Part shown: piece by piece, positions 1 to 64,000 of the stretch
Layout of the letters: every line of letters starts with the position of its first letter
Numbering within the stretch: position 1 is the stretch's first letter
Assembly (NCBI GenBank): GCA_947632385.1
Contig: CANRPD010000001.1
Location: 1-64,000, forward strand
DNA from: an uncultured Clostridia bacterium
Lineage (GTDB): Bacteria; Bacillota; Clostridia; Oscillospirales; Acutalibacteraceae
DNA length: 64,000 nt
Direction of reading: 5' to 3'
Notes under the pieces: model-generated
Database searches by the model: none
Told to the model about the DNA's origin: nothing
What the model saw: only the letters and a program-made list of their open reading frames with translations
Translations under genes and position numbers: made by a program

Positions 1-37
1 TTTGGGATGGCCTGAAGATGAGGAGGCGGGCGAATGA
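1..37 (+). CDS. hsdM: Type I restriction-modification methyltransferase subunit (HsdM), 3' end only
   Basis: Frame 2 reads LGWPEDEEAGE* ending at 37, overlapping the hsdS start by ATGA. Identity is inferred only from operon context. Confidence 0.5.
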   Translation, partial: LGWPEDEEAGE

Positions 38-1164
38 CAAGATTGGAGCAACTGATACAAGAGCTTTGCCCGGATGGAGTGGAGACTAAAAAAATCAAGG
101 AAGTTTATATCCGTCTTAAAGGGACACCTATTACTGCCGCAAAAATGAAAGAGATTGAAGAACCCAACGGAGAGGTCAAGGTTTTTGCAGGTGGGAAAAC
201 AGTAATTAATGCTGTGGAATCGAATATTCCTAATGCAAATATCATAAGAGTACCTGCTGTGTTAGTTCAATCACGCGGTGTTATAGATGTTGTATATTAC
301 GATGGCCCCTTTACGTTCAAGAACGAAATGTGGGCATATACTGCACCGAGCGCGGTTTCTGTTAAGTTCCTGTATTATATTTTAAAAAACAACATTTCTA
401 CTTTTCGAGAGATGGCGTCTGGCATGGGTTCTTTGCCACAAATCTCGCTATCGGCTACGGAAGACTTTATAATTCCTGTCCCACCCCTTCCTGTCCAGCA
501 AGAAATCGTCCGTATTCTGGACAATTTCACGGAACTTACAGCGGAACTTACAGCGGAACTTACAGCAAGGAAGAAACAGTATAGCTTTTATATAAATAAA
601 TTATTTGAAAAAGCAAAAGATATTCAAATAACGACATTAGATCAGATTTCAGAAAGCCTCGATAGTCAACGCAAACCTGTAACGAGCGGAAACAGAGAGC
701 CGGGTAATATTCCATACTATGGAGCATCAGGAGTAGTTGACTATGTCAAAGATTATATATTTGATGGTGATTATCTATTGATTTCCGAAGATGGAGCCAA
801 TCTTTTAGCGAGAAGTACGCCCATCGCTTTTTCAATCTCAGGGAAATCTTGGGTTAATAACCATGCTCACGTTTTGAAGTTTAAAGAATATGCAACGAGA
901 AGATATGTAGAAATATATCTCAACTCAATAGATTTATCATACTATATTACAGGCGGAGCGCAACCTAAATTGAATAGGCAAAATATGAATAGAATTCCAA
1001 TCCCATTGCCATCTATTGCCGAACAGCAAAGAATCGTTGCTATCCTTGACCGCTTCGATGCACTTTGCAATGACATAACGAAAGGTCTCCCTGCTGAAAT
1101 TGCTGCACGAAATAAACAGTACGAATATTACCGAGATAAGCTGTTAGATTTCAAGGGCAGGTAG
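34..1164 (+). CDS. hsdS: Type I restriction-modification system specificity subunit (two target recognition domains)
   Basis: MTRLEQLIQELCPDGVE..., repeated 'PxPPLPVQQEIVRILDNF' / 'IPLPSIAEQQRIVAILDRFD' motifs, and a central TAEL repeat. Confidence 0.95.
   Translation: MTRLEQLIQELCPDGVETKKIKEVYIRLKGTPITAAKMKEIEEPNGEVKVFAGGKTVINAVESNIPNANIIRVPAVLVQSRGVIDVVYYDGPFTFKNEMWAYTAPSAVSVKFLYYILKNNISTFREMASGMGSLPQISLSATEDFIIPVPPLPVQQEIVRILDNFTELTAELTAELTARKKQYSFYINKLFEKAKDIQITTLDQISESLDSQRKPVTSGNREPGNIPYYGASGVVDYVKDYIFDGDYLLISEDGANLLARSTPIAFSISGKSWVNNHAHVLKFKEYATRRYVEIYLNSIDLSYYITGGAQPKLNRQNMNRIPIPLPSIAEQQRIVAILDRFDALCNDITKGLPAEIAARNKQYEYYRDKLLDFKGR
532..567 (+). repeat. Three tandem 12-bp repeats (GAACTTACAGCR) encoding (T)AEL-TAEL-TA in the HsdS central linker
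   Basis: gaacttacagcg gaacttacagcg gaacttacagca read directly. Confidence 0.95.
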
Positions 1165-1190
1165 TAAAATCACAAAGAAAGGAAAAAAAC

Positions 1191-2084
1191 ATGTCTCCAT
1201 CTATACAAACATATAATATGGATTTGCTTGACAGAGCTGCAATAGAATCCTTGGTTTGGGAAGCTCTACGAAAAAAGTGGCCACGTGATAGCTATTATTC
1301 CGGCGCTTCCTCTTATAGAGCTGGGTTTAGCGATATATGTATGTCTGTTGCAGAACTTGCCGTCAAGAAGCAGCAGATAATGCCATTAAAGACTCCTGCT
1401 TTTCAGCCATATACAAGAGTTGTATCAGAGGGAGGCCAGCGGCAAATTGCAAGTGTCCTCTGGGCTTTGGTGGCACAGGAGATTCTTTATATTGATATGT
1501 CAGTTAGGAACTCGACGGGTTCTACGATCTTTGCATTTGATATTACAGATTACGGCAAACAGGTAATTGCATCCGAAAAACCCATCCCGCATGATCCTGA
1601 TGGTTATTTATCATATCTCAAAACAGAAATTCCAAGCATTGATGCTACAATCTTGACTTACATTTCGGAGGGGATTAGCGCATATAATCATCGACTATAT
1701 TTGTCTGCGACAATTGCGATTGGCTGTGCATCTGAAAAAGCTTTTCTGCTATTACTTGATTCATATATTGCGTTTTTACAATCTCCAAAGGAAAAAGAAA
1801 GCCTTTCAAAGATAAAAAATCAGATGATTAAGCGTCAATTTGAAGCGTTTACAAAAAGTTTCAATGGCCATCTAAGCGACATAAACAAAGAGTTGACTGA
1901 CGGTATTGACATCGTATTCAATGGGATTTTTGAACTGTTGCGCCAAAACAGAAATAGCGTAGGACATCCTACTGGAAAGGCAATGTCAAGGGAGCAAGTA
2001 TTTGCGTCACTGCAATTATTTGTTACATATTGTAAGCGCATTTACGCATTGATAGATTATTTTGGTCGAGATGAGTTTAGATAA
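1191..2084 (+). CDS. Hypothetical protein with C-terminal HEPN-like R-N-x3-H motif (RNSVGH), inside the type I RM operon
   Basis: 297 aa ORF with RBS aaaggaaaaaaac. Helical C-terminal half with ELLRQNRNSVGHPTG. Lies between hsdS and hsdR on the same strand. Confidence 0.7.
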   Translation: MSPSIQTYNMDLLDRAAIESLVWEALRKKWPRDSYYSGASSYRAGFSDICMSVAELAVKKQQIMPLKTPAFQPYTRVVSEGGQRQIASVLWALVAQEILYIDMSVRNSTGSTIFAFDITDYGKQVIASEKPIPHDPDGYLSYLKTEIPSIDATILTYISEGISAYNHRLYLSATIAIGCASEKAFLLLLDSYIAFLQSPKEKESLSKIKNQMIKRQFEAFTKSFNGHLSDINKELTDGIDIVFNGIFELLRQNRNSVGHPTGKAMSREQVFASLQLFVTYCKRIYALIDYFGRDEFR

Positions 2085-2113
2085 ATTAATGCTGCGCCGT
2101 TGGAGGTATAATT

Positions 2114-5100
2114 ATGAGTTATTTTAACATTGTTTCTCAAAGTGATGAAAGCACCGTTGTAACCGAATATAGGTCTCATGTCAAACGCTCTGACGCCTAC
2201 CAAAGTGAAGCGCAGTTGGAAAAGGAGTTCATACGCCTTCTTGAAGAGTTGGGTTATACATACCTGCCGATTCACAGCGAGGCAGATTTGATTTTTAACC
2301 TCCGGAAACAGCTAGAAAAACTCAACGATTACACGTTCACAGACAGCGAATGGAAGCAATTTTTCTCCAACTGCATTGCTAACAAAAACGATGGAATCGC
2401 GGAAAAGACCCGGCGGATTCAGGAGGACTACGTTCAGGTACTCCATCGGGACAACGGCGCAACCAAAAATATCTATTTGATAGACAAGAAGAATATTCAC
2501 AATAATATTTTACAAGTCATTAACCAATACACTATCTCTAAAAACGATGGTGCAAACTATGATAACCGTTATGACGTGACAGTGCTGGTCAATGGGCTGC
2601 CACTGATTCATATTGAATTGAAACGCCGGGGTGTTCCTATCCGTGAAGCATTTAATCAGATAGACCGCTATCAGCGCGATAGTTTCTGGGCATCCAGTGG
2701 GCTTTATGAATATGTACAAATCTTTGTTATCTCCAACGGCACAAACACTAAGTATTATTCCAATACTACCCGCTTCAATCATATCAATGACAGCAAGTCG
2801 CAGCAAATTAAGAAAGAAAAGACCAGCAACAGTTTTGAATTTACATCCTTCTGGGCAGATGCCAACAACCGGGTGATTCCTGATTTGATTGACTTTACCA
2901 AAACATTCTTTGCTCGGCATACAATCCTTAATATTCTGGCCCGCTACTGTGTCTATACTTCGGAGGGGATGCTTCTTGTCATGCGTCCATACCAGATCGT
3001 GGCCACCGAGCGAATCATTAATCGGATTGAAATTGCAAATAATTACAAAAAATACGGTAGCGTTGTGGGTGGCGGGTATATCTGGCACACTACCGGCAGC
3101 GGGAAAACGCTGACCTCCTTCAAGACAGCGCAACTTGCGTCTCGTTTAGATTATATTGACAAAGTCCTCTTTGTGGTTGATCGAAAAGACTTGGACTACC
3201 AGACCATGAAGGAGTATGATCGTTTTGAAAAAGGGGCGGCCAACAGCAACACCTCCACAGCGGTGCTGAAACGGCAGCTTGAGGACAGCGATTCAAAGAT
3301 TATCATTACAACCATCCAAAAGTTGACCACGTTCATTAAAAAGAATACTGGCCACGAGGTATTTGACAAGCGGGTGGTCATTATTTTCGATGAATGCCAC
3401 CGAAGCCAGTTCGGGGATATGCATTTGGCCATCACCAAGTATTTTAAGAAATATCATCTGTTTGGCTTCACGGGAACGCCCATTTTCGCCATCAATGCCG
3501 GAGTGAGCAGGAAACCAACCTTGCGTACCACAGAGCAGGCTTTCGGTGATCGCCTCCATACCTATACCATTGTTGATGCCATCAACGACAAGAACGTACT
3601 GCCGTTCCGCATAGATTACATCAAGACAATGGATGTGGAACCGGATATTGATGACAAAGAAGTATGGGACATTGACCGCGAAAAAGCATTTCTCGCACCG
3701 GAGCGTGTCTCGCTTGTTACAAAGTACATTCTTGAACACTTTGACCAAAAGACCTATCGCGGAAACAAGACATATACTTACAACGTCCTGCAAAATATAG
3801 CGGAGGTGGCTGTCGCAGACGGACGGGAATCTATTGAGGAAGTAAAACGGAAGCAGCGCATCAGTGGGTTTAATTCCATTTTCGCGGTCTCTTCTGTGGA
3901 GGCGGCAAAGCTCTATTACACTGAGTTCAAACGACAAATGGAGGCTGATCCTACGAAACGGCTGCGTGTTGCCGTGATTTACAGCTATGGTGCCAACGAG
4001 GAAGAAGCAGATGGAATTCTGGATGAGGAAAGCTCCGAGGATACCTCTGCTCTGGACAAAGGATCCCGCGATTTCTTGGAAAAAGCCATTACCGAAGATT
4101 ACGACGCTATGTTCCATACTAACTACGATACATCCTCAGATAAGTTTCAGAATTACTATAAGGATGTATCTCTGCGAATGAAAAACAAGGAGCTCGATTT
4201 GCTCATTGTAGTCAATATGTTTCTTACCGGTTTTGATGCCACTACATTAAATACGCTTTGGGTTGATAAAAATCTCAAAATGCATGGTTTACTCCAAGCG
4301 TTTTCTCGCACCAACCGTATTCTAAATTCTATCAAAACTTTTGGAAATATCGTTTGTTTCCGCAATTTGCAGAAACGGACAGACGATGCAATTTCTCTCT
4401 TCGGCGATAAAGAAGCTGGCGGCATTGTACTGCTTCGCGGATATAACGATTATTACAATGGATTTGAGGATCAAGAGGGGAAGGTGCATCCCGGTTATGC
4501 GGATATGATTTCAGAGCTGATTGGGAAGTTTCCTCTGTCGGAGGACCGCATTGCAGGAGAAAAAAATCAAAAAGATTTTATCGTCTTGTTTGGAACAATT
4601 TTGCGGATGCGGAATCTTCTCTCGTCCTTCGATGAATTTTCCGGGAATGAAATTCTCTCAGAAAGAGATTTACAAGATTATCTTGGAAGGTATCAGGATC
4701 TACGGGATGAGTGGAAAAATCGAAAGCCAACAGGTGCGAAGGAAGATATTACCGATGATATTGTATTTGAAATTGAACTGATTAAGCAAATAGAGATCAA
4801 TATCGACTATATTCTTTTGCTTGTCAAAAAATATCATGACTCCCATTGTGCCGATAAGGAGGTGCTTATCACAATTCAAAAAGCAATCGATGCCAGTTCG
4901 GAACTCCGAAGCAAAAAAGCATTGATTGAAAATTTCATTGCTGGAATAAATGATGTAGATGATGTGATGATAGAATGGAGACAGTACGTTGCTGAAGAAA
5001 AAGAACGGCAACTTTCGGAGATTATCCACGAGGAAAATCTGAAGGAGGAAGAAACGCACCGCTTTATTGAAACCGCATTTCGTGATGGTTCAATCAAGAC

Positions 5101-5230
5101 AACAGGCACCGATTTTGACAAATTGATGCCTCCAATGTCTCGCTTTGGTGGCGGTAATCGTGACGAGAAAAAACAAGGCATTGTTACTAAACTACTCGAT
5201 TTCTTTGACCGTTTCTTTGGCATAGGTTAA
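2114..5230 (+). CDS. hsdR: Type I restriction endonuclease subunit R
   Basis: 1038 aa. N-terminal nuclease region, Walker A 'IWHTTGSGKTLTSF', DEAD-like 'IIFDECHRSQFG', 'FGFTGTPIF', 'TGFDATTLNTLWVDKNL'. Confidence 0.97.
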   Translation: MSYFNIVSQSDESTVVTEYRSHVKRSDAYQSEAQLEKEFIRLLEELGYTYLPIHSEADLIFNLRKQLEKLNDYTFTDSEWKQFFSNCIANKNDGIAEKTRRIQEDYVQVLHRDNGATKNIYLIDKKNIHNNILQVINQYTISKNDGANYDNRYDVTVLVNGLPLIHIELKRRGVPIREAFNQIDRYQRDSFWASSGLYEYVQIFVISNGTNTKYYSNTTRFNHINDSKSQQIKKEKTSNSFEFTSFWADANNRVIPDLIDFTKTFFARHTILNILARYCVYTSEGMLLVMRPYQIVATERIINRIEIANNYKKYGSVVGGGYIWHTTGSGKTLTSFKTAQLASRLDYIDKVLFVVDRKDLDYQTMKEYDRFEKGAANSNTSTAVLKRQLEDSDSKIIITTIQKLTTFIKKNTGHEVFDKRVVIIFDECHRSQFGDMHLAITKYFKKYHLFGFTGTPIFAINAGVSRKPTLRTTEQAFGDRLHTYTIVDAINDKNVLPFRIDYIKTMDVEPDIDDKEVWDIDREKAFLAPERVSLVTKYILEHFDQKTYRGNKTYTYNVLQNIAEVAVADGRESIEEVKRKQRISGFNSIFAVSSVEAAKLYYTEFKRQMEADPTKRLRVAVIYSYGANEEEADGILDEESSEDTSALDKGSRDFLEKAITEDYDAMFHTNYDTSSDKFQNYYKDVSLRMKNKELDLLIVVNMFLTGFDATTLNTLWVDKNLKMHGLLQAFSRTNRILNSIKTFGNIVCFRNLQKRTDDAISLFGDKEAGGIVLLRGYNDYYNGFEDQEGKVHPGYADMISELIGKFPLSEDRIAGEKNQKDFIVLFGTILRMRNLLSSFDEFSGNEILSERDLQDYLGRYQDLRDEWKNRKPTGAKEDITDDIVFEIELIKQIEINIDYILLLVKKYHDSHCADKEVLITIQKAIDASSELRSKKALIENFIAGINDVDDVMIEWRQYVAEEKERQLSEIIHEENLKEEETHRFIETAFRDGSIKTTGTDFDKLMPPMSRFGGGNRDEKKQGIVTKLLDFFDRFFGIG

Positions 5231-5277
5231 TTAAACAAAGAAAACTGTTCAACAGACATTGAGATAAGAATAATCGA

Positions 5278-5315
5278 AACAGCCATACCCGGATCGATTT
5301 CCGAGTATGGCTGTT
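5278..5315 (+). terminator. Stem-loop downstream of hsdR
   Basis: AACAGCCATACCCGGA-tcgatt-TCCGAGTATGGCTGTT, 16-bp near-perfect stem 47 bp after the hsdR stop. Confidence 0.6.
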
Positions 5316-5416
5316 CTCTGTTTTGCACCCCTGTTTGGCAGCTACCCAATGTCAGTACTGTTTCGATACTGTTTTATTGGAAGCTACCTCAGGGGGGCTT
5401 TTTTTTGGGCGAACGC

Positions 5417-5956
5417 TCAATAATTTTCGGCCTTGATCTGGAAATACGCCTGGGGATGGGCGCACACGGGGCAGACCTCCGGGGCCTTTTTGCCCACCAC
5501 GATGTGCCCGCAGTTGGCGCACTGCCACACCTGGTCTCCCTCCCGGGAGAACACCAGCCCGCCTTCCAGGTTGGCCAGCAGCTTGCGGTACCGCTCCTCG
5601 TGCTCCTTCTCGATGGCCGCTACGCCCTCGAACAGCCGGGCGATCTCCTCAAAGCCCTCCTCGTGGGCGGTCTTGGCAAAGCCCGCGTACATGTCGGTCC
5701 ACTCATAATTCTCCCCGGCAGCCGCGTCCTTCAGGTTGTCTGCGGTGCTGCCCACGCCGCCGTTGAGCAGCTTGTACCAGATCTTGGCGTGCTCCTTCTC
5801 GTTGTCGGCGGTCTCCTCAAAGATCTTGGCGATCTGCACGTACCCGTCCTTCTTGGCCTTGGAGGCGAAGTAGGTGTACTTGTTGCGGGCCTGGCTCTCT
5901 CCCGCAAAGGCGGTCAGCAGGTTGGCCTCGGTCTTGCTTCCTTTCAGTTCCGGCAT
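5417..5956 (-). CDS. Rubrerythrin
   Basis: [39 protein letters not shown]... with C-terminal rubredoxin-like CANCG...CPVC. Start set at MPELKG after a GGAGG-type RBS. Confidence 0.95.
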
Positions 5957-6142
5957 GGTGAATGACCTCCTTTTCCGGCCGCGTTTCCCGCGGCGCTTTT
6001 TTTCATTATAGCCCATCCCCCGGGGAAAAGTAAAGGGCTTTCCCTTTCTTTTTTCGTTTTTTTGCCCCCGGGGCTTTCTTTTTTTCCAAGATCGCGCTAT
6101 ACTGAAAAGAGATTCTCACACGAAGAAAGGACGGAGAGTTTC

Positions 6143-6535
6143 ATGTTCCGATGGCTGCAACGGGTCCTGTACGGCCGCTACGGCGGCGACGCTTTCAGTG
6201 TGTTCCTGCTGGTCACAGGCGTGGTGTTTTCCCTGCTGGCGGGGCTGTTTTTCCGTCCCCTGTACCTGGTGGCGGATCTGCTCTACCTGGTGTGCTTCCT
6301 CCGGGCCTTTTCCCGGAACCACGAAGCCCGCCGCCGGGAGAACCAGGCCTTCCTGCGGCTCTGGGAGCCGGTGGCCGGGTGGTTTTCCCGGGTGCGGGCC
6401 TGGTTCCGGAACCACCGGCAGTACAAGTATTTCCGCTGCCCCAACTGCAAGCAGCGCCTGCGGGCGCCCCGCGGCCGGGGCCAGATCGAGGTCACCTGCC
6501 AGCGCTGCCGGCACGTGTTCCGCACCCGGACCTGA
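6143..6535 (+). CDS. Small membrane protein with C-terminal zinc ribbon (CPNC...CQRC)
   Basis: MFRWLQRVLYGRYGGDAF..., two hydrophobic segments then FRCPNCKQRLRAPRGRGQIEVTCQRCRHVF. Confidence 0.75.
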   Translation: MFRWLQRVLYGRYGGDAFSVFLLVTGVVFSLLAGLFFRPLYLVADLLYLVCFLRAFSRNHEARRRENQAFLRLWEPVAGWFSRVRAWFRNHRQYKYFRCPNCKQRLRAPRGRGQIEVTCQRCRHVFRTRT

Positions 6536-6570
6536 ACCGGTCCGGCGAGAGGGAAGAGAGGGGGATCCGT

Positions 6571-7764
6571 ATGCGTCTCAAAGAATTTCGTTCCGGGCTT
6601 TCCCAGCAAAAGCCCACCCTGGCGGCGGGGTCGTTCCTGCTGGTCCTGGGGGCCGTTTTGGCCCTGGTGGTGCTGCATTTTGACCGGGTCCTGGGCTTCG
6701 CCCGGCTGGTGGGCTCGGCCCTGACGCCGCTGCTCTGCGGCCTGGTCATCGCATTCGTGCTCAATGTCTTTGTCCGCTTTTTCGAGGACGTGGCCTTTGC
6801 CCCCCTCAAGCACGTGCAGAACGCCCTGTGGCGCAAGCTCCGCTACCCCCTGTGCGTGGTCCTGGCCTACCTGGTGGTGGTGCTGCTGCTGGCGTTCCTG
6901 GTGGGCTTCATCCTGCCCAGCTTCGTGGACTCCCTCACCGGTCTGGCCGATACCCTCCAGCGCACCCTGCCGGGCACCCTGACCCGGGCGGCAGCCTGGG
7001 CCACCGACTTCGCCAGCCGCCACGACCTGGACTTCCTCATCGACTACCTCCGGGACTTCAACTGGACCTCCCTGCTGGCCCGCATCACGGAATTCACCAC
7101 CGACCTGCTGGGCATGCTGGTGAGCATGACCACCAACGTGGCCTCCGGGGTCTTCACTCTGCTCATGGGTTTCTTCTTCTCAGTGTATATGCTCTTCGGC
7201 AAGCAGCGGCTCCTGGGGGGCATCCGCAGCACCCTGAAGGCCTACCTGCCCGCCTCTGCCGCCGCCCGCCTGCAGACCGTGGGGACGCTGACCAACAAGG
7301 TGTTCTACTCCTTCGTCCGGGGCCAGCTCACCGAGTGCGTCATCCTGGGGGGCCTGTGCTACGCCGGCATGCGCCTGTTGGGCCTGGACTATGCCCTGCT
7401 GATCTCCTCGGTGGTGGCTCTCACCGCCCTGATCCCCATCCTGGGCGCCTACATCGGCTGCGCCACGGGGGTGGTGGTGCTCCTGCTGGTCCACCCCATG
7501 GATGCCCTGGTTTTCCTGGTGTTCCTGGTGGTCCTCCAGCAGGTGGAGGGCAACCTGATCTATCCCCGGGTGGTGGGCTCGTCCATCGGCCTGCCCCCCG
7601 TCTGGACGCTGTTCGCGGTGCTGTTTTGGGGCGGTGTGCTGGGCATTCCCGGCATCATCGTGGGCACGCCGGCCACGGCGGTGCTCTACCGGCTGCTGCG
7701 CACCTCGGTCTATGACCGGCTGGCGGCCCAAAACCCGCCATCTCCGGCCTCGCCGGAAGAATGA
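6571..7764 (+). CDS. AI-2E family transporter (PerM-type membrane protein)
   Basis: MRLKEFRSGLSQQK..., multiple TM segments, 'VEGNLIYPRVVGSSIGLPPVWTLFAVLFWGGVLGIPGIIVGTPATAVLY'. Confidence 0.9.
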   Translation: MRLKEFRSGLSQQKPTLAAGSFLLVLGAVLALVVLHFDRVLGFARLVGSALTPLLCGLVIAFVLNVFVRFFEDVAFAPLKHVQNALWRKLRYPLCVVLAYLVVVLLLAFLVGFILPSFVDSLTGLADTLQRTLPGTLTRAAAWATDFASRHDLDFLIDYLRDFNWTSLLARITEFTTDLLGMLVSMTTNVASGVFTLLMGFFFSVYMLFGKQRLLGGIRSTLKAYLPASAAARLQTVGTLTNKVFYSFVRGQLTECVILGGLCYAGMRLLGLDYALLISSVVALTALIPILGAYIGCATGVVVLLLVHPMDALVFLVFLVVLQQVEGNLIYPRVVGSSIGLPPVWTLFAVLFWGGVLGIPGIIVGTPATAVLYRLLRTSVYDRLAAQNPPSPASPEE

Positions 7765-7781
7765 GGGCTCCACGGCCTTGC

Positions 7782-7871
7782 CCGCGCCCGCCCGGGCCCC
7801 GGTTTTCCGGGGCCCGGGCGCTTTTTGCCCCGCAAAAAGCAGGCCGCCCCAAGGGGGCGGCCTGGGCGCGG
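7782..7871. repeat. Four-way-junction (cloverleaf) intergenic element, copy C1
   Basis: Outer CCGCGCCC/GGGCGCGG; H1 GCCCGGGCCCCGG-tttt-CCGGGGCCCGGGC; H2 GCTTTTTGC-ccc-GCAAAAAGC; H3 AGGCCGCCCC-aag-GGGGCGGCCT. No unpaired bases between stems. Confidence 0.85.
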
Positions 7872-8278
7872 TCCGTCGGCTCCCCGCCGGTTGGGTGGGG
7901 ACTTCCGGCGGGCGCTCAAAAATGCAAATTTTTATACCAGTTCACCAATAATTCATATTTTTTGGTTCGTCTTTTGCATGCGAAAACATATGTGTGTATT
8001 TCTTACCATAACCCACTTTTTGGTAAACTTCTTTCACAAAATAGACCCATTTTTGGGCCGGTCACCGCCCCGGACCCCTCTTTTTGCCGCCAAAGTGCAC
8101 GAACCCCGCTCCTGCCCGGCCCGAACCCCCTTTTTTCGGTCCGGAACCCGTCTCCAGCGAACATCTGCTTTTTCGGTTTTGCCCCTTTTCGGCATCATAA
8201 AGCATCCTTGCTGGGCTTCATCCCACCCGGTCCGCTTCGGCTCGCTCCCCGCCGGCATGTGCGGGTCCCGGGTCCTGC

Positions 8279-8367
8279 CCGCGCCCGCCCGGGCCCCGGT
8301 TTTCCGGGGCCCGGGCGCTTTTTGCCCCGCAAAAAGCAGGCCGCCCCAAAGGGCGGCCTGGGCGCGG
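8279..8367. repeat. Four-way-junction intergenic element, copy C2 (near-identical to C1)
   Basis: Same stems as C1, with H3 AGGCCGCCC-caaa-GGGCGGCCT. Flanked by an additional ggcggctctccgcc hairpin. Confidence 0.85.
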
Positions 8368-8410
8368 TCCGGCGGCTCTCCGCCGACCCGCATTTTTTTG
8401 CAAAACCCCA

Positions 8411-8923
8411 TCACTGGGGCCCGCCGCGGGACTCCAGCTTTTGCAGCACCGGCAAAATGCCCCGGAGCAGCACCCCCGTCAGCAGGCCGGAACCCACCCC
8501 GTAGACCAGCAGCAGCGGCGCATACCCCGCCGCACCGGGCCCGGTGAGGACCACCGCAGCCCCCAGCTGCCCCAGGTTGTGGGCCAGCGCCCCGCCCATG
8601 CCGATCCCGGCGAGAGACGCCCCCCGGAGCCGCCACAGGCCCCAGGTAGCCCCGGCGCTGAGCAGCCCTCCCGCCAGACTCATGCACCCGGCGGCAAAGC
8701 CCCGGGTCAGCAGGGCAAAGGCGCCCTTGATCAGCGCCAAAAACAGCGCAGGCCCAAGCCCCAGGGCCCCGGCGGCGTACATTCCCGCCAGATTGGACAG
8801 CCCCAGCTTGAACCCCGGCGGCACGCCGGGCAGCGGCGGCACCAGCCCCTCCAGGAAGGAGAGGGCCAGGGCCAGCGCCCCCAGCACGCCCACCCGGGCG
8901 ACGGTCCCAGTCGTGTGTTTCAT
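8411..8923 (-). CDS. Gx transporter family protein / heptaprenyl diphosphate synthase component I-like
   Basis: MKHTTGTVARVGVLGALALALSFLEGLVPPLPGVPPGFKLGLSNLAGMYA...; start at cat 8921-8923 with AGGAAAACC upstream. Confidence 0.85.
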   Translation of the reverse strand: MKHTTGTVARVGVLGALALALSFLEGLVPPLPGVPPGFKLGLSNLAGMYAAGALGLGPALFLALIKGAFALLTRGFAAGCMSLAGGLLSAGATWGLWRLRGASLAGIGMGGALAHNLGQLGAAVVLTGPGAAGYAPLLLVYGVGSGLLTGVLLRGILPVLQKLESRGGPQ

Positions 8924-8955
8924 GTGGTTTTCCTCCCCTTTGGCGGACGCCGCGG

Positions 8956-9041
8956 CCCGCCCCGCGCCTGCGGCCTGCGGCCGCGGGCTCCCCCCCAGGG
9001 AGAGCCCCGGGCCGGGCGAAGCCCGGCCGGCGCGGGGCCGG
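8956..9041. repeat. Possible divergent member of the four-way-junction family (C9), without the T-rich middle hairpin
   Basis: Outer CCCGCCCCGCGCC/GGCGCGGGGCCGG (12/13 paired); GCGGCC-tgc-GGCCGC; GGCTC...GAGCC; GGCCGGGC-gaa-GCCCGGCC. Confidence 0.5.
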
Positions 9042-9048
9042 CCCGGCG

Positions 9049-9426
9049 CTAGAACGTCACCGCGTCCGGCCCGCCGGCCCCCTCCAGCCGCAGGGAGATC
9101 CGGCTGGGCAGGCACACCGCCGCCTCTCCGGCCCGGGTGAGCTCCCCCGTGCCCACGCACACCTGGTCCGGGCACTCCGCCGCGGAGATCCGCGCCCCCT
9201 GGGGGGACAGCACCACCGTCACCCGGCGGCCCTCCTCTCCGGCAAACCGGTATTCCGTCTCCCCGGAAAGGGCGCTCAGCTCCTGCCGCAGGAGCACCCG
9301 GTCGCCCCATTCCACCACGGCCACCGCGCCTTTGGGCGCGGAAAGGGTCCGCAAAAACAGCGCCCCCGCCACCGCCAGCACCGCCAGGATGCCCACCGCA
9401 TCCCATCGGGAAAACAGCCGCCTCAT
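9049..9426 (-). CDS. NusG domain II-containing protein
   Basis: MRRLFSRWDAVGILAVLAVAGALFL... 'AECPDQVCVGTG...AAVCLPSRISLRLEG'. ATGA overlap with the upstream apbE-like gene. Confidence 0.85.
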   Translation of the reverse strand: MRRLFSRWDAVGILAVLAVAGALFLRTLSAPKGAVAVVEWGDRVLLRQELSALSGETEYRFAGEEGRRVTVVLSPQGARISAAECPDQVCVGTGELTRAGEAAVCLPSRISLRLEGAGGPDAVTF

Positions 9427-10484
9427 GCCAGCGCCTCCCGGCGGTACCCCGCCGCCGTGCAGGTGAAGGCTGCCTCCAGCCCCGGGGTCACCAGCACCCG
9501 ATCGTCCTGGGTGACGAACACCCCGCCGGCCCCAAATGCCGCCAGCAGCTCCGCGCCCCGTTCCGCCCCCAGCACGAAGCACGCCGTGGAAAGCCCGTCG
9601 CTCAGCGCCCCGCTCTCCGCCGTCACCGTCACGGAGACCAGCCCGCTCTCCGCCGGGAACCCGGTGGCGGGGTCCAGCAGGTGGTGATACGTCCGCCCCT
9701 CCTGGGTGAAGGTCTTCTCGTAGCTCCCCGAGGTGGACACGAACCCCTCCGACAGCCGCAGTTCTCCCAGCACGCCGCCCTTGGGGTCCCGGATGGCCAC
9801 CACCCAGGGGGCGCCCCCGGGCTTTTCCCCGAAAAGCCCCACGCTGCCCCCCACGGTGACTACGCCCCGGGTCACCCCCGTTTCCCGGTAGACCGCCGCT
9901 GCGGCGTCACAGGCGGCGCCTTTGCCCACCGCCCCCAGGTCCACCCGGGCACCGGGTGTGTCCAGCCGGGCGGTCCCGGCCGAAAGCACCAGCCCCGCCG
10001 GGTCCGCCGTTTCCAGCGCCTGGGCCAGCTCCCCGGCCTGGGGCACGCGGGGGGACCCATCGAAGTCCCACAACCGGGTCACCGCCCCCAGCGTCACGTC
10101 CAGCGCCCCGCCGGAGGCCGCCCCCACGGCGGCGGCCTGCTCCAGCACCGCAGCCGTCTCCAGGGATAACTCCACCACCTTGCCGGTGCCCGCCGTCTCG
10201 TTGAGCCGGGCGATCTCGCTGTCCGCCACCCGCCAGGAGATACGGTTCTCCAGGGCCGTCACGGCCTGGGCCGCCCGGGCGGCGGCGTCGGGGGCTCCGC
10301 CCCACACCTGCTGCCGCACCTGGGACCCCATGGCGAAGGTGTTGAGCTGGGTCTCCCGGCCACCCATCCAGGCTCGGATCCCCAGCCACAGCCCCGCCAG
10401 CAGGACGCAGGCCCCCAGGCAGAGCCCCCACCGGCGCAGGGAGCTCCCCCGAGAAGAGGCAGATTTTGAGGCGGTGGATTTCAT
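9423..10484 (-). CDS. apbE: FAD:protein FMN transferase (ApbE family)
   Basis: 'FAMGSQVRQQVWG', 'LGAVGKGAACDAAAAVYRETGV', 'VTVGGSVGLFGEKPGGAPWVVAIRDP', 'FVSTSGSYEKTF...YHHLLDPATGFPA'. Start at cat 10482-10484. Confidence 0.95.
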   Translation of the reverse strand: MKSTASKSASSRGSSLRRWGLCLGACVLLAGLWLGIRAWMGGRETQLNTFAMGSQVRQQVWGGAPDAAARAAQAVTALENRISWRVADSEIARLNETAGTGKVVELSLETAAVLEQAAAVGAASGGALDVTLGAVTRLWDFDGSPRVPQAGELAQALETADPAGLVLSAGTARLDTPGARVDLGAVGKGAACDAAAAVYRETGVTRGVVTVGGSVGLFGEKPGGAPWVVAIRDPKGGVLGELRLSEGFVSTSGSYEKTFTQEGRTYHHLLDPATGFPAESGLVSVTVTAESGALSDGLSTACFVLGAERGAELLAAFGAGGVFVTQDDRVLVTPGLEAAFTCTAAGYRREALA

Positions 10485-10499
10485 GGGATCACGCTCCGG

Positions 10500-10946
10500 A
10501 AATATGAACAAATTGTAAATTTTCAAAAATTTTCGAAAAAGTTTCCCTTTCGAGGGAAATTTTACCCCTTTTAAGGGGGGATATATGGGAGGACTTTTTG
10601 TCTGTGCCCAGACGGGCCAAGTCGCGGTCCGTGCCCGGACTGGCCAGTGTCGCAGGCCAGCACCTACTGGAAAAAAGCGAGTAGTCGCGCCCACCGGTTT
10701 CCAGTTTCCGCAAACCTTTCCAGCGAAAACCGCCAACCTGCACGGACCCCGCCAAAATGGCCGGTTTTCCAGCTGCAGACCGCTCAATTGTGCCCCCGAC
10801 CCAGCCGGGACCCAACTTTGCCCCACCGAAAAAAACATCTGGCCCGCCCCGCCCGCCTCCCCCGTCTCGCCGCCTGCCTGCGGCAGGCGCTTTTGCTCCG
10901 CAAAAGGGGGCGCGGGACAAGCCCGGTCCCGCGCCCTGCGAGACGG
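10500..10946. repeat. Composite long repeat element LE-A (AT-rich hairpin block, GC-rich block, four-way junction)
   Basis: Collinear with 60977-61434: both start AATATGAACAAATTGTAAATTTT, share AAGTTTCCCTnnnnAGGGAAAnTTTACCCCTTTTAA...GGGATATATGGGAGGACTTTT, and end with the GTCTCGCCG...GCGAGACGG junction. Confidence 0.8.
10862..10946. repeat. Four-way-junction intergenic element, copy C3
   Basis: Outer CCGTCTCGC/GCGAGACGG; H1 CGCCTGCC-tgc-GGCAGGCG; H2 CTTTTGC-tcc-GCAAAAG; H3 GGGGCGCGGGAC-aagcccg-GTCCCGCGCCCT. Confidence 0.88.
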
Positions 10947-11068
10947 CAGCCGGTGGCCCGGCAGGCCAAGTCGCGGTCCGTGCCCGGACGGGGCAAGTCG
11001 CGGCCCCTGCCGGGGCGGGGCAAGTCGCGCATTGGTTTCTGCAAACCCCAAGAGAGTAGTCGCGCCCG

Positions 11069-11310
11069 TCGATCTGCAAAAGGCGCGAACCCGTCCCCAG
11101 CGGGTCAAAAACCCCTCTGGACGTGCACGAAGGCCGCAAAAACCCCTTCCAAACGGTCCGTGGCCGGACGGGCCAAGTCGCGGGCCAGAGCCTACTGGCC
11201 GAAAATGGGTCGTCGCGCCCGAGAGTCTGCAAAAGGCGCGAACCCGTCCCCAGCGGGTCAAAAGTCCCTCTGAACGTGCACGAAGGCCGCAAAAACCCCT
11301 TCCAAACCTG
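11069..11310. repeat. Direct repeat pair (~90 bp each) in the apbE / cytidylate kinase-like intergenic region
   Basis: tctgcaaaaggcgcgaacccgtccccagcgggtcaaaa..ccctctg.acgtgcacgaaggccgcaaaaaccccttccaaac occurs near 11070 and again near 11228. Confidence 0.85.
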
Positions 11311-11370
11311 CCCGGGGGCAAACACAAAGCAGGAGAGCCGGGGCTCTCCTGCCAACGGGGTGGGCAAGGG

Positions 11371-11988
11371 TCACTTGTCCAGCTTCTGGGCGGCGTCGAT
11401 GACCAGGTCCACGGCGCGCTGCATGCCGAACCGGGTGGTGTCGATGACCAGGTTGTAGTTGTTCACGTCCTCCCAGCGGCGGTTGGTGTAGAAGTTGTAG
11501 TAATTCCCCCGCTGTTTGTCCTTTTTCTGCACGAAATCCGGGGCTTTTTTCCGGTCACACAGCTCCTTGGAGACGATGCGCTCCACCCGGGCGGCCTTGT
11601 CGCCCCGGACGAAGATGGACAGCACGTTGGGGAACTCCCGGAGGATGTAGTCCGCGCAGCGGCCCACGATGACGCAGGGGCCCTTGTTGGCGGCGTTTTT
11701 GATGATCTCCGACTGGACCAGGAACAGCTTGTCGTTCAGCGGCATGTCTCCCACGCCGGAGACCCGGTGGGCGAAGCCGTAGTTGCCCATGACCATGGAG
11801 TACAGCAGGCTGTTGGTGGCCCGCTCGTCCGCGTGGGCAAAGACCTCCTCGGAGAAGCCGCTCTCCTTGGCGGCCATGGCGATGAGCGCCTTGTCGTAGT
11901 AGGGGATCTGCAGGGCCTCGGCCACTTTTTCGCCCAGCTCGTGGCCGCCGCTGCCATACTGACGTGCAATGGTGATGACCGGTAACAT
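11371..11988 (-). CDS. Cytidylate kinase-like family protein
   Basis: MLPVITIARQYGSGGHELGEKVAEALQIPYYDKALIAMAAKESGF... 'VIVGRCADYIL'. Confidence 0.92.
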   Translation of the reverse strand: MLPVITIARQYGSGGHELGEKVAEALQIPYYDKALIAMAAKESGFSEEVFAHADERATNSLLYSMVMGNYGFAHRVSGVGDMPLNDKLFLVQSEIIKNAANKGPCVIVGRCADYILREFPNVLSIFVRGDKAARVERIVSKELCDRKKAPDFVQKKDKQRGNYYNFYTNRRWEDVNNYNLVIDTTRFGMQRAVDLVIDAAQKLDK

Positions 11989-12195
11989 GAAGATTCCTCC
12001 TTGTGTATTGCTTGCCCGGCGGCGGGCCGCCCGGGTTTTTAGTGACGGGACAGGGGAAGCCCAGGGCCCAAAGGCCCCATCTTCCTGGTCCTATTGTACA
12101 CCGGAACGGGGGGATTGTCAAGGTTTTCCGGGGGTTTGGGGCGCCTCCGCCGGGGGGAAAATGCCCCGGGGCGGGGGGCGGGCGCCGGGGGCCCC

Positions 12196-12224
12196 TTGCC
12201 AAGGGGCAAAAAATGGGGTATGAT
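12196..12224 (+). promoter_or_regulatory. Sigma-A-like promoter upstream of the two-component system
   Basis: TTGCCA - 17 nt - TATGAT. Confidence 0.6.
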
Positions 12225-12297
12225 ACACCCGAAAGTCACAGAAAATTCACAAACAGGTGGTACACTGGGCCCAAACGCCGGGCAGAAGGAGGTTGCC

Positions 12298-12981
12298 ATG
12301 TACAGCATTTTGGTGGTGGACGACGAGGAGCGGATCCGGAGCTTGATCCGCAAATACGCCGAGTTCGAGGGGCACCGGGTCACGGAGGCGGCCTCGGGCA
12401 TGGAGGCGGTGGAGCTGTGCCGGGGGGATCCCGGCCGGTTCGACGTGATCGTGATGGACGTGATGATGCCGGAGCTGGACGGGTTCTCCGCGGTGAAGGA
12501 GATCCGGAAGACGTGCACCACCCCGGTGCTGATGCTCTCGGCCCGGGGGGAGGAGTACGACCGGATCCACGGGTTCGAGCTGGGGGTGGACGACTATGTG
12601 GTGAAGCCCTTCTCCCCCAAGGAGCTGATGATGCGCATCGCGGCCATCATGAACCGGGTGCGGCCCCAGCCGGCGGAGGCCCACCGGAACGTGGAGCGCT
12701 TTGAGGGGCTGGTGCTGGACCTGGACGCCCGGATCGTCACGGTGGACGGGGCGCGGACGGAGCTCTCCCCCAAGGAATACGACCTGCTGTGCTACCTGGT
12801 GCGCAACCGGGGCCTGGCCCTGACCCGGGAGATGCTCATCACCAACGTGTGGGGCTATGATTTTTACGGAGACGACCGGACCCTGGACACGCACATCAAG
12901 CTGCTGCGGCGGTCCCTGGGGCCCTACAGCCGGTTCATCGTCACCCTGCGGGGCGTGGGGTACCGGTTCGAGGCGCCGTGA
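12298..12981 (+). CDS. Response regulator transcription factor (OmpR/PhoB type)
   Basis: MYSILVVDDEERIRSLIRKYAEFEGHRV... 'VIVMDVMMPELDGF', 'LSARGEEYDRIHGFELGVDDYVVKPFSPKEL', C-terminal winged helix. Confidence 0.96.
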   Translation: MYSILVVDDEERIRSLIRKYAEFEGHRVTEAASGMEAVELCRGDPGRFDVIVMDVMMPELDGFSAVKEIRKTCTTPVLMLSARGEEYDRIHGFELGVDDYVVKPFSPKELMMRIAAIMNRVRPQPAEAHRNVERFEGLVLDLDARIVTVDGARTELSPKEYDLLCYLVRNRGLALTREMLITNVWGYDFYGDDRTLDTHIKLLRRSLGPYSRFIVTLRGVGYRFEAP

Positions 12982-13003
12982 GGCCGGCGGGAAAGGAACG
13001 GAT

Positions 13004-14518
13004 ATGACGGGAAAAACAGCCCCCCGGCCGGGGAAACGGCCCCGGCGGGGAGCGCCCATCGGGGGACAGATCGCCTTTGGGTTCGGGGTGTTCATCCTGG
13101 TGGTGGCGGCGCTGCTGTGGGGCATGCAGACCGCCCTGCTGGGGCCCATCTACCGGGGGGTGCGGGCGGCCCAGGTGCGCTCGGCCGCGGACACCGTGGA
13201 GCGCAGCCTCCTGTCGGAGGGCCTGGACGACCAGGTGCGGGTGCTCTCCAACGACATGGGGGTGTACATCCTGGTGACGGACCAGCTGGGGCGGATGTAC
13301 TCGGGCTGGAAGCCCACCCGGCGGGAGTATCTGCTGGACAACCTCTCCGGGCGCAGCCAGCTGCGGGACCTGTTCGAGCAGGTGAACCTGCGGGGCGGGG
13401 ACCAGATGACGGAATACACCTCGCCCTACTACTACGGGGACGGCAGCCACCCCCAGGTGCTGCTGTACCTGCGCATCGCTTCGCCGGAACCGGGGGCCTA
13501 CCGGATGATCCTCATCGAGAGCGAGATCACCCCGGTGGACGCCCTGGTGGACACCCTGCGGCTGCAGCTGGCCTGGGTGACCGGCGTGATGGTGGTGCTG
13601 GGGGTGCTGCTGGCGGCGTTCATCGCCCGGAAGATCGCCCGGCCGGTGGCGGCGGTGAACGAGAGCGCCAAGGAGCTGGCCCGGGGGAACTATGACGTGC
13701 GGTTCGCCCGGGGCGGCACCCGGGAGGTGAACGAGCTGGCCCAGACCCTGGACTATGCCGCCCAGGAGCTGACCAAGGTGGAGAGCCTGCGGCGGGAGCT
13801 GCTGGCCAATGTGTCCCACGACCTGCGCACCCCCCTGACCATGATCCGGGGGTATGCCGAGGTGATGCGGGACCTGCCCGGGGAGAACACCCCGGAGAAC
13901 GTGCAGATCATCATCGACGAGACCCAGCGGCTGACGGACCTGGTGAACGACCTGCTGGATCTCTCCCGGCTGGAGGCGGGGGCCGTTGGGCTGGAGCCCA
14001 AGGTCTTTGACCTGACGGCCAGCGTGCGGGCCATTTTGGCCCGGTACGACAAGCTGGCGGATTACAGCTTCCCCTTTGACGCCGGGGAGGAGGCCTATGT
14101 CTATGCGGACGAGCTGAAGATCTCCCAGGTGGTGTACAACCTGGTGAACAACGCGGTGACCTACTGCGGGGCGGACAAGACGGTGTCCCTGCGCCAGGAG
14201 ATGCTGCCCGGCCGGGTGCGCATCCGGGTGCGGGACACGGGGGAGGGCATCCCCCAGGACAAGCTGCAGGACATCTGGGAACGGTACTACAAGGTGGACA
14301 AGGAGCACAAGCGGGCCCAGGTGGGCACCGGGCTGGGGCTGGCCATCGTGAAGGAGATCTTGGACATGCACGGCGGCGCCTACGGCGTGGAGAGCGTTTT
14401 GGGCCAGGGGAGCACGTTCTGGTTCGAATTGCCCCTTGCGCCCGGGGGACAAAATGGGTATAATGGGGAAGAGAGCGGTCCTTCCGGCGGGCAGGCGGCC
14501 GGGGGGACGGAGCAATGA
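13004..14518 (+). CDS. HAMP domain-containing sensor histidine kinase
   Basis: 'LLANVSHDLRTPLTMIRGYAEVMRD', 'NLVNNAVTYCG', 'VRDTGEGIPQDKLQDIWERYYK', 'GTGLGLAIVKEI'. Confidence 0.96.
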   Translation: MTGKTAPRPGKRPRRGAPIGGQIAFGFGVFILVVAALLWGMQTALLGPIYRGVRAAQVRSAADTVERSLLSEGLDDQVRVLSNDMGVYILVTDQLGRMYSGWKPTRREYLLDNLSGRSQLRDLFEQVNLRGGDQMTEYTSPYYYGDGSHPQVLLYLRIASPEPGAYRMILIESEITPVDALVDTLRLQLAWVTGVMVVLGVLLAAFIARKIARPVAAVNESAKELARGNYDVRFARGGTREVNELAQTLDYAAQELTKVESLRRELLANVSHDLRTPLTMIRGYAEVMRDLPGENTPENVQIIIDETQRLTDLVNDLLDLSRLEAGAVGLEPKVFDLTASVRAILARYDKLADYSFPFDAGEEAYVYADELKISQVVYNLVNNAVTYCGADKTVSLRQEMLPGRVRIRVRDTGEGIPQDKLQDIWERYYKVDKEHKRAQVGTGLGLAIVKEILDMHGGAYGVESVLGQGSTFWFELPLAPGGQNGYNGEESGPSGGQAAGGTEQ

Positions 14519-14540
14519 CGAGGAAAAAGGAGAATGAATC

Positions 14541-15374
14541 ATGACAGAAAACTGCACCCATGACTGCTCCTCCTGCGGGGTGAACTGCCCCTCCCGGACG
14601 GCGCAGTCGGAGTTTGCGGCGCCCCTCAATCCCCTGAGCCAGGTGCACAAGGTCATCGGCGTGGTCAGCGGCAAGGGCGGCGTGGGGAAATCCCTGGTGA
14701 CGTCCCTGCTGGCCACCATCCTGCGGCGCAGAGGCACGGACGTGGGCATCCTGGACGCGGACATCACCGGGCCGTCCATCCCCAAGAGCTTTGGGCTGAA
14801 GGAGCGGGTGATGCAGGACGAGAACGGGCTGTATCCCGTGGCCACCAAGACGGGCATCAAGGTGATGAGCGTGAACCTGCTGCTGCCCGAGGAGACCTCG
14901 CCCGTGGTGTGGCGGGGACCGGTGATCGCCGGGGCCATCAAGCAGTTCTGGAGCGACGTGGTGTGGGGGAACGTGGACTATATGTTCGTGGATATGCCGC
15001 CCGGGACCGGCGACGCGCCGCTGACGGTGTTCCAGTCCCTGCCGCTGTCGGGGATCGTCATCGTCACCTCTCCCCAGGAGCTGGTGGGGATGATCGTCAG
15101 CAAGGCCGTGGAGATGGCCAAGCTGATGAACATCCCGGTGCTGGGCCTGGTGGAGAACATGAGCTATTTCAAGTGCCCGAACTGCGGGGAGGAGCTGAAG
15201 GTGTTCGGCGAGAGCCACCTGAGCGACGTGGCCGCCAAGTATGCCCTGCCCGTGCTGGGGCGGATCCCCATCGACCCGCTGCTTGCCTCCGCGGCGGACC
15301 GGGGCATCGTGGAGCTGTTCGAGGGGGACTGGCTGGACGGCGCGGCGGATGTCATCGAGGCGCTGCCGCAGTAA
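14541..15374 (+). CDS. Mrp/NBP35 family ATP-binding protein (Fe-S cluster carrier)
   Basis: 'VIGVVSGKGGVGKSLVTSLLA', 'DADITGPSIPKSFG', 'VDMPPGTGDAPLTV', 'CPNCGEELKVFGE'. Confidence 0.95.
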   Translation: MTENCTHDCSSCGVNCPSRTAQSEFAAPLNPLSQVHKVIGVVSGKGGVGKSLVTSLLATILRRRGTDVGILDADITGPSIPKSFGLKERVMQDENGLYPVATKTGIKVMSVNLLLPEETSPVVWRGPVIAGAIKQFWSDVVWGNVDYMFVDMPPGTGDAPLTVFQSLPLSGIVIVTSPQELVGMIVSKAVEMAKLMNIPVLGLVENMSYFKCPNCGEELKVFGESHLSDVAAKYALPVLGRIPIDPLLASAADRGIVELFEGDWLDGAADVIEALPQ

Positions 15375-15400
15375 ACGAGGACCGAAGAGACGAGAACCAA

Positions 15401-15428
15401 GGGGCGCCCCAGCGGGCGCTCCTTTTTT
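15401..15428 (+). terminator. Rho-independent terminator after the mrp-like gene
   Basis: GGGGCGCCC-cagc-GGGCGCTCC followed by TTTTTT. Confidence 0.8.
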
Positions 15429-15464
15429 GCGTAAAAAATTTTTTAAAAAATTTATAAAAAAGAC

Positions 15465-15493
15465 TTGACAAATTCATAAACCAGCGGTACAAT
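15465..15493 (+). promoter_or_regulatory. Promoter of small protein gene 1
   Basis: TTGACA - 17 nt - TACAAT, with AT-rich UP-like stretch (ttttaaaaaatttataaaaaagac). Confidence 0.85.
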
Positions 15494-15561
15494 ACAGGGG
15501 TCAACCGAGGACAGGCGGGAGGACCCGCCCAGACAGAATGGCAGAAGGAGCGTGAATCACG

Positions 15562-15657
15562 ATGCGCAACAATTCGGTATTTGCCCTGGTGATGCACAAG
15601 GGCGCCAATGCTTTGGAGCGGCTGGCCCAGGTGGCCCTGGCCAAAGGAAGCCTGTAA
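15562..15657 (+). CDS. 31-aa small protein, copy 1 (MRNNSVFALVMHKGANALERLAQVALAKGSL)
   Basis: ATG..TAA with AAGGAG RBS and own promoter. Paralogue at 15772 differs by many synonymous changes and one conservative codon change. Confidence 0.82.
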   Translation: MRNNSVFALVMHKGANALERLAQVALAKGSL

Positions 15658-15692
15658 AGGCGAAAACTCGTTAAAGAATTTATAAAAAACGC

Positions 15693-15721
15693 TTGACAAA
15701 TTCATAAACCAATGGTAGAAT
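15693..15721 (+). promoter_or_regulatory. Promoter of small protein gene 2
   Basis: TTGACA - 17 nt - TAGAAT. Shares CTTGACAAATTCATAAACCA with the first promoter. Confidence 0.85.
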
Positions 15722-15771
15722 GAAGGCGTGAAGCGCGGACAAGTAGACGGAAAAAAGGAGCGTGGATCTCG

Positions 15772-15867
15772 ATGAAAAACAATTCCGTGTTTGCCCTGGT
15801 GATGCACAAGGGCGCAAATGCTTTGGAACGGCTGGCCCAGGTGGCCTTGGCCAAGGGGAGCCTGTAA
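15772..15867 (+). CDS. 31-aa small protein, copy 2 (MKNNSVFALVMHKGANALERLAQVALAKGSL)
   Basis: ATG..TAA, RBS AAAAGGAG, own promoter, paralogue of 15562-15657. Confidence 0.82.
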   Translation: MKNNSVFALVMHKGANALERLAQVALAKGSL

Positions 15868-15902
15868 AATCCGGCGTACTCGATTTCTCATCTTCCCATA
15901 GC

Positions 15903-15931
15903 AGAGAGGGGCGGCTGCGGCCGCCTCTTTC
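15903..15931 (+). terminator. Terminator hairpin after the small protein pair
   Basis: AGAGGGGCGGC-tgcg-GCCGCCTCTTT. Confidence 0.65.
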
Positions 15932-15946
15932 TTCGTTTTGGGGACG

Positions 15947-15975
15947 TTGACGGCCGGGGAGGGGTGTGGTACAAT
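15947..15975 (+). promoter_or_regulatory. Promoter upstream of the Nif3-like gene
   Basis: TTGACG - 17 nt - TACAAT. Confidence 0.65.
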
Positions 15976-16004
15976 GGGACAAACAGACAAAGGCGGTGCG
16001 TCGA

Positions 16005-16844
16005 ATGACGATCCGAGCGATTTTGGAGATGATCGAGGCCCGGCACCCCCGGTTCCAGGCGGGGAACCCCACCTGCGACGGGGTGATCGTGGGGGACGTG
16101 GAGCGGGAATGCACCGGGGTGGCGGTCACCTGCTCCCCTAGCGTGGCGGTGATCCGGGAGGCGGCCCGGCGGGGGTACAACCTGCTGCTGTGCCACGAGC
16201 CCACCTTTTATGACGGCATGGACGAGACGGAGTGGCTGACCGGCGACCCGGTGTATGTGGAGAAGGCCGCGCTGCTGCGGGAGACGGGGATGACGGTGTA
16301 CCGCGACCACGACCACCTGCACAGCGACGTTCCCGACGGGATCTTTTCCCGGGTCACCCGGGCGCTGGGCTGGGAGGACTATCGGGTGGAGAACCCCGAC
16401 CTGCCCGCAGGCTTTTTTGTGCTGCCGCCCACCACGGTGGGGGACATCGCCCGGCGGTACTGTGAGGCGGCGCATATCGACGGGCTGCGGCTGGTGGGGG
16501 ACCCGGAGATGCCGGTGGAGCGGGCGGCGTTTTTGTTCCACTTCAGCGGCGGACCGCTGGACCGGGAGCTGCTGCGCACCGTGGAAAAATGGGACGTGGA
16601 GGTGATCCTCACCGGGGAGACGGTGGACTGGACCGTGGTGGCCTATGTGCAGGACGCCCTGGCCCTAGGCAGGAAGCGGGCGCTGGTGACCCCCGGGCAC
16701 TACAACTGGGAGGAGCCGGGCATGGAGGGGCTGGCCGGGGAGCTGGCACAGGCGCTGGCGGGCCGGGCGCCGGTGGCGTTTCTCCAGTCCGGGAACCAGT
16801 ACCGCTGGGTGGCCGGAGAACGGGAAGGGGAAAAAAGCCCTTGA
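16005..16844 (+). CDS. Nif3-like dinuclear metal center hexameric protein
   Basis: MTIRAILEMIEARHPRF...; 'NLLLCHEPTFYDGMD', 'VYRDHDHLHSD', 'TPGHYNWEEPGMEGLAGEL'. Confidence 0.75.
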   Translation: MTIRAILEMIEARHPRFQAGNPTCDGVIVGDVERECTGVAVTCSPSVAVIREAARRGYNLLLCHEPTFYDGMDETEWLTGDPVYVEKAALLRETGMTVYRDHDHLHSDVPDGIFSRVTRALGWEDYRVENPDLPAGFFVLPPTTVGDIARRYCEAAHIDGLRLVGDPEMPVERAAFLFHFSGGPLDRELLRTVEKWDVEVILTGETVDWTVVAYVQDALALGRKRALVTPGHYNWEEPGMEGLAGELAQALAGRAPVAFLQSGNQYRWVAGEREGEKSP

Positions 16845-16869
16845 CAAACCGGGCGGTTTCGTGTATGAT
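16841..16869 (+). promoter_or_regulatory. Promoter of the T-box transcript
   Basis: TTGACA - 17 nt - TATGAT. Confidence 0.85.
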
Positions 16870-16887
16870 TCTCCCTACAACCGAACA

Positions 16888-17160
16888 GTGAAAGGCTGTG
16901 ACGAAGACGGCGGGGGCCTGCCCGCTGCAGAGAGCCGACGGCGGGTGCGAGTCGGCGGGGCAGGGACCGAAAAAGCCCATCCCTTCCGAGCCGGAGGCCC
17001 GAACCCCCTGGGGGGAAGTAGACGCCTCCCGTGATTGCCGCGTTAGTGCATAGGGCTTGTTGGAGCCCGACAAGGCGGCGCGCAAGCGCAATTTGAGTGG
17101 TACCGCGGATCGACATCGATCCGTCTCAAAGGAATTCCCTTTGGGACGGATCTTTTTTTT
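16888..17160 (+). ncRNA. T-box leader (tRNA-sensing riboswitch) with terminator
   Basis: AGAGAGCC...GGGTGCGAG distal stem I, CCGTGATTGCCGCGTTAG, T-box GAGTGGTACCGCGG (17095-17108), then terminator ATCCGTCTCAAAGG-aatt-CCCTTTGGGACGGATCTTTTTTTT. Confidence 0.93.
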
Positions 17161-17227
17161 GCACCGGGACGCCTTGCGGGGGGAACGCCGGCCGGACACG
17201 GGCCGAATCAGAGAGGAGAGCTGTACC

Positions 17228-19516
17228 ATGGAGAGAACGGATCTGAAAGGACAACTGGAGGAGGTGGCCAGCCGCATCCGGACCATGCGGGAGATCACGG
17301 GGCTGTCGGAGGAGGAGATGGCCCGGCACACGGGGGTGAGCCCGGAGGAGTACCGGGCCTGCGAACGGGGGGAACGGGATTTTTCCTTCACGTTCATCTA
17401 CAAGTGCGCCCAGCGGTTCGCCATCGACCCCACGGACCTCATCAAGGGGGAGAGCCCCACCCTGTCCAACTACACCCTCACCCGCAAGGGGGATGGGCTG
17501 CCCATCACCCGGCGGCAGGGGTTCCAGTATCTCAATCTGGCGCCGCTGTTCAAAAACAAGACCGCCGAGCCGTTTTTCGTCACCATGCCCTATGACGAGG
17601 CGGAGCAGAACGTGCCCATCAAGCTGTCCACCCATGTGGGGCAGGAACTGGACATCGTGGTGCAGGGCTGCATGAAGATGCAGGTGGGGGAGCACCAGGA
17701 GACCCTCTACCCGGGGGACAGTATCTATTACAACTCCGGGACGCCTCACGGGATGATCGCCACCGGGGGCGAGGCGTGCCAGATCTATGCCATCGTGCTG
17801 AGGGGTAGCGACCACCTGCCCCAGGAGCCCGACCGGTTCCAGAAGCTGCTGGACGCCAAGCGGGCCAGGGCCGAGCGGGAGACCGTGGCCTCCCCCTTTG
17901 TGGAGACCACCCTGGACGAGAACGGGATCCTCAGCGGGATCCGGTTCAAAAACGAGGACCGGTTCAACTTTGCCTTTGACATCGTGGACGAGCTGGCCAA
18001 AAAGGACCCGGGCAAGCTGGCCATGCTCCACGTGGCCCGGGACGGCACCCAGCGGCGGTTCACCTTTGAGGACATCCGGCGGGAATCCAACCGGACCGCC
18101 AACTATCTGGAATCTCTGGGGATCCGCCGGGGGGACCGGGTGCTGGTGGTGCTCAAGCGGCACTATCAGTTCTGGTTCGTCATCACGGCGCTGCACAAGA
18201 TGGGGGCGGTGATCATCCCCGCCACCAACCTGCTGATGGAGCACGACTTCGACTACCGTTATCGGGCGGCGGGGGTGAAGGCGGTGATCTGCACCGCAGA
18301 CGGCGCCGTGGCCGAGGAGGCCCACCGGGCGGCGGACCGCTGTGACTGCGTGGAGGTGCGGATCCTGGTGGGGGAGAACCGCCTGGGCTGGCACGACTTT
18401 GACCGGGAACGGGCGGCGTTCTCCGACGAGTACGACCGAAAGCCCGATTCCCCCGCCGGGGACGACACCATGCTGATGTACTTCACCTCCGGCACCACGG
18501 GGTACCCGAAGATCGCCCAGCACAGCTACAAGTATGCCCTGGGGCACTACATCACGGCCAAATACTGGCACAACGTGAACCCGGAGGGGCTGCATTTCAC
18601 CATCTCCGACACGGGCTGGGGCAAGGCCATGTGGGGGAAATACTACGGGCAGTGGATGTGCGAGGCGGCCATTTTCACCTATGATTTCGACAAGTTCAAT
18701 GCCCGGGAGATCCTGCCCATGTTCGCCCAGTACCACATCACCACCTTCTGTGCGCCGCCCACCATGTACCGGTTCTTCATCAAGGAGGATCTGAGCCAGT
18801 ACGACCTGTCCTCCATCGAGCACGCCACCACGGCGGGAGAGGCCCTGAACCCCGAGGTGTACGAGCAGTGGAAGCGGGCCACGGGGCTGTCCCTGATGGA
18901 GGGGTTCGGACAGACGGAGACCACCCTGACCATCTACAACCCGGTGGGGACGCTGCCCCGGGTGGGCTCCATGGGCATCGCGTCGCCACTGTACGACGTG
19001 GACCTGGTGCTGCCCGACGGCTCTCCCGCGCCGGTGGGGGAGACGGGGGAGATCGTGGTGCGCACGGACAAGGGCACCCCCTGCGGGCTGTTCAAGGGGT
19101 ACTATCAAAACGAGGCCCTGAGCCGGGAGGCCTGGAGCGACGGGCTGTACCACACCGGCGACACGGCCTGGCGGGACGAGGACGGCTACTTCTGGTATGT
19201 GGGGCGGATCGACGACGTGATCAAGTCCTCGGGGTACCGCATCGGGCCCTTTGAGATCGAGAGCGTGATCATGGAGCTGCCCTATGTGCTGGAGTGCGGG
19301 GTGTCCAGTGCGCCGGACCCGGTGCGGGGGCAGGTGGTGAAGGCGGTGGTGGTGCTGACCCGGGGCACCGAGCCCAGCGAGGCACTGAAGAAGGAGATCC
19401 AGACCTATGTGAAGGAGCACACGGCGCCCTACAAGTACCCGCGGATCGTGGAATTCCGGGACGAGCTGCCCAAGACCATCAGCGGGAAGATCCGCCGGGT
19501 GGAGCTGCGGGGCTAA
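17228..19516 (+). CDS. Chimeric protein: XRE-type HTH + cupin + AMP-dependent acyl-CoA synthetase
   Basis: HTH 'MREITGLSEEEMARHTGVSPEEYRACERGERD'; cupin 'VPIKLSTHVGQELDIVVQGCMKMQVGEHQETLYPGDSIYYNSGTPHGM'; AMP-binding 'LMYFTSGTTGYPK', 'GFGQTETT', 'YHTGDTAWRDEDGYFWYVGRIDDVIKSSGYRIGPFEIES', 'PKTISGKIRR'. Confidence 0.93.
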   Translation: MERTDLKGQLEEVASRIRTMREITGLSEEEMARHTGVSPEEYRACERGERDFSFTFIYKCAQRFAIDPTDLIKGESPTLSNYTLTRKGDGLPITRRQGFQYLNLAPLFKNKTAEPFFVTMPYDEAEQNVPIKLSTHVGQELDIVVQGCMKMQVGEHQETLYPGDSIYYNSGTPHGMIATGGEACQIYAIVLRGSDHLPQEPDRFQKLLDAKRARAERETVASPFVETTLDENGILSGIRFKNEDRFNFAFDIVDELAKKDPGKLAMLHVARDGTQRRFTFEDIRRESNRTANYLESLGIRRGDRVLVVLKRHYQFWFVITALHKMGAVIIPATNLLMEHDFDYRYRAAGVKAVICTADGAVAEEAHRAADRCDCVEVRILVGENRLGWHDFDRERAAFSDEYDRKPDSPAGDDTMLMYFTSGTTGYPKIAQHSYKYALGHYITAKYWHNVNPEGLHFTISDTGWGKAMWGKYYGQWMCEAAIFTYDFDKFNAREILPMFAQYHITTFCAPPTMYRFFIKEDLSQYDLSSIEHATTAGEALNPEVYEQWKRATGLSLMEGFGQTETTLTIYNPVGTLPRVGSMGIASPLYDVDLVLPDGSPAPVGETGEIVVRTDKGTPCGLFKGYYQNEALSREAWSDGLYHTGDTAWRDEDGYFWYVGRIDDVIKSSGYRIGPFEIESVIMELPYVLECGVSSAPDPVRGQVVKAVVVLTRGTEPSEALKKEIQTYVKEHTAPYKYPRIVEFRDELPKTISGKIRRVELRG

Positions 19517-19542
19517 AGGGGTCCGGCAGAGGGGGACATTTC

Positions 19543-20322
19543 ATGACGCAAATGATCTTTATCGAGGGCGTCTCCGGCGTCGGGAAAACCACCACGGTGC
19601 AGGCCCTTAAAAACCGGCTGCGGTCTTGCGGCTATACGGTCAAAAGCTATGTGGAGTTTGACTTTGCCAATCCCATCGATTTTTACGGCACGGCGTATGT
19701 TCCAAACGAGCAATATGAAAAGCTCTGCCAAAACCACCGCGAAGAGGGCCCCCAGATCAGCCGGTATTCGGTCCCTGCCGGGGCGGCGACTTTGGTGCGG
19801 TATTCGGACGGGGACAGGCCGTTATTTTCGGAAGGGCTCATGGGCAAGCTCCGCGCAATGGAATTTTGCTATAAACCCGCGCGCCCGGTGCCTTTGGCGG
19901 CGTATTCCAAAGCGTTTGAGGCGGTGTGGGAAGATTTTGACAGGTCGTATGACCGTTCCGTGGACTTCTATATTTTTGACGGCTCCCTTTTGCATCACCC
20001 TCTAAACGACCTGATCCGAAACTACGACGCCTCAAAGGCGCAGGCTGCCGCCCATGTGAAGCTGCTGCTCGGTTGTCTCAAAGATGTTCATACCGGCGTG
20101 TTCTATCTTTTCGTGGAGGACGTTGCCGCGCAGCTGCGCCTTGCCCGGCAAAACCGCCGACAGCCGCCGCCCGAACCTGCCGCCGTTGCGTTTTGGGAAC
20201 AGCGCCGGAGGTACGATGCCTATGTCCTGGAGCATGCGGTCCCGGTGTATCAACTGCTGAACGTGACGCAGGACGGGTACCCAGCGGTGCTGGAGCAGAT
20301 CGTGGCTGCCTGCTGTGGGTAG
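19543..20322 (+). CDS. P-loop kinase-like protein
   Basis: MTQMIFIEGVSGVGKTTTVQALKNRL... Walker A. Confidence 0.65.
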   Translation: MTQMIFIEGVSGVGKTTTVQALKNRLRSCGYTVKSYVEFDFANPIDFYGTAYVPNEQYEKLCQNHREEGPQISRYSVPAGAATLVRYSDGDRPLFSEGLMGKLRAMEFCYKPARPVPLAAYSKAFEAVWEDFDRSYDRSVDFYIFDGSLLHHPLNDLIRNYDASKAQAAAHVKLLLGCLKDVHTGVFYLFVEDVAAQLRLARQNRRQPPPEPAAVAFWEQRRRYDAYVLEHAVPVYQLLNVTQDGYPAVLEQIVAACCG

Positions 20323-20334
20323 ATCCGCATGAAA

Positions 20335-20369
20335 CAGCAAAAGCAGACGGAGAACCGTCTGCTTTTTGT
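20335..20369 (+). terminator. Terminator after the P-loop kinase gene
   Basis: AAAAGCAGACGG-agaa-CCGTCTGCTTTTTGT. Confidence 0.7.
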
Positions 20370-20447
20370 GTATCGAAGTGCGCGATCTCTCCGGCAGATC
20401 CATGGGGGGAACAGGATGCTTGCCTTCATCCTTCCTGCTGTTTGTTT

Positions 20448-21113
20448 TTATGCAAGCAGTTCTGGGTTCTGCAACCAGAACATCAGCTCCTTGTGCCACA
20501 TGAGAAAATAAAAAACAGCAAATGTCATTCCGATAGAGAAGATGTACACTTTTCTGCTTTTTACTTTTTTCCAGAAAACAATAGCGAATACCACTGCACC
20601 GACCAGATCCATGAAAACTTGGAACAAATACCGGTGAAAAGCAAACAGAAAAATCGTCGTTGCAAACGCTTCCGCCAGTAACGCGCCCACGGGCAGTGCG
20701 TACAAAACGGAATTGAATATCCGATCTTGATTCCAAAGGTATAAGATGGCTGCGGCGATCGCACAAGGGATCGCCGCAATCGTGAACATCAGAAAAAGTC
20801 CGGTATTAAATTCCCCTGAGAACAGCGGGATAAAGTTGCCCAAGATCGCTTTGGATCCATAAAAGCTCAATGTCATTCCAAACATATATAAAAAGGAACT
20901 GAGTCCCGCACACAAACAAGAGGAACTCAATAGGACGATCATTGTATTTGTAATGATCCAAAACCCAAGCAAGGTCTGAATGGACGAAAAACCCCATACC
21001 GTTTCTGCTGGGAAATAATCGGCCAATCGACAAATACAACCAACCGCAATCCCGATCGCAAAAATGATCAAACAGGATTTTGGTGTGGTTTTTAATGCAA
21101 TTTTCATACCCAT
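20448..21113 (-). CDS. Polytopic membrane protein of unknown function (possibly DUF6518-like)
   Basis: 221 aa with about six hydrophobic helices, AT-rich codon usage. Confidence 0.65.
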   Translation of the reverse strand: MGMKIALKTTPKSCLIIFAIGIAVGCICRLADYFPAETVWGFSSIQTLLGFWIITNTMIVLLSSSCLCAGLSSFLYMFGMTLSFYGSKAILGNFIPLFSGEFNTGLFLMFTIAAIPCAIAAAILYLWNQDRIFNSVLYALPVGALLAEAFATTIFLFAFHRYLFQVFMDLVGAVVFAIVFWKKVKSRKVYIFSIGMTFAVFYFLMWHKELMFWLQNPELLA

Positions 21114-21169
21114 CCCCTTTTTCTAAATCCCGATTTTTCGTTCCAATTCACGTTCCGCCAGACAGGAAT

Positions 21170-21691
21170 TCATCGATCAAACAATCCCTCTGTGATCAAC
21201 AATTCCAGAACCCGCGCCTCCCGCTCAAACATGATCGGAGGATGTGGACTTTGCACTACATTGCGGTTTTTCCGGATCGCAACGTCTGGCTCAACATATT
21301 CCAGGGAGAAAGCTTCTTCCGCTTCATAATCGTCAAGCGCCTGGAGGCCAGTCTCACCAGCCGTTTCGCAAAGATAATAATAGTTGTCCTGGATAAAGCA
21401 CTCCGTTTCGTCCATGTCGCTTCTTTGAATCCGATGGACATATCCGTATTCCTTGACGGAATCCGGCCTGACGATCAAGCCCGATTCCTCGCGGGTTTCC
21501 CGAATCATCGCCTCCACAGGGCTTTCTCCGTTTTCAATCCCGCCGCCCGGGAACTTGTAATAATCATATTTCGTACTGTGAATCATGGCTACCTTTTTGC
21601 CCTTGAGAATGATACTCCTCGCCGAGTTGCGGACAAATGAATGGGTACAGTTGCCATAGTCCTTTTGATCCATTTCAAACAGCAGCCTCAT
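21170..21691 (-). CDS. NUDIX hydrolase
   Basis: 'GGGIENGESPVEAMIRETREESGL' matches the Nudix box GX5EX7REUXEEXGU. Confidence 0.93.
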   Translation of the reverse strand: MRLLFEMDQKDYGNCTHSFVRNSARSIILKGKKVAMIHSTKYDYYKFPGGGIENGESPVEAMIRETREESGLIVRPDSVKEYGYVHRIQRSDMDETECFIQDNYYYLCETAGETGLQALDDYEAEEAFSLEYVEPDVAIRKNRNVVQSPHPPIMFEREARVLELLITEGLFDR

Positions 21692-21773
21692 GATACCCTC
21701 CATAATCGTAAATTCCGATTTATCGCATTCGCTGCCCCATCGGTACGAATTGTTTCCTTTGCTTTTTGCTGGT

Positions 21774-22901
21774 TTATGCGCCTGTTCCCGATTTCTCGAC
21801 GAGCCGGTCGATGAGGGCCAGCAGGTTGGGGATGGACTGGGACTTGTCGAAGGACTCGCAGTGCTCCCGCATGGCCATCAGGCGGCTCTCCTCCCGCAGC
21901 AGCGCGGAGATCTCTCCGGCAAAGTCGCTGTTTTTCCGCAGCCGGACGCACATCTCGTGGCTGGACAGGAAATCCGCGTTGTCCTCCTCCTGGCCGGGGA
22001 TGGCGTCGAACACCGCCATGGGCAGGCCGCAGGCCAGGGCCTCTGACACGGTGAGCCCCCCGGGCTTGGTGACCAGGAGATCCGCGGCGTACATGTATTT
22101 TTCCACCTCGTTGGTGAAGAAGATCAGCTTGGCGGGGAGGCGGAAGTCCTCGAATTCCTTCTCGAACGCCTTATAGAGCTTTTTGTTGCGGCCGGTGATG
22201 ACCATGAGCTGCATCTGCACGTCTGTGGTTTCCAGGCTGCGGCACAGCTTGATGATGTTGGAGACGCCGAAGCTGCCGGCCATGAACAGGATGGTGGGGA
22301 GGGCGGGGTCCAGGCCCAGCTCCTTTTTCAGCAGTTCTTTGTCCTTCTTTTGGAAGAACACCCCGTGGACCGGGATGCCGAAGGGGAAGATCTGGTCCGG
22401 GGAGACCCCCAGAGCGACCAGCTCCGGGGCCAGCTCCTCGCTGGCGGTGACGTAGGCATCCACCTTGCCGGCCACATAGGCCCTATGTACGCCGTAATCG
22501 GTGATGATGCAGATCAGCGGGGCAGTGACCAGGCCGTCCTCCTTGAGGGCGGAGACCATCTCGGCGGCAAAGGGGTGGGTGGTGATGATCACATCGGGGC
22601 CGTAGTCCGCGATGGTGCGGTACAGCAGACTGCTGAACAGCCCGCTGAGCCGGGGGACCAGGCCCGCAAAGAGGTTCTGCTGGTTGGTGCGTTTGTAAAG
22701 CCTGCCGAAAATGGCCGGGATCTTTTTGGCCATGAACAGATAGCTGTCGCACACCGTTTTGTCCAGGAACCGGTTCACGGCCTTCAGGGCGTCCACCGTG
22801 ACCACGTCGTATGAGGTGTTTTCCCGGATATACTGCTCCACTGCCTGGGCTGCGCGGATGTGTCCGCCGCCGGTGGCGGCCATCAAAAGCATGATCTTCA
22901 C
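21774..22901 (-). CDS. Glycosyltransferase, processive diacylglycerol glucosyltransferase / MGDG synthase-like
   Basis: MKIMLLMAATGGGHIRAAQAVEQYI... 'VTKPGGLTVSEALACGLPMAVFDAIPGQEEDNADFL'. Confidence 0.9.
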   Translation of the reverse strand: MKIMLLMAATGGGHIRAAQAVEQYIRENTSYDVVTVDALKAVNRFLDKTVCDSYLFMAKKIPAIFGRLYKRTNQQNLFAGLVPRLSGLFSSLLYRTIADYGPDVIITTHPFAAEMVSALKEDGLVTAPLICIITDYGVHRAYVAGKVDAYVTASEELAPELVALGVSPDQIFPFGIPVHGVFFQKKDKELLKKELGLDPALPTILFMAGSFGVSNIIKLCRSLETTDVQMQLMVITGRNKKLYKAFEKEFEDFRLPAKLIFFTNEVEKYMYAADLLVTKPGGLTVSEALACGLPMAVFDAIPGQEEDNADFLSSHEMCVRLRKNSDFAGEISALLREESRLMAMREHCESFDKSQSIPNLLALIDRLVEKSGTGA

Positions 22902-23129
22902 ACTGCATACCTCCTGGGCTTTTTTCGGGGGACGGGGAGAGCGCAGGGCCCCACTGTACTGTCTTACCGGTATTTTACCACATTTTTTTCAAAAAGACCA
23001 GAAATATGACAAAATCGACACGGTTTATTTGCTTTACTTTTTGGTCGTGACAGGGTATAATGGAAGGAACATGGGAAAGAATGGGGCTTTCGTCCGATGG
23101 GGGCGGAAGTGTCTCCGGACCGATCCGAG

Positions 23130-24713
23130 ATGGGAGGGTTTTTCTTGAGACGATGGAAATGGGCGGCCCTGCTGGCCGCGCTGCTGGGGCTGATCCTCTG
23201 CCTGGGCGCCTGTGACCGGGACCGGGACGAGCAGCCGAGCTCCTCCCAGCCGGTGAACACCGGCGTGTTCCCCCAGGACCTCTCTGTGGGCGGCGTGGCC
23301 CTGGGCGGAAAGACCCCCGACCAGGCCCTGCCCCTGCTGCGGCAGCAGATCGACCAGCAGGTGCAGCAGCTGGAGATCCTGGTGACCTGCGGAGACGACA
23401 CCCTGCGGTTGAGCGGGGCGGATTTTGTGAGCAAGGACGTGCTGGAGCTTTCCCTGAAGCGGCTGCTGGCCAGCGGCAAGGGCGGCAAACAGCCGTTGTC
23501 CTATGTGACGGACCTGTCCCCGGCGGGCAGGCAGAAGCTGCTGGACGCCGCCCGGGCCTGCTATCAGCCCGGCGAGGACGCCACCATCACCGGGTTCGAC
23601 CCGGGCACGGGGACCTTCACCTTTGACGAGGGCAAGCCGGGCTCCCGGGTGGATGTGGCCGCCCTGCTGCGGGAGGTGCAGCAGCTGCTGGCCAGCAAGC
23701 AGAGCGGCAGCCTGGCGGCGCCGGTTCAGGCCAGCAAGCCCCGCGTGACCAAGGAGACCCTGTCCCAGAAATTCGGGCTGATGTCCTCCTACAGCACCGT
23801 GTCCACCAATACCGCCAACGGCAACAGCAACATGGCCCTGGCCCTGTCCAAGGTCAACGGCACCGTGCTGGAGCCGGGGGAGGTCTTCTCCTACAACGGC
23901 ACCTTGGGCGACAGCACCGACCCCAGCGCCGGCTGGCTGCCGGCGGGCGGGCTTTCCGGCGGCATTTCGGTGCAGATGTACGGCGGCGGGATCTGTCAGG
24001 GCTCCACCACCCTGTACAATGCCGCCCTGCTGGCGGGGATGGGGATCGTGCAGCGGGACTGCCACTCCTCTCCCTCCACCTACTGTCCCATCGGGCTGGA
24101 CGCCACGGTGGACTACGGATACATCGATTTCCAGTTCCGCAACCCCCTGGACACCCCGGTGTACATCGCCGCGTGGATGGAGGATGTGACCCTGTACGTG
24201 AACTTCTACGGCTGCATCCCCGAGGAATGGGACCGGATCGAGGTGGGCAGCGAGTGCACCGGCGAGGAGGGGCCCCTGTCCTCCGTGGAGTTCGCCGTGG
24301 ACCCCAACCTCCCCCAGGGGGAGTACGTGCGCAGGACCTCCGGCGACACCGGGTATTACGCCTCGGCGTGGCGGGTGTTTTATAAAGACGGGGAAGAGGT
24401 CCGCACCGAGACGCTGCCCTCTTCCTATTACCCGGCCACCGGCGTGATCTACGCCGTGGGCCCGGGCACCGATACGGACAAAGTGGACACCGGCGCCTCG
24501 TGGGGGAACGTTTATGAGAACGATCTGCCGGAGCCCACCCCCACCCCGGAGCCCACCCCGGAACCGGAACCCACGCCGGAACCCGAGCCGGAGCCTGAAC
24601 CTGAACCGGAACCGGAGCCCGAACCCGAACCGGAACCCGAGCCGGAGCCGGAGCCCGAGGAGCCGGATCCCCAGCCGGAGACGGATGCGGGACCGGAGAC
24701 GCCGGAGGGCTGA
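23130..24713 (+). CDS. VanW family lipoprotein-like protein with C-terminal Pro-Glu repeat tail
   Basis: '[11 protein letters not shown]' lipobox-like; '[70 protein letters not shown]'. C-term [14 protein letters not shown]... Confidence 0.9.
24527..24665 (+). repeat. Low-complexity (Pro-Glu)n coding repeat
   Basis: Tandem GAnCCn codons encoding [12 protein letters not shown]... Confidence 0.95.
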
Positions 24714-24752
24714 TCCCGGCCGGACAACAGCCATTTGCTCCCACGATCCCCA

Positions 24753-24776
24753 GCGCAGCCGCGCTGGGGATTTCCC
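24753..24776 (+). terminator. Terminator hairpin downstream of the VanW gene
   Basis: ATCCCCAGCGC-agcc-GCGCTGGGGAT. Confidence 0.55.
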
Positions 24777-24836
24777 GGAAACGAGCTTCCCGGGCGGGGG
24801 AGAGAGCCATAGATACGCCGAAAGGAGCGGACTTTC

Positions 24837-26750
24837 GTGAAAGATGGATTTTTTCGAGTGGGCGCGGTGACCCCCCGGGTGCGGGTGGCGGACGTGGCCT
24901 ACAACCGGGAGCAGATCCTGCAGGGCATCGAAACCCTGTACGCCATGGGCTGCGGGGCGGTGTGCTTTCCGGAGCTGGCGCTGACCGGCTACACCTGCGG
25001 GGATCTGTTCCGGGACCGGACGCTGCTACGGGCCGCCGAGCAGGCCCTGGAGGCCCTGATGGCCGACACGGCCCGGATGGACGTGCTGTGCGCCGTGGGG
25101 GTGCCGGTGCCGGTGGAGGGCGCGCTGTACAACGGCTGCGCCGTGTTCATCCGGGGCCGGCTCCTGGGGATCGCCCTCAAGGAAAACATACCCAACTATT
25201 CCGAGTTTTATGAGGCCCGGCTGTTCACCCCGGGCAGCGGCGTGGGGACCGTGCGCTTTGCCGGGCAGGCCGTGCCGGTGGGCACGGGGCTGCTGTTCCC
25301 CTGCGAGAACGTGGAGGGCCTGTGCGTGGGGGCGGAGATCTGCGAGGATCTGTGGACCGCCTGCCCGCCCAGCACCCGGCTGGCGCTGGGCGGCGCCACG
25401 GTGCTGCTCAACCCCTCCTGCAGCGACGAGACCGTGGGCAAGGCGGAGTACCGGGAGGAGCTGGTGAAGCAGACCTCCGGCCGGCTGCTGGCGGCCTATG
25501 TCTATGCGGACAGCGGGTTTGGGGAATCCACCACGGACATGGTCTTTGCCGGGCACAAGCTCATCTGTGAGAACGGCTCCGTGCGGGCCCAGAACCGGCC
25601 CTTTGCAGAGGGCCCGGTGACGGCGGACATCGACCTGGAGCTGCTGCTGAGCGAACGCCGGCGGATGAACACCTGGACCGACCGCCGGGACCCGGACTTG
25701 ACCCGCGTCCCCTTCTCCTTCCTGCCGGAGACCCTGGCGCGCTTTGAGCCCGCCCGGACCTTTGCGGCCTATCCCTTTGTGCCGGAAGACCGGCAGGGCC
25801 TCTCCGACCGGTGCGAACAGATCCTGACCATGCAGAGCGTGGGGCTGGCCACGCGCCTGGAGCACATCGGGTGCAGGGACGTGGTGCTGAACCTCTCCGG
25901 CGGGCTGGATTCCACCCTGGCCCTGCTGGTGGCCGTGCGGGCCTTCGACCGCCTGGGCCTGGACCGCCGGGGGGTGCACACGCTGTCGCTGCCCTGCTTC
26001 GGCACCACCCAGCGGACCAAATCCAACGCCCAGCGGGTGGCGGAGGAATTGGCGGTGGGCTTCCAGGAGATCTCCATCGGGGAAGCGGTGCACGTGCATT
26101 TTCGGGACATCGGCCAGCCGGCGGACCGGTACGATGTGACCTTTGAGAACGCCCAGGCCCGGGAACGCACCCAGGTGGCCATGGATATGGCCAACCGGGT
26201 GGGGGGCATCGTGCTGGGCACGGGAGACCTTTCCGAGTTGGCCCTAGGCTGGGCCACCTACAACGGCGACCACATGTCCATGTACGGGGTGAACGCCTCC
26301 ATCCCCAAGACGCTGGTGCGCCACCTGGTGCGCCACGAGGCGGCCCGCTTGGGCGGGCGCTTGGGCGCCGCGCTGGAGGATATCCTGGCCACGCCGGTGA
26401 GCCCCGAGCTGCTGCCGCCCCAGGACGGGGAGATCGCCCAGCGCACCGAAGAGCTGGTGGGCCCCTATGAGCTCCATGACTTTTTCCTGTATTACATGCT
26501 GCGGTACGGGTTCCAGCCGGGCAAGATCTACCGGATGGCCTGCCGCACCTTTGCGGACCGCTATGACGCCGGCACGGTGAAGCAATGGCTCACCGTGTTC
26601 TACCGGCGGTTCTTTGCCCAGCAGTTCAAGCGCTCCTGCCTGCCGGACGGCCCCAAGGTGGGCTCGGTGACCCTCTCCCCCCGGGGAGATTTCCGCATGC
26701 CCAGCGACGCCTGCGCCCGGCTCTGGCTGGACGCCATCGAGAAGCTGTAA
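24837..26750 (+). CDS. nadE: NAD(+) synthase, glutamine-dependent
   Basis: Nitrilase-like N-terminus 'VCFPELALTGYTCGDLF', 'LNLSGGLDSTLALLVAVRAFDRLG', 'GTGDLSELALGWATYNGDHMSMYGVNASIPKTLV'. GTG start. Confidence 0.96.
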   Translation: MKDGFFRVGAVTPRVRVADVAYNREQILQGIETLYAMGCGAVCFPELALTGYTCGDLFRDRTLLRAAEQALEALMADTARMDVLCAVGVPVPVEGALYNGCAVFIRGRLLGIALKENIPNYSEFYEARLFTPGSGVGTVRFAGQAVPVGTGLLFPCENVEGLCVGAEICEDLWTACPPSTRLALGGATVLLNPSCSDETVGKAEYREELVKQTSGRLLAAYVYADSGFGESTTDMVFAGHKLICENGSVRAQNRPFAEGPVTADIDLELLLSERRRMNTWTDRRDPDLTRVPFSFLPETLARFEPARTFAAYPFVPEDRQGLSDRCEQILTMQSVGLATRLEHIGCRDVVLNLSGGLDSTLALLVAVRAFDRLGLDRRGVHTLSLPCFGTTQRTKSNAQRVAEELAVGFQEISIGEAVHVHFRDIGQPADRYDVTFENAQARERTQVAMDMANRVGGIVLGTGDLSELALGWATYNGDHMSMYGVNASIPKTLVRHLVRHEAARLGGRLGAALEDILATPVSPELLPPQDGEIAQRTEELVGPYELHDFFLYYMLRYGFQPGKIYRMACRTFADRYDAGTVKQWLTVFYRRFFAQQFKRSCLPDGPKVGSVTLSPRGDFRMPSDACARLWLDAIEKL

Positions 26751-26751
26751 G

Positions 26752-27891
26752 ATGGCGGGCAGCGAGCACTATCTGGACAGCAGCGCCACCACGCCCGTGG
26801 ATCCCCGGGCGGCCCGGGTGGCCTATGACCTGATGACCGTGGAATGGGGCAACCCCTCCTCCCTGCACGACCGGGGCTTTGCGGCCCGGCAGGCGCTGGA
26901 GCACGCCCGGGAGCAGGTGGCCCGGGGGCTGGGGGCGTCCCCGGAGGAGATCGTGTTCACCTCCGGCGGCACGGAGGCCAACAACCTGGCCATTTTTGGG
27001 GCAGCGGCGGCCCTGCGCCGCCGGGGAGACCGCATCGTCACCACGCAGATCGAGCACGAATCGGTGCTCAACGCCGCCCGGGAGCTGGAAGACCAGGGCT
27101 TTGAGGTGGTGTACCTCCCGCCGGAGCGCGACGGGACCCTCTCCGAATCGGCCCTGGCCCAGGCCATCAACGAAAAGACGGTGCTGGTCTCCCTGATGCT
27201 GGTGAACAACGAGACCGGGGCCCTGCTGCCGGTGCAGGCGGCCCGGCGGGCCCTCAATCGGTGCAAGTCCCCGGGGGTGCTCCATGTGGACGGGGTCCAG
27301 GCCTTCGGCAAGATGGAGCTGTCCCCCAAAAAGCTGGGCGCCGACCTGGTGACGGTCAGCGCCCACAAGATCCACGGGCCCAAGGGAGCCGGCGCGCTGT
27401 ACGTCAAAAAGGGCGTGCGGGTGCTGCCCCGGGCCTTTGGCGGCGGGCAGGAGCGGGCCCTGCGCTCCGGCACGGAGAGCGTCCCCCTGCTGGGGGCCTT
27501 CGGGGCGGCGGTGGAGCTGCTGCCCCCGGTGGAAACGTCCCTGCCCCGGGTGGAGGCCCTGGCCCGGCGGCTGCGGGCGGGGCTGGAGCGGCTGCCCGGG
27601 GTGGCTCTCAATTCCCCGCCCGACGGGCTGCCCTATGTGGTGAATTTTTCCGCGGGGCGCGTCCGGGCGGAGACCATGCTGCATTTCCTCTCCCAGCGGG
27701 GGGTCTATGTGTCGGCGGGGTCCGCCTGCGGCCGGGCCAAGCCCAGCCATGTGCTCACGGCCATGGGCCTGCCCAAGGAGCGGGTGGCCTCGGCGCTGCG
27801 GGCCAGCTTTTCCTGGGATTCCACAGAGGACGACGTGGACGCCCTGCTGGCGGGCCTGGCCGCAGGGCTGGAGAGCCTGTCTCACGAATAG
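26752..27891 (+). CDS. Cysteine desulfurase (NifS/IscS family)
   Basis: 'YLDSSATTPVDPRA', 'FTSGGTEANNLAIFG', 'SAHKIHGPKGAGALYV', 'SAGSACGRAKPSHVLTAMGL'. Confidence 0.95.
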   Translation: MAGSEHYLDSSATTPVDPRAARVAYDLMTVEWGNPSSLHDRGFAARQALEHAREQVARGLGASPEEIVFTSGGTEANNLAIFGAAAALRRRGDRIVTTQIEHESVLNAARELEDQGFEVVYLPPERDGTLSESALAQAINEKTVLVSLMLVNNETGALLPVQAARRALNRCKSPGVLHVDGVQAFGKMELSPKKLGADLVTVSAHKIHGPKGAGALYVKKGVRVLPRAFGGGQERALRSGTESVPLLGAFGAAVELLPPVETSLPRVEALARRLRAGLERLPGVALNSPPDGLPYVVNFSAGRVRAETMLHFLSQRGVYVSAGSACGRAKPSHVLTAMGLPKERVASALRASFSWDSTEDDVDALLAGLAAGLESLSHE

Positions 27892-27909
27892 AAAAAAGGA
27901 GTGGCCTTC

Positions 27910-29085
27910 ATGCCAAAGGAAGTCATTTTGCTGAAGCTGGGCGAGGTGGTCCTGAAGGGCCTCAACCGCCGGACCTTTGAGGACGCGCTGCTGAAAAGCA
28001 TCCGCCGGCGGCTGCGCAGCGCCGGGGACTTTGCCGTGAACTCGCTGCAGTCCACGGTGTATGTGATCCCCCAGAACGACGACGCGGACATGGACCTGGC
28101 CGAAGAGCGGTGCGCCAAGATCTTCGGCGCGGTGAGCCTGGTGCGGGCCGGCTCGGTGGAAAAGGACCTGGACGCCATCTGCCGCCGGGCCGCGGAGTAT
28201 CTTCGGGACGAGCTGGAAAGCGCCGCCACCTTCAAGGTGGAGTGCAAGCGCTCGGACAAGAAATTCCCCTACCGCTCTCCGGAGATCGCCGCCCAGGTGG
28301 GCGGATACCTGCTGGACCGTTATCCCCATCTCACGGTGGACGTCCATGCGCCGGACGTGACCGTGTGGGTGGAGATCCGGGAAGCCCAGGCCTTTGTCCA
28401 TGCCGATGCGAAGCCCGGCGCGGGAGGCATCCCCGTGGGCACCGGGGGCCGGGCGGCGGTCCTCATCTCTGGCGGGCTGGACAGCCCCGTGGCCGCCTGG
28501 ATGATGGCCAAACGGGGCGTGGAGCTGACGGCCATCCACTTTGCCAGCCCGCCCTATACCAGCCCCCAGGCCCACGACAAGGTGGTGCGCCTGGTGCGGA
28601 AGGTCAGCGAATATGCCGGCCGGGTCAAGCTGATCACCGTGGAGCTGACCCACCTGCAGGAGGAGATCCGGGACCGCTGCCGGGAGGACCTGGGCACGGT
28701 GATCCTCCGGCGGTTCATGCTCCGGGCGGCGGAACGGATCGCCCGGGAGGAGGACTGCGCCGCGCTGATCACCGGGGAGAGCCTGGGCCAGGTGGCCAGC
28801 CAGACGCTGCAGGCCCTCACCTGCACGGACGCCGCCGTGGAGATCCCCGTGTTCCGGCCCCTCATCGGCGCCGACAAGGTGGAGATCGTGGAGCTGGCCC
28901 GGAAGATCGACACCTACGACATCTCCATCGAGCCCTATGAGGACTGCTGCACCATCTTTACCCCCAAGCACCCCCGCACCCGTCCCCTGCTGCGATTCGT
29001 GGAGGAGGCGGAGCGCGCCATCGACGGCGAGGCCCTGCTCGCCGAGGCCCTGGGGACCGTCACCACCCAGTGGGTGCAGCCGTGA
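27910..29085 (+). CDS. thiI: tRNA 4-thiouridine synthase ThiI
   Basis: MPKEVILLKLGEVVLKGLNRRTFEDAL..., THUMP region, 'VLISGGLDSPVAAWMMAKRGVELTAIHFASPPYTS'. Confidence 0.96.
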   Translation: MPKEVILLKLGEVVLKGLNRRTFEDALLKSIRRRLRSAGDFAVNSLQSTVYVIPQNDDADMDLAEERCAKIFGAVSLVRAGSVEKDLDAICRRAAEYLRDELESAATFKVECKRSDKKFPYRSPEIAAQVGGYLLDRYPHLTVDVHAPDVTVWVEIREAQAFVHADAKPGAGGIPVGTGGRAAVLISGGLDSPVAAWMMAKRGVELTAIHFASPPYTSPQAHDKVVRLVRKVSEYAGRVKLITVELTHLQEEIRDRCREDLGTVILRRFMLRAAERIAREEDCAALITGESLGQVASQTLQALTCTDAAVEIPVFRPLIGADKVEIVELARKIDTYDISIEPYEDCCTIFTPKHPRTRPLLRFVEEAERAIDGEALLAEALGTVTTQWVQP

Positions 29086-29099
29086 GGGAGGAAAGGCAG

Positions 29100-29636
29100 A
29101 TGCAAGTGCTTGCCATTGCCGCTGTGACGGCGGGCGGGAAAACCACCGTCGTCCATGCAATCCAAGACCAGCTGCCCAGGACGGCGGCCCTCCATTTTGA
29201 CGACTATTCCTTTGCAGGTGCAGTGGAGGACTTTCCCCAATGGGTCGCCGACGGCGCAGACTACAACGTGTGGGATCTCAGCCCACTGGAAAGAGACATC
29301 CTGTCTCTGAAAAACAGCGGGCAGTATGACTATTTGGTGCTGGACTATCCCTTTGCGTACTGCCACGACCGGCTCAAGCCCTACATCGACTTTGCCGCGT
29401 TCATCGATACGCCCCTGGATATCGCCTTGGCGAGACGGGTCCTGCGGGACTATGGGGACGCATCCGGCGAGGCGATCCGCCAGGACCTGGACATGTACCT
29501 CAACTATGCCCGGCTGGGGTATGTGCAGATGCTCCAGGATATCCTGCCGTCGTCGGACTACGTGGCCGATGGGACCCAGACGCCGGAAGCCATCGCGGCC
29601 GAGATCATCGGGGCTTTTCTAAATCGTACCGAATGA
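29100..29636 (+). CDS. Uridine kinase-like P-loop ATPase
   Basis: MQVLAIAAVTAGGKTTVVHAIQDQL... 'LHFDDYSF' typical of phosphoribulokinase/uridine kinase folds. Confidence 0.65.
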   Translation: MQVLAIAAVTAGGKTTVVHAIQDQLPRTAALHFDDYSFAGAVEDFPQWVADGADYNVWDLSPLERDILSLKNSGQYDYLVLDYPFAYCHDRLKPYIDFAAFIDTPLDIALARRVLRDYGDASGEAIRQDLDMYLNYARLGYVQMLQDILPSSDYVADGTQTPEAIAAEIIGAFLNRTE

Positions 29637-29661
29637 AATGCGATTACACAGGAGGAAACTT

Positions 29662-30918
29662 ATGAACGCAGAGATCATTTCCGTCGGCACCGAATTGCTG
29701 CTGGGCCAGGTGGTGAACACCGACGCCGCCATCGTGGCCCAGGAGCTGTCCGCCCTGGGCATCAGCCTGCTGCACACCTCGGTGGTGGGGGACAACCCCC
29801 AGCGCCTGAAGGACGCCGTGGAGACGGCCCTGGCCCGCAGCGACCTGCTCATCATGACCGGCGGCCTGGGACCCACCACCGACGACCTGACCAAGGAGAC
29901 CACCGCAGCCGCCGCCGGGAAAAAGCTGGTCCTCCACCCGGAGAGCCTGGACCGGATCAAAAATTACTTCAACGGCGCTCTGATGACCCCCAACCAGGAA
30001 AAGCAGGCCTGGCTGCCCGAGGGCTGCACCGTGCTGCAAAACGACAACGGCACCGCCCCCGGCTGCGCCTTCACGGCGGAAAACGGCTGTGTGGTGATCA
30101 TGCTGCCCGGCCCGCCCTCAGAGCTGGCCCCCATGCTGAAAAACCGCGCCGTGCCGTTTCTCAGGCAGCTGCAGGATTCCGTGATCGTCTCCCACAACAT
30201 CCACATCTACGGCCTGGGCGAGGCCCCGGTGGCCCAGATCATGGATGACTGCATGGACGGGGAGAACCCCACCCTGGCCCCCTACGCCAAGGAGGGCGAA
30301 TGTATGCTGCGGGTCACCGCCAAGGCCCAGACCCCCGAAGCAGCCGACCGCCTCTGCCAGCCCCTGATGGAGGAGATCTTCCGGCGGCTGGGGGCCTACA
30401 TCTACAGCGTGGACGTGGAGACCCTGGAGGAAGTGGTGGTGGCAGAGCTCGCCGCCCACGGCAAGACCCTGGCCGTGGCGGAGTCCTGCACCGGGGGCCT
30501 GCTGGCTAAGCGCATCACCGACGTCCCCGGGGCGTCCCAGGTGTTCCAAATGGGGTGCGTCACCTATGCCAATGCCGCCAAGGAGGCCCTGCTGTTCGTG
30601 CCCCATGAGACCCTGGAGGCCCACGGCGCAGTCAGCGAGGAGACTGCCCGGGCCATGGCCGAGGGCATCGTCCGGCGGGCGGGCAGCGACATCGGCGTGG
30701 GCATCACCGGCATCGCCGGGCCCGATGGCGGCACGGCGGAAAAGCCCGTGGGCACCATCTACATCGCCCTGTCCGACGGCCGGCAGACCTGGGTGGCCAA
30801 GCGCGCGCCCATCGGCCGCACCAAGAGCCGGGACTGGCACCGCCACTGCGCCGCCTCCCAGGCGCTGGACATGGTCCGCCGGTACGTGCTGGGCCTGGAC
30901 GTGCTCCCCAAGCCGTGA
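29662..30918 (+). CDS. cinA: Competence/damage-inducible protein A (CinA, nicotinamide-nucleotide amidase)
   Basis: MNAEIISVGTELLLGQVVNTDAAIVAQEL...GGLGPTTDDLTKE...; 'AVAESCTGGLLAKRITDVPGAS'. Confidence 0.96.
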   Translation: MNAEIISVGTELLLGQVVNTDAAIVAQELSALGISLLHTSVVGDNPQRLKDAVETALARSDLLIMTGGLGPTTDDLTKETTAAAAGKKLVLHPESLDRIKNYFNGALMTPNQEKQAWLPEGCTVLQNDNGTAPGCAFTAENGCVVIMLPGPPSELAPMLKNRAVPFLRQLQDSVIVSHNIHIYGLGEAPVAQIMDDCMDGENPTLAPYAKEGECMLRVTAKAQTPEAADRLCQPLMEEIFRRLGAYIYSVDVETLEEVVVAELAAHGKTLAVAESCTGGLLAKRITDVPGASQVFQMGCVTYANAAKEALLFVPHETLEAHGAVSEETARAMAEGIVRRAGSDIGVGITGIAGPDGGTAEKPVGTIYIALSDGRQTWVAKRAPIGRTKSRDWHRHCAASQALDMVRRYVLGLDVLPKP

Positions 30919-31853
30919 GAGAGACGGGACGTTTCGCGCCCAGCCCCAGCGGACAGCTGCACCTGGGCAACCTGTTCTGCTTCCTGCTGGCCTGGCTCTC
31001 CGCCCGGGCCCAGGGGGGCGAGATGGTGCTGCGCATCGAAGATCTGGACCCCGACCGCACCCGGACGGCCTACGCCCGGGGGGCGGAGGACGATCTGCGC
31101 TTTTTGGGCCTGGACTGGGACCGGGGCGGCGTGGACGGCGGCACGGAGTATTCCCAGGGCCGCCGCACGGCCTATTACCAGACGTTGCTGGAGCGGCTGG
31201 ACCAAATGGGCCTCACCTATCCCTGCTTTTGCTCCCGGGCCCAGCTCCACGCCGCCAGCGCGCCCCACGCTTCCGACGGCGAGCCCATCTACCCCGGCAC
31301 CTGCCGGGACCTGGCCCCCGACCAGGTCCGGGCCCTTTCCCGCACCCGGTCCCCCGCCGTCCGCCTGCGGGTGGACGACGACCCCATCGCCTTCACCGAC
31401 GGGGTCTACGGGCCCTTCCGGCAGCGGCTGACCCAGGTCTGCGGGGATTTCCTCCTCCGCCGGTCCGACGGGGTCTTTGCCTATCAGCTGGCCGTGGTGG
31501 CGGACGACGCCGCCATGGGGGTCACCCAGGTGGTGCGGGGCCGGGATCTCCTCTCCTCCACCCCCCGGCAGCTCTACCTGTACCGGCTGCTGGGGTTTGC
31601 CCCGCCCCGGTTCTACCACACGCCCCTGCTGCTGGCCCCGGACGGCCGCCGCCTCTCCAAGCGGGACGGCGACGTGTGCCTGGATGCCCTGCGGGCCCGG
31701 GGCCTCACCGGCCCGGACGTGGTGGGGCGGCTGGCCTTTTTGGCCGGCCTGCAGGAGACCCCCCGCCCCGTGACCCCCCGGGAGCTCCTCCCCGCCTTCT
31801 CCTGGGACCGCGTCCCCCGGCAGGACATCTGTCTGCCGCCGGAGTGGCTCTAG
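30915..31853 (+). CDS. gluQ: Glutamyl-Q tRNA(Asp) synthetase (GluQ-RS)
   Basis: 'GRFAPSPSGQLHLGNLFCFLLAWL', 'LRIEDLDPDRTR', 'LAPDGRRLSKRDGD'. GTG start overlapping the cinA stop. Confidence 0.9.
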   Translation: MRETGRFAPSPSGQLHLGNLFCFLLAWLSARAQGGEMVLRIEDLDPDRTRTAYARGAEDDLRFLGLDWDRGGVDGGTEYSQGRRTAYYQTLLERLDQMGLTYPCFCSRAQLHAASAPHASDGEPIYPGTCRDLAPDQVRALSRTRSPAVRLRVDDDPIAFTDGVYGPFRQRLTQVCGDFLLRRSDGVFAYQLAVVADDAAMGVTQVVRGRDLLSSTPRQLYLYRLLGFAPPRFYHTPLLLAPDGRRLSKRDGDVCLDALRARGLTGPDVVGRLAFLAGLQETPRPVTPRELLPAFSWDRVPRQDICLPPEWL

Positions 31854-31977
31854 GCGTTCATAGGCTGTTTACAATTTATTTACTTTTTCAGGAAGAAAGG
31901 CCCCCGGTTTTTCTGGTACAATGGACCGGATCGACAAGGGGGCATTTTTTGCCCGAAACGGAAAGGACCTGCAGCAC

Positions 31978-34900
31978 ATGCTTGAACTCAGAACCATCGT
32001 CAAGGACTATCCCGCCGGAAGCGGCACGGTCCATGCCCTGCGGGGCATCGACCTGCAGTTTCGCCACAGCGAATTCGTGGCCATTTTGGGGCCCTCCGGC
32101 TGCGGCAAGACCACCCTGCTGAACATCGTTGGGGGCCTGGACCAGTACACCTCCGGAGACCTGATCATCAACGGCCGCTCCACCCGGGATTTTAAGGACC
32201 GGGACTGGGACGCCTACCGGAACCATTCGGTGGGCTTCGTCTTCCAGAGCTACAACCTGATCCCCCACCAAAGCGTGCTGCAGAACGTGGAGCTGGCCCT
32301 GACGCTGTCCGGCGTGGCCAAGAACGAGCGCCGCCGCCGGGCCCGGGAGGCCCTGGAAAAGGTGGGCCTGGGGGACCAGCTGAAGAAAAAGCCCGCGGAG
32401 ATGTCCGGCGGGCAGATGCAGCGGGTGGCCATCGCCCGGGCCATCGTCAACGATCCGGACATCGTCCTGGCGGACGAACCCACCGGCGCCCTGGACACCC
32501 AGACCAGCCTCCAGGTCATGGAGCTGCTCAAGGAGATCGCCCGGGACCGCCTGGTGATCATGGTCACCCACAACCCCGACCTGGCCCGGCAGTACGCCAC
32601 CCGCACCATCCAGATCCTGGACGGGCAGATCACCGGGGATTCCGCCCCTCTCACCCCGGAGGAAACGGCGGCGGAGCAGGCCCGGCACCCGGCCGTCTCC
32701 GGCCGGCGGAAGAAGGTAAAGCGGCCCAGCATGAAGCTGCACACCTCCTTCGGGCTGTCCCTCAAGAACCTGTTCACCAAAAAGGGCCGCACGGCGCTGA
32801 CCTCCTTTGCCGGGAGCATCGGCATCATCGGCATCGCCCTGATCCTCTCGGTGTCCACCGGCATGACCGCCTACATCGACGCCCTCCAGGAGGACACCCT
32901 ATCCTCCTACCCCCTCACCCTGGAGGCCCAGAGCCTGGACCTGAGCTCCATCATGCGGACCTTCATCGGCAACGCCCAGTCCGCCCAGGACCACGAGCGC
33001 GACGCGGTGTACCAGAAGACCGTGGTCTATGACATGATCAACGCCATGAACACCGCCGAGCTCACCGAAAACGACCTGCGCTCCTTCAAGGAGTACCTGG
33101 AGCGGGAGCGGGCCGACGCGGAGAGCCCCACCGGCCTGCACGAGGCGGTGAGCGGCGTGCAGTACGCCTATGACCTGGACCTGCTCATCTACACCGAGAA
33201 CGTGGACGGCTCCATCATCCGGGCCGATTCCCAGCAGCTGATGCAGGACCTGATGCGGGAGCACCTGGGCATGGACATGTCCACCCTGATGGGCCTCAGC
33301 CAAGGCTCCACCGGCATGATGTCCATGTTCACCAGCATGTCCCCGGCGTCCTCCTCTCTGGTCCTCTGGCAGGAGATGCTCCCCGGGGACGACGGCGAGC
33401 CCATCAACCCCGTGCTCCGGGGCCAGTATGACGTGGTGTACGGCCGCTGGCCGGAGAAGTACAACGAGCTGGTCCTGGTGCTGGACGAGGAGAACGAGCT
33501 GGACGACATGGCCCTCTATGCCCTGGGACTCAAATCCAAGGCGGACATGGACGAGGCCATGGAGGCCGCCGTGGACGGCCGGGAGCTGAAGGTGGAGCAG
33601 CAGCACTGGTCCTATGAGGACATCTGCTCCCGGGAGTTCCGCACCATCCTCCCCGCCGACTGCTACACCTATGAGGAGCTCACCGGCACCTACCGGGACC
33701 TGCGGGACACCGACGCCGGCCTGCGCTATCTCTATGACAACGGCCTGTCCCTCCGGGTCACCGGCATCATCCGCCCCAACGAGGACGCCGTCTCCACCAT
33801 GCTCACCGGGTCCATCGGCTACACCGCCGACCTCACCCGCTATCTCATCGAGCAGGCCCGGGATTCCGCGGCCCTGCAGGCCCAGCTGGACGACCCCGAC
33901 CGGGACGTCTTCACCGGGCTGCCCTTCCAGTCCACCACCGGGGACCTCACCGACGCCGAAAAGGAGGCGGAGTTCCGCAGCTACATCGACTCCTTGGACG
34001 ACCTGCACCTGGCCCAGGCCTATGAACAGATCATGAGCCTGCCCCCCGCCGAGGAGATGGAGGCGTACCTTGCCCAGGCCCTGGCCGGCATGGACCGGGC
34101 CGCCATGGAGGAGCAGCTCATCGCCGGCATGACCCAGCAGATGGCCATGGACGAGAACGAGATCCGGGACTACATCGCCGACATGGAGGACGACGAGCTG
34201 GAGGAGCTCTTCCGGCGCATGGCGGAGGAGCAGTACAAGCTGCAATACGCCGCCCAGGCCCAGGCCCAGCTGGCCGCGGTGGAGCCCGCCCAGCGGGTGG
34301 CCGCCCTGCGGGCCGCCCTGCCCGGCTACACCCGGGAGCAGTGCGCCCAGTACTACGACGAGGTCCTCACCTTCTCCGATTCCACCCTGGACAACAACCT
34401 GATCCTGTTGGGGGACGTCACCCTGGAGGACCCCGCGGAGATCTACCTCTACGCCTCCAGCTTCGACGCCAAGGACGTCATCGAGGACGCCATCGCCGCC
34501 TATAACGACACCGTGGACGACTTTTCCAAGATCACCTACACGGACTATGTGGGCCTGATGATGTCCTCCGTCACCTCCATCATCAACGCCATCACCTATG
34601 TGCTGGTGGCCTTCGTGGCGGTGTCTCTGGTGGTCTCCTCCATCATGATCGGCGTCATCACCCTGATCTCCGTCCAGGAGCGCACCAAGGAGATCGGCAT
34701 CCTCCGGGCCATCGGCGCCTCCAAGGGGAACGTCTCCAGCATGTTCAACGCCGAGACCGTCCTCATCGGGTTCACCTCCGGCCTGCTGGGCGTGGGGGTG
34801 ACCTACCTGCTGTGCATCCCCATCAACGCCATTTTGCACCACCTCACCGGCATCACCAGCCTGAACGCCTTCCTGCCGGTGCCCGCGGCGGTGATCCTGG

Positions 34901-34995
34901 TGGCCATCAGCGTGGGCCTGACCCTGTTCTCCGGGATCATCCCCTCCCGCTCCGCCGCCAAAAAGGACCCCGTGGTGGCCCTGCGCACGGAATGA
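31978..34995 (+). CDS. ABC transporter, ATP-binding domain fused to FtsX-like permease
   Basis: 'AILGPSGCGKTTLLNIVGGLDQ', 'MSGGQMQRVAIARAIVNDPDIVLADEPTGALD', C-term FtsX 'VQERTKEIGILRAIGASKGNVSSMFNAETVLIG'. Confidence 0.95.
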   Translation: MLELRTIVKDYPAGSGTVHALRGIDLQFRHSEFVAILGPSGCGKTTLLNIVGGLDQYTSGDLIINGRSTRDFKDRDWDAYRNHSVGFVFQSYNLIPHQSVLQNVELALTLSGVAKNERRRRAREALEKVGLGDQLKKKPAEMSGGQMQRVAIARAIVNDPDIVLADEPTGALDTQTSLQVMELLKEIARDRLVIMVTHNPDLARQYATRTIQILDGQITGDSAPLTPEETAAEQARHPAVSGRRKKVKRPSMKLHTSFGLSLKNLFTKKGRTALTSFAGSIGIIGIALILSVSTGMTAYIDALQEDTLSSYPLTLEAQSLDLSSIMRTFIGNAQSAQDHERDAVYQKTVVYDMINAMNTAELTENDLRSFKEYLERERADAESPTGLHEAVSGVQYAYDLDLLIYTENVDGSIIRADSQQLMQDLMREHLGMDMSTLMGLSQGSTGMMSMFTSMSPASSSLVLWQEMLPGDDGEPINPVLRGQYDVVYGRWPEKYNELVLVLDEENELDDMALYALGLKSKADMDEAMEAAVDGRELKVEQQHWSYEDICSREFRTILPADCYTYEELTGTYRDLRDTDAGLRYLYDNGLSLRVTGIIRPNEDAVSTMLTGSIGYTADLTRYLIEQARDSAALQAQLDDPDRDVFTGLPFQSTTGDLTDAEKEAEFRSYIDSLDDLHLAQAYEQIMSLPPAEEMEAYLAQALAGMDRAAMEEQLIAGMTQQMAMDENEIRDYIADMEDDELEELFRRMAEEQYKLQYAAQAQAQLAAVEPAQRVAALRAALPGYTREQCAQYYDEVLTFSDSTLDNNLILLGDVTLEDPAEIYLYASSFDAKDVIEDAIAAYNDTVDDFSKITYTDYVGLMMSSVTSIINAITYVLVAFVAVSLVVSSIMIGVITLISVQERTKEIGILRAIGASKGNVSSMFNAETVLIGFTSGLLGVGVTYLLCIPINAILHHLTGITSLNAFLPVPAAVILVAISVGLTLFSGIIPSRSAAKKDPVVALRTE

Positions 34996-35012
34996 TGCCC
35001 CAAAAAAGCCGC

Positions 35013-35045
35013 AAAAAAGCTCCCGGGAGACCGGGAGCTTTTTTG
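35013..35045. terminator. Bidirectional terminator between the ABC transporter and MarR genes
   Basis: AAAAAAGCTCCCGG-gaga-CCGGGAGCTTTTTT. Confidence 0.85.
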
Positions 35046-35152
35046 TCGGGGCTTTCGTCGCAGCCCCATCAAAAACGCCCCGGCGGGGTCGTTCCCGTCC
35101 GGGGCGTTTCGTGTCGAGTTGGGTCCTGCTGACAGTCCCGGCAGGGCCGGCG

Positions 35153-35629
35153 TCAGGTCTGGGCTCCCTGAGCTCCGCCGCACTGGAACTCGGGGTGGGA
35201 CTTGTGCAGGATCTTGTACAGCAGCTCGTACAGCGTCTTGGACTCCTGGGGGTCCAGGGGCGTGCACTGGGACATCTGCTGGGGGACGTTCAGGGCCTGG
35301 TCCCGCAGGGCCCTGCCCTTGTCTGTCAGGGTCACCAGCAGGTGCCGCTCGTCCAGCTGGGACCGCTGCCGGGTGAGGTAGCCCTTCTGCTCCATTTTCT
35401 TGAGCAGCGGGGTCAGGGTGCCGCTGTCCAGCAGCAGCCGGTCGCCCAGCTCCTTGGCCGTCAGCGAGTTCTTTTCCCACAGGATCATCATGGTGATGTA
35501 TTGGGTATAGGTCAGGTCGATCTGGTCCAGATACGGTTTGTACTGCCGGATCACGTCCCTGGCGCAGGCGTACAGCGGGAAGCAGAGCTGGTTTTCGAGC
35601 TTCAGCGTGTCGTACTTTTGATCTTTCAA
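35153..35629 (-). CDS. MarR/OhrR family transcriptional regulator
   Basis: 'LTAKELGDRLLLDSGTLTPLLKKMEQKGYLTRQRSQLDERHLLVTLTDKG'. Confidence 0.94.
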   Translation of the reverse strand: MKDQKYDTLKLENQLCFPLYACARDVIRQYKPYLDQIDLTYTQYITMMILWEKNSLTAKELGDRLLLDSGTLTPLLKKMEQKGYLTRQRSQLDERHLLVTLTDKGRALRDQALNVPQQMSQCTPLDPQESKTLYELLYKILHKSHPEFQCGGAQGAQT

Positions 35630-35838
35630 AATGGATCCCTCCTTGGAAGGCTTTGATACTCCATCGGCCCCTCAATGAACCGTTCCCTGTAAGTATACAC
35701 TTTTTTTGTCATTTTGTCACGTTTTTTTTGAAAAATATTACTGCATTTTTTGATGCCCCGGCTTGCAGGCTCCGGTCGGCGGAAAAGGGCGCCCAGCGGA
35801 AGCCCCAAATCGGGCGGAGAGGGAAACAAGCAAACATA

Positions 35839-35854
35839 TGTTTCACGTGAAACA
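35839..35854. promoter_or_regulatory. parS centromere-like site (ParB/Spo0J binding)
   Basis: TGTTTCACGTGAAACA, a perfect 16-bp palindrome identical to the canonical firmicute parS, read directly. Confidence 0.9.
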
Positions 35855-35859
35855 TCTTC

Positions 35860-35887
35860 GATTTTTCCCGGAATTCCGGGAAAAATC
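35860..35887. repeat. Perfect 28-bp palindrome next to parS
   Basis: GATTTTTCCCGGAATTCCGGGAAAAATC. Confidence 0.9.
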
Positions 35888-35964
35888 GGCCTTCATTTTT
35901 TGGGGATTTTTGAAAAATGGCGGCACAGCAGGAGAACGAGGCGAAAATAATTTGAGGCGGGGGG

Positions 35965-36014
35965 TTGACAAATACCCGGTGGGGGTATACTATAGAGATA
36001 CCCCCAGAGGGTAT
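35965..36014 (+). promoter_or_regulatory. Copper operon promoter with two CsoR-type operators
   Basis: TTGACA -17- TACTAT. Boxes ATACCCGGTGGGGGTAT (35972-35988) and ATACCCCCAGAGGGTAT (35998-36014). Confidence 0.8.
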
Positions 36015-36079
36015 TTTTGGACAGCCGTCCGGGCCGCTTTTGGGCCGGACGGGTATCCCAAAAGGAAAGAAGGGGCAGA

Positions 36080-36385
36080 ATGGAACCAAAACACTGCGAG
36101 GCTTGCAATAAGACCACGGAGCGTTCGGAAGAAGAACGGAAAAAGCTGATCCACCGGCTCAACCGCATCGAGGGGCAGATCCGGGGCATCCGGGGCATGG
36201 TGGAGCGAGACGCCTACTGCCCGGATATCCTGGTGCAGTCCGCCGCCGTATCCGCCGCCGTCAACGCCTTCAACAAGGATCTGATTGCCAGGCACCTGCG
36301 GGGCTGTGTGGCCCGGGATCTGCGGGCGGGGAAGGACGAGGTCATCGACGAGCTGGCGGCGACGCTGCAAAAGCTCATGCGGTAG
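36080..36385 (+). CDS. csoR: Metal-sensing transcriptional repressor (CsoR/FrmR family)
   Basis: 'KLIHRLNRIEGQIRGIRGMVERDAYCPDILVQSAAVSAAVNAFNKDLIARHLRGCV', canonical DUF156 C-H-C pattern. Confidence 0.92.
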   Translation: MEPKHCEACNKTTERSEEERKKLIHRLNRIEGQIRGIRGMVERDAYCPDILVQSAAVSAAVNAFNKDLIARHLRGCVARDLRAGKDEVIDELAATLQKLMR

Positions 36386-36443
36386 AAAAGGATCGGGCAG
36401 GGAACCAACCAAGGGAACCATGAAACGGCAAGGAGGATGTACG

Positions 36444-36695
36444 ATGCAACAGTTTACTGTGACGGGAATGGGCTGCGCGGGCTGCAAGGCCCGGGTGGAA
36501 AAGGCGGTGCGGGCCGTGCCGGGGGTCACCGGCGTGACGGTGGGCCTGGAGACCAGATCCATGCAGGTGGAAGGAGACGTCTCCCCGGAGGCGGTCATCC
36601 GGGCCGTGGAAGCGGCGGGCTACGGCGCGGCGGTGAAGGGATCGGCCCCGGTGAAGGTGCCCGTGCTGCGGCGCAGGACCCGCCCCGGGGACTGA
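36444..36695 (+). CDS. copZ: Heavy-metal-associated domain copper chaperone (CopZ-like)
   Basis: MQQFTVTGMGCAGCKARVEKAVRAVPGV... Confidence 0.85.
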   Translation: MQQFTVTGMGCAGCKARVEKAVRAVPGVTGVTVGLETRSMQVEGDVSPEAVIRAVEAAGYGAAVKGSAPVKVPVLRRRTRPGD

Positions 36696-36707
36696 GGAGG
36701 CTTTGGG

Positions 36708-39218
36708 ATGGAACAGTATAACGTGACCGGGATGAGCTGCGCGGCCTGCAGCGCCCGGGTGGAAAAGGCCGTGCAGAAGGTGCCCGGGGTGACCCGGGTG
36801 GCGGTGAGCCTGCTCACCAACTCCATGGGGGTGGAGGGCACGGCGGACGCCGGGGCGGTGATCGCCGCGGTGGAGCAGGCGGGCTATGGGGCCAGCCTGA
36901 AAAACGGCGCGGCCGGGGCTCCGGCAGCGGCGGAGAGCGCCCTGGAGGACCGGGAGACCCCGGTGCTCAAGCGGCGGCTCATCGCTTCTGTGGGGTTTTT
37001 GGCGGTGCTGATGTACGTCTCCATGGGCCACGGCATGTGGGGCTGGCCCCTGCCGGCGGTGCTGGGGGAGAACCCCATCGCCCTGGGACTGGTGCAGCTG
37101 CTGCTGGCGGCCATCGTCATGGTGATCAACCAGCGGTTCTTCATCAGCGGGTTCAAGAGCCTGTGGCACCGGGCCCCCAACATGGACACCCTGGTGGCCA
37201 TGGGCTCCATGGCGTCGTTCCTGTGGAGCGTGTACGTGCTGTTCGCCATGACCGGGGCCCAGCTGCGGGGGGACCACCACGCGGTGATGGCCTATGGGAT
37301 GGACTTCTATTTTGAATCCGCCGCCATGATCCTGACGCTGATCACCGTGGGGAAGATGCTGGAGGCGCGCTCCAAGGGGAAGACCACCAACGCCCTGAAG
37401 AGCCTGATGCGGCTGTCCCCCAAGACGGCGGTGATCCTGCGGAACGGGGAAGAGGTGATGGTGCCCATCGAGCAGGTGCAGAAGGACGACCTGTTCACCG
37501 TGCGGCCCGGGGAGAACATCCCCGTGGACGGGGTGGTGCTGGAGGGCAGCAGCGCCGTGAACGAGGCGGCCCTGACGGGAGAGAGCATCCCGGTGGACAA
37601 GGCCCCGGGAGACTGGGTCTCGGCGGCCACGGTGAACCAGGAGGGCTTTTTGAAATGCCGGGCGGCCCGGGTGGGCCAGGACACCACCCTGTCCCAGATC
37701 ATCCGCATGGTCAGCGACGCGGCGGCCACCAAGGCCCCCATCGCCAAGGTGGCGGACCGGGTCTCCGGGGTGTTCGTGCCGGTGGTCATCGGCATCGCCG
37801 CGGTGACGGCGGCGGTGTGGCTGCTGTGCGGGCAGGCCTTCGGCTATGCCCTGGCCCGGGCCATCTCCGTGCTGGTGATCAGCTGCCCCTGCGCCCTGGG
37901 CCTGGCCACGCCGGTGGCCATCATGGTGGGCAACGGCGTGGGGGCCAAGAACGGCGTGCTGTTCAAGACGGCGGTCTCGCTGGAGGAGACCGGGAAGGTG
38001 CAGATCGTGGCCCTGGACAAGACCGGGACCATCACCCAAGGGGAGCCCCGGGTGACGGACCTGCTGCCGGTGGACGGCTGCAGCGAGACCCGGCTGCTCA
38101 CCGCCGCCGCGGCCCTGGAGAGCCGCAGCGAGCACCCCCTGGCCAAGGCCATCCTGCTGCTGGCGAAGGAGCGGGGGCTGGAGGCCCCGGAGGTGGAGGG
38201 CTTTCAGGCGCTGCCGGGCAACGGCCTGACCGCCCGGCTGCAGGGGGAGACCCTGACGGGAGGCAGCCTGCGGTATATGCAGGGGCAGGCGGACCTGCCG
38301 GAGACGGTGGTCCGGGCGGCGGATGCATTTGCCCAGGCGGGGAAGACCCCGCTGGTCTTTGCCCAAAACGGGAGGCCCCTGGGCCTGGTGGCCGTGGCGG
38401 ATGTGATCAAGGAGGACAGCCCCCAGGCCGTGCGGGAGCTGCAGAACATGGGCATCCGCGTGGTGATGCTCACCGGCGACAACGAGCGCACCGCCCAGGC
38501 CATCGGCCGGGCGGCGGGGGTGGACGAGGTGGTGGCCGGCGTGCTGCCCGACGGCAAGGAGGCGGTGATCCGGGAGCTGCAGAAGCAGGGCAAGGTGGCC
38601 ATGGTGGGGGACGGCATCAACGACGCGCCGGCCCTGACCCGGGCGGACATGGGGATCGCCATCGGCGCGGGGGCGGATATCGCCGTGGACGCGGCGGACG
38701 TGGTGCTGATGAAGAACTCCCTGCTGGACGTGCCCGCCGCCGTGCGGCTGAGCCGGGCCACGCTGCGGAACATCCATGAGAACCTGTTCTGGGCGTTTTT
38801 GTACAATGTCATCGGCATCCCCCTGGCGGCGGGGGTGTGGATCCCCATTTTCGGGTGGACGCTGAAGCCCATGTTCGGCGCGGCGGCCATGAGCCTGTCC
38901 AGCTTCTGCGTGGTGAGCAACGCCCTGCGGCTGAACCTCTTCGACATGCACTCTGCCCGGCATGACCGCAGGCGGGCAGCCAAGGTCCCGGCCGCCGGGG
39001 GGGCGGTCTGTGAAAAGACCCTGGAGGTCACCGGGATGATGTGCGAGCACTGCGAGAACCGGGTGCGCACCGCCCTGGAAGCGCTGCCCCAGGTGCAGTC
39101 CGCCCAGGTCAGCTGGGAGCAGGGGAAAGCGGTGATCCAGGTGGCCGGGAAGATCAGCGACCGGGCCCTGAAAAAGGCCGTGGCCCGGGAGGACTACACG
39201 GTGACGGCCATTCGATGA
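36708..39218 (+). CDS. copA: Copper-translocating P-type ATPase with N- and C-terminal HMA domains
   Basis: N-term [15 protein letters not shown]; '[17 protein letters not shown]', '[13 protein letters not shown]', '[12 protein letters not shown]'; C-term [21 protein letters not shown]. Confidence 0.96.
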
Positions 39219-39246
39219 AGAACATTTTTGCAAAGGAGACCGGAAC

Positions 39247-39639
39247 ATGGACGAGGTATTTGATTTTTTGAAGGCCTGCGGCACGTACTATCTGGCCACG
39301 GTGGAGGGGGACCAGCCCCGGGTGCGGCCCTTTGGGACTATTGACATTTTTGAAGGAAAGCTGTATATTCAGACAGGAAGGACCAAAAACGTCTCCCGGC
39401 AGCTGCAGCAAAACCCCAAGGCGGAGCTCTGCGCCTTTTCCAAGGGCACCTGGCTGCGGGTGGCCGGAACGCTGCGGGACGATCCCCGCCCGGAGGCCAA
39501 GGCCCATCTGCTGGCCCAGTACCCCGGCCTGCAGAGCCGCTATGCCGCGGACGACCCGGATACACAGGTCCTCTATTTCGAGACGGCGGAAGCCACCTTC
39601 TCTTCCTTTGGGGGAGAGCCCAGGACCGTCCGTTTCTAA
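39247..39639 (+). CDS. Pyridoxamine 5'-phosphate oxidase family protein
   Basis: 'TYYLATVEGDQPRVRPFGTIDIFEGKLYIQTGRTKNVSRQLQQNPKAELCAFSKGTWLRV'. Confidence 0.88.
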   Translation: MDEVFDFLKACGTYYLATVEGDQPRVRPFGTIDIFEGKLYIQTGRTKNVSRQLQQNPKAELCAFSKGTWLRVAGTLRDDPRPEAKAHLLAQYPGLQSRYAADDPDTQVLYFETAEATFSSFGGEPRTVRF

Positions 39640-39688
39640 AAAGGACCGTTTGCAAACAGTCGGAACGAGAGAAAGGAAGTGAATCACA

Positions 39689-39892
39689 GTGGAGATCACC
39701 AAGGAGACCACCATGGGCGAGATGCTCCAGTATGACGGCGGGATCGCCTACATCCTCATGCAGTCCGGTATGCACTGCGTGGGCTGCCCGTCCTCCATCC
39801 ACGAGTCCCTGGAGGAGGCGTGCATGGTGCACGGCCTGGACGCCGACCAGGTCCTGGCTTCCATCCAGGAATATCTGAAGACCCGCGCCTGA
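39689..39892 (+). CDS. DUF1858 domain-containing protein (disulfide/hybrid cluster-associated)
   Basis: MEITKETTMGEMLQYDGGIAYILMQSGMHCVGCPSSIHESLEEACMVHGLD; GTG start. Confidence 0.88.
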   Translation: MEITKETTMGEMLQYDGGIAYILMQSGMHCVGCPSSIHESLEEACMVHGLDADQVLASIQEYLKTRA

Positions 39893-39899
39893 GAGAAGG

Positions 39900-39938
39900 G
39901 CCCGCCCGGCCGTGTGTTCCGGGCGGGCTTTTTTCGAG
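39900..39938 (+). terminator. Terminator after the DUF1858 gene
   Basis: GCCCGCCCGG-ccgtgtgtt-CCGGGCGGGCTTTTTT. Confidence 0.85.
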
Positions 39939-40031
39939 GGGATCGGTCGTTTGCGATTTGTTGACACATAGGGCGGACCTGCGGTACGCCCCATCGGACC
40001 ACATCCATCACTGCGAAAGGGGCGCGACGCC

Positions 40032-40976
40032 ATGCCGAAACCGGCTGCTTCCATACTGACCCTGCTGAAAGAGAACATCCAAAAGGTCTTTGTCGGACGG
40101 GAGGAGACCGTGGATCTGGTGCTGACGGCACTGATCTGCGGGGGCCACGTGCTCATCGAGGACGTGCCCGGCCTGGGGAAGACCACCCTGGTGCGGAGCC
40201 TGGCCCGGTCCCTGGGACTGAGCTTTGCCCGGATCCAGTTCACCCCGGACCTGACGCCCTCGGACGTGACGGGCTACACCCTGTTCGACATGGCCACGGG
40301 GGAACGGCAGGTCCATCTGGGCAGCGTGATGCACCAGATCGTCCTGGCGGACGAGATCAACCGCACGGGGCCCAAGACCCAGTCCAGCCTGCTGGAGGCC
40401 ATGCAGGAGGGGCAGGTCACCATCGACGGGGAGACGTATCCCCTGCCCAGGCCCTTCCTGGTGCTGGCCACCCAGAACCCCGTGGAGCTCACGGGGACGT
40501 TCCCCCTGCCGGAGGCCCAGCTGGACCGGTTCCTCATGCGCATCTCCATCGGGTATCCCGAGCGGGCCCAGGAGCTGGAGATCCTGGACCGGGGGATGGC
40601 CCGGACCCGGCCGGAGGACCTGGAGAGCGTGGTGTCCGCCCAGGAGCTGTTCGACCTGCAGGAGCAGTACGCCCGGGTGCGCTGCGCCCGGCCCATTTTG
40701 GAGTACATCGTGCGCATCGCCGAGGCCACCCGGCGCAGCGACCAGATCGCCCTGGGGGTGAGCCCCCGGGGGTCTCTGGCGCTGCTGTCCGCCAGCCGGG
40801 GGTATGCGCTGCTCCAAGGGCGGGACTATGTCCTGCCGGAGGACGTGCAGCGGCTGGTGCTGCCGGTGCTGCTGCACCGGATCCAGCTGGAGAGCCAGGC
40901 GCTGTTCAAGCAGCAGTCCCCCCGGCATGTGCTGGAGGAGCTGGTCCAGGGCATCCAGGTCCCGGCGGTCTCGTGA
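40032..40976 (+). CDS. MoxR family AAA ATPase
   Basis: 'VLIEDVPGLGKTTLVRSLARSL', 'VLADEINRTGPKTQSSLLEAMQE', 'FLVLATQNPVELTGTFPLPEAQLDRFLMR'. Confidence 0.95.
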   Translation: MPKPAASILTLLKENIQKVFVGREETVDLVLTALICGGHVLIEDVPGLGKTTLVRSLARSLGLSFARIQFTPDLTPSDVTGYTLFDMATGERQVHLGSVMHQIVLADEINRTGPKTQSSLLEAMQEGQVTIDGETYPLPRPFLVLATQNPVELTGTFPLPEAQLDRFLMRISIGYPERAQELEILDRGMARTRPEDLESVVSAQELFDLQEQYARVRCARPILEYIVRIAEATRRSDQIALGVSPRGSLALLSASRGYALLQGRDYVLPEDVQRLVLPVLLHRIQLESQALFKQQSPRHVLEELVQGIQVPAVS

Positions 40977-40977
40977 T

Positions 40978-42153
40978 ATGAAGGCGTACCGCATCTTCTA
41001 CTACGGCCTGATGGGGATCGTGTTCCTCATCGGCCTGTATACCGGCAGTCGGCTGTGCTTTCTGCTGGTGCTCATCCAGCTGTTCACCCTGCTGGCGGCC
41101 TTTGGGCTCAACGCCTGGACGCTGCTCTCCTTTGCCTATGTGCAGGAGCTGGACCGGAAGGAATCCGAGAAGGGGCAGACGGTGCGGCTGCATCTGGCCA
41201 TCACCAACGACAAGCCCTTCCCGTTCACCCACATGCAGGTCCATGTGCAGGCGGCGGACCCGGCAGACGACCGGGACCTGCGCATCGAGCTGCCGCCCCG
41301 GGAACAGGCGGTCTTTGACCTGCCCATGGTGCTGCCCTACCGGGGGGAGTATGCCCTGGGGATGACGCGGGTGGACATCCAGGATATCTTCGGGCTGCTG
41401 CCCATGCACCTGGACATGCGCCGCCTGCCCTATTACCGGCAGCGGACGCTGCTGGTGCTGCCCCGGCTGGTGGACGCCGGGCTGCCCGCCGGGCGGTTGC
41501 GGGCGGACCGGACCGGGACGGGCCAGAGCCCGGCCGGGGGGCAGGAGGAGCTCTCCCACCTGCGGGCCTTCGTTCCGGGGGATCCTCTCTCCCGGGTGCA
41601 CTGGAAGGCCTCGGTGAAGACCCGGACGCTGCTGACCCGGCAGCTGGAGGACCCCACCGGCGGCAGCTGTCTGGTCTTTTTGGACACCCGGCCCGTGGCG
41701 GAAGACCCGGTGGCGGGGCCGGACCGGCTTATCGAATGTGCGCTGGCGCTGACGGCGGCCCATTTGCAGCGCCGGGGCCGGGTGCGGGTGGCTTCGTGCG
41801 CCCCTGGGGCCCAGCCGGAGCCCCTGGCGGACACCGGGCCCCTGCTGGCTCTGCGGCGGTGGCTGGCCCTGCTGCCCTTTGCGCCGATCCAGGCGGAGGA
41901 GGACCCGCCGGCGGTGCGGTTGGATGGATCCCTGCGGGCGGACGCGCCCCAGACGGTGTACCTGCTGGGGGGCGTCTATGACCCGGAGCTGGCCCAGGTG
42001 CTGGGGAGCACGGGGGCGCCGTGCCGGTACCTGACGCTGCTGCCCCTGCCGGAAGGGGTGGCCGAGACCGAGGGGCGCCTGCGCCGGATGAGCCTGTACG
42101 GGGAGGAGCTGCCCCAGGTGCTGCGCCGTCTGCTGGAGGAGGGTGCCCTATGA
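40978..42153 (+). CDS. DUF58 domain-containing protein
   Basis: 'DPLSRVHWKASVKTRTLLTRQLEDPTGGSCLVFLDT', directly after moxR. Confidence 0.9.
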   Translation: MKAYRIFYYGLMGIVFLIGLYTGSRLCFLLVLIQLFTLLAAFGLNAWTLLSFAYVQELDRKESEKGQTVRLHLAITNDKPFPFTHMQVHVQAADPADDRDLRIELPPREQAVFDLPMVLPYRGEYALGMTRVDIQDIFGLLPMHLDMRRLPYYRQRTLLVLPRLVDAGLPAGRLRADRTGTGQSPAGGQEELSHLRAFVPGDPLSRVHWKASVKTRTLLTRQLEDPTGGSCLVFLDTRPVAEDPVAGPDRLIECALALTAAHLQRRGRVRVASCAPGAQPEPLADTGPLLALRRWLALLPFAPIQAEEDPPAVRLDGSLRADAPQTVYLLGGVYDPELAQVLGSTGAPCRYLTLLPLPEGVAETEGRLRRMSLYGEELPQVLRRLLEEGAL

Positions 42154-44417
42154 AACGAGAGACCCGGGCGTTTTTCGGTCTGCTGGGCCTGGACGCCCTG
42201 TGCACCTATACGGCTGTTTTGGGGAGCGCGCTGGTGGCGCTGCCGCTGCTGGCGTTCCCGCTGCCGGTGTTCTGGACGGTGCTGCTGTGCGGTGCCGCCG
42301 TGGCAATCTTTGCCCTCTCTGCGGTGAAGCCCTGGCTGCCCGGGGCCCTGCTGGCAGGGGGCGCGGGGCTGCCGCTGCTGGTGCTTAGCCTCCTGGGCCG
42401 GGGGGAGGAGACGTTTGCCTATCTGGCGGGGCTGTTCCCCTGGGCGTTTGCCGGCCTGCCGGAGGACCCGCTGTACCCGCCGCTGCCCAGCCTGCTGCTG
42501 GCCGTCTTCTTGCTGCTTTTGCCCGTGGCGCTGGTCTTTTGGCTGCTGTACCGGGTGGTGCGCTCCCTGTGGGTGCTGACGGCGGTGTGCGGCGGGGTGG
42601 CCGTGGCCGGGGCGTTCCTCTGCCAGGAGGAGCCCCTGGCGGCGTTTTTGCTGCTGTGCGGGGGGATCCTCGTGTTCCTGCCCGCCGTGCGGGTGGCCCC
42701 GGAGAACCGGCTGCGGGCGCGGGGCATCGCCCTGCTGTTCACGCTGCCCATTTTGGGGCTGTCCCTGCTGTTCGGGCCCAAGGCGGACGACCAGTGGTAC
42801 TCCGCCGGGGTGCGGCACCTGGTGGGGGACGTGCAGGACCTGTGGGACTATCACTTCGGCCCGGTGCAGGGCTTTCCCGGCCTGAGCATGCGGGGGATGG
42901 GGTTGATGCCCCTGGGCAGCCGCCTGGGCGGGGACCTGGAGCTGGGCAGCGCCACGGTGTTTTTGGTGGACTCCGAGACCCCGGTGGCCCTGCGGGGCCA
43001 GGCGCTGGACTATTACACCGGCCAGAGCTGGCAGGACACCCCGGGGGTCAACCAGGGGGGCTTCCGGCTGAAAAGCCTGTTTTTCGGGGAGCAGCGGACC
43101 CAGGCCTATTCCCAGGACCGGCCCCTGCGGGTGCCGGACACGGCGGTGGGGCTGTTTGCCCCGGTGGAGGGCCGGATCGTCATCCGGGCCAACTTCGCCT
43201 CGCTGTTCCTGCCCTACCGCACGGAAACGGTGACGCTGGAGGGCAATCTGCAGGAGGACGTGTATTTCAACCTGCAGGGGGAGACCTGGATGCGGCGGCA
43301 GCCCGACAGCGGGTATGAGATCTCGGTGGAAGCAGAGCCTTGGAACTACCTGTCCCCGGCCTTCGACCGCAACCTGCTGGGCGTGCTGGCCTCGGCCCCC
43401 CGGTCGGAAGACCCCTATTGGGAAGAGGCGGCCGCCACGTGCCTGCAGGTGCCGGACACAGTGCCCGACTGGGTGCGGCAGCTGGCGGAGGAGCTCACCG
43501 CCGGGGAGACGCTGCCCTATCGGAAGGCCATTGCCCTGCGGGATTATCTCACGGAGAGCTGCACCTATACCACCACCCCCGGCGAGCCGGACCCGGAGGT
43601 CGATTTCGTGGCGGATTTTCTCACCAAAAAGCAGGGCTACTGCACCTATTTTGCCTCGGCGCTGACGGTGCTGTGCCGCCTGGCCGGGGTGCCGGCCCGG
43701 TATGTCACCGGATATGCGGCGTATTACGACGCCGCTCTGGGCCGGTGCCGGGCCACGCAGGAGACGGCCCACGCCTGGACCGAGGTGTACCTGAGCAATG
43801 TGGGGTGGGTGCCGGTGGACGCCCTGTCCCGGCGGGTGTACCGGATCCCGGACCACATCGAGCGCATCCCCGTGGAGGCCACGCCCCGGCCCTCTGCTGC
43901 GGCCACGCCCACCCCGGAGCCGGAGGTGCTGCTGGACGATCCCCTGGCCGGGGGGAGCTGGAGCCCCATGCAGCTGCTGTACCTGCTGCTGCTGATCCCC
44001 ATCGGGGGGATCTTCCTGCTGGGGGCCCGGTGGTATCCCCGGAAATATGCGCCGGAGCGGGTCCGGGCCCGGCACCCCGAACCCGCAGCGGCGGCGGAAT
44101 TCTACTATCACGCGCTGCTGCGGCAGCTCCAGCTGCTGGACGTGGTGCCCCAAAGCGGCGAGACCCTGACGGCGTTTCTCCGGCGGGCGGCTGCCTGCCT
44201 GCCGGACGCCTACGCACAGCCCCTTGCCCAGGCGGCGGAGACCATGAACCGCCTGCGGTTCGGAGAAGTGCCCCCGGAGGAAGCGGAGGTGCGCGGGATG
44301 GGGGAGACGGTGGTCTCCCTGGAGGCGTATCTGCGGCGGGAATGGGGCCTGATGGGATATGTGCTCAAGGCATTCTTCGGGACCGTTTTTCTGGACAGGA
44401 GCCGATCGGACGGCTGA
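42150..44417 (+). CDS. Transglutaminase-like domain membrane protein
   Basis: Multiple TM helices then 'TKKQGYCTYFASALTVLCRLAGVPARYVTGYAAYY...TAHAWTEVYLSNVGWVPVD'. ATGA overlap. Confidence 0.95.
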   Translation: MKRETRAFFGLLGLDALCTYTAVLGSALVALPLLAFPLPVFWTVLLCGAAVAIFALSAVKPWLPGALLAGGAGLPLLVLSLLGRGEETFAYLAGLFPWAFAGLPEDPLYPPLPSLLLAVFLLLLPVALVFWLLYRVVRSLWVLTAVCGGVAVAGAFLCQEEPLAAFLLLCGGILVFLPAVRVAPENRLRARGIALLFTLPILGLSLLFGPKADDQWYSAGVRHLVGDVQDLWDYHFGPVQGFPGLSMRGMGLMPLGSRLGGDLELGSATVFLVDSETPVALRGQALDYYTGQSWQDTPGVNQGGFRLKSLFFGEQRTQAYSQDRPLRVPDTAVGLFAPVEGRIVIRANFASLFLPYRTETVTLEGNLQEDVYFNLQGETWMRRQPDSGYEISVEAEPWNYLSPAFDRNLLGVLASAPRSEDPYWEEAAATCLQVPDTVPDWVRQLAEELTAGETLPYRKAIALRDYLTESCTYTTTPGEPDPEVDFVADFLTKKQGYCTYFASALTVLCRLAGVPARYVTGYAAYYDAALGRCRATQETAHAWTEVYLSNVGWVPVDALSRRVYRIPDHIERIPVEATPRPSAAATPTPEPEVLLDDPLAGGSWSPMQLLYLLLLIPIGGIFLLGARWYPRKYAPERVRARHPEPAAAAEFYYHALLRQLQLLDVVPQSGETLTAFLRRAAACLPDAYAQPLAQAAETMNRLRFGEVPPEEAEVRGMGETVVSLEAYLRREWGLMGYVLKAFFGTVFLDRSRSDG

Positions 44418-44445
44418 TGCAATCAAGATATCGGGAGGAATCATC

Positions 44446-45954
44446 ATGCAGACCGTGAACAAATGGGACCTTTTTGAACTGACCGTGACCGGACCGGCCA
44501 CGGGGAACCCCTTTACCGAGCGGCACTTTGGGGCCGCATTCACCCACAACCGGGAGACCGTGTCCGTTGAGGGCTTCTACGACGGGGAGGGCGTCTACAA
44601 GGTGCGGTTCATGCCCTCCTGGGAGGGAGTCTACACCTACCGGACCTTCGGGGATTTTGCAGGCGCGGAGACCGCCGGCACGCTGACGGTGGGCCCGGCG
44701 GGACCGGGCAACCACGGGCCTGTGCGGGTGGCGAACGAACACCACTTTGCCTATGAGGACGGCACGCCGTACTACTCGGTGGGCACCACCTGCTATGTCT
44801 GGCCCCATCAGCCGGACGAGGTCATCGCCCAGACCCTGCAGGAGCTGGACCGGGGGTATTTCAACAAGATGCGCTTCTGCGTTTTCCCCAAGCACTACAT
44901 CCACAACTTCCGGGACCCCCAGACCTTCCCCTATGAGGGGACGCCGGTGGACAACGCCGGGCTGTCGGAGGAGACCTTTACCTATCAGGCGGACCTCTCC
45001 GGGAACCACTGGGACTTTACCCGCTTCTGCCCTGAACACTTCCGCCGGGTGGAGCGGGCGATCCAGGCCCTGCTGGAGCGGAACATCCAGGCGGACCTGA
45101 TCCTGTTCCATCCCTACGACCGCTGGGGGTTCTCCTGCATGACCCGGGAGCAGGACGACCTGTATCTCCGCTACTGCATCGCCCGGTTCGCGGCGTATCG
45201 GAACGTGTGGTGGAGCCTGGCCAACGAGTACGATCTGCTGGTCACCAAGACGCTGGCGGACTGGGAGCACACGGCGGCGCTGATCTGCGCGGAAGACCCC
45301 TATGCCCACCTGCGGTCCATCCACAACTGCATGGCCTTTTACGATCACGCCCGGCCATGGATCACCCACGCCAGCCTGCAGCGCCAGGACCTGTACCGGC
45401 ATGTGGAGTTCACCGACGAGTACCGCACCCGGTGGAGCAAACCGATCGTGTGGGATGAGATCGCATACGAGGGGAATATCGACATGGGCTGGGGGAACAT
45501 CTCCGGGCAGGAGCTGGTGCGCCGCTTCTGGGAGGCGTCCCTGCGCGGGGGATACGCCGGGCATGGGGAGACCTTTTTGGACCCGGAAAACGACATCCTC
45601 TGGTGGAGCCACGGCGGGACGCTGCACGGGGAAAGCCCCGCACGGATCCGGTTCCTGCACAGGATCCTCAGCGAGACGCCCGGGCTGGGTCTCAAGCGGG
45701 GAGCAGGCGCCTTTGACGAGACGGTGGGGGTGCCGGACACGGTGATGCCCCAGGGGATGGAGATCCACTATTACGGCTTTGGCCGGCCGTCGTTCCGGGA
45801 CTTTATCAAACCGGCGGAGGAACAGTGGAAGGCGGAGGTCATCGACACCTGGGAGATGACCGTCACCGATGCGGGGGTCCACAGCGGAAAGTTCCGGGTC
45901 CCGCTCCCCGGCAAGGAATATATGGCGGTGCGGTTGACCCGGGTGACCGGCTGA
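44446..45954 (+). CDS. DUF5060/DUF5605-type glycoside hydrolase-like protein
   Basis: N-term DUF5060-like 'WDLFELTVTGPATGNPFTERHFGAAFTHN...GVYKVRFMPSWEGVYTYRTFG'; 'GVTTCYVWPH'-like and 'WWSLANEYDLL' catalytic-like segments. Confidence 0.8.
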   Translation: MQTVNKWDLFELTVTGPATGNPFTERHFGAAFTHNRETVSVEGFYDGEGVYKVRFMPSWEGVYTYRTFGDFAGAETAGTLTVGPAGPGNHGPVRVANEHHFAYEDGTPYYSVGTTCYVWPHQPDEVIAQTLQELDRGYFNKMRFCVFPKHYIHNFRDPQTFPYEGTPVDNAGLSEETFTYQADLSGNHWDFTRFCPEHFRRVERAIQALLERNIQADLILFHPYDRWGFSCMTREQDDLYLRYCIARFAAYRNVWWSLANEYDLLVTKTLADWEHTAALICAEDPYAHLRSIHNCMAFYDHARPWITHASLQRQDLYRHVEFTDEYRTRWSKPIVWDEIAYEGNIDMGWGNISGQELVRRFWEASLRGGYAGHGETFLDPENDILWWSHGGTLHGESPARIRFLHRILSETPGLGLKRGAGAFDETVGVPDTVMPQGMEIHYYGFGRPSFRDFIKPAEEQWKAEVIDTWEMTVTDAGVHSGKFRVPLPGKEYMAVRLTRVTG

Positions 45955-45966
45955 GGTCCCCGCCCA

Positions 45967-46080
45967 CCCGCCCCTGCCTCGCCCGCCCACACCGCGCAAG
46001 CGGTGTGGGCGGCTTTTTGCCCGAAGGGCAAAAAGCGGGGGCCGCAGCGCAGCTGCGGGCCCGGGCGAGGCAGGGGCGGG
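45967..46080. repeat. Four-way-junction intergenic element, copy C5
   Basis: 17-bp outer stem CCCGCCCCTGCCTCGCC/GGCGAGGCAGGGGCGGG; H1 CGCCCACACCGC-gcaa-GCGGTGTGGGCG; H2 GCTTTTTGCCC-gaa-GGGCAAAAAGC; H3 GGGGCCGCAGC-gca-GCTGCGGGCCC (one G/G mismatch). Confidence 0.88.
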
Positions 46081-46139
46081 CGGTGAGCAGGAACCTTTTG
46101 GACGGGCCTGCATAGGATAGGGACAGGAGGTGACAAACT

Positions 46140-47009
46140 ATGGCTTCACTGCCAACAAAGGGCATCGATATTTCCGAGTTCAACGGTGATGTAGATATTG
46201 CCGCGTTGAAAAAACAGGTGGATTTCGTGATCATCCGCTGCGGCTACGGCGGGAATACCCTGTACCAGGACGACGCCCAGTATGAAAACAACGTGCGCAA
46301 GTGCCAGGAGGCGGGGATGCCGTATGGAGTGTATCTGTATTCCTACGCCCAGAACGAGCAGATGGCCCTGAGCGAGGCGGCCCATACGCTGCGGCTGCTG
46401 AAAGGGAAAAAACCGCTGTATGGAGTCTGGTACGACGTAGAGGACAGCACGCTCCCCAAGAGGGAGACCCTCACCGACAACTGCGTGACGTATTGCCGCA
46501 CGCTGGAGGACGCCGGGTACTACTGCGGGATCTACTCGTTCCTAAATTTTTGGGAGGACTGGCTGACCAGCCCCCGGCTGGACCGCTTTGACAAATGGGT
46601 GGCTCAATGGGCCCCCACGCTGGAATATCCCGGGCCGGTGGGAATCTGGCAGTACACCAGCAACGGGACTCTGCTGGGACAGCGGTTCGACATGGACCTG
46701 GCCTATCGGGACTATCCCGCCCTCATCGGCGGAGCAGGAGGTGAGACCGTGACCCGTGCAGAGACTGAACAGATCGCCCGGACGCAGGCGCAGCAGGTCC
46801 TGGCAGCCTATATGGAACAGTACCGGACCTTTTCCCAGGTGCCGGAATGGGCCCGGGACGCCGTGGAGCGGATCTACCGGGAGCTGGAGCTGGAGGGCGC
46901 CGGACAGGAGGGAGACCGGACCCTGCTGCTGGCCAGCCCGGACTATGTCCGGATGCTGTATGTGCTGGACAAGGCCCTGGAAAAAATGAAACAGGAGCGC
47001 GGGGAGTGA
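46140..47009 (+). CDS. GH25 family lysozyme/muramidase
   Basis: 'KGIDISEFNGDVDIAALKKQVDFVIIRCGYGG', 'GVWYDVEDS', 'WVAQWAPTLEYPGPVGIWQYTSNG'. Confidence 0.93.
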   Translation: MASLPTKGIDISEFNGDVDIAALKKQVDFVIIRCGYGGNTLYQDDAQYENNVRKCQEAGMPYGVYLYSYAQNEQMALSEAAHTLRLLKGKKPLYGVWYDVEDSTLPKRETLTDNCVTYCRTLEDAGYYCGIYSFLNFWEDWLTSPRLDRFDKWVAQWAPTLEYPGPVGIWQYTSNGTLLGQRFDMDLAYRDYPALIGGAGGETVTRAETEQIARTQAQQVLAAYMEQYRTFSQVPEWARDAVERIYRELELEGAGQEGDRTLLLASPDYVRMLYVLDKALEKMKQERGE

Positions 47010-47036
47010 GCGGTCAAAAACTGTGTGGTTTTGGAA

Positions 47037-47065
47037 TTGACAAACAGGCCGAAAGAGAGTAGAAT
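47037..47065 (+). promoter_or_regulatory. Promoter of the cation:proton antiporter gene
   Basis: TTGACA -17- TAGAAT. Confidence 0.8.
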
Positions 47066-47113
47066 AGGGGCCGGTTTACGCCAAAAAGAACGTGTAAAGA
47101 AGGCAACGGATTC

Positions 47114-48394
47114 ATGACAAGGCTTTTGTGCAGTATCGCCATCGCTCTGGTGGCAGGTTTGATGATGACCCGGCTGTTTAAGCGCGTGCATCTCCCGGAT
47201 GTGACCTCCTATTTGATCACCGGCGTTTTGCTGGGCCCCATGCTGATCGGCCGGTTGGGCATCCCCGGGGTGGGGTTCAACTCCTTTGAACAGGTGGAGA
47301 CCTTGCAGCCCATCTGCGACGTGGCCTTGGGCTTCATCGCCTTTGCCATCGGCAGCGAGTTTCGTTTGAATGAATTGAAGGCCACCGGCCGTGCCGCGGT
47401 GACCGTGGGCATCGTTCAGGCCCTGGCTGCCGCGGTGCTGGTGGACGCCGCCCTGCTCGGCCTGCATCTCTTCCTGGGAGACAAGCTGCCCATCCCGGCG
47501 GCCATCACCCTGGGGGCCATTGCCACTGCCACCGCCCCGGCGGCCACGCTGATGGTGGTGCGCCAGTACAAGGCCAAGGGCCCCACCACCAGCCTGCTGC
47601 TGCCGGTGGTCGCTTTGGACGACGCGGTGGGCCTGGTGGTGTTCGCCGTCTCCTTTGGGGCGGCACAGGCCATGCTCTCTGCCAACGCGAACCTCACCGC
47701 CGTTTTGGTGGAGCCCCTGCTGGAGATCGCAGTCTCCCTGCTCTTGGGCGGCGCGCTGGGCTGGGTGCTCACCCAGCTGGAGGACTGGTTCATGTCCCGC
47801 CGCAACCGGGTCGCCATGATCTCCGGTTTTGTCACCATGGCGGTGGCCCTGTCCATGATGGAATTTACGGTGGGCGGGATCACTTTCCGGTTCTCGTCTC
47901 TGCTGGTCTGCATGATGCTGGGGACCGTGTTCTGCAACCTCTGCCCCCTGTCCTCGGACATGATGGACCGCGCTGACCGCTGGTCCGCGCCCTTTGTCAC
48001 GCTGTTCTTCGTGCTGTCCGGCGCACAGCTGCACCTGGACGTCTTCGCGGATGCGGCGGTGGTGGGCATCGGTCTGGTGTATATCGCTGCCCGTTCGCTG
48101 GGAAAATATCTGGGGGCGCGGTTCAGCTGCAAATGGGCCGGCTGCTCCCCGACGGTGCAGAAGTACCTGGGGATCACCCTGCTGCCCCAGGCCGGAGTGG
48201 CCCTGGGCATGGCCTCTCAGGTGGGGGCCCAGATGGGTGCCATCGGCGCCACGCTGCGCAGCATCGTGCTGTTCGGCGTGCTGATCTACGAGCTGGTGGG
48301 TCCCAGCCTGACCAAAATTGCTCTCACCGCTGCGGGAGATATCATCCCGAAAAAGGAGATGGCTCCGGGCGAGCGGCCCGGACCGGCATTTTAG
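47114..48394 (+). CDS. Cation:proton antiporter (CPA2/Kef-type)
   Basis: Polytopic; 'LPDVTSYLITGVLLGPMLIGRLGIPGVGF', 'LGFIAFAIGSEFRLNELK', 'LDDAVGLVVFAVSFGAAQ'. Confidence 0.92.
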   Translation: MTRLLCSIAIALVAGLMMTRLFKRVHLPDVTSYLITGVLLGPMLIGRLGIPGVGFNSFEQVETLQPICDVALGFIAFAIGSEFRLNELKATGRAAVTVGIVQALAAAVLVDAALLGLHLFLGDKLPIPAAITLGAIATATAPAATLMVVRQYKAKGPTTSLLLPVVALDDAVGLVVFAVSFGAAQAMLSANANLTAVLVEPLLEIAVSLLLGGALGWVLTQLEDWFMSRRNRVAMISGFVTMAVALSMMEFTVGGITFRFSSLLVCMMLGTVFCNLCPLSSDMMDRADRWSAPFVTLFFVLSGAQLHLDVFADAAVVGIGLVYIAARSLGKYLGARFSCKWAGCSPTVQKYLGITLLPQAGVALGMASQVGAQMGAIGATLRSIVLFGVLIYELVGPSLTKIALTAAGDIIPKKEMAPGERPGPAF

Positions 48395-48433
48395 TGCTCT
48401 GCGGCGGGGCGGATGCTGCTTTCCGCAGCTCTG

Positions 48434-48514
48434 CCGTCTCGCGGGCCGGCGCCCCCAAGGCGCCGGCCCTTTTTGCTTTGCAAAAACGTCCGGCGTTGCC
48501 GGACGGCGAGACGG
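48434..48514. repeat. Four-way-junction intergenic element, copy C4
   Basis: Outer CCGTCTCGC/GCGAGACGG; H1 GGGCCGGCGCC-cccaa-GGCGCCGGCCC; H2 TTTTTGC-ttt-GCAAAAA; H3 CGTCCGGC-gtt-GCCGGACG. Confidence 0.9.
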
Positions 48515-48548
48515 TGGCCGGCCGTTGCGTTTTCCTCCCGGAAGGGAC

Positions 48549-48577
48549 TTGCTTTTTCCCGGGACCCGTAGTAGAAT
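48549..48577 (+). promoter_or_regulatory. Promoter upstream of galT
   Basis: TTGCTT -17- TAGAAT. Confidence 0.55.
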
Positions 48578-48640
48578 AGACTTGAGAAGGATCCGTCAGG
48601 TGGAACGTGCAGGTCGGTTTGCGAGAAAGGATGGGACAAA

Positions 48641-50146
48641 ATGGAAGCTGTGGACGTCAGCCTGGAGATCACGAGACTGATCCGGTACGGGCTGGAGAAG
48701 GGTCTTCTGGAGCCGGAGGACCGGACGTATGCCCTCAACCGGATGCTGGCCCTGCTGGGGTGCAACGAATACGAACCCAAAGAGGGTGCGCCCATCCGGT
48801 ATCCGGCCGAGGCGTTGGAGCCCCTGTGCGCATGGGCCGCGCAGCAGGGCCGGTTTTCCCCGGATACCCAGGACGCCCGGGATCAGTTCGACACGGAGCT
48901 GATGAACTGCATGATGCCCCGGTCCTCCCAGGTGGTCCGCCGGTTTTATGAGCAGTATGCGGTGGACAAGCAGGCGGCCACCGACGCCTACTACCGCCTG
49001 AGCATCGCTTCCAACTACATTCGGGCGGACCGCATCGCCCGGGACCGGAAATGGACCGCCGCCACGCCCTATGGCGACCTGGTGATCACCATCAACCTCT
49101 CCAAGCCGGAGAAAGACCCCCGGGCCATTGCCGCAGCCAAGAGCGCGCCCCAGTCGGGCTATCCCAAGTGTGCCCTCTGCCGGGAAAACGAAGGCTTTTT
49201 GGGCAGCGCCAACCAGGCGGCCCGGGGCAATCACCGGCTGATCCCCCTGGAGCTGCTGGGAGAGCGCTGGTATCTCCAATATTCACCCTATGTCTATTAC
49301 AACGAGCACTGCATCGTTTTAAGCGAGGAGCACCGCCCCATGCGGGTCAGCCGGGAGTCCTTTGCCCGCCTGCTGGAGCTGGTGACGCTGCTGCCTCACT
49401 ATTTTGTCGGTTCCAATGCGGATCTCCCCATCGTGGGCGGGTCCATCCTGACCCACGACCACTTCCAGGGGGGCCGCTACGAGTTCCCCATGGCCAAGGC
49501 CCCTTTGCGGGAGACGCTGTCGTTCTCAGGCTTTCCCCAGGTGGAGGCCGGCATCGTCCGCTGGCCCATGTCGGTGATCCGACTGCGCTCGGCGGACAAG
49601 GAAGCCCTGACGGAGCTGGCGGACCGCATTTTGGGCAGCTGGCGGCAGTACAGCGACCCCACGGTGGACATCCTCAGCCACACCGGGGACACGCCACACA
49701 ACACCGTCACCCCCATTGCCCGCCGCCGGGGCCAGGACTATGAGCTGGACCTGGTGCTGCGCAACAACCGCACCACCGAAGCCCATCCCCTGGGGCTGTT
49801 CCATCCCCATGCCCAGTACCATCACATCAAAAAAGAAAACATCGGCCTCATCGAGGTCATGGGACTGGCCATTCTGCCGCCCCGCCTGCTCACGGAGACC
49901 GAGACCCTCATCGAAGCCCTGTCCGATCCCCACCGGGCGCCGGAGCTGCTGGATCGGGAGGACATGCACAAGCATCGGCTGTGGTATGAGGAGCTGAAGG
50001 CCCAGGGGGTCACCGCAGCCAACGCCCGCCAGGCGGTCCAGGACGGCGTGGGGGCGATCTTTGGCAAGATCTTGGGCAACGCCGGTGTCTTCAAGGACGA
50101 CGAAGCCGGACGGAGGGCCTTCCGCCGGTTTACCGATCAGGTATGA
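48641..50146 (+). CDS. galT: UDP-glucose--hexose-1-phosphate uridylyltransferase
   Basis: 'YNEHCIVLSEEHRPMRVSRESFARLLELVTLLPHYFVGSNADLPIVGGSILTHDHFQGG', 'HTVTPIARRRG'-like, firmicute GalT2 type. Confidence 0.95.
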   Translation: MEAVDVSLEITRLIRYGLEKGLLEPEDRTYALNRMLALLGCNEYEPKEGAPIRYPAEALEPLCAWAAQQGRFSPDTQDARDQFDTELMNCMMPRSSQVVRRFYEQYAVDKQAATDAYYRLSIASNYIRADRIARDRKWTAATPYGDLVITINLSKPEKDPRAIAAAKSAPQSGYPKCALCRENEGFLGSANQAARGNHRLIPLELLGERWYLQYSPYVYYNEHCIVLSEEHRPMRVSRESFARLLELVTLLPHYFVGSNADLPIVGGSILTHDHFQGGRYEFPMAKAPLRETLSFSGFPQVEAGIVRWPMSVIRLRSADKEALTELADRILGSWRQYSDPTVDILSHTGDTPHNTVTPIARRRGQDYELDLVLRNNRTTEAHPLGLFHPHAQYHHIKKENIGLIEVMGLAILPPRLLTETETLIEALSDPHRAPELLDREDMHKHRLWYEELKAQGVTAANARQAVQDGVGAIFGKILGNAGVFKDDEAGRRAFRRFTDQV

Positions 50147-50790
50147 GCTCGTTCCTGTCCCGCTTCCTCCAGGCGCTTTTTCCGCCCAAGTGCCTGGTGT
50201 GCGGCCGGCCCGCTCCGGAGGGGCTCTGCCCCGCCTGCCGAAAACAGCTGCCTCCAGAGCCCCTGTGCCGCACGCTGACCCTGCCGGACGGCAACAATCT
50301 GCCGGTCCGGTGCCCGCTGCCGTATGAGGGGCCCTATCGGGAGGCGCTGCACCGGCTGAAATTTCAGGGCCGCCGTGCCCTGGCCCAGCCGTTGGGGACG
50401 CTGATGGCCCGGGCCGTGTCCTCCGGGGCTGCCTATGACGGCGTGACCTATGTCCCCCTTTCGGAAAAAAGCCGGCGCGCCCGGGGCTACGACCAAAGCC
50501 GCCTGCTGGCGGACCGGGTGGGGGCCCTGTTGCAGCTGCCGGTGCTGGAGCTGCTCAGCAAGGTCCGGGAGACGGACGTACAGCACCAGCTGCCGGGCAG
50601 TCAGCGCATGGAAAACGTGCGGGGCGCCTATCAGGCGAAAAATGCCGCCGGGCTGCGGCTTTTGCTCATCGACGACATCGTCACCACGGGAGCGACGCTC
50701 CTCACCTGCGCCCAGACCCTGTACGGAGCGGGCGCGGCAGCCGTAGACGGCCTGTGTGCGGCGGACACCGCCGGACCCGAGAGAACCTAA
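50143..50790 (+). CDS. ComF family protein (phosphoribosyltransferase-like)
   Basis: N-term 'FPPKCLVCGRPAPEGLCPACRKQLP' zinc finger, 'LLLIDDIVTTGATLLTCAQTL' PRPP loop. Confidence 0.93.
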   Translation: MSSFLSRFLQALFPPKCLVCGRPAPEGLCPACRKQLPPEPLCRTLTLPDGNNLPVRCPLPYEGPYREALHRLKFQGRRALAQPLGTLMARAVSSGAAYDGVTYVPLSEKSRRARGYDQSRLLADRVGALLQLPVLELLSKVRETDVQHQLPGSQRMENVRGAYQAKNAAGLRLLLIDDIVTTGATLLTCAQTLYGAGAAAVDGLCAADTAGPERT

Positions 50791-50805
50791 ATGGAGGCGA
50801 TCACC

Positions 50806-51372
50806 ATGGATATGGAAAAAATACGACGGGCTGTCCGGGACATCCTGGAGGCCATTGGGGAGGACCCCGACCGGGAGGGCCTGCAGGAGACGCCGGACCG
50901 GGTGGCGCGGATGTACGGGGAGATCTTCTCCGGGCTTTCCGCAGACCCCACCCAGCACCTGAAGATCTTTCACGAGCAGGGCAAGCACGATGAGCTGGTC
51001 CTGGTCAAGGACATCCCCCTCTACTCGGTCTGCGAGCACCACCTGCTGCCCTTTGTGGGCAAGGCCCATATCGCGTACATTCCTAGGGACGGCAAGATCA
51101 TCGGGCTTTCCAAATTTGCCCGGATCGTGGACTGCTTTGCCCGCCGTCCCCAGGTCCAGGAACGGCTGACGGGGCAGATCGCGGACTTCCTCTACGACCA
51201 TCTGACGCCCCAGGGCGTGGCGGTCTTTTTGGAAGCGGAGCACCTGTGCATGACCATGCGGGGCGCCCGTGCGGCCGGGGCCCTGACCCGGACTTCTGCT
51301 CTGCGGGGCATCATGCGTTCCGATCCCCGCACCCGGGCGGAGGTCACGGCGCTGCTCTCCGGAAACCGATGA
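50806..51372 (+). CDS. folE: GTP cyclohydrolase I
   Basis: '[24 protein letters not shown]', '[20 protein letters not shown]', '[23 protein letters not shown]'. GGAGG RBS precedes ATG 50806. Confidence 0.95.
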
Positions 51373-52187
51373 GCCCGGCGGTCTTTCGGGCGCGGGACAA
51401 GCGCTTTCCCCTGGACCGGGTGTACGTCATGGGGATCCTCAACGTGACCCCGGATTCGTTTTCCGACGGTGGCCGCTACTTTGGCGAGGACGCCGCCATG
51501 GCCCGGGCGGTGCAGATGGCTCAGGAGGGCGCAGATATCATCGACATCGGCGGCCAGTCCACCCGGCCAGGGTACACGCCCATCTCTCCCGAGGAAGAAT
51601 GGGCGCGGATCCGTGCGGTCCTGCCCCGGGTGATCCGGGAGACCGGACGGGCGGTGTCCGTGGACACATTTTACCCCTGGGTGGCGATTCGGGCGCTGGA
51701 GGCCGGAGCCCACATCCTCAACGATGTGACGGGCTTTTCGGAGGCCATGTTTCAGGCGGCGGCCGGGTCCGGCTGCGGCTGTGTGGTCACCTTCCCTCGG
51801 GGCGGCGCGGGAGCAGATGTCTGTACCGCGGCTCACCGCTTCTTTTTGGACCGCCTGGAAATGGCCCGGCGTTCCGGCATCGACGGGGAGCAGCTGTGTT
51901 TCGATCCCGGCATCGGCTTTGGCAAAACCATGGACGAAAACCTGCGGCTGCTGGCCCGGGTGGACCGCACCCGGGTCCCCGGGACGGCGTTCCTCATGGC
52001 AGCCTCCCGCAAGCGGGTCACGGGCTTTCCCTGCGGCGACCCGCCCTTTGCAGAACGCTTGCCCGCCACGCTGGCGGCGCACACCGCTGCCATTCTGGGC
52101 GGGGCGGATCTGGTGCGGGTCCACGATGTGAAGGAAGGGGTCCAGGCGGCCCAAATGGCCCTGGCCCTTCGTCAGGCAAAGGAGTGA
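51369..52187 (+). CDS. folP: Dihydropteroate synthase
   Basis: '[19 protein letters not shown]', '[14 protein letters not shown]', '[20 protein letters not shown]'. Confidence 0.95.
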
Positions 52188-52192
52188 TTCCC

Positions 52193-52582
52193 ATGGACAA
52201 GATCCTGCTCAAAGGTCTGGAGATCTTCGCATATCACGGGGTGAACCCGGAGGAAAAGGCGGACGGGCAGACTTTCCAGCTCGATCTGACGCTGGAGGCG
52301 GATCTTTCCGCTGCCCGGCACAGCGACGATCTCAACGACACGGTGAACTATGCCGCCGTCCGGAAAACGGTCCAGCGGGCGTTCACTGCGGAAAAGTATG
52401 ACCTCATCGAGCGGGCGGCCCAGGTCGTCTGCGATGCGGTCCTGGGGGAACACCCGCAGGTGCAGCGGGTCACGGTGCTGCTGAAAAAACCGAATGCCCC
52501 CATGAATGCGGTCTTTGACTACGCCGGGGTCGAGATCACCCAGGCCCGGGCGGAGAACCCTGGGAAAGGAGATGCTACGTAG
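52193..52582 (+). CDS. folB: Dihydroneopterin aldolase
   Basis: 'MDKILLKGLEIFAYHGVNPEEKADGQTFQLDLTLEADL'. Confidence 0.93.
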   Translation: MDKILLKGLEIFAYHGVNPEEKADGQTFQLDLTLEADLSAARHSDDLNDTVNYAAVRKTVQRAFTAEKYDLIERAAQVVCDAVLGEHPQVQRVTVLLKKPNAPMNAVFDYAGVEITQARAENPGKGDAT

Positions 52583-53938
52583 ATGAAAGCGGTCTTAGGC
52601 CTGGGTGCCAACCTGGGCGACCGGGTGGGGAACCTGCAAAAGGCGGTCTTTGCCGTTTCGCAGCTGCCGGATACCCAGGTCCTGGCGGTCTCCGGCGTCT
52701 ATGAGACCGAACCCTTCGACGTGCTGTCTCCACAGGACCAGTACCTGAATGCGTGCCTGCTGGTGGAGACGAAGTGCCCGCCGGAGGACCTGCTGGCATC
52801 CTGCCTGCAGATCGAATCCGCCTTGGGTCGGGTGCGCACGGAATACCACGGGGCGCGCACCGTGGACATCGACATTTTGCTCGTAGAGGGGTACGAGAGC
52901 CACACCCCGCGGCTCACTGTGCCGCATACGGGCATTTTGGAACGGGCCTTTGTGCTGGTCCCCCTGCTGGACCTGTTCCCCACGGGAGAAGCCCTGGGCT
53001 TTTCCTTTGGGCAGGCATTGGCGCAGGTGGATCGGACAGGTGTGGTCCCGTTTGGAGAACTTTTCAGCGAGAAAGGAAGGAAAGCCATGGATCGAAAAGT
53101 CATTTCTGTCTTGGAGACGGTGGACGTTGCCACCGGAGAGCGCCGTGTGGAGCACACGTTCGACAAGACCATCGAAGCGCCCAACTGGCTTGCGCCGGAC
53201 ACCCTGCTGTACAACAGCGGCGGAGAGCTCTGGTTCTACACGCTTTCCACCGGGGAAAGCACCCTGCTGGATACGGGGACGGTGCGGTTCTGCAACAATG
53301 ACCACGTGATCTCGCCGGACGGCAAATATGTGGGCATTTCCAGCGGCGCCGCCGGGGATTGGCGCTCTGCGGTGTACATCTGTCCCCTCACCGGCGGAGA
53401 GCCCCGCCGCGTCACGGAGAACACCCCCAGCTATCTCCACGGGTGGTCGCCGGACGGCAAGACCCTGGCCTACTGCGCGGAGCGCAACGGCAATTTCGAC
53501 GTGTACACCATCCCGGTGGAGGGGGGAGAGGAGACCCGGCTCACCGTGGCGGAAGGGCTGGACGACGGCCCCGAATATGCCCCGGACGGGCAGCAGATCT
53601 GGTTCAATTCCGTGCGTTCCGGCCTGATGCAGGTCTGGCGCATGAACCCGGACGGCACCCAGCAGGTCCGGGTCACCAAGGACGAGGAGAGCAACTGCTG
53701 GTTCCCCCACCTTTCTCCGGACGGCCGGACCGTGGCTTATATCGCCTACAAAAAGGGCGATGTACAGCCGGGGGACCACCCGCCCCAGAAGAACGTGGAG
53801 ATCCGGCTGATAGATGCCGACGGCGGGAACACCCGGGTGCTGGTCCGACTCTTTGGCGGACAGGGCACCCTGAACGTCAACAGCTGGTCGCCGGACGGCA
53901 AGCGCCTGGCCTTTGTCAGCTACCGTCTGGCAGACTGA
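52583..53938 (+). CDS. folK: HPPK (FolK, residues 1-~168) in frame with a TolB-like PD40/WD40 beta-propeller protein
   Basis: 'VLGLGANLGDRVGNLQKAV', 'IESALGRVRTEYHGARTVDIDILL', 'PHTGILERAFVLVPLLDL', then 'WSPDGKTLAYC', 'LSPDGRTVAYI', 'WSPDGKRLAFVSYR'. Internal AAGGAAGGAAAGCC-ATG at 53087. Confidence 0.88.
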   Translation: MKAVLGLGANLGDRVGNLQKAVFAVSQLPDTQVLAVSGVYETEPFDVLSPQDQYLNACLLVETKCPPEDLLASCLQIESALGRVRTEYHGARTVDIDILLVEGYESHTPRLTVPHTGILERAFVLVPLLDLFPTGEALGFSFGQALAQVDRTGVVPFGELFSEKGRKAMDRKVISVLETVDVATGERRVEHTFDKTIEAPNWLAPDTLLYNSGGELWFYTLSTGESTLLDTGTVRFCNNDHVISPDGKYVGISSGAAGDWRSAVYICPLTGGEPRRVTENTPSYLHGWSPDGKTLAYCAERNGNFDVYTIPVEGGEETRLTVAEGLDDGPEYAPDGQQIWFNSVRSGLMQVWRMNPDGTQQVRVTKDEESNCWFPHLSPDGRTVAYIAYKKGDVQPGDHPPQKNVEIRLIDADGGNTRVLVRLFGGQGTLNVNSWSPDGKRLAFVSYRLAD

Positions 53939-53956
53939 CGGTCGTTTTCACAGCGC

Positions 53957-53991
53957 ATCGCTTGAGAGGACGCTTTTGGGCGTCCTCTTTT
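53957..53991 (+). terminator. Terminator of the fol operon
   Basis: GAGGACGC-tttt-GGGCGTCCTCTTTTTTT. Confidence 0.85.
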
Positions 53992-54052
53992 TTTGCCGGT
54001 ATCTGCGTCCGGCGGACCTGCCTGCGGGTCCCGGCGCCCGCCCACCCGCCCT

Positions 54053-54134
54053 CCGCCCCGCCGTCTGGGCCGGGGCCCAGGCGCTTTTCGCCCAGCGAAA
54101 AGCCGCCGAACCCTTGGGTTCGGCGGCGGGGCGG
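54053..54134. repeat. Four-way-junction intergenic element, copy C6
   Basis: Outer CCGCCCCGCC/GGCGGGGCGG; H1 GTCTGGGC-cggg-GCCCAGGC; H2 GCTTTTCGC-cca-GCGAAAAGC; H3 GCCGAACC-cttg-GGTTCGGC. Confidence 0.85.
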
Positions 54135-54148
54135 CCCGGCTTCGGCCG

Positions 54149-60420
<6,272 letters not shown>

Positions 60421-60444
60421 TCCATCCTTTTCCAACCCATCCGG

Positions 60445-60471
60445 ACGGACAGCTTCCCGCTGTCCGTCCTT
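60445..60471 (+). terminator. Terminator after the beta-galactosidase gene
   Basis: GGACGGACAGC-ttcc-CGCTGTCCGTCC-TT. Confidence 0.75.
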
Positions 60472-60762
60472 GTCTGTGCCCGGGTCCGTGGCCGGACGGG
60501 CCAAGCCGCGGCCCCTGCCGGGGCAGGGCAAGTCGCGCCTCGCGCGTTCCGCGCTGACGCCTACTAGAAAAAGGTGGGTCGTCGCGCCCTGTCCGTGCCA
60601 GGACGGGGCAAAGCCGCGGGCCAGCACCTACTGGAAATCAGTGGGTCGTCGCGCCCGCCGGTGGCCCGACAGGCCTGTGTCGCGGGCCAGCGCCTACTGG
60701 AAAAAAGCAAGCCATCGCGCCCGCCGGTTTGCAAAACCGGCAAGGGCCCCCACCCGCCTCCC

Positions 60763-60857
60763 CCGTCTCGCCGCCTGCGCCTTTCGGCGCAGGCGCTTTT
60801 GCTCCGCAAAAGTGGGGGATGGGGTCGAAGTTCAGACCCCATCCCCCCGCGAGACGG
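60763..60857. repeat. Four-way-junction intergenic element, copy C7
   Basis: Outer CCGTCTCGC/GCGAGACGG; H1 CGCCTGCGCC-tttc-GGCGCAGGCG; H2 CTTTTGC-tcc-GCAAAAG; H3 GGGGGATGGGGTC-gaagttca-GACCCCATCCCCC. Confidence 0.92.
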
Positions 60858-60976
60858 CAGCCGGTGGCTCAGCAGCCAAAACCCCTTCCAGCCCGCTTCC
60901 GGCCCCTTTTTGCCCCCTTCCGGTCCACTTCCGGTATGGTTCAGACCCTGTTTTTGCCGGTTCACGACATTTGTTC

Positions 60977-61434
60977 AAATATGAACAAATTGTAAATTTT
61001 AAATTATTTTCAAAAAAGTTTCCCTCTCCAGGGAAACTTTACCCCTTTTAATAGGGGATATATGGGAGGACTTTTATCCGTGGCCGGACGGGCCAAGCCG
61101 CGGCCCCTGCCGGGGCAGGGCAAGTCGCGGGGCGCGCGGTCCCCGCGCTGACGCCTACTGGAAACCAGTGGGTTGTCGCGCCCATCAGTTTCCGATTTCC
61201 GCAAGTTTCTCCTGCGAATCTCACCAACTTGCACGAACCCCGCCGCAACCCCTCGATTCCCAGCTCCAACCCGCTCAATTTCCCCTTTGAACGTGCCGGA
61301 ACGCAACTCCGCCCCACCAAAAAATCCATCTCGCCCGCCCACCCGCCTCCCCCGTCTCGCCGCCTGCTCCGCAGGCGCTTTTGCTCCGCAAAAGGGAGGG
61401 TGGGCCAAGAACAGGCCCACCCTCCGCGAGACGG
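60977..61434. repeat. Composite long repeat element LE-B (homologous to LE-A at 10500-10946)
   Basis: Collinear similarity over ~450 bp by eye, ending in junction copy C8. Confidence 0.8.
61352..61434. repeat. Four-way-junction intergenic element, copy C8
   Basis: Outer CCGTCTCGC/GCGAGACGG; H1 CGCCTGC-tcc-GCAGGCG; H2 CTTTTGC-tcc-GCAAAAG; H3 GGAGGGTGGGCC-aagaaca-GGCCCACCCTCC. Confidence 0.92.
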
Positions 61435-61527
61435 CAGTTGCACCGAACCCTGCCCGAACCCCGCCCCAGCCCCGCAAAAACGCCCCTCCAGCTGCTCCAG
61501 GCCCCTTTTTGCCGGGCACAAGCAGGC

Positions 61528-62430
61528 TCACAGCGCCTTTTGGGCCATCATGTAGTAGGCAGACGGCGCAAACCCCGCCCGGCCGTAGAGCCGCTCCAGG
61601 CCGGAGTAGGTGTAGCCCAGAAACCCCTGCCGCATCCCGGCGCCCCGCATGACTGCCACCGCAAACCGGCACAGGCGGGTGGCCGTGCCCCGGTGCTGGC
61701 CCTCCGGCCGAACGGCGGTGCAGCCCAGGCTGCCCACCCCCGGTCCCTCCACGCCCAGGGAAACCAGCAGCCCGCCCAGCGCCTCCCCCTGGGGAGAGAC
61801 CGCGATCACGGCCCGTTCCGGCGCATGTTCGGCATAGCAGTCCGGGTTTTGGTAGTATTTTTCAAACCCAGGTTCGGCGGCCCGCACCGCAGCGCACAGG
61901 GCTTCCCGGTCCTCCGGCCGGGCCCAGCGGCAGCGCACGCCGTTTTCCGGGAGAGCTTGGCCCGGCAGCGGCCGGGAGAGGTCCACCGTCATGTCGAAAA
62001 AATCGCAGTCCGCGGCGTGGCGATAGCCCCGCTTGGCGAAAAACCGGGCGGCCTCGTCGGTGAGCCCCGCCGGGATGTGGGTCTCGTCGCCGCCGAAAAA
62101 GCTCTTTCCGGTGGGCACGCCGGGGGTGAGGTAGCCGTCGCCTGCCCCCACGGTGAGTTGGGGTTCGCCGGCGGCCCGGGCGGCGTCCTCCGCCCGGCGC
62201 AGCAGCGCCCCGCCCAGCCCCTGCCGCCGCAGCGGCTCGTCCACCGCCAGCAGCAGGACCGTTCCGGCCTGCAGCACGGCAGCGGCCGCCAGCTGGCCCC
62301 CCGCCCGGTGGGCAAACACCCGGTTTCTCGGGTCCGACAGCACCCGGAGCAGGGTGTTTGCGGCCCGGTAGGAAAAGGGAAAGCAGCGCCGGAACAGCCC
62401 GGCCAGCTCCCCCGGCGTGGCAGTCATCAT
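61528..62430 (-). CDS. GNAT family N-acetyltransferase
   Basis: MMTATPGELAGLFRRCFPFSYRAA...; 'LLLAVDEPLRRQGLGGALLRRAEDAARAAG', 'CTAVRPEGQHRGTATRLCRFAV'. N-terminal extension through the repeat array judged spurious. Confidence 0.85.
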   Translation of the reverse strand: MMTATPGELAGLFRRCFPFSYRAANTLLRVLSDPRNRVFAHRAGGQLAAAAVLQAGTVLLLAVDEPLRRQGLGGALLRRAEDAARAAGEPQLTVGAGDGYLTPGVPTGKSFFGGDETHIPAGLTDEAARFFAKRGYRHAADCDFFDMTVDLSRPLPGQALPENGVRCRWARPEDREALCAAVRAAEPGFEKYYQNPDCYAEHAPERAVIAVSPQGEALGGLLVSLGVEGPGVGSLGCTAVRPEGQHRGTATRLCRFAVAVMRGAGMRQGFLGYTYSGLERLYGRAGFAPSAYYMMAQKAL

Positions 62431-62442
62431 GGTCCATCCTCC

Positions 62443-63118
62443 TGCAAAATCAAGCCGGAAACGCGCACCATCCCGCCATTTTCCGGAACACTCGGGCTCG
62501 CGCCGGTTGGGCCTGCTGCCCGGCCAACTCTCCTGCAAAATCAGGCTGGAATGTGCATCGTCCCGCCGTTTTCCGGAACACTCGGGCTCGCGCCGGTTGG
62601 GCCTGCTGCCCGGCCAACTCGCTTGCAAAATCAGGCCGGAACGTGCATCGTCCCGCCATTTTCCGGGAAAATCAGGCCGCGCCCGGCCGTGTTCATTCTC
62701 CGTGCAAAACGAGCCGAAATGCGCACCATCCCGCCGTTTTTCGGAACACTCGGGCCCGCGCCGGTTGCGGCTCGCGCCCCGCCGGCCCACTCGCTTGCAA
62801 AATCAAGCCGAAACGCGCTTCATCCCGCCATTTTCCGGGGAATTCATGGCCCGCACCGGGTCAGGCCGCGCCCGGCCCCGTTCATTCTCCGTGCAAAACG
62901 AGCCGGAACGTGCATCGTCCCGCCATTTTCCGGGAAATTCATGGCCCGCACCGGGTCAGACCTCGCCCGGCCCCGTCCATTCTCCGTGCAAAACGAGCCG
63001 AAACGCGCACCATCCCGCCATTTTCCGGAACACTCGGGCCCGCGCCGGTTGGGCCCGCTGCCCGGCCCACTCGCTTGCAAAATCAAGCCGAAACGCGCAC
63101 CATCCCGCCATTTTCCGG
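62443..63118. repeat. Degenerate tandem array, 8 units of ~43-bp core with 79-96 bp spacing
   Basis: Core TGCAAAAnCnAGCCGnAACGnGCAnCnTCCCGCCnTTTTCCGG starts at 62443, 62534, 62624, 62703, 62796, 62892, 62987 and 63076. Confidence 0.9.
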
Positions 63119-63160
63119 GAAAATCAGGCCGCACCGGTGGTGCCCCACCGCGCCGCCCGG

Positions 63161-64000
63161 TCATTCCCCCTGCAGCAGGGGGTCGTACACGCTCTCCAGG
63201 ACGCCGTTTTTCCAGTAGACCCGGGGGACGCGCTTGGACAGGCCGCAGACCACCTCGTAGGGGATGGTGTTCTCCCAGCGGGCCAGGTCGTCGGCGGTGA
63301 GGGTCTCATCGCCGTCGGCGCCGATGAGGGTCACCGTGTCGCCCATGGACACCTCCGGCAGGCCCGTGACGTCCACCATGAGCTGGTCCATGCAGATGCG
63401 GCCCAAAATGGGGCACCGCCGGCCGTGGAGGAGCACCCAGCCGCCCCCTGCCGCCAGGGCCCGGGGGTAGCCGTCGGCGTAGCCGATGGGCACCGTGGCC
63501 ACCTGCATCGCCTGCCGGGCGGTGAACTGCCGGCCGTAGCTGACGGTGGCCCCGGGGAGCAGGGTCTTCACGTGGGACACCACGGACCGCAGGGACAGCA
63601 CGGGCCGCAGGTCCGGCCGGGCCCGCAGCGCCCCCGAGGGCGGCAGGCCGTAGAGCACGATGCCGGCCCGGACCATGTCCAGGTGGGAGAGGGGGTAGTC
63701 GAAGACGGCGGCGGAGTTGGCGCAGTGCCGCAGGGGGAACCGCACCCCGCACCGCTGCAGGGACTCGATCATCTCCTTGAAGCAGCCGAACTGCTGCATG
63801 GTGAAGGCGTCTCCCGCGGCGCCCTCGTCGGACACGGCGAAGTGGGTGAAGATGCCCTCCGGGAGGAGCCCCGGCAGGGCGCAGGCGGCGCGGATCTCCT
63901 CCACGCTGGCCTCGTCCCGGAACAGGTCCTGGAAGCAGAAGCCCAGGCGGCTCATGCCGGTGTCCACCTTGATGTGCACGTGCAGCTGCACCCCCGCCGC
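63161..64000 (-). CDS. alr: Alanine racemase (5' part beyond window end)
   Basis: 'HIKVDTGMSRLGF', 'RAGIVLYGLPPS', 'VSYGRQFTARQAMQVATVPIGYADGYPRAL', 'GRICMDQLMVDVT'. Confidence 0.93.
   Translation of the reverse strand, partial: AAGVQLHVHIKVDTGMSRLGFCFQDLFRDEASVEEIRAACALPGLLPEGIFTHFAVSDEGAAGDAFTMQQFGCFKEMIESLQRCGVRFPLRHCANSAAVFDYPLSHLDMVRAGIVLYGLPPSGALRARPDLRPVLSLRSVVSHVKTLLPGATVSYGRQFTARQAMQVATVPIGYADGYPRALAAGGGWVLLHGRRCPILGRICMDQLMVDVTGLPEVSMGDTVTLIGADGDETLTADDLARWENTIPYEVVCGLSKRVPRVYWKNGVLESVYDPLLQGE

Follow-up and report, generated by a model that had tools for sequence, protein, structure and literature searches.

The window, the 64,000-nucleotide stretch of DNA analysed here, opens on a restriction-modification (RM) operon in which a gene for a 297-aa protein lies between hsdS and hsdR. 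The features of this region, in window coordinates, are as follows.

34..1164, + strand: hsdS, type I specificity subunit, 376 aa (Pfam Methylase_S, E 1.1e-45)
Residues 169 and 173 of HsdS: two TAEL repeats, a type IC hallmark
1180..1183, + strand: AGGA, resembling a ribosome-binding site, 5' of the 297-aa gene (sequence)
1191..2084, + strand: intact gene with ATG start for the 297-aa protein, a predicted winged helix-HEPN (wHTH-HEPN) protein
1233..1571, + strand: N-terminal winged-helix domain, PadR/MarR-like, residues about 15-127 (AlphaFold, Foldseek, weak AdcR profile match)
1581..2081, + strand: C-terminal helical HEPN-like domain, residues 131-297 (AlphaFold, Foldseek, hhalign, weak HEPN-clan Pfam matches in family members)
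1950..1967, + strand: R254-N-S-V-G-H259, the predicted catalytic RNxxxH motif (sequence, conservation)
2102..2106, + strand: GGAGG, resembling a ribosome-binding site, 5' of hsdR (sequence)
2114..5230, + strand: hsdR, type IC-like restriction subunit, 1038 aa (Pfam HSDR_N, SWI2_SNF2 and EcoR124_C; PADLOC REase_I)
5277..5316, - strand: strong inverted repeat of 17 pairs, terminator-like, closing the operon region

All three genes are co-directional, with gaps of 27 bp between hsdS and the 297-aa gene and 30 bp between the 297-aa gene and hsdR. The HSDR_N, SWI2_SNF2 and EcoR124_C matches in HsdR reach E-values down to 1e-69. TAEL repeats and EcoR124_C are features of type IC enzymes (PMC3874165), and the RM system of the window is, judged by its sequence, type IC-like, the class to which PrrC belongs. 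As window base 1 is also the first base of the contig, hsdM lies outside the view, and a search of the rest of the assembly using HsdM from a sister operon as the query returned none; the RM system is therefore visible in part only. GC content is 39-47% across the RM operon (1-5230) versus 63-75% in the downstream DNA (5400-12000), a contrast that may stem from horizontal transfer or from a chimeric end of the contig.

An earlier note on this DNA had drawn attention to an R-N-x3-H motif in the open reading frame between hsdS and hsdR, and the intact frame at 1191-2084 does encode it, with R254-N255-x3-H259 contained in the sequence ELLRQNRNSVGHPTG. Searches of genome, plasmid, viral and GTDB contig collections recovered about 78 related loci from many bacterial phyla and from archaea, while no close relatives were found in 60 genomes ranging from the same genus up to the same order, and none in the phage collection. 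In an alignment of 67 members, with identities down to 16%, Y157, E160, G178, E182, R251, R254 and N255 are invariant, as are G258, H259, P260, T261 and G262. The invariance of RN..GHPTG is partly by construction, because this pattern itself was used to search the GTDB contig collection from which most relatives came. R251, Y157, E160, G178 and E182 lay outside the search pattern and are nevertheless invariant in the 67 relatives, which places the conservation beyond chance. In addition, all relatives returned by motif-free searches carry the motif, alongside one weak match (G674) with RNLIHP, and G114, a relative recovered with the whole protein as query, has lost GHPTG and kept the R, N and H. 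Conservation of these three residues among homologues is thus seen in the 67 relatives, subject to their selection bias, and also in G114 and in the relatives from the motif-free searches.

An AlphaFold model of the full-length protein, built with the family alignment, has a mean pLDDT of 91.5 and consists of an N-terminal winged helix followed by a C-terminal helical domain; the motif sits directly past a helix end in this model. The earlier note had placed the motif at the end of a helical domain and had missed the winged helix. Foldseek matched the winged helix to PadR-family structures (probability up to 1.00, target TM 0.5-0.6), and profile comparison gave a weak match to AdcR. Because these winged-helix matches dominated the Foldseek results for the full-length model, the C-terminal domain (residues 131-297) was also modelled by itself, yielding a helical bundle with a pLDDT of 95.7. 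Among the PDB matches listed for this domain, only 2q00 (probability 1.00, target TM 0.75) and 2hsb (probability 0.99, TM 0.66) exceeded a probability of 0.9. Their E-values are weak (0.4 and 0.8), as they are for the majority of small helical folds, and decoys of the vinculin type had similar E-values with lower probability. Both 2q00 and 2hsb are classed as HEPN (PMC3710099).

The domain accordingly shows the helical fold of HEPN proteins, with the weak E-values noted, together with an Rx4-6H motif in which a polar residue follows the arginine (R254-N255-x3-H259) and a second conserved acidic position (often Ex3[KR] in HEPN proteins), represented by E160 and E182 with the exact Ex3K not conserved. 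Direct profile comparison by hhalign, using DUF4145 domains fused to HsdR-like proteins from bacteria of the window's order, paired LLRQNRNSVGHPTGK with the DUF4145 motif LIRTLGNRAAH (P 1.2e-5, probability 81%), so that the R-x3-N-x3-H motif of DUF4145 (PF13643) and its flanks align with the window protein. Weak DUF4145 Pfam matches were present in 24 of the 67 members, and other members weakly matched RNase L, HEPN_Apea, Ymh, HEPN_Swt1 or RiboL-PSP, all of which, like DUF4145, are treated as HEPN (PMC3710099). Taken together, the fold, the profile comparison and the invariant residues make it very probable that the C-terminal domain belongs to HEPN, as the earlier note had proposed. The protein differs from DUF4145 in that the latter is often fused to HsdR, whereas here the domain is in a separate gene with a different N-terminus, and in an extra arginine (R254) that gives Rx4H. 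The DUF4145 gathering cut-off of Pfam was not reached, with no match for the window protein and E 0.0012 for the best member.

No model in Pfam, NCBIfam, PADLOC, PHROGs or the PDB sequences covers the window protein. A TIGR03907 match at E 0.057 was dismissed as noise. As the annotation libraries searched hold no model for it, the family has likely been missed in defence surveys. The literature search found no paper describing wHTH-HEPN proteins from RM operons, nor one for 'Dandelion' (PDB 9wxf/9wx2), to which there was a weak profile match. HEPN proteins in RM operons are as such already known, with at least 16 linked clades (PMC3710099); neither the libraries nor the papers searched contained this family, the combination of a winged helix with HEPN that it shows, or its occurrence in the PrrC slot. 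RloC, AbiU2, AbiJ, Abi2, ApeA and Ymh are likewise HEPN proteins that occur occasionally in type I or III RM operons and are otherwise solitary (PMC3710099), but the window protein has no sequence-level membership in any of them and combines wHTH with HEPN.

The hsdS-hsdR junction was read in a sister set of 20 operons with related HsdR. It is empty in 15, where hsdS leads directly into hsdR, and filled in the other five. Two operons hold a true PrrC there (E 2e-125 and 3e-95), both with a Walker A motif and an R-x3-E...H triad. One holds Fic (E 2.5e-10) and one a 220-aa ORF without recognised identity, while the operon whose HsdR is most similar (83% identity) has Stk2 beside hsdR (E 8e-201) on a contig that stops before hsdS. 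In two further sister operons, RhuM is found between hsdM and hsdS. The sister type IC operons L132, L135, L117, L120, L119 and L133 thus display a variable cargo slot with PrrC, Stk2, Fic and RhuM. As sister operons hold PrrC, Stk2, Fic or the 220-aa ORF at this point, the window gene sits in a recognised cargo position. DarTG2, a self-standing defence module, has also been located at the hsdS-hsdR junction, which may be a hotspot (PMC12255303); it is a two-gene toxin-antitoxin system, whereas the window has one gene of another fold.

The resemblance to PrrC is one of position and superfamily. PrrC is a HEPN-superfamily nuclease and the window protein a predicted one, both in the hsdS-hsdR slot of a type IC operon, and the type IC embedding is seen here in the TAEL repeats of HsdS and the EcoR124_C domain of HsdR, with hsdM not in the assembly. 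PrrC has an N-terminal ABC ATPase with Walker A, where the window protein has a winged helix; in agreement with the prior description, the protein contains no Walker A and matches no ATPase family. The anticodon nuclease triad R-x3-E-x(about 31-52)-H is absent from the C-terminal domain, its sole match starting at residue 76 in the N-terminal domain, and the protein instead carries RN-x3-H and belongs to a family that extends beyond RM loci. Identity as PrrC was therefore rejected on the lack of both the ATPase and the PrrC triad, consistent with the distinction from PrrC already suggested.

The gene order, which the earlier note had proposed to look for elsewhere, recurs in other genomes. One distant relative (L014/G645) lies in an hsdM...hsdS-X-hsdR operon with a HindI-like HsdR, where X denotes the HEPN-protein gene, and others are found in a type III mod-X-res operon (L081), in an X-mod-res arrangement (L023), beside a divergent type I RM gene (L063) and, at a distance of two genes, near a type III res (L039). 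Immediate RM adjacency was observed at 5 of 78 loci versus 0.13 expected (P 2.6e-7), an expectation based on at most 183 HsdR or N6-N4-methylase matches in 50 host genomes; the window was chosen for RM adjacency itself, and leaving it out gives 4 of 77 and a P of about 1e-5, calculated by hand. The six RM-linked copies, L039 counted, fall on six separate branches and involve both type I and type III systems, a scatter on which a single origin was rejected. About 90% of relatives have no RM linkage. The three nearest relatives (L016, L017 and L018, 55-58% identity) all lie near a protein of roughly 2120 aa: in L016 (1595-8906) this is an Avs3 (E 2.4e-158) whose gene overlaps the HEPN-protein gene, and in L018 one gene lies between the Avs3-like protein and the HEPN-protein gene, as it does in L017, there with a split frame. 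The extra gene between the HEPN gene and the Avs3-like gene in L017 and L018 encodes 362-415 aa, and that of L017 had no Pfam or PADLOC match. Other neighbours include bSEFIR/TIR (L008, L079), HmaC (L013), GmrSD (L080) and PIN genes, and many relatives have no recognised defence neighbour within about 8 kb, many being solitary and adjoining unrelated genes.

The reading we favour, with about even confidence, is that the gene encodes a portable wHTH-HEPN ribonuclease defence effector carried as cargo at the hsdS-hsdR junction of a type IC RM system. Its basis is an intact gene, two domains, a HEPN-like fold, an invariant RN-x3-H/E/Y/R set, equivalence to the PrrC slot and recurrent defence linkage. 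From these we infer that the protein is an RNase, that it is kept latent, that its outcome is abortive and that its trigger is independent of one particular RM enzyme. The C-terminal HEPN domain would cut RNA and would stay latent until switched on, either by the N-terminal winged helix through nucleic-acid or ligand sensing or by a neighbouring sensor. Because the most distant clade (e.g. L014) seemingly does not share the winged helix, this domain would not be a universal trigger. The gene may have been dropped as cargo into a junction that in related operons takes second-line toxins (PrrC, Stk2, Fic), and once a phage is past restriction, growth would stop as a HEPN dimer cuts RNA of the cell or of the phage.

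PrrC itself suggests a tighter coupling, in which HsdMSR would bind and silence the HEPN protein and would release it once the RM enzyme was disabled, either by an anti-restriction protein of a phage or by loss of modification. Silencing of this kind by the RM complex is possible, and as the full explanation of the locus we regard it as tentative. PrrC is invariably linked to type IC systems, and EcoprrI silences it (PMC2610378); the window gene has the type IC hallmarks, sits precisely where PrrC does within an hsdR clade that includes two sister operons with true PrrC, and is tightly packed with its co-directional neighbours. The recurrence of RM embedding on separate branches, including type III mod-X-res, and the adjacency above expectation also fit. 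Against this coupling, about nine tenths of the family are RM-free, the RM partners are mutually unrelated (EcoR124_C type IC, HindI-like HsdR, type III), the three closest relatives adjoin or lie near Avs3, the ATPase and triad of PrrC are lacking, and Stk2 and Fic also occupy the slot.

A regulatory or non-catalytic RNA-binding subunit, with the winged helix on the operon promoter or on RNA and the HEPN-like part dimerising or sensing, would suit the PadR/MarR-like domain and has parallels in inactive HEPN families (MtlR, nucleotidyltransferase partners; PMC3710099). This appears improbable, as members from different phyla all retain the complete R-N-x3-H set together with E and Y, unlike inactive HEPNs, the distant clade keeps the motif and RM embedding seemingly without the winged helix, and the gene follows hsdS instead of preceding the operon. 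That the gene is a mobile orphan that landed in the operon by chance, functionally unconnected with restriction or defence, agrees with the many solitary relatives but is similarly unlikely given RM adjacency far above expectation even without the window and the frequent defence genes among neighbours in other genomes.

Beyond the portable effector itself, we suggest, with considerable reserve, that the relatives form an uncatalogued broad HEPN ribonuclease family whose members serve interchangeably with unrelated machines for sensing phage, namely restriction enzymes of types I and III, Avs3, SEFIR/TIR and Hma. What arms the toxin would then differ between genomes, being the failure of restriction in one and a STAND sensor in the next. 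To our knowledge, HEPN nucleases guarding restriction systems comprise essentially one worked example, PrrC. The window protein offers an independent, ATPase-free family in the PrrC slot of the same RM class, so it can be asked whether RM guarding needs the ATPase of PrrC or is a property of the slot. The slot states (empty, PrrC, Stk2, Fic and the window gene) provide natural controls that differ mainly in cargo.

Several further arrangements were observed among the relatives. A two-gene cassette is conserved in L049, L052, L053, L057, L058 and L059, where the HEPN gene has an ATGA overlap with a gene for a 456-500-aa protein that has no credible Pfam match. At the distant loci L012 (1391-1981) and L005 (1381-2268), a protein resembling an Ntn-hydrolase or proteasome subunit by eye, with no credible Pfam match, is encoded 14-47 bp 3' of the HEPN gene. 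L008 (2957-4698) has a 143-aa HEPN-like ORF in two identical copies beside the SEFIR gene with an N run close by, which reflects either a duplication or an assembly artefact. Finally, L142-L152, from the window's order, encode proteins of roughly 1100 aa that we interpret as HsdR-like and that carry DUF4145 (HEPN) fused N-terminally, and we read these fusions as the counterpart of the separate window gene.

Follow-up and report, generated by a model that had tools for sequence, protein, structure and literature searches.

A tandem pair of 31-codon genes as the probable minimal version of a genus-specific, autoregulated LacI-family regulon

Two near-identical 31-codon genes in a 64,000-nucleotide stretch of DNA from an uncultured Clostridia bacterium (the window) most probably represent, in this species, the minimal form of a LacI regulon that is autoregulated, specific to the genus and directed mainly at tiny helical proteins encoded in tandem. 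On the reading that we consider likely, the pair is translated into an intracellular helical 31-mer and is repressed by a dedicated LacI-type regulator, as a reduced form of the regulon found in the rest of the genus. Four kinds of sequence evidence underlie this reading: coding constraint on the peptide, boxes shared by the two promoters, co-occurrence of these promoters with the regulator, and boxes in front of the regulator's own gene. The dedicated regulator is the strongest clue, and it was missed by the sequence-only reading with which the analysis began. Most tiny bacterial proteins are unapproachable, since the conditions of their production cannot be predicted. In the present case a regulator, a DNA box of defined sequence and arrays in at least 15 sister species together make function testable. 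If the reading is true, the repressor would also be an unusual member of the LacI type, with no canonical hinge, an operator without a central CG and tiny proteins as its main target.

The two genes form a self-contained unit between flanking genes. Copy 1 (MRNNSVFALVMHKGANALERLAQVALAKGSL; 15562-15657, plus strand, 31 codons) and copy 2 (MKNNSVFALVMHKGANALERLAQVALAKGSL; 15772-15867, plus strand, 31 codons) are each preceded by an AAGGAG ribosome-binding site 11 nt before the ATG (15545-15550 and 15755-15760, respectively, both on the plus strand) and by a promoter of their own, TTGACA-17-TACAAT at 15465-15493 (plus strand) for copy 1 and TTGACA-17-TAGAAT at 15693-15721 (plus strand) for copy 2. 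A promoter scan of the region returned both of these, each with 11 of 12 matches, together with the promoter of the downstream nif3 gene, against a mean of 0.3 in shuffled sequence. All of these elements, including coordinates and translations, are as the sequence-only reading had first described them. Upstream, an intrinsic terminator at 15399-15424 (plus strand) ends the mrp/NUBPL-type ATPase gene; downstream, a second at 15903-15932 (plus strand) ends the pair, and the DUF34/NIF3 gene that follows has its own promoter. The order is thus terminator, promoter-gene, promoter-gene, terminator, and because the pair lies between these two terminators it is not the leader of a neighboring gene. 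The flanking genes themselves were considered as a clue and set aside: none of the 7 loci of the genus that were examined has mrp next to nif3, so that the position is uninformative.

The pattern of differences between the two copies argues that the 31-residue peptide is itself the selected product. Of the 96 positions of the gene, 10 are not identical in the two copies: seven codons carry a synonymous single-base change, and at codon 2 CGC is replaced by AAA, which yields the only amino-acid difference (R2K). When the same substitutions were placed randomly in the gene, a mean of 6.45 residues changed, and one or fewer changed in none of 20,000 trials (P ≤ 5e-5). We take the peptide to be under selection because ten base changes alter a single residue when about 6.5 would be altered by random placement, and the earlier proposal of selection on the peptide, made from the nearly all synonymous differences and the sole R2K change, is borne out by this randomization. 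Among the six frames, the annotated one has the fewest changes: across the 116 nt that align, 4 residues are altered, 1 of these inside the gene. The next best, a minus-strand frame that shares its third positions with the annotated frame, has 6 changes over the same stretch. The sequence-only reading had also named, as a test, homologues with dN/dS below 1 in related genomes; no orthologues were found, and the comparison applies to the two paralogous copies only.

The peptide belongs to no recognized family, as had been stated at the outset. Pfam and NCBIfam gave nothing above cut-off, and there was no convincing homologue in 29 genomes of the genus, 300 of the family or 396 of the order, or in phages and plasmids. 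Weak matches, for example to the C-terminal end of long open reading frames in two genomes (G217 and G306), lie inside longer frames and were rejected as chance. A single Pelagibacteraceae stretch in genome contigs matches the back-translated peptide pattern, which is about the number that we estimate for chance (0.5). A structure model made with no alignment gives a single helix over residues 3-28 (pLDDT 82.7). The peptide has a charge of +3 and a hydrophobic moment (muH) of 0.48, and no transmembrane stretch, the best 19-residue mean hydropathy being 0.71. The suggestion of an amphipathic helix therefore holds in part: one helix is predicted and the peptide is positively charged, and the fit to an amphipathic pattern is only moderate.

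Beyond their hexamers, both promoters of the pair share a two-box element, TTTATAAA-N14-TTCATAAA (15451-15480 and 15679-15708). In each, a TTTATAAA box that we predict to be bound by the regulator lies upstream of the -35 element (15451-15458 and 15679-15686, plus strand), and a second box, TTCATAAA, lies in the spacer between -35 and -10 (15473-15480 and 15701-15708, plus strand). By chance, the window as a whole should contain about 0.08 TTTATAAA boxes, and TTTATAAA-N(4-6)-TTGACA occurs nowhere in it besides these two promoters. A fixed-spacing promoter pattern proved too strict and a variable-gap pattern was adopted. In the 1.96-Mb genome from which the window comes, TTTATAAA-N(2-15)-TTYATAAA is found at exactly three sites, namely the two promoters of the pair and the front of a LacI-family regulator gene; the reversed pattern, used as a control, is found at none. 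This count is of two-box sites as distinct from single boxes, and on this basis the regulator probably has no two-box targets in the genome other than its own gene and the pair.

The same promoter type recurs across the genus and mostly precedes small-protein genes. In a sample of one genome per species that covers about half of the known species, we count 20 places with the pattern TTTATAAA-N(4-6)-TTGACA-NNN-TYATAA, spread over 16 of 29 genomes of the genus, and no match to its reversed control in any genome. The two window promoters fit this pattern, and with 15 promoters of small-protein arrays they make up the 17 of 20 places that precede small-protein genes. All 15 array promoters have exactly TTGACA-17-TATAAT. 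When the 328 TTGACA-like sites of the window are scored on 65 conserved array-promoter columns, promoter 1 ranks first (41/65) and promoter 2 second (35/65), the latter by a slight margin as the next site reaches 34. Across 300 genomes from 135 genera of the family, the promoter pattern is found at only two places outside the genus (in G098 and G274), both inside apparent open coding sequence and hence discarded. The spacer sequence TTGACAAATTCATAAACC also has more matches in the genus than its reversed control, several of them in promoters of other small genes. The remaining three box-promoters lie before a short leader with a terminator-like hairpin that lies between regulator and array (G305 C48:22011; L054:941, reverse strand) and, by eye, before an apparent amino-acid ABC transporter permease gene (L069:776; G308 C398) and an apparent pyridoxamine-oxidase-like gene (L067:442; G323 C20).

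The regulator gene of the window's own genome lies outside the window (contig C5, 17659-18720). Its product carries a LacI helix-turn-helix (PF00356, 1.7e-06) and a periplasmic-binding-like sensor domain (PF13377, 1.6e-35) of the sugar/nucleoside-binding type, and solved LacI-family repressors are among its matches. Orthologues, at roughly 46-100% identity depending on the alignment (53% for the copy of the window's own genome), are present in 18 of the 29 genomes of the genus: all 16 with the box-promoter, the window's included, plus G300 and G324. They form one clade with 100/100 support that contains the copy from the window's genome, and their recognition helix, SPATISLVLNNKPG, is nearly invariant. 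G300 does have an array, found by profile at a contig edge. In the near-complete genome G324 (L159, C14) the regulator gene has its two boxes, yet the search turned up no array, and this is possibly another reduced form. One genome without an orthologue (G316, 84% complete) encodes weak array-like proteins (E 1.7e-5) at a contig end. The nesting of box-promoter genomes within orthologue genomes has a hypergeometric probability of 2e-6, a value that ignores phylogeny and treats as independent genomes that are not, and part of the co-occurrence is inheritance within the clade.

Upstream DNA could be read for 17 orthologues, and in every one two exact TTTATAAA boxes stand just before the start codon, 8-12 bp apart and positioned around and just after the -10 element; eight more distant paralogous LacI regulators of the genus have no TTTATAAA boxes. 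In eight species the array directly follows the regulator gene in the same orientation, seven of these cases coming from neighborhood analysis and the eighth (G304) from coordinates. The canonical hinge motif PNxxAxxL is present in none of the 18 orthologues, and in its place is a variable linker of 21-34 residues. A variable box spacing of 8-12 bp is unusual for a LacI dimer, and a flexible linker would fit flexible box spacing. In the raw values for 17 species, taken with no phylogenetic correction, linkers of 21-23 residues go with a box offset of 8 bp and the longest (29-34) with one of 11 bp.

In 15 sister species the box-promoter precedes tandem arrays, mostly of 2-5 genes, that encode mostly basic proteins of 47-63 aa. 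These proteins are hydrophilic, charged and soluble-looking; they match no Pfam or NCBIfam family, and none were found in viral contigs, phages or plasmids. Their C-terminal ends are of several types, FERFAGEFADTHVSYQNINGFILP-like, YLNVNGYVMSVRLPY-like and CYVNVNGIAAPVCR-like, with YERFMQEKADVFQVT..K.QAMFW and ADYLANYAVVKGGLSPFQNGFFVA as further types. One array protein, modeled from a 36-sequence alignment, is predicted to have a helix at residues 3-38 followed by a hairpin with strands at 43-48 and 51-56, at modest confidence (pLDDT 71.8, pTM 0.37), and a structure search with this model gave nothing below E 5. More array-like proteins lie at contig ends (L126 in G304 C36; L125 in G316 C185), and array sizes in these draft genomes are therefore underestimates. 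Relatives of the array proteins are also scattered one by one elsewhere in G125, G217, G313 and G307 (L118, L119, L120, L121, L123), with no box-promoter visible near them in the stretches read.

The window pair shares with the arrays its promoter type, its tandem layout, small helical proteins with MKN/MSK-type starts and a core that resembles A-x-x-[LFY]-[ED]-R-[LF]; the GANALERLA stretch of the peptide, for instance, resembles the QATAFERFA core of array proteins. The differences are in size and parts. Array proteins have 47-63 aa and usually one promoter per array, whereas the window has one promoter for each 31-aa gene, and the C-terminal beta hairpin predicted in the modeled array protein has no counterpart in the peptide, which is predicted to be helix (3-28) only. 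An array profile gives the 31-mer 6.4 bits, placing the two copies at ranks 2-3 of 1002 sequences (the two copies plus 1000 shuffles), with one of the 1000 shuffles equal to them, and a whole-genome search with the profile (E ≤ 1) does not recover the 31-mer. Common descent of the 31-mer and the array proteins is thus possible, and the sequence resemblance is only suggestive of it.

We weighed four other explanations for the pair. The frame might be incidental to a small RNA, or belong to a dual-function RNA: the predicted transcripts are short and lie between terminators, and in G305 a similar promoter leads into a short stretch with a terminator-like hairpin and no convincing gene. We rate this as the least probable of the four. 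Against it, the substitutions follow the reading frame, ribosome-binding sites are kept in both copies and no Rfam family matches the window. Nor do we favor a type I toxin pair silenced by antisense RNA, of the kind that E. coli has at its Ldr (long direct repeat) and Ibs/Sib loci; we rate it as highly improbable. Whole promoter-gene units are indeed duplicated in tandem and encode a small, cationic, helical peptide, but a consensus scan of 15380-16010 reveals no minus-strand promoter, the peptide lacks a transmembrane stretch, the boxes of the pair's promoters are common to the gene of a protein regulator, and in sister species this promoter serves array proteins of a hydrophilic, charged kind.

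Much the same properties bear on a third explanation, in which the two copies make a secreted peptide, be it a leaderless bacteriocin or another that acts on membranes or as a signal. The direct neighbors of the pair, the NUBPL-type ATPase and DUF34/NIF3 genes, include no adjacent transporter or immunity gene; there is no evident secretion signal, and the array proteins of sister species look like soluble helix-plus-hairpin proteins. We consider it very unlikely even in light of the charge, moderate amphipathicity and duplication of the peptide, which would suit such a role. No more and no less likely is that the TTTATAAA boxes are simply AT-rich UP-element sequence, the link to LacI coincidental and the pair constitutive. 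Strong promoters often have AT-rich upstream DNA, and one box at the pair does lie upstream of -35. The other box of the pair is in the -35/-10 spacer, however, and those of the regulator gene are around or after -10, where UP elements do not act. Against coincidence also stand the exact count of three two-box sites in 1.96 Mb, the orthologue in every box-promoter genome and the paralogous LacI genes without boxes. The roles that the sequence-only reading had listed were guesses, and of these a membrane toxin or membrane-active peptide is not favored, while a small regulator could still be the right description.

Returning to the pair as the reduced LacI regulon, we propose the following mechanism. 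The regulator is predicted to bind TTTATAAA-type boxes. At its own gene, with boxes around and just after -10, it would repress itself; at the pair, with boxes upstream of -35 and in the -35/-10 spacer, bound regulator would exclude RNA polymerase from promoters that are near consensus and would be very strong when unbound. An effector that binds the sugar/nucleoside-type sensor domain would then end repression, and both copies would be strongly expressed. The regulator and promoter would have the same part in sister species, where they would control arrays of 2-5 different, mostly basic proteins of 47-63 aa, probably built of a long helix and a beta hairpin, with the window pair as a reduced, helix-only version. 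Regulation of the pair through the shared boxes is strongly supported by the sequences. We infer binding of the boxes, ligand induction, and repression rather than activation, the last favored because of where the boxes lie at the pair and at the regulator gene. The peptide itself may act by binding an intracellular partner, either a protein or a nucleic acid, and duplication would raise its dose. Such binding is favored over membrane attack by the hydrophilic, charged nature of the array proteins and by the lack of a transmembrane stretch in the peptide. This role, suggested by charge, size and predicted helix, is the weakest step of the proposal. As to the wider claim, that these elements make up an undescribed, genus-restricted system in which a hingeless, flexible-linker LacI repressor acts at variably spaced TTTATAAA boxes, diverging tandem tiny proteins that keep a helical core are its main output and the effectors of a new metabolite-sensing response, and the duplicated 31-residue helix of the window is the minimal case, we see roughly even chances.

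Set against known LacI-family regulons, this one is likewise local and, by prediction, autoregulated, and it departs from them in operator, hinge and targets. In a survey of such regulons, operators are palindromic and 16-22 nt long; the CG pair at their center is reported for 1173 of 1303 regulators, a minority lacking it, autoregulation is given as 72%, and the usual targets are carbohydrate utilization genes (PMC4052901). Like the local, autoregulated regulons of that survey, the present one combines a LacI helix-turn-helix with a periplasmic-binding-like sensor domain and has predicted boxes at its own promoter and few targets, and in eight species regulator and array are adjacent. Unlike the surveyed operators, the TTTATAAA repeats stand in a register of 8-12 bp or about 20-22 bp with no central CG, and the targets are unnamed tiny proteins; unlike usual LacI regulators, the present one has the variable linker of 21-34 residues instead of the PNxxAxxL hinge. 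The literature searched yielded no description of a LacI operator of the TTTATAAA type.

Two E. coli systems offer parallels for the pair itself. The Ldr and Ibs-Sib type I toxin-antitoxin loci consist of tandem, near-identical units that each encode a tiny peptide. The tandem tiny-peptide units are common to both, and the pair differs in having no antisense promoter found, no transmembrane helix and a protein regulator instead. SgrT is a small regulator protein tied to a sugar response and encoded within a regulatory RNA. Like SgrT, the pair would provide a tiny soluble protein under plausible metabolite-linked control, here through a LacI-type sensor; unlike it, no transporter partner has been identified for the pair, and no sequence likeness to SgrT is shown. 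A last observation concerns the DNA in front of the regulator gene. In the window's own genome, a candidate TPP riboswitch lies upstream of it on the opposite strand, in divergent orientation (contig C5; L158:6407-6528), and scores 49.6 bits against an Rfam cut-off of 54.3 (E 8e-9). By eye, a THI-like sequence is seen at the same place in G323, G324, G282, G125, G307 and G302.
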